Part shown: piece after piece, positions 1-43,459 of the stretch
How positions within the stretch are numbered: position 1 is the first letter of the stretch
How the letters are laid out: each line of letters starts with the position of its first letter
Assembly: GCA_019057475.1 (NCBI GenBank)
Contig: DXJO01000010.1
Span: forward strand, 1 to 43,459
Direction: 5' to 3'
DNA: 43,459 nucleotides
Source: Candidatus Thorarchaeota archaeon
GTDB taxonomy: Archaea > Asgardarchaeota > Thorarchaeia > Thorarchaeales > Thorarchaeaceae
Translations under genes and position numbers: made by a program
The notes under the pieces: generated by a model
The model's input: only the letters and a program-made list of their open reading frames with translations
Database searches by the model: none
What the model was told of the DNA's origin: nothing

Positions 1-132
1 CATGTGTTGTTGACCACGAGGTTATCGTGCGAATGTTCCACACTGATGCCATGGTTGTTGCTGATACATGTGTTGTTGACCACGAGGTTATCGTGCGAAT
101 GTTCCACACTGATGCCATGGTTGTTGCTGATA
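1..132. repeat. Exact 66-bp tandem duplication inside the beta-helix gene
   Basis: Bases 1-66 and 67-132 are identical and the match continues about 14 bases past 132 before diverging. Sixty-six bases encode 22 residues, which is one coil of the helix, so the frame is preserved. Identity at every base means the copy is recent, or kept uniform by recombination. Further copies may lie left of the window. Confidence 0.95.
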
Positions 133-2054
133 CATGTGTTGTTGACTACAATACTGTCGTGGGTAGTGAATACTTGTATGCCAATATCACTATCAGTGCA
201 GGTGTTATTGACAAAGATGATGTAACTCGAAGCGCCGCATAGAATAGCACGACTGATCATGTTAGTGCACGTATTGTTGGCCACGATAGCATAGCTTGTG
301 ATTAGGTAGATTCCATCCATGCTTCCACTGACAAAGTTGTTAGTAACATTATGGTTACTCCCGGTATACCGAATGAGGATGCCCCATTGTGTATTGCTAG
401 TAACTGTGTTGCCATCAACTACGTTGTCAACGCTTGCACCATCATATATGACGATGCCCCATCTGTTGCTGTGGCATGTATTATTGGCGATTGTGCCGGA
501 GTCGAACACGGGAGCGTAGATGCCATGCCTAGCGTTATAGCTGCAGTTATTGTGTGATATCACCATCGAGCTCGAGTCTTCACATATGATGCCCTCATTG
601 TTTGAAGTACATGTATTACTGTCAATGATGCTAGACCCAACGGTGTCCAGATGAATGCCATCTGCGAGATTGTTGCTGCAGTCATTTCTTGTGACGGTAT
701 GACCATCTGAATTATAGAGATATATTCCGTAGTCGTTGTTGTTGCAGATGTTGTTGGTGACAGAATGAGTATTTGAAGTCCCAATATATATGCCATAGTT
801 AGCATTATTGTTGCATGTGTTCTCAGTCACCGTTGTGCGACTGTCCCAATTTATGTAGATTCCATAGTTATTGTTGCTGCAGTCATTGTTGATTACGCTT
901 CCAGCCCATGATTCGAAGTTAATGTATATACCTCGATCGTTGTAGTTGCAAATGTTATCCCTCAGAGTGTTACTCTTGGACACAAAGAGATGCATGCCAT
1001 ATCGATCATTGCTGACACAGGTGTTGTTTGTGATAGTGTTATGATCTGCTACATATAGGTAGATTCCATCATATGTGTTGTCTACACACGTGTTGTTATG
1101 AACCGTGTTGTAGTCAGAATGGTCAAGATCGATGCCGCCGCCTGCATTTTCCTCACAAGTATTATTCGCAACAGTACATGAATCAGCATACTCCATAACA
1201 ATGCCGTAATTATTGAAGCTGCAAGTGTTGTTGTAAAGCCTGCTACCGTGAACCATGTAGACAATATAGATGCCATACCCGTTGCCTGTAAAAGTGCCAT
1301 CATACACCTTGGTTGATGCGGAGTCGTAGACATACAGACCATAAGAACTTCCAGTGCAGGTGTTGTTTGTCAATGTGTTGGAGTTTGAGGTGTAGATGCT
1401 AATACCGCGGTCGTTATCAGCACAGGTATTATGTGCGATATCGTTGGTCGTACTGGAGGAGAGGAGATTGATGCCTCGAACATTGCTCTTGCAGATATTA
1501 CGGTGGATGATATTGAGATCTGACTCCAGCAGGTATATTCCGTAGTAGTTGTCACTGCAGTTATTGTAAGTGATATTCCCAAAAATGACATACTCGAGGA
1601 AGATCCCTGCATAGTCTGTGTTGTTAGCACCCAACAGAGTGCATGACCTTATTGTGAAGTAGACGTTGGTATTGTGAATCTCAATGCAGTGACCAGCTGT
1701 GCCCGCGCGGTCAATGATGTAGTTCTCTATAATATATGGGTCATTTGAAGAACCACTACCAAACCAGCCCTCTGCCAAAGCTGTGTCACTGAAGTTCCCA
1801 TTCCCATTAATGTAAATCGGGTCGTGGGGGGTATCACTGGGAATATGAGCTCCAGTAGGTGTGATTGCATCCATTTTAACAATGGTATTCTCAGTCGAAG
1901 ACTGGTATACACTCATGTTTGTCAAAGACCCAGCAATTAGAAAGCCTATGACTACAACCAGTGCAGCTACAACAATTGTACCGATTCTCTTGTGACGCTC
2001 CACAATTGTAATTGACGACTTCTTCTCTGAATCGAATTCATTGCGATTAGGCAT
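1..2054 (-). CDS. Partial secreted beta-helix (NosD-like) surface protein
   Basis: The frame is open from an ATG at 2054 to the left edge of the window, so the C terminus is missing and 684 residues are visible. The N terminus is short and charged (MPNRNEFDSEKK), then a hydrophobic segment at about residues 23-42 serves as signal anchor. The rest is rung after rung of a right-handed parallel beta-helix with Asn-rich turns (NNTC, NNNYGIY, DNDRGI), as in NosD/PbH1 repeat proteins, so it is probably exported and surface-bound. Binding partner or substrate cannot be read from the sequence. Its start overlaps the stop of the upstream gene by 8 bases (ATGCCTAA), so the two are probably co-transcribed and translationally coupled. 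The last visible rungs are an exact duplication. Confidence 0.85.
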   Translation of the reverse strand, partial: MPNRNEFDSEKKSSITIVERHKRIGTIVVAALVVVIGFLIAGSLTNMSVYQSSTENTIVKMDAITPTGAHIPSDTPHDPIYINGNGNFSDTALAEGWFGSGSSNDPYIIENYIIDRAGTAGHCIEIHNTNVYFTIRSCTLLGANNTDYAGIFLEYVIFGNITYNNCSDNYYGIYLLESDLNIIHRNICKSNVRGINLLSSSTTNDIAHNTCADNDRGISIYTSNSNTLTNNTCTGSSYGLYVYDSASTKVYDGTFTGNGYGIYIVYMVHGSRLYNNTCSFNNYGIVMEYADSCTVANNTCEENAGGGIDLDHSDYNTVHNNTCVDNTYDGIYLYVADHNTITNNTCVSNDRYGMHLFVSKSNTLRDNICNYNDRGIYINFESWAGSVINNDCSNNNYGIYINWDSRTTVTENTCNNNANYGIYIGTSNTHSVTNNICNNNDYGIYLYNSDGHTVTRNDCSNNLADGIHLDTVGSSIIDSNTCTSNNEGIICEDSSSMVISHNNCSYNARHGIYAPVFDSGTIANNTCHSNRWGIVIYDGASVDNVVDGNTVTSNTQWGILIRYTGSNHNVTNNFVSGSMDGIYLITSYAIVANNTCTNMISRAILCGASSYIIFVNNTCTDSDIGIQVFTTHDSIVVNNTCISNNHGISVEHSHDNLVVNNTCISNNHGISVEHSHDNLVVNNT

Positions 2055-4527
2055 TACTCTTACCCTCCCTTAATGATGAAATCATTTTGCGACCGCGTGG
2101 ATGCACAGCAAGAAATAGTATAATGACTGCACCCGCGACTCCTGTTCCGGCAAGAACAATTACCATAGCTGTGTTATCACCAGCAGTCACAGTGATAATA
2201 AGAAAAGCACTGGCATTGTTTCCATAGGGATCTTGAGCAATTACCTCCAGTACATACTTACCAGGTGCAAGTTGACCAATGTTGGATAGTTCTCCTGTGG
2301 AAGAGATATCGAAACGAACTGTGTCATTGACAATCCATTGAGCAATCCCCGAACGGTCTGTAGCTTGAAGTTCCTGAGAGATAGGTTCCCATTGTCGTAC
2401 CTCCATGTCCAGTGGTGAAGCAATCCAAACAGGTGGTGTAGTATCCTCCACAGTAACCTTCATAGTATAACTGAGAACATTTCCTTCAGTGTCACTTACA
2501 CTAATCTCCACGTAGTATTCGTCAACTTGAAGTGTGCCAACACTATTGAGGAAACCACTATCACTAATAGCAAAATGAGTAGTATCGTCTACCCACCAAT
2601 CATCAAGATCAGTAGGATCATCAGCATACAACTGATACCCAAGCTGTGCGCCGAACTCTATTGTTTGGTCATACGGACTCTCGGTCCAGGTTGGGGCACG
2701 AGTATCTTCAACAGTTATTGTACAGGCTGCACTCTGTGTATTTCCGGCTAAGTCATGAACTGTTATCTCCAATCCATAGATGCCGAGTTGAATGATTCCA
2801 ATGCTGAACACTCGGCCTATGCTAGTTATGGCAAAGTTTGTCGTATCATTGAGTGTCCAATGGCTGATTCCAGTATTGTCTATTGCAGAAAGCTGCATAT
2901 CGAGCGTTTCGCCGCACTCGAGAGTAGAATCAACCGGACCTTGAACTATTTCAGGAAGAATGCTATCAATAACCTCAATCGTGATAGTAGCAGTTCGAAC
3001 ATTGTCATATGTGTCATTTACTGAAACTTCCAAAATAAAATCATGACCGAATGGAAGTATAGTTGAGTTTGAAATCACACCGTTACTGTCAACCTGAAAA
3101 TTCAGTACGTCGTCCAACCACCATTTGTCGGTATTGGATATGTCCGAGGCATTGAGATCGTACCTAAACTGATATCCAAACTCCACGGTGCAATCCATTG
3201 GAGTTTCAATCCACACCGGACCAGTAGTGTCTGCAACATATACTGTAAAGACTGCAAACGCTGTATTGCCAACCGTATCGTTAACAGTTAGGTTAAGACC
3301 ATAAACACCCACGGGCACAAATGTCGTGTTTGTAATAATACCCGCACTATCGACTGCGAACTGCGCATCATTCAGAGTCCATGTGTCTATTCCTGAGGGG
3401 TCTGTCGCATCAATATCATATGAGAATTGAGTCCCCAACTCCCAGTACTGATCAACTGGTGCAATGCTCCATTCGGGCGGCTGATTATCCATAATTGTTA
3501 CATCAAAGGTTGCGGATATGCTGTTACTATACATATCATGAACTGTTACATGAAGGCCATAGACCCCAATCTCCACTGTTATCGTATTAATAATCAAACC
3601 CAAGGCATCAATCTGGAAATTCACGGTATCATTCAGAGTCCAATAGTCTATGCCGCCATATGCAACAACGTGCAACTGGTATTCGAATGCTTCACCATAT
3701 GGACAAGTTTGATCATAAGGTTGAGTTTCCCAGGAAATCGGAGGACGTCCAGGCGGAAATATCAACGGATAGTAGTCTTTGCTGCTCGCGGTTCCACTGA
3801 TGGAATAGGGTGTGTCGCCAATTCCAATCGGACCAACGACATCAACACCATCATAGTCAGACCAATAGTTGAGATGGAAGCTATCTCCTGTGCCTGGTGC
3901 ACTGTTCCAAGCATTGTCACCATTGTCCTCAAAGATATTCATTGAAACTGTTGTGTTTGCACTACTATCATCAAGATGCAAGCCCCACAAGTCATTGTCT
4001 GACAATGTGTTTTGGTAGATGGTTGTGTTATGGGTATTAAAACTGAGATCAACGCCAATTCCATTGTCATTACACCGGTTCTCTGTGAGTTCAATAAAGC
4101 TGGAACCACCAATCTGGATTCCTGCCTGATAGTTGTTGGAGCACGTGTTGTTAATCAACTGTCCATTGGTCACATTCCAGAGATGAATGCCAGAACCAGC
4201 GGCCGAACCAGTTATAGTGCAATTATGAATTTCGAAGTATGATGCTGTGTTACGAATGTCAATACAATGCCCATATGTTCCGCCATGGTCGATTACCGAA
4301 TTATTGAGAACATAGGGGTCGCCTAGGGTTCCAGCACCAAGAAAATCTGCAGCTAGCCAGAGAGCCGAATCATCTGTTTCAATGACAAATGGATCTGCAG
4401 AGAGCTGAAAGCGCCTTATTGGATCTTCCATGAACTCATTACTCTGGCTCGACGTCCAATTTGTATTGTATAAGCCATCGATGTAAAGGTAGAATAAAGA
4501 AATTGATAGTAAGAAACTTAGAAGCAA
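2047..4527 (-). CDS. Membrane-anchored surface protein: beta-helix plus six cadherin/Ig-like repeats
   Basis: About 826 residues from a TTG at 4527. An N-terminal hydrophobic segment is followed by Asn-rich beta-helix rungs to about residue 270. Then come six tandem domains of about 86 residues, each with a P-x-W start, a G-I-x-x-W-x-L/V-N-D-T core, an N-rich turn, a D-x-x-G-N strand and a T-V-x-D-T end, as in bacterial/archaeal cadherin- or Ig-like stalk domains. A C-terminal membrane helix (about 792-815) and a short basic tail (HPRGRK) close the protein. This reads as an adhesion or surface-layer protein standing on a stalk. The start is uncertain: the same frame stays open upstream to a stop at 4633-4635 and encodes a basic stretch joined to the hydrophobic segment, but it has no ATG, GTG or TTG before 4527. 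Confidence 0.85.
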   Translation of the reverse strand: MLLSFLLSISLFYLYIDGLYNTNWTSSQSNEFMEDPIRRFQLSADPFVIETDDSALWLAADFLGAGTLGDPYVLNNSVIDHGGTYGHCIDIRNTASYFEIHNCTITGSAAGSGIHLWNVTNGQLINNTCSNNYQAGIQIGGSSFIELTENRCNDNGIGVDLSFNTHNTTIYQNTLSDNDLWGLHLDDSSANTTVSMNIFEDNGDNAWNSAPGTGDSFHLNYWSDYDGVDVVGPIGIGDTPYSISGTASSKDYYPLIFPPGRPPISWETQPYDQTCPYGEAFEYQLHVVAYGGIDYWTLNDTVNFQIDALGLIINTITVEIGVYGLHVTVHDMYSNSISATFDVTIMDNQPPEWSIAPVDQYWELGTQFSYDIDATDPSGIDTWTLNDAQFAVDSAGIITNTTFVPVGVYGLNLTVNDTVGNTAFAVFTVYVADTTGPVWIETPMDCTVEFGYQFRYDLNASDISNTDKWWLDDVLNFQVDSNGVISNSTILPFGHDFILEVSVNDTYDNVRTATITIEVIDSILPEIVQGPVDSTLECGETLDMQLSAIDNTGISHWTLNDTTNFAITSIGRVFSIGIIQLGIYGLEITVHDLAGNTQSAACTITVEDTRAPTWTESPYDQTIEFGAQLGYQLYADDPTDLDDWWVDDTTHFAISDSGFLNSVGTLQVDEYYVEISVSDTEGNVLSYTMKVTVEDTTPPVWIASPLDMEVRQWEPISQELQATDRSGIAQWIVNDTVRFDISSTGELSNIGQLAPGKYVLEVIAQDPYGNNASAFLIITVTAGDNTAMVIVLAGTGVAGAVIILFLAVHPRGRKMISSLREGKSNA

Positions 4528-4635
4528 GGTACCTGCGAGAAATGCATTACTTCTTCGATTGGGCTTCGATGTTGCATCCCTAGTTGGCTTAACACCACAC
4601 CTGCTGGAATATTGTCGTATTCCTTTTCCCTCCTA

Positions 4636-5395
4636 GCTAGGTCCTCCATCCTCTGCAATAGTGGTGTTTCCTCCCTCCAATTTAATGAAGTTAATGAGAG
4701 TCTATGTCTTTGGTTCATAAGGAATTCCTATGGAACTGGACCTTGAGTACTCTATTGTAAAATATTGTGCTAGCTGGCTTATTAATCTACGGAGATGCTT
4801 GCAAGGAGGAGATTTCGCTGTAAAGGGTCTTATGCGATCCAAGGCTCTGTGGAATAATCCCGTTAGTTCACTATCAGCACGATCAGAATCGACATTCGTT
4901 TTATCATGGAGTGTCTGAACCCTGCCATTACTGAGTGTGAATTCAGATGTTTTTCCTCCCGCCATTCGATTTATTCCACAGGGCCGCGATCCAACATTGA
5001 TAGCAGCAATTGCTTCCTCATTGTACGCTGGAGCCAACGAAATAAAAGACCCATTCTGGAGGAGCTCATCGAAACGGCTACCGCATATCTCTCTTAGTCG
5101 TTCTTACTGAACGGGCATTAATGCAGAATATACATCCGAGAACCTTGCGGCTCCAAGAACACCTCTTCGACCTAATCTTTTAAGGTGTTGCTCGAAGATA
5201 TCTTAAACACTCTTCGAGATTGCTTCAGGCTCCATGTTTGGCGAAGAAGCATATAACTCCGATAAATGTTAAGGATAATCCTCAAGAATCCATCCAGCGA
5301 GATATATCTGCGGGACTTTGTATAATCGTGTATTGTTTAATCGCACGGTCGGAATATTCAATACATTATGCATCCTCTTAATGCATATCGCACGT
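4636..5395. other. Region with no firm gene
   Basis: About 760 bases between two divergent surface-protein genes. Apart from the N-terminal extension of the 2047-4527 frame, the only open frames are short and overlap one another: minus 4702-5037 (111 codons), plus 4730-4918 and plus 4906-5097. None has a recognisable domain or a good ribosome-binding site. The minus frame is the least unlikely. AT-rich stretches such as TTGTATAAT near 5318-5326 could be promoter elements for the gene at 5412. The motif CTCTTCGA or its complement occurs three times at 5160-5225, which might be an operator but is weak evidence. Confidence 0.4.
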
Positions 5396-5411
5396 AAGGA
5401 GGCGATAATTC

Positions 5412-7781
5412 ATGCTCCACGTGAGGAGAGGAACAAGTAGTCTTCTCTTGTTCATGACACTACTATTTCTATTGTTCAGTACTCAAACTTTCATCAGTTT
5501 CAATTCAATGGGACCGCAGTCCATGAGAGATGTAGACACTCTTGCTGGCCATATAGTCCACAGTGTGATTGTCATCAACGGAGATGATGATTTTAGCAGT
5601 CAGGCTGGCTCAGAGATGTGGCCGGGTTCCGGTACACTTGGAGACCCCTATCGTATAGAGAACTATCTCATTGATGGAACAGCAAGTAATCACTGCATCT
5701 CAATCAGCAACACACAGGTATACTTTGAGATTCTCAACTGTACTCTCAGAAGTCTCTCTGGTTCTATCATGGCAGGAATCTATTTGGCCTATGTTGGGAA
5801 TGCGCATATCATAGACAATGTCGCATTTGATGGCAGCAGTGGACTTTCCCTCTATTACTCTGATAATAACACCGTGGACGGTAACAGCTTCTACAACAGT
5901 GACTACGGGATGTATCTGACTCATGCCGAGAACAATACAATCTACAATAATGATTGCTATTCCAATGAAGAATCTGGCATTGCCCTTTCAAGAGGAAGCA
6001 ACAATCGCATCATGGAGAACAACTGCACATGGAATAGAGGCTCCGATATCAGTGGATGGAGGTCTCTCAATAACAATATTACAGGAAATATCATTGGCAT
6101 GGGAGATTGGAAAGCAGGCATCGCATTGGATGAATGTGACGGTTGCAGAATAACAGATAATTCCGTCTACTGCTGTATTAACGGAATCTGGGTATACTGG
6201 AGCGATTATTGTGTCGTAAGAAATAACACTGTTTCAGGCTGCAACTCTGGAATTATCATAATAGCCTATGCATCCTCGTGTGAGACCAGCCATAACACTT
6301 GCTACAACAACACCTACGCCATAGGACTGCATGGCGTCTACTACAACGAGATCTTTGACAATAACTGCACCGACAACCATCATGGTATCACAGCGACTAA
6401 TGAAGCGAGATTCAATAGTATACATGATAATCACTGTGAGAACAATAGCGTGGGAATTAGCTTTTCCTGGAACAGCTATTGGAATAACGCAACTGAGAAT
6501 ACGTGCATAGAAAACGGCATTGGAATACAGGTGAAGGATGAAACCCACGATAACAGCGTCAAGATGAACCTCTGCTTGAATAACACATACGGAATCAGTC
6601 TAAATGGAACAGCTTCTAACAACAGCATAGAAGCTAACTTTGTTAAATTCAATGAATATGGTATTTCAATCATTCAGGATTGCAAGGACAATATTGTTTC
6701 ATGGAACAATTGCACCCTCAATACTTGGGGCGTTTTTGTTAGTGGCGTTTCAGACGACAGTGTGATAACAGACAATCACCTTAGAAGTAACGAGTTCGGA
6801 GTCCTTCTCAACTACTCTGCATTCGTGCGAGTTGAGGTCAACTACATCATCGATAACACAGTCTTTGGGATTCTTGTTTCGGAATACACAAACACTAGTG
6901 TGGTGCGACGGAACACGCTTGTCGATAATGGTGTAAACATTCATGACAATGGATCGTTTACTCTTGTAGATTTCAACTTCTGGTCGGACTATTTGGGAGT
7001 TGATGCCGATTCTGACGGATTTGGTGATACGCCTCATCCCATTCCAGGAGAGGCAGGAAATGAGGACCCACATCCAGTGGTCTATCATCCATCAAGGCCT
7101 ACATGGATAGAGCCATTGTCGAATCGATTACTCGAGGCCGGCTATGCATTCCAATATGACATCAATGCTACAGCTCCGGCTCCCTTTGCAGGATGGGGTA
7201 TCGATGACACAATCAACTTTGCAATAGATAGTGACGGGGTTGTCACTAATGCACAGTTTCTCAGAGTAGGAGATCACGAAGTGACTGTATGGGTGGAGAA
7301 TATCTACGGAGTGAATCTTACCGGAGTCTTTATGGTCCTTGTCAGGGATACTATCCCTCCGACAGTGAACAGTCCGGCTGATTTCTCGTTTCCATATGAA
7401 CCCTCAGACACCTCGGTTTGTCTAATCGAATGGACCCCAGTCGACATGACACAACTTGAGTATGACATCTACAGTGATGGCTATCATGATGATTGGGGAA
7501 CTTGGAACACAAGTGATGACCCCATCACAATCAATACCTGCTATATGGCTGAAGGAGTGCATAATATTACACTTGTCTTGACAGATGAAGGAGGGAATAC
7601 TGTGCGAGACACTGTGATGGTCACGATAACCGAGCACATTTCACCAACACCCACTGATACAACTCCTACTACTACTACGACTACTGAAGACACAGGCGCA
7701 ATCATGCAGATTGTCATGATCTATGCGGGAGTAGGTATTGCGATTGTCGTCATAGTAATCATTGTGAAACGGAAACGCTAG
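5412..7781 (+). CDS. Membrane-anchored beta-helix surface protein with one Ig-like domain
   Basis: 789 residues starting at an ATG preceded by a strong Shine-Dalgarno site (AAGGAGGCG at about 5397-5405). A cleavable or anchoring hydrophobic segment lies at about residues 10-30. A long right-handed beta-helix follows (about 60-545, many NNT/DN turns and GI-strand rungs; NosD/PbH1 type). Next are one cadherin/Ig-like domain of the kind repeated six times in the neighbouring minus-strand gene, a second beta-sandwich-like stretch, a Thr/Pro-rich linker (PTPTDTTPTTTTTT), a membrane helix (about 766-785) and a KRKR stop-transfer tail. It is divergent from the two other beta-helix genes and is probably a glycosylated surface protein. 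Ligand unknown. Confidence 0.92.
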   Translation: MLHVRRGTSSLLLFMTLLFLLFSTQTFISFNSMGPQSMRDVDTLAGHIVHSVIVINGDDDFSSQAGSEMWPGSGTLGDPYRIENYLIDGTASNHCISISNTQVYFEILNCTLRSLSGSIMAGIYLAYVGNAHIIDNVAFDGSSGLSLYYSDNNTVDGNSFYNSDYGMYLTHAENNTIYNNDCYSNEESGIALSRGSNNRIMENNCTWNRGSDISGWRSLNNNITGNIIGMGDWKAGIALDECDGCRITDNSVYCCINGIWVYWSDYCVVRNNTVSGCNSGIIIIAYASSCETSHNTCYNNTYAIGLHGVYYNEIFDNNCTDNHHGITATNEARFNSIHDNHCENNSVGISFSWNSYWNNATENTCIENGIGIQVKDETHDNSVKMNLCLNNTYGISLNGTASNNSIEANFVKFNEYGISIIQDCKDNIVSWNNCTLNTWGVFVSGVSDDSVITDNHLRSNEFGVLLNYSAFVRVEVNYIIDNTVFGILVSEYTNTSVVRRNTLVDNGVNIHDNGSFTLVDFNFWSDYLGVDADSDGFGDTPHPIPGEAGNEDPHPVVYHPSRPTWIEPLSNRLLEAGYAFQYDINATAPAPFAGWGIDDTINFAIDSDGVVTNAQFLRVGDHEVTVWVENIYGVNLTGVFMVLVRDTIPPTVNSPADFSFPYEPSDTSVCLIEWTPVDMTQLEYDIYSDGYHDDWGTWNTSDDPITINTCYMAEGVHNITLVLTDEGGNTVRDTVMVTITEHISPTPTDTTPTTTTTTEDTGAIMQIVMIYAGVGIAIVVIVIIVKRKR

Positions 7782-7795
7782 TTTTTTGTGAGCAT

Positions 7796-7821
7796 GCCCC
7801 CGAAAGGGGGCTCTTTTTTTT
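7796..7821 (+). terminator. Hairpin plus T-run terminator
   Basis: GCCCCC (7796-7801), a GAAA tetraloop and GGGGGC (7806-7811) form a perfect 6-bp stem with a GNRA loop, followed by TC and eight T residues. It starts 15 bases after the stop of the beta-helix gene at 5412-7781. Confidence 0.9.
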
Positions 7822-7887
7822 CTATCAGGCGAAATCGTAGTATTCCAAAGGGCTTTTCCATGCTTCTATGACCGTTTAGTCCATCAC

Positions 7888-7980
7888 CTACGAACGGTCT
7901 TTCAATCGATGGTAGATTATCTGAGCCATAACTAGGATTACTGCTCCAGAAGCTGCAGCTATAATTCCAACCATCGTCAT
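7888..7980 (-). pseudogene. Remnant or micro-ORF encoding a single membrane helix
   Basis: A 30-codon frame from ATG at 7980 gives MTMVGIIAAASGAVI followed by LVMAQIIYHRLKDRS: one hydrophobic helix and a basic tail, exactly the C-terminal anchor style of the neighbouring beta-helix proteins. The frame extends only about 15 codons further upstream before a TAG. I read it as the surviving 3' end of a deleted surface-protein gene. A genuine small membrane protein is possible. Confidence 0.4.
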
Positions 7981-8084
7981 CGGTTCAATTTCTTGACATC
8001 TAAGTCCTCTGCCATTTTGATTCTACCCAAGTACATTCTCCCCTTTCACGATCGGGTCTTGTACTGGATCTGACGCAATAAGAT

Positions 8085-8439
8085 GGCCCTGGTGCAAAGA
8101 GTAGCCCCGATTTTGTTCCGCCTCTATCAGTCACCCAAAGGAGGCCTTGCGACATCGAACTATGCTTCCTACCCTACGCCTCCGGTCGACACTTCGACGA
8201 CGTATTCTTGGAATTGCTACCCGGTGATGGGTCGTTTCAACGGTGCCAAGCAGATCCTCAGCGGATTGATTTCGGCTCCGCATCATCGTCACATCCTGCT
8301 TGGACGTGTCGTTTCTGTTCCCAGAGCGAGGTTCTCACCTCCCTGCTTGTGCAGGACCGGCGTCGACATGTAGTCGGGAGCTTCCTCAGCTCTCACCCCG
8401 AAGGATGAGTACCGTCAGTCGCGCTTTCGCTCCAGGGCC
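8085..8439 (-). ncRNA. rnpB: RNase P RNA (archaeal)
   Basis: The catalytic RNA of RNase P, which removes 5' leaders from pre-tRNA. Its ends pair as helix P1: GGCCCTGG at the 5' end (8439-8432) and CCAGGGCC at the 3' end (8092-8085). Conserved region I (GAGGAAGCUCC) is at 8388-8378. Helix P4 forms between AGC-U-CCCGA and UCGGGGCU (near 8111-8101) with the single bulged U that is universal in P4. ACAGAAACGACA and an ACAAAAUCGGGGCUAC segment match the other conserved blocks (E. coli ACAGAACCCGGCUUAU). Length is about 355 nt. It lies just downstream of cbf5/truB. Its protein partner Rpp29 is encoded at 24924-25208. Confidence 0.93.
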
Positions 8440-8461
8440 GCTTATATGTTCAACTTTTGCG

Positions 8462-8469
8462 CATAAAGA
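8462..8469 (-). promoter_or_regulatory. Probable TATA box of rnpB
   Basis: CTTTATGC on the minus strand is centred about 26 bases before the first paired base of P1, the usual archaeal TATA spacing. A second AT-rich motif (CATATAAG, about 8442-8449) lies too close to the RNA 5' end to serve it. Confidence 0.5.
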
Positions 8470-8502
8470 GGTTCGCTCCCCAGCTTTTTCCCGTGAGAAT
8501 GA

Positions 8503-9519
8503 CTATGCAGTTCCTTGTGACGCCCTCTTCTTCCACATGGACGGATATCTGCCTCTCTCCATGAAGACGCGATCTATCACAGCCACTATTCCGCTGCGGG
8601 CTTTTGCTAGCCAATCACTCGTTCCAGAGCTCCTCGCAATGGCTATAGCCTCGCCTTTGAGGGTTTTTAGCAAGACGAGGTCTCCCTTCTTGATGCCGCT
8701 GGAAAAACTAACTACGCCACTTGCAGCTAGGTCCGCTCCGTGGCATATTGCATTCACCGCGCTGTCCCGCAAGACTAGAAACGGCAGATGGCTAAGTGCG
8801 AACTCAATCGGAAGGAGGTATTTCCTCAGCTCTGTTTCATCACCATCCTCTTTCCAGAAATGATAAGCATCCTTGAGGTCAAATAGGCTGCAGAGATGTT
8901 CGTCTTCTCTGAATGAGCCTACTCGTGTCCGTCTGAGTTCTCTCATATGGCCCCCCATGCTGAGTGCTTCGCCGATGTCAAAGCAGAGCTTTCTGATGTA
9001 GGTGCCTGCTTGACAGCCAACTCTGGACAAAATTAGACGACCCCTAATCTCGATAATTTCGTTGTAATAGACCTCTCTCACTCGGAGAACCCTCTTGACG
9101 GCGGACCTCAACGGCGGTCGTTGGTAGAGCTTTCCAGTGAACTCCTTGACCACACTGCGGATGGCGTCTTCTGAGGCTTCCTTGTGGAGTTCTAGAATGC
9201 AGATATACTCCTTTCCTGCAGGGAGCAGCGCCTGCATCACTTTCGTAGCATTGCCAATGCCCATAGGCAGAATTCCAGTAACTGCAGGGTCAAGTGTGCC
9301 TCCGTGGCCCACCTGGTCCGCATGCAGTATATTCCTCACCCAAGTTGCGATTTCATGACTCGTGGGTCCTGCTGGTTTGTCCAGATTGACTACACCGTTC
9401 TTCAGCAGATACTCCATCGGAAGTGTGTCGAGTGATTCGAATCCATAGTCTGGATTGGTAGTGGCACTCGCTTTTTGCAAAATTTCCCTGGGCTGATCCG
9501 CAGGAAGTCGTCCTGACAT
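8503..9519 (-). CDS. truB: tRNA/rRNA pseudouridine synthase Cbf5 (TruB family)
   Basis: 338 residues from ATG. It converts uridine to pseudouridine in rRNA as the catalytic subunit of H/ACA guide RNPs, and at tRNA U55. The family signature GHGGTLDPAVTGILP carries the catalytic Asp. The upstream VVNLDKPAGPTSHE motif, the RPPLRSAVKR segment and the GTYIRKLCFDIG motif are all present. A C-terminal PUA domain (about 245-320) binds the guide RNA. It is the last protein gene of the adkA-DUF106-rpl34e-cmk-rpl14e-cbf5 run, 27 bases after rpl14e, and precedes rnpB. Confidence 0.97.
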   Translation of the reverse strand: MSGRLPADQPREILQKASATTNPDYGFESLDTLPMEYLLKNGVVNLDKPAGPTSHEIATWVRNILHADQVGHGGTLDPAVTGILPMGIGNATKVMQALLPAGKEYICILELHKEASEDAIRSVVKEFTGKLYQRPPLRSAVKRVLRVREVYYNEIIEIRGRLILSRVGCQAGTYIRKLCFDIGEALSMGGHMRELRRTRVGSFREDEHLCSLFDLKDAYHFWKEDGDETELRKYLLPIEFALSHLPFLVLRDSAVNAICHGADLAASGVVSFSSGIKKGDLVLLKTLKGEAIAIARSSGTSDWLAKARSGIVAVIDRVFMERGRYPSMWKKRASQGTA

Positions 9520-9546
9520 TAACAGATCACTCTCTGCCTAGGTAAC

Positions 9547-9831
9547 CTAACTTGAGAGCCGAATCTTCTTACGGAATTTCTCTGTGAGTCCTGCGTCGGC
9601 AAGAGCTTTCTCAACTACTTCATCCTCAGCGCCTTTCTCAATCTGGATTGTAGTATCTATGGGCTCTAGATGACGGATGTTGCAGCTACGCCTACGCACT
9701 CCACTGATATTCTTGGGTCCAGTGATTAACACCTGGCTTCCCTCGAGCTGGTCTATTACTACGCAGTAACTTCCCGTTTCACGGCCCATTGTCTTTACAC
9801 ATATTCTGCCGGTTTCATATAGATTCGTCAT
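9547..9831 (-). CDS. rpl14e: Large-subunit ribosomal protein L14e
   Basis: 94 residues, normal length for archaeal L14e. The KOW-like barrel contains GRICVKTMGRETG, YCVVIDQLEG and the VRRRSCNIRHLEP rRNA-binding segment. It is found in archaea and eukaryotes only. It lies between cmk and cbf5, its standard archaeal position. Confidence 0.97.
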   Translation of the reverse strand: MTNLYETGRICVKTMGRETGSYCVVIDQLEGSQVLITGPKNISGVRRRSCNIRHLEPIDTTIQIEKGAEDEVVEKALADAGLTEKFRKKIRLSS

Positions 9832-9955
9832 TGTCAGTACACCTCACCTTGTCTTGGGTCTGCCTCAAAGTCACCTCGGGGCTTCATCCCTGCGGACTGG
9901 GAGAACATGGTTTCCGACAAGCGATGGCAATATCAGCGTTGCGCTTTGAACGCAA

Positions 9956-10510
9956 TCACCCAGGTGTATCACCAGATTGCACCAAGAAGGTTTCAATGGC
10001 TGTTGTTAGAACCTTGATGACCCCCTGTAGGTTATACTTCTCCGTATTCAAGACCAAATCATAGATGGATTGGTCTGAGATGTCGACTCCGTAGAACTCC
10101 AAGTAACGTTCCTTTTCACTTGCTTCTCTGTTGAGAGTTTCAAGGCGCGCGTGTTCAAGACTTACTTCATCTCTCTCTGCTATTCGTTTCACTCTAGTTT
10201 CTATTGAAGCGGTTAGGAGTATTTTGAAGTCAGCGTAATCTCCCGCCATCCATCCCGCGAGTTGCCCGTCCAGCAATATGTTTCCCGTCATGGCCGCGGT
10301 CTTCAATGATGCGTCAAGCTCTCTGTCGATACTCTCATCATCCTCAGCAACTATGCTAAACTCTTCTAACGTGAGTCCTCTCTTCTTAGCGAGCTCTCGG
10401 AAGATCACACCTGCAGAAACCCGTCTGAGATCGAATCTTTTTGCTACAATATCTGCTACCGAGCTTTTCCCAGTGCCGTGTAGCCCGCCTATCGTGATGA
10501 CCGGTTTCAT
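9956..10510 (-). CDS. cmk: Cytidylate kinase
   Basis: 184 residues. Transfers phosphate from ATP to CMP/dCMP in pyrimidine nucleotide synthesis. The P-loop GLHGTGKSS is at about residues 8-16, a VSAGVIFRELA nucleotide-binding segment follows, and the RIAERDEVSLEHA lid and YGVDISDQSIYD segments match archaeal Cmk. ATG start. It is followed by 124 bases with no recognisable feature before rpl14e. Confidence 0.96.
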   Translation of the reverse strand: MKPVITIGGLHGTGKSSVADIVAKRFDLRRVSAGVIFRELAKKRGLTLEEFSIVAEDDESIDRELDASLKTAAMTGNILLDGQLAGWMAGDYADFKILLTASIETRVKRIAERDEVSLEHARLETLNREASEKERYLEFYGVDISDQSIYDLVLNTEKYNLQGVIKVLTTAIETFLVQSGDTPG

Positions 10511-10663
10511 AGTGTTCGCCCACAGAATATCTCAAGCTTGCATGGCCATGAATTAATCTCGCCTACGCTAGCTCGTGTTTAATAATCTACTCAATTAAGA
10601 ACACTGATTCATCGACGGACTACTTGATGAATGCCACTGGGGGCGAATAACAACACCAATGTT

Positions 10664-10933
10664 CTATGCTTCGCGGGTCTGCTTGATGATGCCGCGTCTG
10701 ACTGCCTTGGAAGCCACCTTGCCTCCATATGGACGATTGGGTCTCTTTGACGAACGGCTTGCCTTCCTGCTCAGACCATGCTTTGCTTCTCTTGGAAGCA
10801 TCATCCTCTTGCCAGTTATTGCACAGGTTCCCGGTGTCCGGTAGAATTTTTGACGATGGATAACGAGTCGTCCACCCGGAGTCTTCACTGCGCGATTTGC
10901 TCTTCCCCTTGTGAGTTGGCTAGGTCGAGGCAT
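10664..10933 (-). CDS. rpl34e: Large-subunit ribosomal protein L34e, zinc-ligand cysteines lost
   Basis: 89 residues with the L34e pattern: N-terminal SQLTRGRANRAVKTPGGR, YRTPGTCAITGK, and KRPNRPYGG near the C terminus. Most archaeal L34e proteins bind zinc through CxxC pairs at CxxCGK and after the PYGG motif. Here only one Cys (CAIT) remains and the second pair is missing (GGKVASKAVRR), so this copy should fold without zinc. A minus-strand TATA-like CTTAAAAGT near 10983-10991 may give it its own promoter. Confidence 0.93.
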   Translation of the reverse strand: MPRPSQLTRGRANRAVKTPGGRLVIHRQKFYRTPGTCAITGKRMMLPREAKHGLSRKASRSSKRPNRPYGGKVASKAVRRGIIKQTREA

Positions 10934-11052
10934 GGATTATCACCTATACTTTAGGGTCTTCTTCCCGCACGCTTGTTCTTTACTTTTAAGCGAACCGGTT
11001 GGTTGAAGTGTATCGTATGGCTGGTGATGCCCAGCTTCAGGCAGCTAGGTTG

Positions 11053-11598
11053 TCATGTCATGATCTGTGTGCCCATGATTCTCTGAAGGATTGAGGACAA
11101 TCCAAGACCTACCAGCATATAGAAGGCCATGTATGTCATCCCAAAGCCGCCTGGTACAGACATGCCGGCGATACCTGTGAGGAAGAAAGCATCGAACGGG
11201 AGTATTGCCACAATCAAGTAATCCCCCGAAAAGAAGCCACTCAGGGTGTAAAAAATGGCCATGAATGGAATCGCGAATATCAATCCTGGCTTGCATCGCG
11301 CACTCATCATATCCCGTTGGATTCTATCCATGTAGGCCTTTCTGCGTCGGACCTTGCGCAGGAGCTTATCGTTTCCGCTCTTCTGTGCCTCCTGTTGCAT
11401 CTTCTGGTACTGCTTGATCTCCAGCTGGTGCCTCTTGAGTCGACGCATATCGGTGAAGCGTTTCATTCCTAGGTTGCTTATCGAAGAAACTATGACTGAA
11501 ACCACAGCAATCAGAATGCCGGACCATGGCGGCGTCCGAAACATCGAGAAATTCGTGGCTAGCCACAGCACGAAATCTGCTAAGATATCCTGCATCAC
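11053..11598 (-). CDS. DUF106 membrane insertase (EMC3/Oxa1/YidC superfamily)
   Basis: 181 residues. N-terminal membrane helix (WSGILIAVVSVIVSSI), a long charged cytosolic coiled-coil loop (about 48-100, MRRLKRHQLEIKQYQKMQ), then two or three further membrane segments (GLIFAIPFMAIFYTLSG, YMAFYMLVGLGLSSIL). This is the archaeal DUF106 fold, related to YidC/Oxa1 and eukaryotic EMC3/GET1/TMCO1, which helps insert membrane proteins near the SecY channel. It is 5 bases downstream of adkA. Confidence 0.93.
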   Translation of the reverse strand: MMQDILADFVLWLATNFSMFRTPPWSGILIAVVSVIVSSISNLGMKRFTDMRRLKRHQLEIKQYQKMQQEAQKSGNDKLLRKVRRRKAYMDRIQRDMMSARCKPGLIFAIPFMAIFYTLSGFFSGDYLIVAILPFDAFFLTGIAGMSVPGGFGMTYMAFYMLVGLGLSSILQRIMGTQIMT

Positions 11599-11602
11599 AG
11601 TC

Positions 11603-12193
11603 CTACTCCATTAAGGCACTTGCCAGCGCCTCTGCCGCCTCTTCAACCTTCCCTTCGCGATTCTTGATAATTTTGACTGTTGCACCAGTGATTGTTCCCA
11701 CAGCCACTGCGGCCGCTCTGCACATTTCTTGGTGTGTTTTGACCTCGTCAACTATCTGGACATCGCGCGTGCGAGTTTCATCAGAGCTTCGGCGGCTCGC
11801 GATATTCTCAGGGTCTGCTTCGACCAGAACCACGGTCTTTGGTTGAATCGCTCGAACAACCCATTCGGGCAGCCCAATGAGGTATCCATTGTTGGTCTGG
11901 ATTAGCGTATGCGTGTCAACGATCACTCGGACAGATTTGGCTTTCTGGGCGATTGACTCACCTGCTTTTCTCTGGACCTCTCTTTGGGTCGCTGTCGGTA
12001 GCTTCCGCAGCTCATCACGGGTCTTGACAGTACCCTGTGCTGATGCGACCTCAAACATCTCGGTGCCAAAGTTGAGAAGAAGCACATCTTCACCATGTTT
12101 CTCCTTGACCAATTCTATGGCCGAGTTGATAACAGTTGTCTTCCCGACGCCTGGGATTCCCGTTACGATTACTGTGTTCCTCGATTCACTCAT
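11603..12193 (-). CDS. adkA: Archaeal-type adenylate kinase
   Basis: 196 residues. Catalyses AMP + ATP to 2 ADP. P-loop GIPGVGKTT at about 12-20; VIVDTHTLIQTNNGYLIGLP and VLVEADPENI(A)SRR are the nucleotide-binding motifs of the archaeal AdkA family, which differs from bacterial Adk. A Shine-Dalgarno AGGAG lies upstream of the ATG. In most archaea it directly follows secY; here about 3.2 kb separates them and the gene has its own promoter. Confidence 0.97.
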   Translation of the reverse strand: MSESRNTVIVTGIPGVGKTTVINSAIELVKEKHGEDVLLLNFGTEMFEVASAQGTVKTRDELRKLPTATQREVQRKAGESIAQKAKSVRVIVDTHTLIQTNNGYLIGLPEWVVRAIQPKTVVLVEADPENIASRRSSDETRTRDVQIVDEVKTHQEMCRAAAVAVGTITGATVKIIKNREGKVEEAAEALASALME

Positions 12194-12245
12194 GTTGCGG
12201 AAACTCCTGGCTTCTCAGAGAACTGGTCGGTGCTCACGCTGTCGG

Positions 12246-12254
12246 TTTTATATT
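12246..12254 (-). promoter_or_regulatory. TATA box for the adkA operon
   Basis: AATATAAAA on the minus strand lies about 50 bases before the adkA ATG and predicts a short leader containing the AGGAG site. It fits adkA being cut off from the secY promoter. Confidence 0.55.
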
Positions 12255-12259
12255 TGCTT

Positions 12260-12720
12260 CTATGCAGGGCTCTATTGCATAAGTCGAGTAATACTCAGAT
12301 GCAAGGAGTGGGAGGCATGTGACTGCCATTGATGAATCATGACCCTGTCGTACGACTAGGCCTATGATATGGCAGTCATCCACCATTATGACTTTGTGCC
12401 CGCCCTCCTTACGAGCATTTGTAACATCCTTCCTCTTCAAGAGAGCCGCACTGGCCGTCCTTCAACTTGCCCACTCTCCTTACTGTTTCACTTGTTCTCT
12501 TTGTCCAATTGCTAAGATGAACGGAACTAACTGTACCTGCCTAGAAGGCACTTAGTGGGTTCAGGTCAGTTCGTTCTCATCGTCCTTGCATGGTCTGGAA
12601 AACGCTACAGAACGACATCTAGATGCAATTCACGCTAGGCAGACGGTGATTAAAACTAAACTAGACTATACATGGCGATTTTTGCAATATAATATCAACC
12701 ATCATTAAAAGAGTGGGGCA
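12260..12720. other. Region with no firm gene
   Basis: The only frames are a 68-codon minus frame at 12234-12440 and a 63-codon plus frame at 12364-12555, which overlap each other. Neither has a recognisable motif or credible ribosome-binding site. The right part is AT-rich and probably holds the promoter of the gene at 12750 (ATAATTTAG at about 12726-12734). Confidence 0.35.
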
Positions 12721-12749
12721 ATTCAATAATTTAGCACCGTATTCTTGAG

Positions 12750-14105
12750 ATGCTGAATATGTCACGTTCAAGTAACAAAACCCTTAGCATCATTGCCATA
12801 ACAGCCATTCTGATCTTCAGCCCACTAGTGAGTGCTCCAGAAACTGCCTACGAGTCCAACCGAGGTGCAGAACTGGATGCTGAGTATTCAACAGTTAGTC
12901 AGGTGCATGTCATAACGAGGCGTCAGGCAATCATTGACTACGTCATGGCACTCTATTGTGAGGAGGATGGTGCCTTCTACGGGTACCTCGGGGCCACACC
13001 TACAGACTCGAGAATCGGGTCGTACCGCTCCATTTCAGATGTGAGCGATCCATACTTCATTCTCAAGAGATTGAATGCAACAGGAGTCTTGGACTGGAAC
13101 AAGTGTAGAGAGTTCCTCAAGAGTCTTGTCAATGTCGATTCACAGTCGCCCTACTACGGTCTCGTCAACTATTCACAGGGGGGTAGTCGCCCCGGTGTGT
13201 TCACATCTGAAACGGCAATTTCCATCTTCCTGGAGCTTAGTCTTGATGACTGGCTCTATACTGACCAGATAGCACAATACATCGCTGATAGGCAAGTGGT
13301 TGGTGGAGGTTTCACATTGTACCATAGTGATGACTTCATTTCACCAGACATGATCACCACGTGGTATGCGCTTAGAGCTTTAAGCGCACTGGGCCGACTC
13401 GACCTTGTTGACACGGATGCAGCACTTGACTTTGTCATGTCATGCTACAGTGACAATGGCGGTTTCTCGGATGAGCCAGCTTTTGAAGCCATTCCGAGCG
13501 TTGTGCCTCTTGGTCTCTTCACTCTACAGATCCTAGGACGAACGGACCTCATAAGGACCGAAAACACGACTGCATATCTTCTTCAGTACTGGGACAATAG
13601 CACTGGACATGTGCCTGAGGGTTCACTGTGGGATACAGAACGATTGGTCTGGTCGCTGTGCACACTCGGAACACTGGACAGGATTGACATAAACAAGACT
13701 CTCTCCTGGGTGCTAAAGGCGCAGGCCATTCGAAACGGTGCCTTTCTTCCCATTCCATATCATGGTATCCAAAGTGAGCGCCTACAGTGTGCCGAATCGG
13801 CCACGCACATACTAGAGCTGACTGACCAAATGGACCTTCTCGATGAGAACATCACTGTTATCGAGTATCCTGAGTACACTGTTCCCCAGTGGTACGTAGA
13901 CTATATCAATGAGCATTTCGGAACCACGACCTCGATAGATGTGGTCGGGATTCTGGTTGGCATTGCCCCAGTCCTGGCAATTGCTTTCCTGGTTGCACTT
14001 CTTGGAGTATACGTTGTCTGGTCCAAAAGAATGAGGAGCGAGAGTAGCGGCAGCTCCGTAAGCGTTGAAAGAAACGAAGGTCGTAATGGTCCATTTCTAT
14101 TCTAG
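12750..14105 (+). CDS. Secreted, membrane-anchored prenyltransferase/squalene-cyclase-fold toroid protein
   Basis: 451 residues. Signal peptide at about 10-30 (LSIIAITAILIFSPLVSA); a repeated alpha/alpha toroid from about 55 to 375 with repeat units such as FVMSCYSDNGGFSDEP and the pattern of short helix, GG(F/x), then ALRALSALGRLDLVD; a membrane helix at about 398-424 and a cytosolic Ser-rich tail. The fold is that of prenyltransferase beta subunits and squalene-hopene cyclases, but the exported position and the absence of an obvious DxDD motif argue against those enzymes. A binding or protease-inhibitor-like role is possible. An AT-rich box about 22 bases before the ATG suggests a leaderless mRNA. 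It sits on the opposite strand inside the otherwise minus-strand secY-adkA region. Confidence 0.88.
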   Translation: MLNMSRSSNKTLSIIAITAILIFSPLVSAPETAYESNRGAELDAEYSTVSQVHVITRRQAIIDYVMALYCEEDGAFYGYLGATPTDSRIGSYRSISDVSDPYFILKRLNATGVLDWNKCREFLKSLVNVDSQSPYYGLVNYSQGGSRPGVFTSETAISIFLELSLDDWLYTDQIAQYIADRQVVGGGFTLYHSDDFISPDMITTWYALRALSALGRLDLVDTDAALDFVMSCYSDNGGFSDEPAFEAIPSVVPLGLFTLQILGRTDLIRTENTTAYLLQYWDNSTGHVPEGSLWDTERLVWSLCTLGTLDRIDINKTLSWVLKAQAIRNGAFLPIPYHGIQSERLQCAESATHILELTDQMDLLDENITVIEYPEYTVPQWYVDYINEHFGTTTSIDVVGILVGIAPVLAIAFLVALLGVYVVWSKRMRSESSGSSVSVERNEGRNGPFLF

Positions 14106-14203
14106 AGGTACGTAAGCACTCCCTCCGCCACCACCACAGGATCTGCCACGTAAACCTCCACCACCTGAAATGACATCAATAGACGCTGAGTCGTGTCACA
14201 GAC

Positions 14204-15235
14204 TTACTTGTCACTTCGGATGCCATCAAGACGGTCAACTAGAGTAATGCCAGCTTCGTCTCGTGCCAGCTCAAAGAATATTCTGGAGATGTAAGCAGCT
14301 CTTCGTGCTTCCTCTTTCCTTCCCACAGCACCGAGGCGTCTCGCTTGTTCCAGTCTAGCAGCTCCCATCGCTTTGTAGACCGCGCAGGGGTACTTGAACG
14401 TGCTGGCCTCCGGTGCTGACACCGGCTTCAGCTGCGGTGTCGCCGCGGTCGCACGTCCCTTGGGGGGCGTTTCAGGGGCCAATTCCCAGACCAGCGGCAC
14501 TTTGGCTGCGGGTGGACTATCAGTTTGATGTTCCAGCATGAGTTCAGAAGGTGCCGTTTCATATCTTGACGAGCTGAAACTAGAAAATTGTCCGATTTGG
14601 TCTCCGGTTGATAATACCGTGTCTTCTGTTAGTGCAGGATTGGAAGGCGAATCTGTTCTGTTCGGTGTAACGTAAGTAGACAATGCTCCCAACATCTTCC
14701 TCTCAGCGGCTTCTCTCGCTGGAGTCAGGGTTTCTCCGGTCATAGCCTTCCGAGATACGAGTTCTCTGGTTCTCATTGCATCCATGTCAGGGGTCTCGCG
14801 ACTTGGCGTCCTTTTCCTTTCTCGAGCCTTTCTCATGAGTTCCGGTATCTCGCTGGCTCGCACCATGCGGGTCTCGACGATGCCTGCCATTTCCTTCCTG
14901 ATGCCCACGGCATCAGCTCTCGCAAATGCCCTGCGTGCCTTCTCAAGTTCTGATGCAACCCTTGTGTACTTCGTCACTATAATGCGATCACGTACTATCT
15001 GACTAGGGCGAACACACTCATCTTGACTCTCAATAGCACCGGAGTCTTCTGTCTTGAAACCTGAATGGAGTGCTTCAATGACAGAATAGTACCTCTCAGC
15101 AGCGACATTCAATTTCTTTGGAGCCAACATTAAGCGCTTTTTCTTTCTCTTGATTGCGTGGACAAGAAGCGAAGAACCGCATCCGATACAGAATTTGCGC
15201 GTCGGCAGGTTCGTCTTCTTGCATTTGGCGCACAC
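14204..15235 (-). CDS. Zinc-ribbon protein of unknown function
   Basis: 343 residues from a GTG at 15235 (a TTG at 15241 is equally possible, and the frame is open to a TTG at 15304). I favour the inner start because GGTGAT, a good Shine-Dalgarno site, lies just before it and the protein then begins with its zinc ribbon: CAKCKKTN...FCIGCGSSLL. The middle is charged and helical with a long low-complexity linker (about 150-290). The C terminus (about 290-343) is a helical hairpin rich in Ala/Arg (AMGAARLEQARRLGAVG). Not recognised as a named family. It is transcribed toward adkA and separated from secY by 160 bases. Confidence 0.8.
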   Translation of the reverse strand: MCAKCKKTNLPTRKFCIGCGSSLLVHAIKRKKKRLMLAPKKLNVAAERYYSVIEALHSGFKTEDSGAIESQDECVRPSQIVRDRIIVTKYTRVASELEKARRAFARADAVGIRKEMAGIVETRMVRASEIPELMRKARERKRTPSRETPDMDAMRTRELVSRKAMTGETLTPAREAAERKMLGALSTYVTPNRTDSPSNPALTEDTVLSTGDQIGQFSSFSSSRYETAPSELMLEHQTDSPPAAKVPLVWELAPETPPKGRATAATPQLKPVSAPEASTFKYPCAVYKAMGAARLEQARRLGAVGRKEEARRAAYISRIFFELARDEAGITLVDRLDGIRSDK

Positions 15236-15395
15236 TTGCAATAGAATCACCTTCGCGTACCGTTTCAGAACACCATAGAATCGTTTCCTGATATGTGTTC
15301 GCAATGGCAGCTAAGTGCCTATACCTAGTATACATTGTCTAATGTACAACACTCGGGGGGAAACGGGCCAGAAGGCGGCTCATCCTCACTCCAAT

Positions 15396-16907
15396 CTATA
15401 GAATTCCGAGTAGTCCTGCGACTCCTTCTCCGCCCATTCCTGCGAGCTGTTCCTTAGCTAGGGTTTCATAGTACTGTTTTATGATAGACACCATCAGCAA
15501 AATACCCGTCCCGCTCGCTAATGCGCCGAGGATGTCCGCAGTTGCAGCGAGTACCCCTATGAGGAACCCACCCAGACCTGCGACTACTGGGATATAGCGT
15601 TCGAGGAGACGCTCAAGAACCCTTTCGCTCCTCCTGAAGCCTGGGACTATGTAGCCTGACCCCAGGAGCTGCCTTGACACATCTCGCGGGGCAATTCCAC
15701 TGATATCCACCCAGATTTTCGAGAAGCCCCAACATAATAGAATCATAGCACCTGCATAGAACGCCACATGGAGCAATCCAAGATCCTCTTGCATGATCCC
15801 AAAAATCCCCTGTGGTGGAGTGATGTAGTAGGCGAGTCCCCCAGTCGCTATCATGCGGCTGGATCCCGGATCCTGTTTGAATGTACCAATGAGGTTAAGG
15901 AGCGGGTTCAATCCGTTTTGATTCCAGTTCGAGTAGATTATCTGGCCGAAAAACAGAACATTCGCGTATAACGCCTGCGCCAGAATTACAGGAATGTTTG
16001 ATGTATACAGCAGCTTGATTGGATACCGCGCCTTCATTCCTCTGTACTTGGCATATTGAAGCGGTATCTCGACTCGCACAGACTCTAACCAAATCACTGC
16101 TCCGAAGATTAGGAATGTGACGCCAAGTGTGAAGAGGCTCGGATTGAAGCCATTGCGGAACACAAGCCAGCTCGCATCGACTGCTGGAAATGTATCGCCA
16201 CCAACGCCTGCTACTCTCATAATATTCTGGATAACAGCAGCAATAATGCCCTTTGGCAAGTTGGAGTATTCCTGAGCATAACCTACCGGAGCATCCCCAA
16301 TTACAGTTTCGAACTCGGTAACGTTGAACATGTTGAATATGACTTGTCCAGCAACGTTCGTCATGATGAATAGTGAAACGCCTGAACCGAGTCCCCATCC
16401 CTTCTGAATCAACTCGTCCATCAGAATGACTATGACACCGGAAGCAAAGAGTTGAACGAACACTAACACCATTTCATTTGCTGTCAACACGCCATAGGCA
16501 TTACCCATGATGTATGCCATCGCTTGGAATGCTGTCATGAATAGTGCGAGAACTTTCTGTCCACCAGTGAACAGTGCTCTGTCCTCTGGGTCCCCGAAAT
16601 CAACATCGATAATCTTTGATCCCGAGAGAAGCTGCATCACCAGGCCTGCAGTTACAATAGGACCTATCCCTAGTTCCATCAGCGTTCCCCTAGTGCTTGC
16701 GAGGATGACTCGCATTGCCCACAGATAGTCAGTACCTTCCGTTGGGTTCACACCGTAGAGGGGCATATGTGACATTATTAGGAATATCAAAAGTATGACA
16801 ATCGTCCAGACAGCTTTCTCTTTGAAAGAGACTTCACGGTCTGGTGCCTTTACTTCAGGCATTACTCTTACAAATGGTGATAGGGCTTTTAGAAAGGTGC
16901 TAGGCAA
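15396..16907 (-). CDS. secY: Protein translocase subunit SecY
   Basis: 503 residues with ten membrane segments; forms the Sec61-type protein-conducting channel. It starts at a TTG (16907): the next ATG would remove the conserved amphipathic N-terminal helix (FLKALSPFVRVMPEV). The plug region (MPLYGV), GIGPIVTAGLVMQLL in TM2, DELIQKGWGLGSGVSLF, and the cytosolic loops PLQYAKYRGMKARYPIKLLYTSNIPVIL and SKIWVDISGIAPRDVSRQL are typical of archaea. It is the distal gene of the spc block, 139 bases after rpl15. Confidence 0.97.
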   Translation of the reverse strand: MPSTFLKALSPFVRVMPEVKAPDREVSFKEKAVWTIVILLIFLIMSHMPLYGVNPTEGTDYLWAMRVILASTRGTLMELGIGPIVTAGLVMQLLSGSKIIDVDFGDPEDRALFTGGQKVLALFMTAFQAMAYIMGNAYGVLTANEMVLVFVQLFASGVIVILMDELIQKGWGLGSGVSLFIMTNVAGQVIFNMFNVTEFETVIGDAPVGYAQEYSNLPKGIIAAVIQNIMRVAGVGGDTFPAVDASWLVFRNGFNPSLFTLGVTFLIFGAVIWLESVRVEIPLQYAKYRGMKARYPIKLLYTSNIPVILAQALYANVLFFGQIIYSNWNQNGLNPLLNLIGTFKQDPGSSRMIATGGLAYYITPPQGIFGIMQEDLGLLHVAFYAGAMILLCWGFSKIWVDISGIAPRDVSRQLLGSGYIVPGFRRSERVLERLLERYIPVVAGLGGFLIGVLAATADILGALASGTGILLMVSIIKQYYETLAKEQLAGMGGEGVAGLLGIL

Positions 16908-16951
16908 CCTTACTTCTCCTGCAGGTTTCCTCGGCCAACAAATGGGCTGGA

Positions 16952-16960
16952 CCTTTAAAC
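16952..16960 (-). promoter_or_regulatory. Possible internal promoter before secY
   Basis: GTTTAAAGG on the minus strand, in the 139-bp gap between rpl15 and secY, is placed to start a short leader for secY. The other genes of the cluster are nearly contiguous, so this gap is unusual. Confidence 0.45.
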
Positions 16961-17046
16961 ATAGTGGTTTCCAAGGTCGTGTACAACAGCATCAAATCAG
17001 TAATGACCGTGCGCGATTTATGACCCAATCGCAACCGTGGGCTGTT

Positions 17047-17502
17047 TCACTTATCGACTGGCAGGTCAATGGTCCCGCCTTTGCCGGTTATTTTTTCTCG
17101 GGCTCTTGCGCTGATGGACTTGACGCCAGTCAGGTTTAGTTTACGCGTGATTTTTCCCGACCCCAGAATCTTGTCAATGCCAAGACGCGACACATCAATG
17201 GTGTATCTCCGCCCTGTCTTGGTGGCATGTCCCGATGCGACGAGCCTGTCAGCAGCCTCATCTAGGTCGCCAACATTTAGAACGGTTTCGCCCACAATCA
17301 TTTTGAGAGGTCTCTTGAATCCATGCTTCCCGAAGTAGTTGGGGTTCTCCGCCATGACTCTTTGATAGTGGTGCTTCTTAGACCCAGCCATGCCCTTGCC
17401 ACCCCGCTGTCCTGATGCACGATGACCCGCGCTGAAACCGTAACCAGCGGCCCTGCGGCCTCTCATCTTGTGGATCTTTTTCGATTTTCGCTTCTCCATC
17501 AC
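17047..17502 (-). CDS. rpl15: Large-subunit ribosomal protein L15
   Basis: 151 residues. The Arg/Gly-rich N terminus (KMRGRRAAGYGFSAGHRASGQRGG) threads into 23S rRNA. FGKHGFKRP and the C-terminal KLNLTGVKSISARAREKI are typical of archaeal L15. It starts 15 bases after the hsp20 stop. Confidence 0.97.
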   Translation of the reverse strand: MMEKRKSKKIHKMRGRRAAGYGFSAGHRASGQRGGKGMAGSKKHHYQRVMAENPNYFGKHGFKRPLKMIVGETVLNVGDLDEAADRLVASGHATKTGRRYTIDVSRLGIDKILGSGKITRKLNLTGVKSISARAREKITGKGGTIDLPVDK

Positions 17503-17516
17503 TAGTTCCTCCGTTG

Positions 17517-18068
17517 CTATGCTTTCTTGAATCGCACCTCTAGGACTCCGTTTCGAATTGCCGACTTGGCCTGTTCTTTCTTCACCTTGCCAGGGAGTTC
17601 AATCTCCTTGTGGTATGGGCGAGATGGGTTTTCAACATGGATTGTAAGGGTAGTTCCCTTGATTCGGACCTTGATCTCATCTCTCTCTACGCCGGGCAGT
17701 TCTGCTACAACTATGATTTCATCATCCTCTTCGATGACGTCAACCAATGGCTCTAGCTGATGAGCCGTCTTGGCGCCTTCTACATCTGGACCGGTGTTAC
17801 CAAACCGCTGGATGAATGGCTTTCCATCTGGCCCGACACGCATCGAGAAGCCAAACACAAAGGGGTTCGTGCCCTCCGGGTTGCGCATGAACTTCTCCAT
17901 GGACTCTGGGTCAAGCATTCCTCCCTCGCTCAGATCTCGCATCATGCGGTCCATCATCTCATCGATTTGCTGGAATACTGACTCGGGGAGAAAATCGCCC
18001 AACCATTCGCGAATAGCTTTGCGTTGGTCATCATCAAATGGATCGTCGCCCCAAGACACCAAATTCAC
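17517..18068 (-). CDS. hsp20: Small heat-shock protein (Hsp20/alpha-crystallin)
   Basis: 183 residues. The C-terminal alpha-crystallin domain (about 100-183) has PLVDVIEEDDEIIVVAELPGV, the KVRIKGTTLTI strand and the A-x-x-x-x-G-V-L-EVRF signature (RNGVLEVRFKKA). The N-terminal half is acidic and helical with Met-rich segments (MMDRMMRDLSEGGM). It acts as an ATP-independent holdase. It is packed between rpl30 (1 base away) and rpl15 (14 bases away), so it must be co-transcribed with ribosomal genes. That is not a standard location for hsp20. It ends in KA rather than a C-terminal I-x-I motif. Confidence 0.96.
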   Translation of the reverse strand: MNLVSWGDDPFDDDQRKAIREWLGDFLPESVFQQIDEMMDRMMRDLSEGGMLDPESMEKFMRNPEGTNPFVFGFSMRVGPDGKPFIQRFGNTGPDVEGAKTAHQLEPLVDVIEEDDEIIVVAELPGVERDEIKVRIKGTTLTIHVENPSRPYHKEIELPGKVKKEQAKSAIRNGVLEVRFKKA

Positions 18069-18069
18069 C

Positions 18070-18552
18070 TCAAATCATTCTCTGTGCAAGCTCGTTTATC
18101 CCAGCACCTCGATAGCCATTTACGCCGCCCATTCCAACGCCGAGGTTGCGCTTGCCACGAAAGCCCTTCTTCGGTGGGGTCAACCTAAAGACAGGTTTGA
18201 GTCCCTCAACGTCGTTCACGCTGGCTGTTCCTGCAACCAATCCCTTGGCGAGGGCCTTAATCGATGAATGGCTTGAATTCTTCTTCACATAGACATCAGT
18301 AAGGCGCCTGTTTCCTGAGAGGCGGCCACGCTTAGCTAGAATCCTGTACGCAGTGTCAGCGTCGATCTCACCCCATGTGATGTAATCCTTCGCCTTGGTA
18401 ATCATTCCCTGAAGACTAGGTGTAAGCTTGATGACCCTTGCCTGGTGAAGTCTGCCAAGACGCAACTTTTTCAATGTGTCTTCAATCTGAGGCCTAACAC
18501 TCACTTGTCCTCTGAGACGTATCGCCAGTATAACGGTTCCATTTTCACTCAT
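18070..18552 (-). CDS. rpl30: Large-subunit ribosomal protein L30
   Basis: 160 residues, archaeal length (bacterial L30 is about 60). The ILAIRLRGQVSVRPQIEDTLKKLRL start is the classic ferredoxin-like fold of L30; the archaeal extension ends in GYRGAGINELAQRMI. Overlaps the rps5 stop by 4 bases. Confidence 0.97.
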   Translation of the reverse strand: MSENGTVILAIRLRGQVSVRPQIEDTLKKLRLGRLHQARVIKLTPSLQGMITKAKDYITWGEIDADTAYRILAKRGRLSGNRRLTDVYVKKNSSHSSIKALAKGLVAGTASVNDVEGLKPVFRLTPPKKGFRGKRNLGVGMGGVNGYRGAGINELAQRMI

Positions 18553-19235
18553 GACTCAGCCACTCCTGCTGTTGCCCATTCCTGAGGTGGCAGCATCTTG
18601 TATGTTTTTGAAAGCGCATCAACAAACGCTTTGGCGAAGTTCGAGGATGTCCTAGAACGGCCCTTTGTCATCGACCATACATCCTTCAGTCCTGCAATTC
18701 GAAGAACTATCTTGCCGACATCAGCCGTGACTAAACCAGTTCCTTTTGGAGCCGGCTTGAGTGTCACATGAACTGAGCCCGACGTTCCTTTCACTGCAAA
18801 CGGGACGCTGTGAGGATCGTGACATCGGCATTCCCAAGAACCACAGCCCCTGCGCAAGGGTGTGATGTTCATCTTAGCCCTAGCTTCAGCTGCTCTAATC
18901 GATGGGACAAACTCTGGAGCCTTCCCTATACCGATCCCGATGTTGCCCTGGCCATCACCGACGACGACAGTAATGCGGAAGCTCTTCTGTTGGCCGCTGT
19001 CTGATTGGCGTTGAACTAGGTTCACGTCTACAATCTCCTGCTGGAGTTCTGGAAACAGCATATCTACGATCTCGGATTCTCTTATGAGAAGGTTCTGCTG
19101 TAGAACCTCCTGCAGACTGTTGATGTGACCTTCCTTAACCAGCTCCCCCAGCCGCGTCTTAGGAACCCAGTCCTTAAGCGGGTCTACGTCCTGTCGGGGT
19201 TGTCGACGCCTTCCTTTGTTTCTTCTACTCATCAT
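18549..19235 (-). CDS. rps5: Small-subunit ribosomal protein S5
   Basis: 228 residues. DWVPKTRLGELVKEG, the double-stranded RNA-binding fold with RITVVVGDGQGNIGIGIGKA, and the archaeal GCGSWECRCHDPHSVPF motif identify S5. The frame is open to an ATG at 19307, but that would lie inside rpl18. I place the start at the MMSRRNKG pair (19235), after GGGGATGG and 11 bases beyond the rpl18 stop. Confidence 0.96.
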   Translation of the reverse strand: MMSRRNKGRRRQPRQDVDPLKDWVPKTRLGELVKEGHINSLQEVLQQNLLIRESEIVDMLFPELQQEIVDVNLVQRQSDSGQQKSFRITVVVGDGQGNIGIGIGKAPEFVPSIRAAEARAKMNITPLRRGCGSWECRCHDPHSVPFAVKGTSGSVHVTLKPAPKGTGLVTADVGKIVLRIAGLKDVWSMTKGRSRTSSNFAKAFVDALSKTYKMLPPQEWATAGVAES

Positions 19236-19245
19236 GTACCATCCC

Positions 19246-19995
19246 CTATTTTTTCTTACCTCTACGCGCAAGGAGTTTCTTGGGTTTCGGTTTTCTGGGC
19301 ACTGCACGAGGTGCTTTCTCTGCGGGTTTCTCTGCAGCCTTTTTAACGGGCTTCTTGGCGGCAGCCTTCTTTGCAGGTGTCGCCTTTCTCTTCTTTTTCT
19401 TCTTGAGCTCTGCCTTCGGTATCTCCAAGAGAGCTTTCTTCACCTTCTTGAACTGTCTTGGAATGCTTGTAACGGTTGTCTTCTTCTTTCCCACCTTTGA
19501 AAACATCAGTGAGTCGCCTGCGTTTTCAGCAAAGTGATTGTACGCCGCCACGATATGTTCGCCAGAAAGTCTGGCTTCATCTGGCAGAACATCTGGATTG
19601 TGTGAGATGTTAAGGCCTGCATCTAGCGCTCCAGCAAGTGCTGCGTAGATTTTCGAGCCCTTCACTGGAGGATTAAGTCCAATGTCAAGTACTGCTTTCT
19701 CTATGCCTCTACTCTTAGCTCTTAGACCAGCTAGCAGGCCGGTAAGATAGGCGGCAGGCATGTTTCCACCACTAACAGTCCAACCATGATCGGAAATCTC
19801 TGGTGAAACTGCGGATGCCACAGTCATGTCACCAGCCACTCTTGCATTTACAACTTGGACTACCATTCCTGTATTGGTCTTCCTGACCACAAGGCGCGGG
19901 AGTCTGGAGAGCAGTAGCCGACGGCGACGATAGTAGTTCGTCTTGCCCTCTCGTCTGCGTCTAAACTTGACTTTGTATGTCGGTCCATGAGCCAT
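19246..19995 (-). CDS. rpl18: Large-subunit ribosomal protein L18 with basic tail
   Basis: 249 residues. The core (about 1-185) binds 5S rRNA: YYRRRRLLLSRLPRLVVRKT, GNMPAAYLTGLLAGLRA, LDIGLNPPVKGSKIYAALAGALDAG. The last 60 residues or so are a Lys/Ala/Pro-rich low-complexity tail (KKKKKRKATPAKKAAAKK), histone-H1-like in composition and absent from minimal archaeal L18. Start and stop abut rpl19e and rps5. Confidence 0.97.
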   Translation of the reverse strand: MAHGPTYKVKFRRRREGKTNYYRRRRLLLSRLPRLVVRKTNTGMVVQVVNARVAGDMTVASAVSPEISDHGWTVSGGNMPAAYLTGLLAGLRAKSRGIEKAVLDIGLNPPVKGSKIYAALAGALDAGLNISHNPDVLPDEARLSGEHIVAAYNHFAENAGDSLMFSKVGKKKTTVTSIPRQFKKVKKALLEIPKAELKKKKKRKATPAKKAAAKKPVKKAAEKPAEKAPRAVPRKPKPKKLLARRGKKK

Positions 19996-20447
19996 TATTT
20001 CACTTTCCCTAACTTGTGCTCTTTGATGTAAGTTCTCATGTGCGCAGTGTTCCTGAACGCGTTGCCTTTTGCCTTCAAGTATAGCTCGCGATATACCCCC
20101 CGCGTGATCTTGCTCTCGCTTCTGAGTCGCTTCAGCTCACGACGCATTGGGCGTATCTTCATCATCCATCGCTCCTTGCCTGAAAGTCGGGCAGTGGCTT
20201 TACCTTTCATCTTGCCAGGTCCTTTTCTCTGACCTTTCCGCTTCTGACGCATATTGTGACGCGCCCGACCTCTGCTCACACCTTTCTTGGGTCGTTTCTG
20301 GATTACGCCCTCGTCAACAAGACGGCGGATATCTTCTTTAGTGATTGCGAGACTGGTTTCATCTTCGAATTCGGGATCTATCCAAACACGCGACTTCCCT
20401 ACTTTCATCACTTGGGCAGCGAGTCGTTTTTGGGATGTAAGCCTCAT
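19995..20447 (-). CDS. rpl19e: Large-subunit ribosomal protein L19e
   Basis: 150 residues. QKRLAAQVMKVGKSRVWIDPE start, IRRLVDEGVIQKRPKKGVSRGRAR, and GSRKG-like basic linkers are characteristic. Specific to archaea and eukaryotes. It starts just after the L32e stop and its stop touches the L18 start. Confidence 0.97.
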   Translation of the reverse strand: MRLTSQKRLAAQVMKVGKSRVWIDPEFEDETSLAITKEDIRRLVDEGVIQKRPKKGVSRGRARHNMRQKRKGQRKGPGKMKGKATARLSGKERWMMKIRPMRRELKRLRSESKITRGVYRELYLKAKGNAFRNTAHMRTYIKEHKLGKVK

Positions 20448-20449
20448 CT

Positions 20450-21229
20450 CTAGTCAACCTCCACGTCGAGCTCCGAGAAGAGGTCCTCTTCTGAGATGCT
20501 CTCCGGAGCGCCAGGATTCAGAACTCTTAGGGACATTGCGTCGGCTTTCTTGAGAATCGCTTGGCGTTTCCTCATTCCGACGGTTGCTCCAATCCTGATG
20601 GCATGAACCTCGGGATTCAGTTCTTCGAAGTCAGCTGGCCTGTGAACAAGCACTTCAATGAATCTTGACGGATGCATACCTCTCACAGCCTTTGGCTTTC
20701 TGTATCCCGGAGACACCATAGCTATGCGGCCCTTGCGTTTCTCTCGTGTAGCGTTATCTATTCCGCGTAGCTTTCTCCAGGAATCGCTTACGCGCGTCCA
20801 GCGATGTGCTTGTTCATGGCGGAACCGAGGTTGCTTCCTTCTCATCTCTTTTGAAATCCTGAGAAGTCTTTGATCAATAAGCTTGTCCCTGGCGTGTATC
20901 TCCTTCTCTTTCTTCTTAGCCTTCTTCTTTGCAGGTGTCTTCTTGATCCTAGCCTTCGGCTCAACCTTCTTCTTGGCTGGCGCCTTTTTGGGCTTCTCCT
21001 TCTTCGGTGCAGCTTTCTTGGCTTTCGGAGCCTCTGGCACAATCCTCTTGGCAGATGAAATGATTTCAGCTGCTCTGCTCTCGCTGAGGCCATCTACCTT
21101 GGTTGCAAGCTTTGCAGGGTCGCTCTTCGACACCTTCGCCACGGTCTTGAACCCGGCTGCGACAAGCTTTTCCTCTAGCTTTGGCCCGACTCCATAGACA
21201 TCTGTCAGTTTTGGCTTTTTTGACATCAT
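20450..21229 (-). CDS. rpl32e: Large-subunit ribosomal protein L32e with N-terminal HhH domain
   Basis: 259 residues, about twice the minimal L32e. Residues 6-65 form a helix-hairpin-helix domain (VYGVGPKLEEKLVAAGF, VDGLSESRAAEIIS). Residues 66-110 are a Lys/Ala/Pro-rich linker. The L32e core follows (FRHEQAHRWTRVSDSWRKLRGIDNATR, PGYRKPKAVRGMHPS, VHAIRIGATVGMRKRQAI). A comparable HhH extension is known in haloarchaeal L32e. The tail is acidic (SEEDLFSELDVEVD). Confidence 0.96.
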   Translation of the reverse strand: MMSKKPKLTDVYGVGPKLEEKLVAAGFKTVAKVSKSDPAKLATKVDGLSESRAAEIISSAKRIVPEAPKAKKAAPKKEKPKKAPAKKKVEPKARIKKTPAKKKAKKKEKEIHARDKLIDQRLLRISKEMRRKQPRFRHEQAHRWTRVSDSWRKLRGIDNATREKRKGRIAMVSPGYRKPKAVRGMHPSRFIEVLVHRPADFEELNPEVHAIRIGATVGMRKRQAILKKADAMSLRVLNPGAPESISEEDLFSELDVEVD

Positions 21230-21237
21230 CTCGCCTC

Positions 21238-21801
21238 CTATACTATCGACTTGACCGCTTCACCTTTCCTCTTCGTGAGGACGTAGATGCCGTCAAGGAA
21301 AACACGCCTGTCCTTGTGACGGATCTTTGTGGCGAGCTGTATGTTCGCGGCAGTCTGCGACACATGCTCAATATTGATGCCGCTGATGATTACATCATCC
21401 TCTCCGGTCTTTATCTCAACGTCACCTATGACGTGTGCCTTACGAACGCCACGTTCTCCGATGAAGTTCTTGATCATGACCTCCTTGCCCTTCACCTCAA
21501 CAGTGATTGGGAAGTGACTGTACACGATTTTCATCTTGTATTCATAGCCATGCTGTACACCTGTGAACATGTTACGCACGTGGGCAATAGCAGTACCAAC
21601 CAGAGCTCGGGTGCTCTTGCGCGACCTTTTGGTGGATACTACCACTTCATTGCCCTCTATGACGATGCTCGTCTGAGGTTCCGGAAATGTCCGTTCAAGC
21701 GTTCCGAGAGGTCCCGTCACCGTGACTGTCTTGCCCTCTAGATTGACCTGACAATCACTGGGGATTTCGATACGCTGCCCGTAGCTTGGTTTGCCTAACA
21801 T
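21238..21801 (-). CDS. rpl6: Large-subunit ribosomal protein L6
   Basis: 187 residues, two tandem L6 folds. EIPSDCQVNLEGKTVTVTGPLG start, KRSRKSTRALVGTAIAHVRNMFTGV, and the archaeal C-terminal QTAANIQLATKIRHKDRRVFLDGIY. Lies near the sarcin-ricin loop in the subunit. Confidence 0.97.
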   Translation of the reverse strand: MLGKPSYGQRIEIPSDCQVNLEGKTVTVTGPLGTLERTFPEPQTSIVIEGNEVVVSTKRSRKSTRALVGTAIAHVRNMFTGVQHGYEYKMKIVYSHFPITVEVKGKEVMIKNFIGERGVRKAHVIGDVEIKTGEDDVIISGINIEHVSQTAANIQLATKIRHKDRRVFLDGIYVLTKRKGEAVKSIV

Positions 21802-21813
21802 CTTCGTTTCACC

Positions 21814-22206
21814 TCAGTATACGTATGCAAGCAATCGTCCGCCAATTCCTTCCTTCTTGGCGTCCTCATGAGTCATGACCCCGTTAGGCGTGGTCACAAT
21901 CAGTATTCCATAGTTGAATGCTGGCAGGAAGCGTTTCTCATATTTCTCAAAGCCGTCGCGCTTCACAGGATATCGCGGCTTGATTACTCCGCACTTATTG
22001 GTTCGGCCCATGAGCTGTATTCTGAATCTGCCAGCCTTGCCATCATCTATGCGCTCGAATTCGCCGACGTAACCCCTTGATTGCATGACCTGCAATACCC
22101 TTTCTATCAGGCTGGAAGCTGGTGCAACAACGACCTCCGGTTTCCCGACTAGCTCGCTGTTGTATATGCTTGACATCGCATCAGCCAGTGGATCTAGTAG
22201 TGTCAT
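21814..22206 (-). CDS. rps8: Small-subunit ribosomal protein S8
   Basis: 130 residues. [18 protein letters not shown] start, [34 protein letters not shown], and [22 protein letters not shown] end, typical archaeal S8, an early 16S binder in the central domain. Confidence 0.97.
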
Positions 22207-22221
22207 TTCTTCACGGACCTC

Positions 22222-22395
22222 CTAACTATACTTGCGGAATCCCAGCTTGATAGCTGTTTCCCTGAAACAGCGTCGGCACATATTCAAACCGTACGAGCGG
22301 ATTACGGCCCTGTGAGTACCACATCGGTGACAAGTCCGGCTTCCTTTGCCCATCTTCTTTCGCTGTCTTCCTTGATTTTTCTTCGTACTCATCAT
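22222..22395 (-). CDS. rps14: Small-subunit ribosomal protein S14 (zinc form)
   Basis: 57 residues, so short that a length filter would miss it. The frame reads [11 protein letters not shown]...[15 protein letters not shown]...[14 protein letters not shown]...LGFRKYS. CHRC and CRRC, 14 residues apart, form the zinc site of the archaeal/eukaryotic S14 (S29e-like) type. It sits between rpl5 and rps8, its expected place; another frame over the same bases is only a shadow. Confidence 0.97.
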
Positions 22396-22403
22396 GCTTC
22401 ACC

Positions 22404-22979
22404 TCAGAATAGATAGGTCCTCTCACGCAGCTTTTCGAGTATTTCGACTCCAAACTTGTTCTTGACGAAGACCATACTCTCTTCCGGTGTTAGCCTATGT
22501 CTGTACGGAATTTTGTTTCTCCGCCTACGTCTTCGCTTCACTCTAAAGCCAGGACGTTCGACGCAGATAGTGATGTTCATACCTTGAATGCCCAGCTGAG
22601 GGTCGTACTTCACTCCCGGTATGTCTATGTGCTCACCGATTCCAAAGGCAAAATTACCATCCAAGTCCCAGTTCTTGATTAGGAGTACATTCTCCTTGGC
22701 CTTGAGCGCCTTAATCAGGAACTCCTCTGCTCTCTTGTGTCTCAGAGTGACTCTTACGGCAATCGCTTCATTCTTCCTGATACCAAACTCTCTAACCGTC
22801 TGGCGGGCTTTTGATCGGACTGGAGTTTGATCAGTCAACTGCTCCAGTATCGTGGATGCCTTGCTCATCTCCTCTCCGCCTCCGGCACAGATGTCCACTA
22901 CGACTTTCGAGATAAGCGGCTCACGCATCGGGTATGCCTTCCACTCTTCAACATAGAGATGTTCATTTGGAGTGCTCAT
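22404..22979 (-). CDS. rpl5: Large-subunit ribosomal protein L5
   Basis: 191 residues. NEHLYVEEWKAYPMREPLISKVVVDICAG, LEQLTDQTPVRSKARQTVREFGIRKNE, and VERPGFRVKRRRRRRNKI identify archaeal L5, which holds 5S rRNA and contacts the P-site tRNA. Overlaps the rps4e stop by one base. Confidence 0.97.
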   Translation of the reverse strand: MSTPNEHLYVEEWKAYPMREPLISKVVVDICAGGGEEMSKASTILEQLTDQTPVRSKARQTVREFGIRKNEAIAVRVTLRHKRAEEFLIKALKAKENVLLIKNWDLDGNFAFGIGEHIDIPGVKYDPQLGIQGMNITICVERPGFRVKRRRRRRNKIPYRHRLTPEESMVFVKNKFGVEILEKLRERTYLF

Positions 22980-23731
22980 TATTCAGACCCTCCGGCGGAA
23001 CTAAGGCTGATTTCTGGTTTCTTGGTACCCACAACGAACACGTATTCCAGAGCTGTCTGGACTCTGTTCCCATCTGGATCCTCTAGTGTTACTGTACTTG
23101 CGTGAGTACCTAACCGCCTTTCAATCTCAACAATTCTACCCTCAATCCCGATGTTCTTTCCCCGGGTGACTATGCTGTAGACACCATTGTCGAGGGGTAT
23201 GGAAGATATGATCTTCTGGTCCGGGATGGATATCTTCAGTGTATCCAACGATTTGTAATCTGATGGCTTTGCCCCTTCTGGGAGCAAAATATTACGGCCA
23301 TCATGCAGTGCTATTTGGAGTTTTCCACCAGGAATCATCCTCTTACTCTCAACCCTGCAGAGTTTGATGCTTGTTTCCTTCTTGGGAATCTCTACAAGGC
23401 GGAATCCACCTCGTCGCTTGGGGAGGAGTCTGAAGCGTTCACCTGATGACTTAATCTCGACGACATCCATCAGACCGATTGGATACCCTGGGTCTTTCCG
23501 TACTCGACCATCAACCAACACTTGGCCATCGGAGAGTATCATCTTCACCTCGCGCATGTTCTCTGCATGGCCCAGCATCTCTCGTAGTAGAATTGCCAAT
23601 GTTAGGCACTGATCCTTGGGGTGTGGACCTGCGGTTGGCTTGGTCGTGAACTTTGCTACCTTCCTCTCTATGGGCCAATGTCTTGGTGCAGGTAAGCGTT
23701 TCAAGTGCTTCTTCTGGCCTCTTCTTGTCAT
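22979..23731 (-). CDS. rps4e: Small-subunit ribosomal protein S4e
   Basis: 250 residues. RRGQKKHLKRLPAPRHWPIERKVAKF start, an S4-type RNA-binding domain (VKMILSDGQVLVDGRVRKDPGYPIGLMDVVEI), and a KOW motif near the C terminus (VTRGKNIGIEGRIVEIERRLG). Archaeal/eukaryotic protein without a bacterial counterpart. Confidence 0.97.
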   Translation of the reverse strand: MTRRGQKKHLKRLPAPRHWPIERKVAKFTTKPTAGPHPKDQCLTLAILLREMLGHAENMREVKMILSDGQVLVDGRVRKDPGYPIGLMDVVEIKSSGERFRLLPKRRGGFRLVEIPKKETSIKLCRVESKRMIPGGKLQIALHDGRNILLPEGAKPSDYKSLDTLKISIPDQKIISSIPLDNGVYSIVTRGKNIGIEGRIVEIERRLGTHASTVTLEDPDGNRVQTALEYVFVVGTKKPEISLSSAGGSE

Positions 23732-24118
23732 CTATTCACTCTCCGCGATATTGACTACTTTGCGCTCGATGAGTTTTTTCCTTTCATCATCAAGCTCAAG
23801 TTGTGTTATCTTAAGGTTGGATGGATGGAGTGGAATCTGTACTTCCTTGCCATCTGCCTTTGTGGTTGTTCCACTCTCTACATAGACTCGTACGTTGCTG
23901 TAGTCAACCTTAACGACCTTTCCTTCAGTGTCTCGAAACTGTCCCCTCATTATTCGAACGAGGTCTCCCTTCTTTACAACTAGTGAGCGAAGACCGTAAT
24001 CTTCCCTGAGGAACTCGTCTAGCTGGCATTTCAACAATCGTTTGCGGGTATGCAAGGGTGACTTGTAGATGCGCCTCCGTTGCTTGCGTGGGGACTTGGA
24101 ACTCGGCTTCTTTGTCAT
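23732..24118 (-). CDS. rpl24: Large-subunit ribosomal protein L24
   Basis: 128 residues. PRKQRRRIYKSPLHTRKRLL start and the KOW segment KKGDLVRIMRGQFRDTEGKVVKVDYSNVRV mark archaeal L24 (L26e type), an assembly initiator of the large subunit. Confidence 0.97.
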   Translation of the reverse strand: MTKKPSSKSPRKQRRRIYKSPLHTRKRLLKCQLDEFLREDYGLRSLVVKKGDLVRIMRGQFRDTEGKVVKVDYSNVRVYVESGTTTKADGKEVQIPLHPSNLKITQLELDDERKKLIERKVVNIAESE

Positions 24119-24129
24119 CAGTTTCTACC

Positions 24130-24552
24130 TCACACTATCTTCGAAGCGATGGCAGCAACTCTGGGCCACTTCAGAGTGACCTCTCTCGCCATTGGTCCTC
24201 GGAGTTCTGAACCCTGAGGTTCGCCTCCCGGTTTGATGAGAACTGCTGCATTGTCCTCAAACTGCATCCACGTGCCATCCGGTCTGCGGAACGGTTTTCG
24301 TTGACGCACAATGATTGCTTGGATGACTTGCTTTCGCAACTCCTGTTTCCCTTTTGTCACAGATACATTCACCCGGTCCGCAATACCGGCCTTTCCCAGT
24401 TTCCGGAGCTTTCCCTTGTATCCAAAGACTGTAATTATCTGAAGTTCTTTGGCACCAGAATTGTCTGCACACAGAATCTTGGCCCCAATGGGCAGCCCTC
24501 GTGCAATCCTGGGAATGAATTTCCTGATGCCTCTACCGATTTTCCTTGACAT
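24130..24552 (-). CDS. rpl14: Large-subunit ribosomal protein L14
   Basis: 140 residues. GAKILCADNSGAKELQIITVFGYKG and the IIVRQRKPFRRPDGTWMQFEDNAAVLI block are the L14 (L23e) signature; it lies at the subunit interface. Begins 3 bases after the rps17 stop. Confidence 0.97.
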   Translation of the reverse strand: MSRKIGRGIRKFIPRIARGLPIGAKILCADNSGAKELQIITVFGYKGKLRKLGKAGIADRVNVSVTKGKQELRKQVIQAIIVRQRKPFRRPDGTWMQFEDNAAVLIKPGGEPQGSELRGPMAREVTLKWPRVAAIASKIV

Positions 24553-24555
24553 GGA

Positions 24556-24930
24556 CTATTCCTCCTCTTCAGTTCGTTGCGACTTCGTTTCTATTACTAC
24601 GAAGGATACAGTCTTGCTAAGGGGACGACATTCGGCTACTCTGACTGTATCGCCTACCTTGGCGTCAATGCACGGTGGAAGATGAGCATGCTTCTTTGAC
24701 CTGCGCCTTTCATATCGAGAGTACTTTTTGACAAGGCGCAAATAGTCCGTTTGGAACGTAATCGACTTGTGCATCTTCACGCTGGTGACGACGCCCTCTA
24801 TTATGCGTCCTCTGACTGGGAGACTGCCGTGGAATGGGCAGTTCGGATCGTCACACACATTCTCAGGTGGCTCTACATTTGGAATCCCAATATCACGGAC
24901 TTTTACTTTCGAATCAACCATCTTCACCAT
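24556..24930 (-). CDS. rps17: Small-subunit ribosomal protein S17
   Basis: 124 residues. The archaeal N-terminal extension (VEPPENVCDDPNCPFHGSLPVRGR) precedes the OB fold (IEGVVTSVKMHKSITFQTDYLRLVKKYSRYERR; VGDTVRVAECRPLSKT). The start overlaps the rnp1 stop by 7 bases. Confidence 0.97.
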   Translation of the reverse strand: MVKMVDSKVKVRDIGIPNVEPPENVCDDPNCPFHGSLPVRGRIIEGVVTSVKMHKSITFQTDYLRLVKKYSRYERRRSKKHAHLPPCIDAKVGDTVRVAECRPLSKTVSFVVIETKSQRTEEEE

Positions 24931-25208
24931 CTCCTGCTGAGGCGCTTCTTCAGCCTGTCTTCAGGTCTTCCTTTCAATACATGTCCGTCCACGCGGACGA
25001 TAGTTCCATCTGGAAGACTCATGTCGAACACGCAGTTGCTCTTTGGCAATTGGATTACACCTGCGCTTGTGTCGAGGTGAATCATCTCTCTGGACTCGGC
25101 AATTATTGTGCCAGATCTACACACCTGTCTAGGATCCCTAGATGCGACCACGTGTGTCTTCAAGCCAACCAGCTCGTGCTGGATGAGGTTCATTGGAGTC
25201 ACAGTCAT
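24924..25208 (-). CDS. rnp1: RNase P protein component 1 (Rpp29/Pop4)
   Basis: 94 residues. NLIQHELVGLKTHVVASRDPRQVCRSGTII and VIQLPKSNCVFDMSLPDGTIVRVDGHVL form the Sm-like barrel of archaeal Rpp29, which binds the specificity domain of RNase P RNA together with Rpp21. Standard position between rpl29 and rps17, although the eIF1/SUI1 gene often found here is missing. Overlaps rpl29 by 4 bases. Its RNA partner gene is at 8085-8439. Confidence 0.96.
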   Translation of the reverse strand: MTVTPMNLIQHELVGLKTHVVASRDPRQVCRSGTIIAESREMIHLDTSAGVIQLPKSNCVFDMSLPDGTIVRVDGHVLKGRPEDRLKKRLSRRW

Positions 25209-25417
25209 TGTTCTAGCTTCAACTCCTCTTCTCTCTGAATCGTTAGAATCCTGGCAATAGTTCTCTTGATTGCCCTTGTCTGGTAGGGGTTATCAGAACC
25301 GCCCCCAGTGGCAATCTGGATTCTGACACTGGTGAGCTCATTGAACAGCTCATCCATCTTCTTCTGGCGTTCTGCCGGATTGAGTTTGCGGATGTCCTTT
25401 GCTGTAAGTCGAGCCAT
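25205..25417 (-). CDS. rpl29: Large-subunit ribosomal protein L29
   Basis: 70 residues. A two-helix hairpin with TAKDIRKLNPAERQKKMDELFNELTSVR and the archaeal GGGSDNPYQTRAIKRTIARILTI motif. It lies near the peptide exit tunnel. Confidence 0.96.
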   Translation of the reverse strand: MARLTAKDIRKLNPAERQKKMDELFNELTSVRIQIATGGGSDNPYQTRAIKRTIARILTIQREEELKLEQ

Positions 25418-25420
25418 CTT

Positions 25421-26341
25421 TTAATCGCCTCCTTCATTGGGCGTGTCAAGTTCGTCCAATTCCTTCAGTTCTTCCAGAGTGCTCTTTTCGTCAGGCAACG
25501 ACTCGCTTTCTATTTCAGGCGGCTTCTCTTCAGGTTCAGCGGACTCTGCTTTGTCTGGAGCCTTCTTCTCTTCGGTGGTCTCAACATCTTCCACAAGCTC
25601 AAGTCCATCGAGTTCTTCTAGTTCTCTTAGCTCCTCTAAGTCCGTTATTCCCTCAAGGCGCTCTTCGACATCTGCGGTTTCAGAAACCACATCACCCTCC
25701 TCTTCCGCTGGTTTGAGCAGCTCTAGCTCTGCAGGTTTCTTTGGCTTCGGTTTCTTGACAACTATCACTCCAGGTAGTTTGGCATCGGGTTGCATTATTC
25801 TGACCTTGATACCTATTGCACCTGGCTTTAGGATGGCAGTATCATCTGCCTCATCAACATACAGCTCGGCTGGTGCGCCCGTTTTGGCAACCGTGGCTTG
25901 CTTGAACTTCTGGTAGCGTCCTCTCCTGCTTGACAATTTGCCCTTGACGATTATCTCGCATCCTAGTGCCCCGGCACGCATTACACGACGAAGGATCCAA
26001 TATGCCATTCTTCGGAAACGGACGCCTCGCTCCAGCTGTCTTGCAAGTCTGGAAGCCATTGCCTGAGCACAAAGCCAAGGATTTTCTATCTCGCTCACTT
26101 CGACCTGCACGTTCTCAATACCAAAATCGGTTTCAAGGATGTCTGACAATTCTCGTATCTTGGACCCTCGACGTCCAATAACCACGCCTGGCCTAGAGGC
26201 ATGAATGATGACTTCTGTACGCATGGGCATCTTCCGGATTTCCACACCGCCGTATCCGGCTGCGTTGAGTTCTCGCCCCAAGAACTCGTCAATCTTAAGC
26301 TTGCGAGTGTTTTGCTCTATGAAGTACTTCACTGCCGACAC
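25421..26341 (-). CDS. rps3: Small-subunit ribosomal protein S3 with acidic tail
   Basis: 306 residues. The core (about 1-205) has the KH domain (IHASRPGVVIGRRGSKIRELSDILE) and the S3 C domain (GALGCEIIVKGKLSSRRGRYQKF). The remaining 100 residues are strongly acidic, with two related blocks (LEELRELEELDG and LEELKELDELD) and Pro/Glu/Ser-rich spacers. Typical archaeal S3 proteins are shorter, so this is a lineage-specific tail. Confidence 0.96.
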   Translation of the reverse strand: MSAVKYFIEQNTRKLKIDEFLGRELNAAGYGGVEIRKMPMRTEVIIHASRPGVVIGRRGSKIRELSDILETDFGIENVQVEVSEIENPWLCAQAMASRLARQLERGVRFRRMAYWILRRVMRAGALGCEIIVKGKLSSRRGRYQKFKQATVAKTGAPAELYVDEADDTAILKPGAIGIKVRIMQPDAKLPGVIVVKKPKPKKPAELELLKPAEEEGDVVSETADVEERLEGITDLEELRELEELDGLELVEDVETTEEKKAPDKAESAEPEEKPPEIESESLPDEKSTLEELKELDELDTPNEGGD

Positions 26342-26806
26342 TTAACCCACCTCTTCCAACACAATCTCGATGTGTGTAGTGTTCTCGAAGTACGGCGAAC
26401 TCTTGCCAAAAGCTCTCTCAATGTACTTCTTGTATGTTCTACCGCGCTGTGCGGCTGAATGGACTATCCTAAGCCTATCAATGTCCAGACCCTTGCTGTC
26501 CGCATTGGCTTCAGCGTTTCTCAGAATCTTCAAGATACCCTTGGATGCTTTCACCGGATGACCGCCTGGAGCCCACTTCTTCATACCTGCGTGGTGGCCG
26601 CGCTTCTTCTTGTGGCGTCTGTAAGGTATCCATACCTTCTCTTCAATTACGCTTTCAAGAAGATCAATGGCCTTGTCGAGCATCATTCCGCGAATTTCGT
26701 TACAGACTTCTCTGGACTGTTTGGGAGAGCAGCGCAGATTTCTGCCACTAGCTACGGCTGTTCGGTCTGGGTCCATGCCTATGATTGAATATCCATATGT
26801 CGGCAT
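26342..26806 (-). CDS. rpl22: Large-subunit ribosomal protein L22
   Basis: 154 residues. ARNLRCSPKQSREVCNEIRGM-like start (here SGRNLRCSPKQSREVCNEIRGM), HKKKRGHHAGMKKWAPGGHPVKASKGILKILRNAEANADSKGLD, and the acidic C-terminal IEIVLEEV. L22 lines the exit tunnel. It is the first ribosomal gene of this run: no S19, L2, L23, L4 or L3 lies upstream. GTGAGG serves as ribosome-binding site. Confidence 0.97.
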   Translation of the reverse strand: MPTYGYSIIGMDPDRTAVASGRNLRCSPKQSREVCNEIRGMMLDKAIDLLESVIEEKVWIPYRRHKKKRGHHAGMKKWAPGGHPVKASKGILKILRNAEANADSKGLDIDRLRIVHSAAQRGRTYKKYIERAFGKSSPYFENTTHIEIVLEEVG

Positions 26807-26812
26807 TGTGCC

Positions 26813-26962
26813 TCACTTCCGGTATAGCGATCTGGCCGGTGTAACCCAGTTATACCACTGTGTCCAACCAGACACTATGACACCCTCAACGACTACTTCA
26901 GACCCTACCGGCACACGTATACAGACTGTTCTCGCGAGCAGAACTAGGCGCCTGCACTGCAT
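26813..26962 (-). CDS. Possible 49-residue protein upstream of rpl22
   Basis: A frame from ATG 26962 ends with TGA six bases before the L22 ATG. It encodes MQCRRLVLLARTVCIRVPVG followed by SEVVVEGVIVSGWTQWYNWV and TPARSLYRK: four Trp/Tyr clustered in an amphipathic segment, with a small beta-strand pattern and no low complexity. It is open further upstream to the TATA region. It could be a small ribosome-associated or leader protein, or a chance frame in an untranslated leader. No good Shine-Dalgarno site precedes the ATG. I do not recognise a family. Confidence 0.35.
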   Translation of the reverse strand: MQCRRLVLLARTVCIRVPVGSEVVVEGVIVSGWTQWYNWVTPARSLYRK

Positions 26963-27021
26963 CCATCGGTTCTCAAGCAATCGCTTCCAGAGAGCGACTG
27001 GCCAGTTTCGGAAATGTTTAG

Positions 27022-27030
27022 CATTTAAAC
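27022..27030 (-). promoter_or_regulatory. Probable promoter of the ribosomal operon
   Basis: GTTTAAATG on the minus strand is a good archaeal TATA box in the only substantial gap upstream of rpl22. It would start transcription near 26998, giving a leader of about 190 bases before rpl22 that covers the possible 49-residue frame. Confidence 0.5.
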
Positions 27031-27112
27031 CTATGGACTTGCAGGTCTTAAGACGCCTGGATTCCTGAGTTCTCCACGTCTACTGGCATTCTCTCGTCAG
27101 TAAGGGGGGATT

Positions 27113-27511
27113 TTAGGGATTATTGCCGAACTCCGCAATGACCCGCCTTAGTAACGGTGAATTTATGGACTCTCGCACCAGATCAACGCCAGCATTGGTG
27201 AGAGTGCACTTCACGAAGTGTCGACCAGCTGATCGTACAAAGACAAGTCTCTTGCTTTTCAACCGTTCCAAGCTTCCCAATACAATCTGAGTGAGTTCCT
27301 CATCGGTGAGCTCGATGCCCTTCCCCGGTGTTTGCAGGATTTCACACATCTTCAGAACGGTTCGAATTGAGCTGAGTTGACGTTTTTTACTATCATACGG
27401 ATTTGAGTACAGCCACAGCAATACTATGAGATCAACAACGCTGAGACCTAGGTCTGGGTTGTTCTTAATCGTCTTCTTGGCAATCAACTCGACTATAGGC
27501 ATCGCAGTCAT
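27113..27511 (-). CDS. Predicted winged-helix protein
   Basis: 132 residues from ATG, alpha-rich. The second half (about 65-120: LTDEELTQIVLGSLERLKSKRLVFVRSAGRHFVKCTLTNAG) has the pattern of a recognition helix followed by a beta-hairpin wing, as in winged-helix DNA-binding domains. A transcription regulator is the simplest reading; no named family recognised. It follows the next gene upstream by 40 bases on the same strand. Confidence 0.75.
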   Translation of the reverse strand: MTAMPIVELIAKKTIKNNPDLGLSVVDLIVLLWLYSNPYDSKKRQLSSIRTVLKMCEILQTPGKGIELTDEELTQIVLGSLERLKSKRLVFVRSAGRHFVKCTLTNAGVDLVRESINSPLLRRVIAEFGNNP

Positions 27512-27551
27512 TCTCTCAGAGTGTTATCATCATTTGAATCAATCGAGGTAT

Positions 27552-28268
27552 CTATGCTCGGCCTACAACTCCAGGTTTCGGTTCGAAGATATCCCCTCTT
27601 CTCATCAGTCGCTCCAGTGAGGCTATCACAGAAGCTTGAGAAACCCCTCCTTGTTGAATGTGTGCGATTATCTCATCGACTCGTAGGTGTTCCCCTCTGT
27701 CCTTGAGTAGCACGAGAATTGCATCTGAAACGTCCGTTCTGTCTGAGGACGTTTTTGCTTTCTCCACTCTGGAATTGACCAGCTGAATCGACCAAGGATG
27801 TGGAAAAATCAGAGTGCCATGATTGGCAAGACTTGTTATCTGGTCTTCCACCCATGTCCAAACCAGTTGATACGCTTCACAAAGACTCTCTATTCTGCCA
27901 AGCGTACATGGGGCATCTGTGGCCTCTCTCTCAAGGAGGAGCATAAGCCTCTTTCTCTTCCCCGAGGGAATAGATGCATCCATCCGTTCTGAGATGTCCT
28001 CAGCACGCAATCGCTTCTCAGGAACCAGAGCGCGCACTCTCTCTTGTGATCTTTCCACAGCCTTTTCAAACGCATCACCGCCCCGCGCGGCGTTGAACTC
28101 CTTGACTGCGGTTGTGGCAGCTTCGGGATTATCGAACAGTGCACGGGCTGCCTTGGCGATGTCGATGATCTTACCGCAGTAGCTGCACCGTCTTCGCTTT
28201 TGACCGACAGGAGCATTCGTGAAGTTCCTGCATTTGGGGCACATGAAGACAAAAAATGACTTCACCAA
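27552..28268 (-). CDS. Zinc ribbon plus winged-helix fusion protein
   Basis: 238 residues; start TTG 28268 or the adjacent GTG 28265. The N terminus is a rubredoxin-like zinc ribbon (FVFMCPKCRNFTNAP...RRRCSYCGKIID), resembling the archaeal DUF1922 family. The middle is helical and basic. The C terminus (about 185-238: LKDRGEHLRVDEIIAHIQQ, SVIASLERLMRRGDIFEPKPG) is a winged helix very like the one at the end of MCM helicases. This combination suggests a nucleic-acid-binding regulator. Probably in an operon with the gene at 27113. Confidence 0.82.
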   Translation of the reverse strand: MVKSFFVFMCPKCRNFTNAPVGQKRRRCSYCGKIIDIAKAARALFDNPEAATTAVKEFNAARGGDAFEKAVERSQERVRALVPEKRLRAEDISERMDASIPSGKRKRLMLLLEREATDAPCTLGRIESLCEAYQLVWTWVEDQITSLANHGTLIFPHPWSIQLVNSRVEKAKTSSDRTDVSDAILVLLKDRGEHLRVDEIIAHIQQGGVSQASVIASLERLMRRGDIFEPKPGVVGRA

Positions 28269-28304
28269 TCAAACACCAGCATCACCTGTGTCTTCCAGTT
28301 CCTA

Positions 28305-28313
28305 GCTATATAA
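28305..28313 (-). promoter_or_regulatory. TATA box for the zinc-ribbon/winged-helix gene
   Basis: TTATATAGC on the minus strand lies about 40 bases before the predicted start at 28268, in a 118-bp divergent intergenic region. Confidence 0.5.
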
Positions 28314-28342
28314 CGGTCCCTCTCTGCTACTAGACAAATAGT

Positions 28343-28351
28343 GTTATATTC
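28343..28351 (+). promoter_or_regulatory. TATA box for the ferredoxin gene
   Basis: GTTATATTC lies 40 bases before the ferredoxin ATG; the predicted transcript would begin just before the GAGG ribosome-binding site at 28374-28377. Confidence 0.5.
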
Positions 28352-28386
28352 TATCAAAGGCCCGGCCGCGCCTGAGGACCCCATTA

Positions 28387-28602
28387 ATGGCAAAGAAACC
28401 CAAGCAGATTATTGTGGATACAAAGCTCTGCAAGGGTTGTCTTATCTGCATTTCAGTATGTCCGCATGGCGTTCTCAAGAAGGCTGATGAGGTCGACAAT
28501 CGAGGCTTCTTCCTTCCAGTTGTCGTGGACTTAGAAGCGTGCAAGGTCTGTAGACTATGTGAGATGGAATGCCCAGATTTTGCCATTTGTGTCGTAGAGT
28601 AG
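28387..28602 (+). CDS. 2[4Fe-4S] ferredoxin (oxoacid:ferredoxin oxidoreductase delta-subunit-like)
   Basis: 71 residues with two cluster motifs, CKGCLICISVCP (about 16-27) and CKVCRLCEMECP (about 53-64). The VDTKLCKGCLICISVCPHGVL pattern is closest to KorD/VorD, the small electron-transfer subunit of 2-oxoglutarate or branched-chain oxoacid:ferredoxin oxidoreductases. No alpha, beta or gamma subunit gene is adjacent, so it is either an orphan subunit or a free ferredoxin. GAGG site upstream of ATG. Confidence 0.92.
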   Translation: MAKKPKQIIVDTKLCKGCLICISVCPHGVLKKADEVDNRGFFLPVVVDLEACKVCRLCEMECPDFAICVVE

Positions 28603-28774
28603 CAACCTGGGTAATGACTTGGCATCTAGAGCGATGGAATTCTTACAGCCCTCTAGTAATCTGGAACACAGAGATGTAAGAAATATGTAAATTTTCTACG
28701 ATACGCGGGAGTCATCCACATGTGCCTGCATCGCCATGACTCCCACTCAGTCCATCTCATTCCTGATATCTTCC

Positions 28775-31700
28775 CTAGGATACCCGGATACTCCTGTCCC
28801 GCAGGGCTTGGACACAGCTCCTGATTATATCCCTCAGCATTGACTCATCAAGCTTCAGTTCGCCAAGGTCACTCCTCACCATCTCTGATACCTCATCACG
28901 GCTCAGGCGGCCCCACTCCTGCATTTTGTGAATCCATGACAAGACCGGGTACTCGTACTCATCTCCATGCGTGGAGTTCAAGACAACGTGCAACTGCTCA
29001 CCTCCGAAAGAAGCCCTGCTTACAGTCACTCTCTCAAATGTCAGGTCAGCTCTCTCTTCACTCACTCTAGCACCCTCAAGGGCGTCCTCAATCTTGCCTC
29101 GAATCGCCGCCGTCAACTTCCTGTCTGGTGTCATACTGTACCGTTTCAGGAGCCGTTCCATCCCTTTCCTCATGAACTCACGGGCATCATCTGGATCACC
29201 CAGTGCAAGCCCTCTCTTTTTCAGTTTCAGTGTCCGCTCCTCGCCGACACCTCTCAGACAGAGTCCTATCGTGACCTTGTTCGGTTCAATCATGAACGAT
29301 GGGTCCCAGTTGTCCGCAGCATCCAAGTAGGTTCCGGGGATAATCAACTTCTTGTCACCATGCAGCAGCTTCCTGAGATGCCACGACTCTTGGAGTTCTG
29401 CATACATCTCTTTCTTGAGGATGAGGTCAAAGGAGTGAGTCACCCATGATTCTCTCTCCTCTGACCAGTAGACAAGCTCGCGTGCGTTTGCCAGGGACAT
29501 CGCCAGAGAGTCAGTCATTCTGAACTCCCGTAGTTCTAGCACTTCAGGGGGCATGGGCTGGCGGCTATAGATCCTGAATCTCCAACAGGACCCGTGACTC
29601 ATGCCAGACTCGTTGGCCAGACGTTCCGGCTGACCAAGGGGAGGTTCGAACCTGAACAAGTAGTCAGAGTCCACATGGCTGCCCCTCTTACGTTCTCTTC
29701 TTATGTCTTCCAATGAGATGTATCTCAGGGGACAGGTCCAGGGGTCATGATACACCTCCAACTCGAGGTCCATATCACGTTCTGCCAACATGAGATCATC
29801 AGCAGTTTGTGGTAGAGCAAAGGCAAGCTGTCCAAATGGGTTCTTTCTCTCCACCCATGGCCTGATAACTGCGACATCGCTTGTATACTCGATATCTCTG
29901 AATCTGTTCCAGATGAGCCGCTCACTCTCCACCACTGCAGGCTCGCATTCGTAGTCAGGTCTTCGGAGCAGCTCCAACAGGTCTGCGGTCCTGTTCACCA
30001 GTAGCCGCAGAGGCTTCTGCTCATCTTCCACGGGTCGATTGTCCGAATCAGCAAAGACGATAGAGTACATGCTCTCGTCATGGTCCAGTGATACATGGCA
30101 TTTGACTGACCTACAGCCCTCAAGACCCCTGTCTACAATGAGCATTGCCACATCGATGGGGTCGTTGAGGTATGAGGGAAGCCGTCTCACATCGTGAGTT
30201 GGGATTGCCTCAAGCAGTGGTTCCTCTCGCATAGTGATTGTTCTGACTAGAGTCACATCCTCGATTCGACGGGTTGTATAGTCAACCCTCCCCACCGGGG
30301 ACCAGATACCTCTCTCGCCATCGAGTATCCATATGGCCTGCAGGTTTCTGTGTCTGGCTATCATGATTGGTGTCCCGGTCGTCCTTCGTGCGATGGCGGC
30401 ATGCTTGCTGAGCCTGCTGATGTCGCTCTCGCTCCAATACGTCTTCTCGGACACCAGTGCCTTGAGAAGAGCGGGTGGGGGTAATGTCGAATCCACGCCC
30501 CTAGACGTTAGCAGGGCGGCATTCATCTCCTGGCCACCGGGTCTACGCTGGAACACCAGCCATAACATGTCAGAGCTGGCATCACCAGATGTGGTCGGCA
30601 CAATGAGCTGTCCGAACCGCACATCACTCACAGAGTTCATTGTTTCAAGCGTTGCATTGAGCTGGGACACCCTTTGCCGCAGTCGTGGCAGGAGCTTCTG
30701 CCGGTCCAGTACGGAACTTCCTGTCGTGTGGCCCTTGGGATAGCTTGCTCTGAAACCGAGTCCCATCAGATGCCATGGTATGACATACTTCCACAGTGAC
30801 TCAAGGGAGTCTGTAAGTATCACCGACTGTCCACCTCCCAAGGCCGCAAGAATCAACAGGAAGAGATGATTTCCGGTAATCAGCAATAGATCCGGGTGTT
30901 TCATCTTAATCCTCTCGATGTGTCCTCGCTGGTTTGAGTCTAGCGACTTAGGCCCCTTGGATCGAACTGGCCAAAGTCGTTTCCATAGCGTCTTGCTGAG
31001 GTCGCTGGTTTCCAGCGTTTGACGGACTAATCTAAGCCTGTTCATCAGTTCATCACTGCTGACTGTTGAAACCTTTTCTTCCTCAATCTCCAGTGCATCT
31101 CCCATCCTCTGCAAGAGATCCTCCCAATCATCAGAACCCTTCTGAGTTCCTTGGAGAAATTCAATCGTGTTACTTAGTGCTCTCAGTTCCATCCAAGCTA
31201 TAGAGCGATTGCTCACAGTCCTGATTGAGAGGAGTGCTTCTGACGGGGGTTTCGTGGTCCTCTCTGGCGGCCTGACGCCGAGCTTCATTGTCCTGTATTC
31301 GCGTCTTTGGTCAATCTTCTCCATGGGCAGGAGCCGCTTGATTCTTCCATCCGAGTCGATTCTGTCCTTGTACTGATAGAACTTGAACCGAAGTCTATCA
31401 GGCAGTTCCGAGTCCTCTACAGGCACATCATCCAGATGTACTGACTCTATCTCGTAGCTTGCGTCAACCCTTTCCTTCTCAGGCAATTGCTGTGACCAGA
31501 AGTGTGGGACCAGTGTTATCGCGTCTCTTATGTCGCCATCCGTGTATGTTCCGGCATATTTCACTGAAGAAACCGTAGTACCAATTGAGTAGGTCTCTCT
31601 TTGCTGTCGTCGCCCTCCAGACCTGAAGTCTTCACCCCAATCCTTGAGAACTTCCACATTGATTAACTCAGTCTTCGAAGTTGTCTCGTCGTGACGCTCT

Positions 31701-34195
31701 ACAACCAAGACTCTGGTGTCATAGTCTGCAGAGGCTAGAGCGCCGAGTCTGCGGGGCGGCATTGGCAGATTCCATACTATCTCATCCACATACCTCTCCC
31801 AGTGAGTATTCCTGTAGAAGGGAGCGACGCATCGTGTCTCGTATAGAGCGTTGTTCTGCGCTAGCGGGACCGGGTGAGCGAACCAGACCACTTTGCATCC
31901 AACCGGGGTTTCTGAGATGAGTAACCTTGCAAACTCGTTGAGTGCCCCGAGGAGAGGATCAGGAGTCCCACGCCGCAGGAAATCCCAACCGGTGACTACA
32001 ATGATCGGTTTCCTGCTGTCTTTCAGTACAGGTTCTACCTTGGCCTTGAGTTCCTTCAGTGTGGCTCCTTCATGGAGATAGGCTCTGACCACCGAGGAAA
32101 GGTCTATCATCTGCACTCTCCTCCTGTAGAATCGTTTCACTGAAGCGCTGTGTCGGGAGAGTCTAAGGCGTTGCCGCGCAAGTACAGAATCTCCATATTC
32201 ACCCGTAAGGTCGAACCAGATCACGTCTCTGGCTCGGTTTCGTGCAAGGCTGTGAATGTACTGTAGTCCGTGCCACCGTGAAGCAATGACTGAGGCAGAC
32301 TGGGATGGTGACCCTCTTCCGCTCACCGAGAGGTAAAGGATGAACTCCTTCTCATCGTCCACGCGATTCTTGAACGGGTCAAATTGCTCCACATAATTAA
32401 TCGGCCGTACTTCAGATGCTGAGATAGTGCTAGACAGAACTTTCAGGACCATTCTCAGAGGTCGACCGCTTTCACTAGGTCGGAGAACATCTCCCATGGT
32501 AAGATCATTGTTCGAAGCTCTTTGATAGGCCTCAAGAATAAGGGGCGAAATTGCCTTCCTCATTTCTCCCCAGTCCTCCTTAGAGTCTACAACAATTACA
32601 GCCTTGAGAAGGTCTGTTGGTGCTAGAGTGTCCTTCCGCATTACGCTGCTATACTCAGATAGAATGGCATCACTGTAGGCTTGAAGTTGTGCCCTGTTAG
32701 CCTCTGAAACAGGACTCGCAATGACTCTGTCCCAGTTGTCCTCGGTCATCCTCCTTCGCTCAAGTACGAACTCATTGACGGTGTTCTCTTCGCTCTTGGA
32801 TTTGGTCTCGACACCGTAGATATCGACATCGAATGAACTCCTAGTCTTCAAATCGACGACCATGCAGGGTTCGTATACAATTACGACAGGACTATTATCA
32901 GCTCGGGAGAGAAACTTTCTTCGCATCAAAACTAGGTCTGCACGTCCTCTTCCACCAGCCACGTACAATTCTGAGGTCAGCAACATACCCGATGTATCAT
33001 ATGTCATCTCATCTCCGTGATAGACCACTGCACTGAGCTTGAACGGGCTTGGGAAGTACTTGGAAATGAAACGATGAAATCTGACACCGACTCGCCTGCT
33101 CTCCTCAGTGGCCTTCCTAAGCAGCTCTCTTGCATCATCCTCCGTGAGTTTTCCATTCATTATCAGACTCTTGACCTGCTCAATGGAGTCACCCCACTCG
33201 ATGATACCCTCCTTCTTGGAGCGCGCTATCATTCGATCGAAGAGGTTCTTGAGCTGGTCTTCAGCAGCAGTTTCAGATTCATCGACTAGAGCGCTGAATG
33301 AATAATGGAGATCATCCGATGGAACCCACTCTTCCGCGGCCTCCTCAATTTCTTCAGGCTCATCGAGAGAGATCTCATTCTTCGACGTATGCTTCTCCAA
33401 GGATTCCGCAATTTCAGAAGTTATGGACTGAGGCCGACCGTTTCTCGTTCCAAACTGAGCACGTATTCGGTCCACGACCGCTCTCAGTTCTTGAATCCCA
33501 CCTCGAATGAAGTTTGAACGACCAGTGTTTCTCTCAGTGTACACGTAGTCCATGAAGGGCAACAGCCTGTCGACGAGTTCATCAACGTACTTCATGGTCT
33601 TCCTCCGCGGGACACCGTATTTCAGACACTGTCTAACTAGTTCAACGAGATGAGAGCGAATCATGTCTCCAAAGTCCAGCTCAGGCAGATGATTATGTCT
33701 CAAAGGATAGATTGGTGTCTTTGCAGAACCCGGATAGCCAACTCCAAGTTTCCCATTGCCCAGGGTAATCACCCCCGGTCTAGGGAACTCGAAGCGTTCC
33801 TTCATGACATCTCTGATTCTACTCCCCGAATAGTCCCATAACTGGTTCAGGTACTCTTGGTTCCCCTCACTGCGTTTCGTACGCTTGGTTTCCCTGTTGC
33901 CGTACTTGACTGATGTCTTCAACATGATTCGGGAGAAGCTTCTTCGTATATCCTTCTCGACCTTGAGGAGCTTCCACGCATCAGGAGCACCATTCGTCAC
34001 CGTTTCTTTATACTCTTCTTTCGCTTCTCTCCAAATCTTTGCCATGCCTTTGATGCGATTACCCTGACCATGGTACAACGGATGTGCCTCCCCAGTGGCT
34101 CTGTCTTTGGCCAAGGCAAGAGTTGCTGACATTGCCATCTGAAAGGCTGTGGTAAGGACTTTTGCAGGATTCCGTGGATATGAAGGATTGCGCAT
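28775..34195 (-). CDS. Giant protein with RecB/Cas4-type nuclease domain and decayed RecA-fold ATPase
   Basis: 1806 residues, one uninterrupted frame from ATG. Residues 370-507 carry the full RecB-type PD-(D/E)XK set: GVRFH (G370, H374), GRAD (D420), VVDLK (D448, K450) and QLQAY (Q503, Y507), so nuclease activity is plausible. Residues 615-780 resemble a RecA-fold ATPase: hydrophobic strand then GRGSPSQS (626-633) in the place of GxxxxGKS, and IIVVTGWD (731-738) in the place of Walker B. The Lys is Gln, so ATP hydrolysis is doubtful. Residues 1-360 are basic/helical; 800-1806 show no family I recognise, alternating beta-rich and helical segments. Not secreted. It is divergent from tnpB, 251 bp apart, with a leaderless-type promoter. 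Defence or mobile-element function is inference. Confidence 0.85.
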   Translation of the reverse strand: MRNPSYPRNPAKVLTTAFQMAMSATLALAKDRATGEAHPLYHGQGNRIKGMAKIWREAKEEYKETVTNGAPDAWKLLKVEKDIRRSFSRIMLKTSVKYGNRETKRTKRSEGNQEYLNQLWDYSGSRIRDVMKERFEFPRPGVITLGNGKLGVGYPGSAKTPIYPLRHNHLPELDFGDMIRSHLVELVRQCLKYGVPRRKTMKYVDELVDRLLPFMDYVYTERNTGRSNFIRGGIQELRAVVDRIRAQFGTRNGRPQSITSEIAESLEKHTSKNEISLDEPEEIEEAAEEWVPSDDLHYSFSALVDESETAAEDQLKNLFDRMIARSKKEGIIEWGDSIEQVKSLIMNGKLTEDDARELLRKATEESRRVGVRFHRFISKYFPSPFKLSAVVYHGDEMTYDTSGMLLTSELYVAGGRGRADLVLMRRKFLSRADNSPVVIVYEPCMVVDLKTRSSFDVDIYGVETKSKSEENTVNEFVLERRRMTEDNWDRVIASPVSEANRAQLQAYSDAILSEYSSVMRKDTLAPTDLLKAVIVVDSKEDWGEMRKAISPLILEAYQRASNNDLTMGDVLRPSESGRPLRMVLKVLSSTISASEVRPINYVEQFDPFKNRVDDEKEFILYLSVSGRGSPSQSASVIASRWHGLQYIHSLARNRARDVIWFDLTGEYGDSVLARQRLRLSRHSASVKRFYRRRVQMIDLSSVVRAYLHEGATLKELKAKVEPVLKDSRKPIIVVTGWDFLRRGTPDPLLGALNEFARLLISETPVGCKVVWFAHPVPLAQNNALYETRCVAPFYRNTHWERYVDEIVWNLPMPPRRLGALASADYDTRVLVVERHDETTSKTELINVEVLKDWGEDFRSGGRRQQRETYSIGTTVSSVKYAGTYTDGDIRDAITLVPHFWSQQLPEKERVDASYEIESVHLDDVPVEDSELPDRLRFKFYQYKDRIDSDGRIKRLLPMEKIDQRREYRTMKLGVRPPERTTKPPSEALLSIRTVSNRSIAWMELRALSNTIEFLQGTQKGSDDWEDLLQRMGDALEIEEEKVSTVSSDELMNRLRLVRQTLETSDLSKTLWKRLWPVRSKGPKSLDSNQRGHIERIKMKHPDLLLITGNHLFLLILAALGGGQSVILTDSLESLWKYVIPWHLMGLGFRASYPKGHTTGSSVLDRQKLLPRLRQRVSQLNATLETMNSVSDVRFGQLIVPTTSGDASSDMLWLVFQRRPGGQEMNAALLTSRGVDSTLPPPALLKALVSEKTYWSESDISRLSKHAAIARRTTGTPIMIARHRNLQAIWILDGERGIWSPVGRVDYTTRRIEDVTLVRTITMREEPLLEAIPTHDVRRLPSYLNDPIDVAMLIVDRGLEGCRSVKCHVSLDHDESMYSIVFADSDNRPVEDEQKPLRLLVNRTADLLELLRRPDYECEPAVVESERLIWNRFRDIEYTSDVAVIRPWVERKNPFGQLAFALPQTADDLMLAERDMDLELEVYHDPWTCPLRYISLEDIRRERKRGSHVDSDYLFRFEPPLGQPERLANESGMSHGSCWRFRIYSRQPMPPEVLELREFRMTDSLAMSLANARELVYWSEERESWVTHSFDLILKKEMYAELQESWHLRKLLHGDKKLIIPGTYLDAADNWDPSFMIEPNKVTIGLCLRGVGEERTLKLKKRGLALGDPDDAREFMRKGMERLLKRYSMTPDRKLTAAIRGKIEDALEGARVSEERADLTFERVTVSRASFGGEQLHVVLNSTHGDEYEYPVLSWIHKMQEWGRLSRDEVSEMVRSDLGELKLDESMLRDIIRSCVQALRDRSIRVS

Positions 34196-34216
34196 TGAGA
34201 TGAATCATTGTACTAA

Positions 34217-34224
34217 ATATATAA
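34217..34224 (-). promoter_or_regulatory. TATA box of the giant gene (leaderless)
   Basis: TTATATAT on the minus strand is centred about 26 bases before the ATG at 34195, so transcription should begin at or within a base or two of the start codon. Confidence 0.65.
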
Positions 34225-34327
34225 GAATTGTTACGGCTAAAGTGACCTATGCAATACTCAATTTAACCCAAACATTCAGAGGCTAAACGCGGTTTTGTTA
34301 ATATGACGGAAAGCAGTCTTAATAACC

Positions 34328-34336
34328 TTATATAGG
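34328..34336 (+). promoter_or_regulatory. TATA box of the structured element
   Basis: TTATATAGG, centred about 25 bases before 34357, would start transcription at the first base of the paired element at 34357-34418. The same word recurs at 34424-34432 before tnpB. Confidence 0.5.
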
Positions 34337-34356
34337 TTCATTCTGTAAAAGAATAC

Positions 34357-34418
34357 GAGTTCAAAACCCCTGTTCAATACAGGGATGGGAGTGAACTCAA
34401 CTGACCGAAACAGGTCAG
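34357..34418 (+). other. Two-hairpin structured element upstream of tnpB (left end or small RNA)
   Basis: An outer stem AGTTCA/TGAACT encloses a hairpin CCCTGT-TCAAT-ACAGGG. It is followed by a perfect hairpin CTGACC-GAAACA-GGTCAG (34401-34418). Imperfect hairpins near the left end are what IS200/IS605-family elements use for transposase recognition. The CCCCTG/CAGGG words also occur in the terminal stem at 36136-36191. Because it has its own TATA box it could instead be a short RNA or a regulatory leader of tnpB. Confidence 0.55.
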
Positions 34419-34421
34419 AAC

Positions 34422-34429
34422 TTTATATA
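34422..34429 (+). promoter_or_regulatory. TATA box of tnpB
   Basis: TTTATATA, centred about 21 bases before the tnpB ATG, suggests a leaderless or nearly leaderless transcript. Confidence 0.5.
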
Positions 34430-34446
34430 GGAGAAGACGAAAGGCG

Positions 34447-36123
34447 ATGGCTCAGTCTAAAGGTGTCACAATCTCTGTCAAGGTACCCATCAAATGGGAT
34501 GCGATGACAGAGAGAACACAACAGCGGCTCAGGCAAATTGTGGGCCGGGACACCAGAGCAGTCCGTGCTTTCCTTGGTATTATTGAACAACACGAAGACA
34601 AATTGTTGACAGGTCGTAACAATGGTAGGATACGTGATGGTGAGCTCGACAAGCTCACGATGACCGCAATCAAGGTCAAAGCAGGATTCCTTCAGAGATT
34701 GACAGTCCCGCATGACCTCAAGGCTCAGTTTTCTAGAATGTCGCAGAACGAGCTGACAGAGTGTCGGCAGACTGCAGTTGCACTCTATGAGAGCTACCTC
34801 AAACTTCGCAGGAAGAAAGGAATGAAAGCCTCCCGTCCCTGCAAGATCAACTCGACTCAGAGGATTCCTAGGTGGGTGTTCAATCAGAGGTTCAAGCTCT
34901 TTGAGAAACGCACGACTGTTGCTAGATGGTGGTTGGACTTACGTGATTCTCTTGACTCTGTGCCGGAGGGAAGGAGAGTCCACGACAGGCTCTTGATCCC
35001 CCTGAAGATGTCACCCTTTCATCTCAACCAGATTGATAGAGGGGAAGTTAAGGCACTACAGGTTCTCATTGATCGAAATGGGAAGTGGTGGGTGACCTTT
35101 GCAGTTCGAGTTGACACACCAGAGCCACCAACTGACAGTCTACCTCTGGCTGTGCTTGGAATGGACCTTGGTATCGAAAAGTCTGCATGCACGACCCTTG
35201 TCACTCCCACGAAGGTCAGGGAGACCAGATACTTCGTTCAGAGGGACAAGGTGAAGGTGATCAAGAAGTATGACAGACAGGTGGCAGACCTTCAACATGA
35301 GATGGCATCGAGAAGAAATGACGGACTGCCTTACGACAAGGTTGCAGAGAAACTCAGAAGGCTCCGAACAAAGCGAGAGAACGTTGCACGAGAGTATGAC
35401 CGCGTTCTGGTACGACAGCTTGTGGACTACATCACCGAGCTCTCTGAGAGATACACCCTGTATGTTGCCATTGGTAGACTCAAGAACATCAGGGTCACTG
35501 CACGCAGAGGTAACTTCAGGGGTCGCAGGTTCAGGGGGATGATCCATTCCTGGGCTTTTGCGAGAATCACTGACAACCTCCAGCATGCATTGGCACAGCT
35601 CGGATGGTCTGTTAGTGGAAAGGATTCTCGTTTCCGAGTAGTTCCTGAGAACTGGACCTCTATCATGTGCTGGAAGTGCGGTCGCAAGGGAAGACGCCCC
35701 AGGCAGAACTACTTTGTGTGTCCAACCTGTGGAAACAGGTGCAACGCCGACAAGAACGGAGCCATCAACATCGCCGGACGCCTCATTACGCTCACGGGAT
35801 CACTTCATTCTGTGAGAGGACTAGGCAAGTGGGCTAATGCTGTTTCACGCAGCCAACGCTCACTCCCGAAAACCCGAGGGAAGGTCTCTTCTCAAGGGAG
35901 GTCCTTACTCTCCATGAAGAGTGGTGTATCGCACTCTGGAGAGTCCGCGGCTGTTCACCATGCTCAGACGAGTCTTCTCAGTTTCAGCGATGAATCTGGG
36001 ATGGGTGATAATGACCCCGCCGTGGTAGGAACTGTGAAGACCCTCTCTGTCGCCGGGAGTGATACCCCAGCATCAAGACAGGAGAAGGAAGCCAGGTCTG
36101 TAGGAGGGATACCATCCCGATGA
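34447..36123 (+). CDS. tnpB: TnpB RNA-guided nuclease, Fanzor-like rearranged RuvC site
   Basis: 558 residues. The N-terminal helical/wedge region (1-230) is followed by RuvC-I GMDLGIEK (D240), RuvC-II VAIGRLKNIR, a zinc ribbon CWKCG...CPTCG (C408, C411, C425, C428) and RuvC-III CNADKNGAINIAGR (D435). The RuvC-II glutamate of ordinary TnpB (IEDL) is Gly343 here. A glutamate at 401 in VPENWTS, directly before the zinc ribbon, matches the alternative catalytic Glu of Fanzor proteins and related TnpBs (E-x-x-T-S-x-x-C). The enzyme may therefore be active with a rearranged site; inactive TnpB-derived repressors are the alternative. Residues 445-558 are Ser/Thr-rich without a domain and overlay the predicted omega RNA. 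Divergent from the giant nuclease gene. Confidence 0.9.
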   Translation: MAQSKGVTISVKVPIKWDAMTERTQQRLRQIVGRDTRAVRAFLGIIEQHEDKLLTGRNNGRIRDGELDKLTMTAIKVKAGFLQRLTVPHDLKAQFSRMSQNELTECRQTAVALYESYLKLRRKKGMKASRPCKINSTQRIPRWVFNQRFKLFEKRTTVARWWLDLRDSLDSVPEGRRVHDRLLIPLKMSPFHLNQIDRGEVKALQVLIDRNGKWWVTFAVRVDTPEPPTDSLPLAVLGMDLGIEKSACTTLVTPTKVRETRYFVQRDKVKVIKKYDRQVADLQHEMASRRNDGLPYDKVAEKLRRLRTKRENVAREYDRVLVRQLVDYITELSERYTLYVAIGRLKNIRVTARRGNFRGRRFRGMIHSWAFARITDNLQHALAQLGWSVSGKDSRFRVVPENWTSIMCWKCGRKGRRPRQNYFVCPTCGNRCNADKNGAINIAGRLITLTGSLHSVRGLGKWANAVSRSQRSLPKTRGKVSSQGRSLLSMKSGVSHSGESAAVHHAQTSLLSFSDESGMGDNDPAVVGTVKTLSVAGSDTPASRQEKEARSVGGIPSR

Positions 36124-36211
36124 TGATAGACAAAGCCCCTGCTGACTCCAGACTCCGCCGGAGTGTGGAGGATGGCGACATCTGGCAGGGGAAGGGTGGA
36201 ACACAGGAGTC
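35900..36211 (+). ncRNA. Predicted omega RNA (TnpB guide RNA scaffold) with 3' guide
   Basis: Several strong stems lie across the tnpB 3' end. Hairpin 35908-35943: CTCTCCA/TGGAGAG outer and GAGTG/CACTC inner. Hairpin around 36106-36118: GGGAT-ACC-ATCCC, flanked by GTCT/AGAC. A closed three-way junction at 36136-36191: outer stem CCCCTGC/GCAGGGG, arm one CTCCA-G-ACTCC with a GCC loop and GGAGT-G-TGGAG, arm two GATG-GCGA-CATC with a GNRA loop. In TnpB systems the guide follows the scaffold directly, which here would be the bases after 36191 (starting AAGGGTGGAACACAGG). The 5' end is a guess. Confidence 0.65.
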
Positions 36212-36324
36212 TCTTACAGTTGAGTGTCACTCACATGAAATGTAAGAAACGGGTAATAATACAATGAGTGATATAATCGTGGGTCAATCTGTTCACCGAT
36301 TTGGCCAACGCAATGGTGTAGATA

Positions 36325-36897
36325 TTGGATAATCCGCAGATACGTGCTCTTCTTGAGATTAGAAAGGACTTGGAGGACCAACTGGAAGAGTTCAGAAGAA
36401 GAGTTGGAAAGATTGAGGAGATGATTGATGAGCTCGATTCAGTCATTGGCATGGGTAGCTTCTCCTCAGCCGACGCAGTTCTTGGAGAGAAAGACACCGC
36501 GGCCAAAGACGCGACCGAGGCTGCGGCTGATGACGTGCCTGAGGAGCCAAATACAATCGTAGTGTTGAACAAAGCTCGCGATCTCGAATTGGGTACGATG
36601 GAAATCATTGGTCCAGATGTTACGATTCTTCCGGCAGAGCACGCGCTGTACGATATCAAGCGGGGCGCCTTCGCTCGATTTTTTGTTGAGCGGATTCTGG
36701 GACAGTTTCAGAGAGAAGATAGACAGAAAGTCGAGAATGGCGAGCTCGAGTGGAGCGAGACATTTGAGTTCGAAGTTCACGCTGAGGATGGCATCCTTCT
36801 TCAGCTGGTCATAAAGAACTTCGGTTCAAGCAGTAGGCTTGAGGAGATACAGCGAACTCTTCGATGGGCTCTTGAGAAAACCTATCGTGCTAGATGA
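36325..36897 (+). CDS. Coiled-coil protein of unknown function
   Basis: 190 residues from a TTG at 36325; an in-frame TAG lies two codons upstream, so no earlier start exists. Residues 1-45 are a heptad coiled coil (IRALLEIRKDLEDQLEEFRRRVGKIEEMIDELDSV), residues 48-75 an Ala/Asp-rich linker, and residues 75-190 an alpha/beta domain (TIVVLNKARDLELGTMEIIGPDVTILPAE; ETFEFEVHAEDGILLQLVIKNF). Soluble and acidic. No family recognised. Same strand as the next gene, 107 bases apart, so possibly co-regulated. Confidence 0.82.
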   Translation: MDNPQIRALLEIRKDLEDQLEEFRRRVGKIEEMIDELDSVIGMGSFSSADAVLGEKDTAAKDATEAAADDVPEEPNTIVVLNKARDLELGTMEIIGPDVTILPAEHALYDIKRGAFARFFVERILGQFQREDRQKVENGELEWSETFEFEVHAEDGILLQLVIKNFGSSSRLEEIQRTLRWALEKTYRAR

Positions 36898-37004
36898 GGA
36901 TAAGGAAATCGCGCGAAAGCAACTCACCTCTGCTTCTTTAGCAAAAGAATATAACCCAACTCAATACTCATTTTCTCTACGGTCCAATTGAGCTTCTTCA
37001 CGGA

Positions 37005-37640
37005 GTGCACGAAACAGTGTCCCGCAGCGATGACGTAAGCCTCGTGGTCAATCCACAGATTGTTGTGAACCTTGTAATGGATGCACACGAATTCTTCTCA
37101 GAACACAAGGTTGACGAGCGATACGAATCAATGGCACTTGATCTTGTAAGGCGATATGTTTCCCAAGAGGGTATGCCGCGTGAGGTTGGTCCCTTCTTTG
37201 GGGCTGCTCTTTTCTTGGTGACACGTCATCCCTGGAGTCATCCCAACCCGCTGACTAAGACGGAGTTTTCAGCGAAGCTCCGGATGAAGGAGTCAAGCCT
37301 TGATTGGTACACTGAGAGCATAATCGAGAAGTTAGGTTTCGCCATTCTATACGACAAGAGTCAGCTTCCATTCTACGTCGATTCTCAGGGGACCATTGCA
37401 AGTGTCGTTAACTCTGTCGTAAGAACCACTGTGGGTGAGGAGGTCGTGCGCAGCATTGTTAGAGGCAGTGTTGTTTCTCCCAATGCGCTAGCTGAGCGAA
37501 TCGTTGACAGCCTCTGCAGTGTTGTGAAGATTATACCCGCCGCGTTCGAACAGGAATTACATAATCTTGTTCAACGGAAGATTGAGGATGAGAGCAAGCG
37601 ACTGCTCACCGAACTGGGCGGCCGATCAGCCAACACCTAG
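37005..37640 (+). CDS. Hypothetical helical protein, possibly cyclin-like fold
   Basis: 211 residues from a GTG; GTG/ATG codons a little further in are alternative starts. Almost entirely helical. The block GPFFGAALFLVTRHPWSHPNPLTKTEFSAKLRMKESSLDWYTESIIEKLGF resembles a TFB/cyclin-repeat arrangement (helix, PLT-x-x-E-F-A, helix with S-x-x-x-x-W/Y). That is a weak pattern match only. A TATA-like AATATAAC (36948-36955) suits a short leader. The stop overlaps the convergent DUF211 gene by 4 bases. Confidence 0.75.
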   Translation: MHETVSRSDDVSLVVNPQIVVNLVMDAHEFFSEHKVDERYESMALDLVRRYVSQEGMPREVGPFFGAALFLVTRHPWSHPNPLTKTEFSAKLRMKESSLDWYTESIIEKLGFAILYDKSQLPFYVDSQGTIASVVNSVVRTTVGEEVVRSIVRGSVVSPNALAERIVDSLCSVVKIIPAAFEQELHNLVQRKIEDESKRLLTELGGRSANT

Positions 37641-37939
37641 GTATTCTCTGGTTGCAGTGCCACTTCCTCAACAAACCGTTTGCCTGCCACTACTTGGTCG
37701 ATGGAGTGAATGACTGCACCTGCCTGCTCCAATATCTCCTTGATCACATCAAAACGGAGGTCGTCCCCCTCGATAGTGATTGCAATCGACTCGGTGCTCT
37801 GGTCAACTTCCTTCAACGATATATTCACACCCAAGACAGATTCGTCGCTAGCGACCATTATGGCCAAGTCTGTTAGTCTAGGTGTATGTGGTTTCAAAAC
37901 GTCAAGAACAATTCTTCTAATTCCAAATGCATGAGGCAA
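37637..37939 (-). CDS. DUF211 family protein
   Basis: 100 residues matching the archaeal DUF211 family: IRRIVLDVLKPHTPRLTDLA start, VLGVNISLKEVDQSTESIAITIEGDDL and the conserved GAVIHSIDQVVAGK end. The fold is ferredoxin-like. Function not established; metal or small-ligand binding has been suggested for the family. Confidence 0.93.
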   Translation of the reverse strand: MPHAFGIRRIVLDVLKPHTPRLTDLAIMVASDESVLGVNISLKEVDQSTESIAITIEGDDLRFDVIKEILEQAGAVIHSIDQVVAGKRFVEEVALQPENT

Positions 37940-38100
37940 TTAGTTTTCTACCCCGCTAATGACCCTCGGGTCATGATTGTATGTCAAGCCGTTGCTAAGG
38001 AGTTGTTAAACCTTGCGAAGTCGGTCAATGTGTCATTTGTCTGAACACGTACATCGAGAAAAGCGCTAAATGGGGTTCGAGGGTGATGAACGCCCGAATG

Positions 38101-38108
38101 CTTATAAT
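38101..38108 (+). promoter_or_regulatory. TATA box for the 38.1-38.5 kb transcript
   Basis: CTTATAAT is centred about 25 bases before the ATG at 38129, so the mRNA should begin at that ATG. Confidence 0.55.
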
Positions 38109-38128
38109 GCAGATGAGAGAATAAACAT

Positions 38129-38185
38129 ATGAGCCTCATCCAAGGCTTACGCCGGGAACCCTTTCAGGAAGGGACATTGATTTGA
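38129..38185 (+). CDS. Possible 18-codon leader ORF
   Basis: From the predicted transcript 5' end an ATG opens MSLIQGLRREPFQEGTLI and stops at TGA (38183-38185). That stop overlaps the TTG start of the next gene (TTGA). The arrangement would couple translation of the downstream gene to the leader, although the Shine-Dalgarno AGGAAGGG at 38166-38173 could also act alone. It may be a chance frame. Confidence 0.3.
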   Translation: MSLIQGLRREPFQEGTLI

Positions 38186-38496
38186 AACAGGTCCGACTCA
38201 CAGATACAGCAGGAGACAAGGTGAAGAGTAAGAAGACCTCTGCAGCCCGTGCGGGTTCTGTTGAGCCGACACGTCTTCTTGATTTCGACCTAACAGGCAT
38301 AACGAACGAGTCGCTCTGGCCTATCCTTGTTGAAACTGCAAGAAGAAGTCCATTGTACGCAAACCTATCTGGCTATATACGGGAAGAAGTTCTGCCAAAA
38401 GAACCCGAGGTTAGCGTTAGGGAGCTCGCAAGCAGGCTCTCCATCTCAGTGGGCGAAGCACTTGTTATTCTATATGACATTCATAAGCGAGCCTAG
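38182..38496 (+). CDS. Hypothetical protein with predicted C-terminal HTH
   Basis: 104 residues from a TTG preceded by AGGAAGGG at 8-base spacing. The first 35 residues are basic and disordered; then LLDFDLTGITNESLWPILVETARRSPLYANLSGYIREEVLP, and a C-terminal helix-turn-helix pattern (VSVRELASRLSISVGEALVILYDI). It lies 79 bases before hypD on the same strand, so a regulator or partner of hypD is conceivable but unproven. Confidence 0.75.
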   Translation: MKQVRLTDTAGDKVKSKKTSAARAGSVEPTRLLDFDLTGITNESLWPILVETARRSPLYANLSGYIREEVLPKEPEVSVRELASRLSISVGEALVILYDIHKRA

Positions 38497-38575
38497 TTGG
38501 TTCCTTTGGTCTTTTATCCGGTAGCATCTTTCTTTTATCCGACTTCATTGCCACCTGTCAATGGACTGACATCAG

Positions 38576-39655
38576 ATGTTCAACCAGAATGAGTTCCGCA
38601 ATGCCAAGTACGCAAAGGTCTTGTCAAATGAAATTTGTCGTCTCAACGACGGCAGGCAGACAAGAATAGTCCACGTTTGTGGGACCCACGAGCATACAAT
38701 CAGTCATAGCGGGATCAGGTCGCTCTTGCCCCGGGAGATTGACCTCGTAGCTGGCCCTGGCTGTCCCGTGTGTGTCAGTGCGGCAGAGGACATTGACATG
38801 GCCATTGAACTGGTCCGCAAAGGTCACATCATCGTTTCGTTTGGAGATATGATTCGCGTTCCTTCAACCTCATCATCTCTTGGTAAGGAGCGCGTGAGGG
38901 GCGGCGATATACGTGTGGTCTATGGCCCAAACGAAGCCATAGAGGTCGCAAGAAAGAATCCCGATAAAGAGATAGTGTTCGTAGGTGTGGGCTTTGAAAC
39001 TACCGCTCCAGCAATGGCCGTAGAACTGTTGAAAGGACCGCCGGAGAACTTCTCCATCCTCACATCATTGAAGCTAGTTCCTCCTGCCATGGAAATTCTG
39101 ATGAATCAGGATGGGTTTAGTGTGGATGGCTTCATCACGCCGGGTCACGTTTCAGTGATAATTGGCACGAACGCCTACGGATCGATAGCAGAGAAGTACA
39201 AAGTGCCGTGTGTCGCAGCTGGCTTCGAGCCGCTCGATGTTCTGGAGTCTATCAGAATGATACTCCTACAGATTGAGGAAGGTCGTGCCGAATCAGAGAA
39301 TGAATACACACGCGTGGTTCGTCCTGAGGGTAATCTTGCTGCTCAGAAGGTGTTGGAGGATACTTTCAGAATTGATGCCGCCCCATGGAGGGGTCTTGGT
39401 GTCATAGCGCACTCTGGCTATTTTCCACGTGCTGAACTTGCTGCTCATGATGCTCGCGAAAAGTTCGAATTTCCACCCCTCGATTCAGTGGACATACTCC
39501 CGGGATGTATCTGTCATAAAGTCGTGATTGGGATTGCAGATCCCATGGAGTGCCCGCTGTTCGGGAAACGATGCGTACCCGAGAATCCATATGGTCCTTG
39601 TATGGTTGGTTATGAGGGCACTTGCAGAATTAGGCATGAAAGCAAATTCGACTAA
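38576..39655 (+). CDS. hypD: [NiFe]-hydrogenase maturation factor HypD
   Basis: 359 residues. HypD holds the Fe(CN)2CO unit with HypC while the hydrogenase active site is built. Conserved motifs: CGTHEH (Cys35), the thioredoxin-like GPGCPVC, GFETTAPA, FITPGHVSVIIG, and a C-terminal [4Fe-4S] site (GCICHKV...CPLFGKRCVPENPYGPCMV...GTCRI). ATG start. It implies that the organism makes a [NiFe] hydrogenase; no hydrogenase genes or other hyp genes lie in the window. Confidence 0.97.
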   Translation: MFNQNEFRNAKYAKVLSNEICRLNDGRQTRIVHVCGTHEHTISHSGIRSLLPREIDLVAGPGCPVCVSAAEDIDMAIELVRKGHIIVSFGDMIRVPSTSSSLGKERVRGGDIRVVYGPNEAIEVARKNPDKEIVFVGVGFETTAPAMAVELLKGPPENFSILTSLKLVPPAMEILMNQDGFSVDGFITPGHVSVIIGTNAYGSIAEKYKVPCVAAGFEPLDVLESIRMILLQIEEGRAESENEYTRVVRPEGNLAAQKVLEDTFRIDAAPWRGLGVIAHSGYFPRAELAAHDAREKFEFPPLDSVDILPGCICHKVVIGIADPMECPLFGKRCVPENPYGPCMVGYEGTCRIRHESKFD

Positions 39656-40290
39656 GTTCTACGTGCATGTTCCCTTTCGAGCTTTCTGAGGTCTTGCTCG
39701 GAGTTGATGTTGACGAAAGTATCCAAGTTAGGGTCAAACATCTTCAACACCTCGGTGGAGATATGCATTACATTATGCAGTGAGTTGAGTAGGTCACTCA
39801 TCCTGTGCTTTTGTTTAGCAATTACTTCGAGTCCGCGACCGTAGGCGTGCTCTGCGAGATACGTAGCATGCAGGGGCTCTATGTAGCCTGAAGGCCATGA
39901 TGGAACGACTGCGCCATATCCTGAACCAAGGTCAGCGATTGATCGAAGCAGAGGAATGCTTGCCAGAGGTGTGTCGACTGGTAAGAGCATTACGTACTCG
40001 GTAGTAGAATACTCGAATGCGGTCACTGCTCCCGTGAGAGCGCATCTAACACTGTCCTCTGGGTCAACGACAATGTTTTCTCCTGTAACCACTGCGCCTA
40101 TGGCTTCTTTCTGTATTTCGTTGGAAACAACAATATGGATTTCTGAGGACAGATGCTTAGCAACCTCAATCATATGAGTCACAAGAGGGCGATCACGGAA
40201 CTTGGCCAATGCTTTCTCTGACCCAAACCGCCCTGAGGTTCCTCCCGCGAGTATCGCAACAGTTAGAATCTTCTCACTCATGATTGTCAT
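39652..40290 (-). CDS. mobA: Molybdenum cofactor guanylyltransferase MobA-like
   Basis: 212 residues. N-terminal nucleotidyltransferase motif LAGGTSGRFGSEKALAKFRDRPL (GTP binding), VDPEDSVRCALTGAVTAF, a metal-binding LLPVDTPLASIPLL and the PSWPSGYIEPLHATY segment of MobA. It would attach GMP to molybdopterin for Mo/W enzymes; other MobA-like NTP transferases cannot be fully excluded. ATG at 40290 or, after GGGC, at 40281. It lies 42 bases downstream of hdrA on the same strand and overlaps the hypD stop by 4 bases, convergent. Confidence 0.9.
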   Translation of the reverse strand: MTIMSEKILTVAILAGGTSGRFGSEKALAKFRDRPLVTHMIEVAKHLSSEIHIVVSNEIQKEAIGAVVTGENIVVDPEDSVRCALTGAVTAFEYSTTEYVMLLPVDTPLASIPLLRSIADLGSGYGAVVPSWPSGYIEPLHATYLAEHAYGRGLEVIAKQKHRMSDLLNSLHNVMHISTEVLKMFDPNLDTFVNINSEQDLRKLEREHARRT

Positions 40291-40332
40291 GCCCTCTGAT
40301 AGATGCCAGCTGGCCTGTTCTGCTTCTTGAGG

Positions 40333-42297
40333 TCACTCGTGAGCAGAGAGATACTCCTCGATCATTGCCGAAATCTGCCCATCTGTGTAGTGCTGTGAAG
40401 TTATCGCACCGCTAGGACAGGTGGACGTACAGGTTCCGCACCCCTTGCACAGGGCAGCGTTGATCTCTGCACGGTCACGGTCATTCATTGTAATGGCATT
40501 GTATGGGCAAATGGAAATGCATACTGAGCAACCAGAACATTTGTCCTCATCTACAACGGAGTAGTAAGGCTCGATAGTGATCTTGCCCTTGCCCATAAGT
40601 CCCATTGCACCAGACGCGGCGGCTTTCGCCTGAGCCACTGCATCTGGGATGTCCTTTGGACCCTGAGCCATTCCCGCCACGAAAATACCGTCATTGAACG
40701 AATCCACGGGCCTGAGCTTGGGGTGTGCTTCCATCAGAAAACCATCTGGTGACTGGCTCAAGCCAAGAACACGTATGATATCTTTTGATCCACGGGGGGC
40801 TACCACTCCAGTTGATAGCACAACAAGGTCCACATAACTAATCTTGATTGGCTTGCCCAGAAGCGTGTCTTCTCCTCTTACGGTGAGGAGGTGCGTTTCA
40901 CTGTCCTCCAGAAGCTCGCCCACTCGACCTCTGATGAACGAAACTCCAGCAGTAGCGGTGGACTCGTAAAATTCTTCGTAGCCCTTCCCGAACGTCCTGA
41001 GGTCAATGTAGAATATGTAGATATCAGCACCTGTCTTGTCTCTAATCATTCTAGCCTGTTTGATAGCTGTCATGCAGCATATGCGCGAGCAGTACTTGTT
41101 CGTGCGCTCATCTCGGCTTCCCACGCACTGGATGTACACGATTCTCTTTGCTTCCTTCAAATCGTGCGGTCGCACCACATGACCCTGGGTTGGGCCCGCT
41201 GAGCTCAGCATTCTTTCAACCTCACCGAGATTAACGACATTCGGGAAAATGCTGTAGCCATATTCTTCCTTCTGGGTTGCATCGAATATCTCAAAACCGG
41301 TAGCGACGATGATTGTGCCGACCTCAATATTGATTATCTTCTCTTGGTCATCGTAATCGATTGCGCCAGCCTCGCATGCCAATTTGCATTTGCCGCAACG
41401 CACAGCGTCGACACCTAAGCAGTTCTCCATGTCAAGAAGGTATGCTGATGGCACTGCTTGAGCGAACGGGACATAGATTGCTTTCCGGAATGAGAGATTA
41501 GCCTCGAACTCAGCTGGAACGTCCACTGGACAGACGAGTGAACAGTCACCACAAGACGTACAGGTTTCCAAGTCAACAAACCGCGGCCTCTGTCGAATCG
41601 TCACCTTGAAATTACCAACGAAGCCGTCGACTTTATCGACCTCGGCCATGGTTATCAATTCAATATTCGGATGCGCTCCCACCTCAGCCATTCGCGGTGT
41701 GAGAATGCACGAGGAACAATCTAAGGTTGGAAAGGTCTTGTCCCACTGAGCCATGTGCCCGCCGATGGTAGGTTTCTTCTCAACCATATAGACCTTGAAG
41801 CCTGCATCCCCGAGGTCCAGAGCTGCGGATATGCCTGCTATTCCTGCACCGACGATGAGTGTAGCTTTCAGGATCGGCACCTCAGATTCCTCCAGAGGCT
41901 CGAGGAGCTTTGCTCGTGCAACAGACATTCGTACCAGGTCTATTGCCTTCTCCGTAGCAGCTTCGTGGTCGTCCGAGTGAATCCAGCTACAATGTTCACG
42001 AATGTTAGCCTGTTCGAAAACATACGGTGATAGGCCCGCATCGCGCATGGCATTCCTGAAAGTGGTTTCGTGCATCCTTGGTGAGCAAGCTGCAATGACA
42101 ATTCCATCAAGACGGAGTTCCTTTATCTTATCCTTGAGTATCTGTTGTCCTGGTTTGGAGCAGACATACTTGTAGTCTTCTACGTGTGCCACTCCATCGA
42201 GACCTTTGACAGCTTCCATGACGCGGTCAATATCCACTACACCAGCGATATTTGATCCACAATGACAGATGAATACGCCAATCCTTCTCTCGGGCAT
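40333..42297 (-). CDS. hdrA: Heterodisulfide reductase subunit A (HdrA)
   Basis: 654 residues, full-length HdrA. N-terminal domain with CHCGSN; FAD site GAGIAG (about 150-155) followed by YMVEKKPTIGGHMAQWDKTFP; the Cys cluster DCSSC (about 193-197). Ferredoxin clusters: CTSCGDCSLVCP (246-257), CGKCKLAC (301-308), CSGCSVCISICP (587-598) and CKGCGTCTSTCP (617-628). HdrA bifurcates electrons between ferredoxin and a disulfide or other acceptor when joined by HdrBC and a hydrogenase or formate dehydrogenase. No hdrB, hdrC or mvhD is adjacent. Confidence 0.97.
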   Translation of the reverse strand: MPERRIGVFICHCGSNIAGVVDIDRVMEAVKGLDGVAHVEDYKYVCSKPGQQILKDKIKELRLDGIVIAACSPRMHETTFRNAMRDAGLSPYVFEQANIREHCSWIHSDDHEAATEKAIDLVRMSVARAKLLEPLEESEVPILKATLIVGAGIAGISAALDLGDAGFKVYMVEKKPTIGGHMAQWDKTFPTLDCSSCILTPRMAEVGAHPNIELITMAEVDKVDGFVGNFKVTIRQRPRFVDLETCTSCGDCSLVCPVDVPAEFEANLSFRKAIYVPFAQAVPSAYLLDMENCLGVDAVRCGKCKLACEAGAIDYDDQEKIINIEVGTIIVATGFEIFDATQKEEYGYSIFPNVVNLGEVERMLSSAGPTQGHVVRPHDLKEAKRIVYIQCVGSRDERTNKYCSRICCMTAIKQARMIRDKTGADIYIFYIDLRTFGKGYEEFYESTATAGVSFIRGRVGELLEDSETHLLTVRGEDTLLGKPIKISYVDLVVLSTGVVAPRGSKDIIRVLGLSQSPDGFLMEAHPKLRPVDSFNDGIFVAGMAQGPKDIPDAVAQAKAAASGAMGLMGKGKITIEPYYSVVDEDKCSGCSVCISICPYNAITMNDRDRAEINAALCKGCGTCTSTCPSGAITSQHYTDGQISAMIEEYLSAHE

Positions 42298-42454
42298 TCT
42301 TTTCTCCTCGTGCGCCGCGCTTTGTCTTGGGGGCTGTGAGACTGGGCTCTCTCCAGCGTTTTCGAAAGGCCTAATAAAGGATTGCGGGTTGCGGAATGCA
42401 ACCCCAGCTTGCGATTCCCAAAATCAAATATGCACTCTTGTCCTGTTTCAAAGA

Positions 42455-43087
42455 ATGCTGGACTTCGAAATTGCGGGGCCTATTGTAGGTGTGCTGGTCG
42501 TAGTCGATGTGGCATTGTATATCTACATGGATGTGAAGAAGATTCAGGGGAGAGGACTCTCCGCCATGAGGGAGTCCGACGCCGTTTTGCCCAAGTCTGC
42601 TATGGTGGCACTCGCAGCTTCAACTCTGCTGGCCTTTGCTTTGGTTTTACTGATTCCAATTGCTTGGCTCACCTCGCAAGGGCCAGTCCTTGTTCAGTCG
42701 GTGTTCCCTATTGCTGATAGTCCGGTTCTTCTCTGGTCAGGAGGATTAGTGATTCTGGGTGGGGGTGTGATACTCCACGGTTGGTCAAGAAAGGTTCAAC
42801 AGTCACACGCATCTTCATGGGCGATGGCTGAAACGCACAAGCTTATCATGAAAGGGCCCTATTCTCGAATCCGTCATCCATCCTACCTGTCCTATGTCCT
42901 ATCTTTCATCGGACTTGTGCTCATGATGCCCTCTGTGCTAACAGTCATGCTTCTTGTTGGTATTCCTGGGTACTACACGGCAGCAGTGCGAGAGGAACAA
43001 CTCCTAATTTCCCACTTCGGCAATGGCTACCGGAACTACATAATGAAAACCGGCCGGTTCATACCCAAACTGAGGAAGCATAACTAG
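42455..43087 (+). CDS. Membrane methyltransferase, ICMT/PEMT-like
   Basis: 210 residues from ATG 42455, with an AT-rich box about 25 bases upstream. The frame is open to an ATG at 42269, but that stretch overlaps the hdrA start and has unlike composition, so I reject it. Four or five membrane helices. The C-terminal signature KGPYSRIRHPSYLSYVLSFIGLVL and EEQLLISHFGNGYRNYIMKTGRFIP matches isoprenylcysteine/phospholipid methyltransferase proteins, which use SAM; the substrate is unknown. Divergent from hdrA. Confidence 0.9.
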   Translation: MLDFEIAGPIVGVLVVVDVALYIYMDVKKIQGRGLSAMRESDAVLPKSAMVALAASTLLAFALVLLIPIAWLTSQGPVLVQSVFPIADSPVLLWSGGLVILGGGVILHGWSRKVQQSHASSWAMAETHKLIMKGPYSRIRHPSYLSYVLSFIGLVLMMPSVLTVMLLVGIPGYYTAAVREEQLLISHFGNGYRNYIMKTGRFIPKLRKHN

Positions 43088-43184
43088 CTCTGGGATTATG
43101 TGGTCACGACATAGTCGGTCGTATTCACCAAAACGGTAAAAAGTGATGCTCGACGCCAACCGCTTACCTCTTGGAGGAATCGAA

Positions 43185-43459
43185 ATGACTGGTAAGGTTT
43201 GGAGCTATATCACAGACAAACTCGAGAGCGAAGGTGCATTGCACATGTCCTTGCTGGATCCTGATCCTCTCAAGATGACGACCGAAACAGTCGTAAAAAT
43301 GGCAAAGCTTGCTGAAACAGCCGGTTCGGATGCTATCATGATAGGTGGCAGCACTGCATTTGGCATCATCGACGAATCTGTGAAAGCAATCACGGAGGCT
43401 GTGGACATACCCACGATACTCTTCCCAGGTAACCTTACCGGCGTATCAAAACACGCTGA
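43185..43459 (+). CDS. Geranylgeranylglyceryl phosphate synthase, partial
   Basis: 91 residues to the right edge, continuing outside. GGAGG-type site (TTGGAGGA, 43171-43178) before ATG. ALHMSLLDPDPLKM, AGSDAIMIGGSTAFG and VDIPTILFPGNLTGVSKHA are the TIM-barrel motifs of GGGP synthase: the metal/phosphate site and IPTILFPGN. It joins sn-glycerol-1-phosphate to geranylgeranyl diphosphate, the first committed step of archaeal ether lipids. Confidence 0.93.
   Translation, partial: MTGKVWSYITDKLESEGALHMSLLDPDPLKMTTETVVKMAKLAETAGSDAIMIGGSTAFGIIDESVKAITEAVDIPTILFPGNLTGVSKHA

What the first reader, a model, noticed from the sequence alone, without database searches (positions are those of the whole stretch)
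28775..34195. Giant 1806-aa protein with complete RecB/Cas4 nuclease motifs and a decayed P-loop
One frame carries G370...H374, D420, D448-x-K450 and Q503-x-x-x-Y507 in order and spacing typical of RecB-family PD-(D/E)XK nucleases. About 110 residues later a sequence sits exactly where a Walker A should be (GRGSPSQS, Lys replaced by Gln), followed by a Walker-B-like strand. About 1000 further residues match nothing I know. A nuclease tethered to a dead ATPase in one giant polypeptide is unlike standard AddAB, Cas4 or Type I/III restriction layouts.
Basis: partly seen in the sequence, partly recalled or inferred. Interest (0 to 1): 0.75.

Follow-up and report, generated by a model that had tools for sequence, protein, structure and literature searches.

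The report
Giant nuclease-like partner of archaeal TnpB
The 1,806-residue protein is one half of a two-gene mobile element of Asgard archaea: it almost always sits head to head with a TnpB gene (TnpB is the RNA-guided DNA cutter from which CRISPR-Cas12 arose), and this pairing of TnpB with a giant protein that looks like a nuclease joined to a RecA-like domain was not found described in the papers searched here.

Summary
ORF 28775-34195 (minus strand, 1806 aa) is real. Its G370/H374/D420/K450/Q503/Y507 residues are invariant in 41 homologues, and residue 448 is Asp or Glu. The predicted fold has the PD-(D/E)XK strand/helix order, but no profile search matches a known nuclease family. The Lys-less "P-loop" domain is RecA/RAD51/KaiC-like by fold.

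The setting was missed. The gene is half of a mobile unit (about 28629-36256) with a divergent TnpB gene (34447-36123). 59 of 60 giant-gene loci with upstream sequence, from Thorarchaeota and Heimdallarchaeota, carry a head-to-head TnpB, of one of two very different types, swapped at least 8 times on the giant tree. One pair shows the two genes moving together. A covarying omegaRNA follows the type-A TnpB stop. In addition, 34 of 34 modules recognised in type-A elements carry a second omegaRNA-like 3' end whose 9-17 nt "guide" matches the TTMAT-flanked TATA box of the element's own promoter, suggesting RNA-guided self-repression.

Most likely the giant is a DNA-processing partner of TnpB that promotes copying or insertion of the element. 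Unit and linkage are well supported; the biochemical role is inference. Novelty: new variant of TnpB elements, with an unclassified giant protein family.

The parts
28775..34195 (-). Giant protein gene, 1806 aa
   Evidence: homologues; dN/dS 0.26 between L044 and L045 homologues
33386..34195 (-). N-terminal domain, residues 1-270, mostly helical, best conserved part, no known family
   Evidence: Conservation; structure; no Pfam hit
32501..33163 (-). PD-(D/E)XK-like nuclease domain, residues 345-565 (G370, H374, D420, D448, K450, Q503, Y507)
   Evidence: Invariant residues; secondary-structure order; no profile match
31706..32398 (-). RecA/RAD51/KaiC-like domain, residues about 600-830
   Evidence: Foldseek PDB, viral library
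32297..32320 (-). Degenerate P-loop GRGSPSQS, residues 626-633
   Evidence: Alignment, structure
28778..31588 (-). C-terminal region, residues 870-1806, no recognisable family
   Evidence: Model pLDDT 83.1, pTM 0.69; no confident PDB match; no Pfam
34447..36123 (+). TnpB-like RNA-guided nuclease gene, 558 aa, type A: RuvC-II Glu replaced by Gly, alternative Glu six residues before the zinc finger
   Evidence: Pfam PF07282 E 2.6e-11, NCBIfam guided_TnpB E 3.4e-24, alignment; Ealt definition from PMC10711439
35962..36256 (+). omegaRNA scaffold overlapping the TnpB 3' end and the element right end
   Evidence: 34 of 64 pairs compensatory; 104 double-change cells versus 14-18 when slid
34319..34323 (+). 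TTAAT, TAM-like motif in the promoter (TTMAT in nearly all of 32 elements)
   Evidence: compare TTGAT of ISDra2 (PMC8612924)
34324..34336 (+). Promoter target AACCTTATATAGG
34349..34417 (+). Second, omegaRNA-like module ending in CAGGTCA
   Evidence: Conserved in 26 aligned copies; invariant hairpin without covariation
34418..34431 (+). G plus short guide AACTTTATATAGG, matching the promoter target 12 of 13
   Evidence: Within-element match mean 13.1 nt versus 6.6 across elements, 0 of 1000 shuffles
28629..36256 (.). Inferred mobile element, about 7.6 kb, from GAGCGATGG to the GGGTAA that precedes the right flank
   Evidence: Deletion derivatives L013, L190-L193 and L131 share these ends; unoccupied site L132

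Best explanation
The locus is a two-gene, RNA-guided mobile element of Thorarchaeota (also found in Heimdallarchaeota). TnpB with the omegaRNA made from its own 3' end finds TAM-flanked DNA. The giant protein is a dedicated DNA-processing partner: its PD-(D/E)XK-like domain would trim or nick the DNA that TnpB binds or cuts, and its ATP-independent RecA-like domain would act like a RAD51 paralogue to steer repair so that the element is copied or retained at the target. In type-A elements a second, short-guide omegaRNA would direct TnpB to the element's own TATA box and hold expression down. Shown here: the linkage, the unit's mobility, the omegaRNA, selection on one close pair, the motif conservation and the guide-promoter match. 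Inferred: the biochemical role of the giant and the repression.
For: A TnpB gene is head to head with the giant gene in 59 of 60 loci whose upstream sequence is held, including two Heimdallarchaeota copies at 23-25% identity. Its type switches at least 8 times on the giant tree while the linkage stays. L044 and L045 lie in different genomes with different flanks and are 93.7% identical over exactly giant plus TnpB, with unrelated DNA right outside. dN/dS is 0.26 for the giant and 0.23 for TnpB in that pair. Nuclease residues are invariant. RecA/RAD51-paralogue fold. omegaRNA covariation. The short guide follows CAGGTCAG and matches the sequence right after TTMAT in the 34 modules found. No Y1 TnpA was found in the 16 genomes searched from the element's own family, and no type-A element examined carries a TnpA gene.
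Against: No biochemical data. No profile hit confirms the nuclease. Two near-full-length TnpBs in the same genome lack a giant (L188, L189), so TnpB can persist without it. Five of 14 type-B units carry or retain pieces of an IS607-type serine recombinase beside the giant, so transposition there may not need the giant. Deletion derivatives at the window's own site in sister genomes show that the giant can be lost.
Confidence: 0.45

Rival explanations
1. The giant protein is the transposase of type-A elements: it cuts the element ends itself and TnpB only chooses or protects the site.
For: Type-A elements carry no TnpA, yet derivatives with both ends exist in several places and an unoccupied site is seen. 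No Y1 TnpA in own-family genomes and only two resolvases in the host genome. Some type-B units consist of nothing but giant plus TnpB.
Against: Type-B copies can carry an IS607 serine recombinase, which could also act in trans. No target-site duplication was found for the window copy, and no DDE, HUH or integrase signature was recognised in the giant.
Confidence: 0.25
2. The giant is cargo with a defence or counter-defence role, carried by TnpB elements as other elements carry restriction systems.
For: Nuclease plus ATPase-like architecture resembles defence proteins; several diverged copies per genome; patchy distribution (33 of 228 genomes).
Against: No meaningful PADLOC match (best E 0.016). 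Fixed head-to-head position with TnpB in 59 of 60 loci and with both TnpB types; no other cargo takes its place.
Confidence: 0.2
3. The giant regulates or restrains TnpB, for example by sequestering it or acting on DNA only when TnpB is misdirected, so that the pair behaves like a toxin and its partner.
For: Shared divergent intergenic region (72-360 bp in most copies) that also holds the self-targeting guide in type A.
Against: A 1400-1960 aa protein with an invariant nuclease signature is costly for a pure inhibitor; TnpB without giant persists (L188, L189).
Confidence: 0.1

Closest known systems
TnpB of IS200/IS605 and IS607 elements (OMEGA systems)
   Same: RuvC nuclease with TNB zinc finger, omegaRNA overlapping the 3' end of the gene and the right end, guide beyond the right end, TTNAT-like TAM (ISDra2 TTGAT, PMC8612924)
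   Different: No Y1 TnpA; a 1400-1960 aa divergent partner gene; a second short-guide RNA-like module aimed at its own promoter in type A
IS607 family
   Same: Three type-B copies carry a MerR-like plus serine recombinase TnpA in the usual place before TnpB, two more keep remnants
   Different: The giant gene lies reversed between tnpA and tnpB; other type-B copies lack tnpA; type A has none
Fanzor and Ealt TnpBs (PMC10711439)
   Same: Type-A TnpB has the alternative catalytic Glu at ExxxxxxCxxC
   Different: RuvC-I is D-L-G, not DPG; archaeal, not cyanobacterial or eukaryotic
Aloposons with giant proteins Otus and Ephialtes (Heimdallarchaeum, PMC8813620)
   Same: Asgard mobile elements with giant proteins; tRNA sites
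   Different: Those have two tandem giants of 3000-6000 aa plus four upstream genes including a ParA-like ATPase, and no TnpB is mentioned; no sequence comparison was made here
RAD51 paralogues, KaiC, Elp456 (RecA fold)
   Same: Predicted fold; some RecA-fold proteins lack ATPase activity (general knowledge)
   Different: Fused to a PD-(D/E)XK-like domain inside a mobile element; 8-18% identity in the fold matches
AddB/RecB and Cas4 nucleases
   Same: Order and spacing of GxxxH, D, (D/E)xK, QxxxY
   Different: No helicase part recognised, no profile similarity detected

Membership tests
PD-(D/E)XK (RecB/Cas4-like) nucleases | Conserved H, D, (D/E)xK, QxxxY residues | tested here: met
PD-(D/E)XK (RecB/Cas4-like) nucleases | Core alpha-beta-beta-beta-alpha-beta order with residues on the right elements | tested here: met
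   DSSP of model; 3D convergence not measured
PD-(D/E)XK (RecB/Cas4-like) nucleases | Profile similarity to a known nuclease family | tested here: not met
   Pfam, PDB sequences, PHROGs, two Cas4 by hhalign: nothing
PD-(D/E)XK (RecB/Cas4-like) nucleases | DNA cleavage | not testable with these tools
   Needs purified protein
RecA-like ATPases | RecA fold | tested here: met
   Foldseek probability 1.00, E 3e-6 to a chain of the XRCC3-RAD51C-RAD51D-XRCC2 complex
RecA-like ATPases | Walker A GxxxxGK[ST] | tested here: not met
   Lys not conserved
TnpB | RuvC/TNB domain and zinc finger in the neighbour gene | tested here: met
   above the Pfam cut-off for PF07282, below the NCBIfam guided_TnpB cut-off (85.9 of 100 bits)
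TnpB | RuvC catalytic triad | tested here: met
   Type B canonical Glu; type A Glu at the alternative site, present in all 20 aligned
TnpB | omegaRNA at 3' end | tested here: met
   Type A only; type B not tested
IS200/IS605 | Y1 HUH TnpA | tested here: not met
   No TnpA in the units; PF01797 absent from all 16 own-family genomes searched
IS607 | Serine recombinase TnpA | tested here: inconclusive
   Present or remnant in 5 of 14 type B, absent in type A
Fanzor / pro-Fanzor | DPG at RuvC-I plus Ealt | tested here: not met
   Ealt present, DPG absent
Aloposon | Two tandem 3000-6000 aa giants at a tRNA gene with ParA-like ATPase | tested here: not met
   Single 1400-1960 aa giant with TnpB; description from PMC8813620

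The most novel reading that the evidence does not exclude
These are self-contained RNA-guided mobile elements of a new class: the giant nuclease/RecA-fold protein is the enzyme that inserts or copies the element at sites chosen by TnpB-omegaRNA, including tRNA and rRNA genes, and the element limits itself with a dedicated short-guide omegaRNA that parks TnpB on its own promoter without cutting.
Probability: 0.2. Interest if true: 0.95.

Novelty: new variant of a known kind. Interest (0 to 1): 0.78.

Why it matters
TnpB is the ancestor of CRISPR-Cas12 and Fanzor, and is usually thought to work alone or with a small TnpA. A conserved giant partner that stays linked while the TnpB type is swapped suggests that some RNA-guided nucleases have a dedicated DNA-processing or recombination partner, which bears directly on how TnpB helps elements spread. 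The short promoter guide, if real, is a ready test of RNA-guided self-repression by a TnpB and of how guide length switches between binding and cutting. It is also a well-defined Asgard mobile element family, in a lineage close to eukaryotes.

Tried and rejected
HerA/FtsK assignment of the ATPase-like domain (my first guess from VIWFDLTGEYGD): replaced by RecA/RAD51-like after the fold search. Defence-system gene: no PADLOC, NCBIfam or Pfam match. Aloposon: layout differs. Y1 TnpA acting in trans: none found in own-family genomes. Target-site duplication for the window copy: none found. Right-end guides matching a TAM-flanked site near the element: only L042 is convincing (22 nt exact, about 24 of 26 in register by eye, next to ATGAT), with weaker tRNA or 16S rRNA pieces in L011, L057, L059, L063 and L073; the systematic search gave no general rule. 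Covariation in the second, short-guide RNA module: none, because its hairpin is invariant; the case rests on guide-promoter identity. HHalign of the nuclease to two Cas4 proteins, and profile searches: no signal. C-terminal fold search: best E 0.029, probability 0.2, not used. Viral contigs: no relative. The third fold search (viral library) gave mainly RecA/DnaB-like ATPases and no nuclease match.

Full report
Identity and setting. The window lies in a 3.34-Mb archaeal genome (G000). Its relatives in the genome collection are Candidatus Thorarchaeota (30 of 32 loci; the other two are one Heimdallarchaeota MAG). The 1806-aa ORF at 28775-34195 (minus strand) is intact. The genome holds four further full-length paralogues (28-42% identical in the best aligned stretch) and a short C-terminal remnant. 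In a search of 228 genomes of the phylum, 33 carry the family: 30 in the host's own family and three in one other family. No viral contig was found to carry it.

The protein. No Pfam, NCBIfam, PADLOC or PDB-sequence match was meaningful, for the whole protein or for 42-43 homologues. The N-terminal half models well (pLDDT 85.9). Residues 345-565 carry the PD-(D/E)XK signature. G370, H374, D420, K450, Q503 and Y507 are invariant in 41 homologues and residue 448 is Asp or Glu. They lie on the expected helix-strand-strand-strand-helix-strand order. Profile searches with this domain alone find no known nuclease, so it is PD-(D/E)XK-like by motif and topology, not a proven RecB or Cas4 family member. 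Residues about 600-830 match the RecA fold (XRCC3-RAD51C complex chain, E 3e-6, probability 1.00; KaiC and Elp456 among the next; that the match lies in these residues is read from the strand and helix order). The P-loop position reads GRGSPSQS and the Lys is not conserved in the family. The C-terminal half models moderately (pLDDT 83, pTM 0.69) and matches nothing with confidence.

The partner. In G000 every full-length giant gene is divergent from a TnpB-like gene. In the first survey 43 of 45 loci show this; the two without have little or no upstream sequence left on the contig (my notebook says 42 of 44, which was a miscount). In the second survey 16 further distinct loci show it and one (L090, a fragment at a contig end) does not. 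That gives 59 of 60 loci in which the upstream sequence is held. Some of these 60 could be close strains of one another. The TnpB is either type A (about 560 aa; RuvC-II Glu replaced by Gly, with an alternative Glu exactly six residues before CxxC, the Ealt arrangement of PMC10711439; RuvC-I D-L-G) or type B (about 715 aa, canonical Glu). On the giant tree (56 rows, short search, SH-aLRT only) the type label needs 10 changes and starred branches force 8. The linkage therefore persists across repeated exchange of the TnpB.

A mobile unit. L044 and L045 are in different genomes and different surroundings, yet are 93.7% identical over 8.18 kb that begins one base past the giant stop codon and ends five bases past the TnpB stop (flanks). 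dN/dS is 0.26 (giant) and 0.23 (TnpB) for that pair; this is one pair only. For type A, deletion derivatives that keep the ends lie at several places in G000 and in G004 (L013, L190-L193, L131). They begin with GAGCGATGG or a close variant, six independent left junctions have TC at -4/-3, and they keep the omegaRNA region. A sister genome (L132) has the window site unoccupied; there is no target duplication, and roughly 25-37 nt of the unoccupied site are missing beside the window copy. Three type-B units have an IS607-type serine recombinase convergent with the giant and two keep remnants; nine type-B and all type-A units examined lack it. No Y1 TnpA was found in 16 own-family genomes. Twelve of 40 units have a tRNA within 500 bp, against six tRNAs in the remaining roughly 350 kb of flanks (the flank total is my sum, and ARAGORN was run with introns allowed), and two units lie at the 3' end of 16S rRNA genes (read by eye).

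The omegaRNA. Sixteen type-A right ends align with strong pair conservation: 94.6% of cells paired, 34 of 64 pairs with compensatory change, 104 double-change cells against 14-18 with partners slid by 1-3 columns and a shuffled mean of 34. One helix pairs TGACC inside the TnpB gene with GGTYA at the very end, just before the flank, which sets the start of the guide. Part of this RNA is coding sequence, and the structure was derived from the same alignment, so the slid control favours it on percentage paired above all.

A second guide. While looking at the shared intergenic region I found that in type-A units it holds a module ending CAGGTCAG, like the omegaRNA end. In each of the 34 units where the module was recognised by its pattern, the next bases contain 9-17 nt identical to a stretch upstream that includes the TATA box. 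The mean exact match is 13.1 nt within units and 6.6 nt between units, and none of 1000 shuffles reached the observed mean. The upstream copy follows TTMAT (T, T, A/C, A, T at -5 to -1) in nearly all of 32 units, which resembles the TTGAT TAM of ISDra2 (PMC8612924). Five type-A units were not recognised by the pattern; L077, L064 and L121 visibly have a variant of it and the two Heimdallarchaeota units have a similar arrangement, read by eye. The match stops short of the 15-21 bp at which ISDra2 TnpB cuts (PMC8612924), so binding without cutting, and hence self-repression, is a reasonable but untested reading. An alternative is a duplicated promoter kept alike by recombination; the position right after the scaffold-like end and right after a TAM-like motif argues against that. 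The module belongs to type-A TnpB rather than to the giant, since the giant-less copy L188 also shows it by eye.

Function. The simplest account that uses all of this is that the giant is a DNA-processing partner of TnpB within the element. Its nuclease-like and RecA-like parts fit end processing and strand handling after TnpB binds or cuts, which would favour copying of the element. The main rivals are that it is the transposase of units that lack TnpA, or cargo with a defence role. None has been tested at the bench. Near-full-length TnpBs without a giant (L188, L189) show that the giant is not needed for TnpB to persist.

Literature. Eight searches of the open-access library found no description of a giant TnpB partner or of a TnpB guide against its own promoter. 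The library lacks most subscription papers and preprints, so this is not proof of novelty.

Noticed in passing
window 34319-34431; same place in 34 type-A units: Short-guide omegaRNA-like module whose 9-17 nt guide matches the TTMAT-flanked TATA box of its own promoter; possible RNA-guided self-repression of TnpB (and perhaps the giant).
   Followed up: yes
L013, L190, L191, L192, L193 (G000), L131 (G004), L083/L084: Deletion derivatives that keep the element ends and the omegaRNA region but lose the genes.
   Followed up: partly
L042, right end and left flank: 22-nt exact repeat: the sequence after the right end matches a site next to ATGAT about 55 bp left of the inferred left end; looks like a guide and its target flanking the unit.
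   Followed up: partly
L011 and L057, both ends: Units at the 3' end of 16S rRNA genes, with two successive GGTCRG-plus-16S-like pieces beyond the right end.
   Followed up: no
L188 (G000:C54:73726) and L189 (G000:C42:187607): Near-full-length type-A and type-B TnpB genes without a giant gene in the same genome.
   Followed up: partly
L047: Type-B unit at the 3' end of a gene; a diverged 49-bp copy of that gene end lies on the other side of the unit.
   Followed up: no
window 2047-4527 and 5412-7781: Two large secreted-looking repeat proteins (NosD-like beta-helix and Ig-like stretches by eye) of unknown role, in the AT-richer first 8 kb of the window.
   Followed up: no
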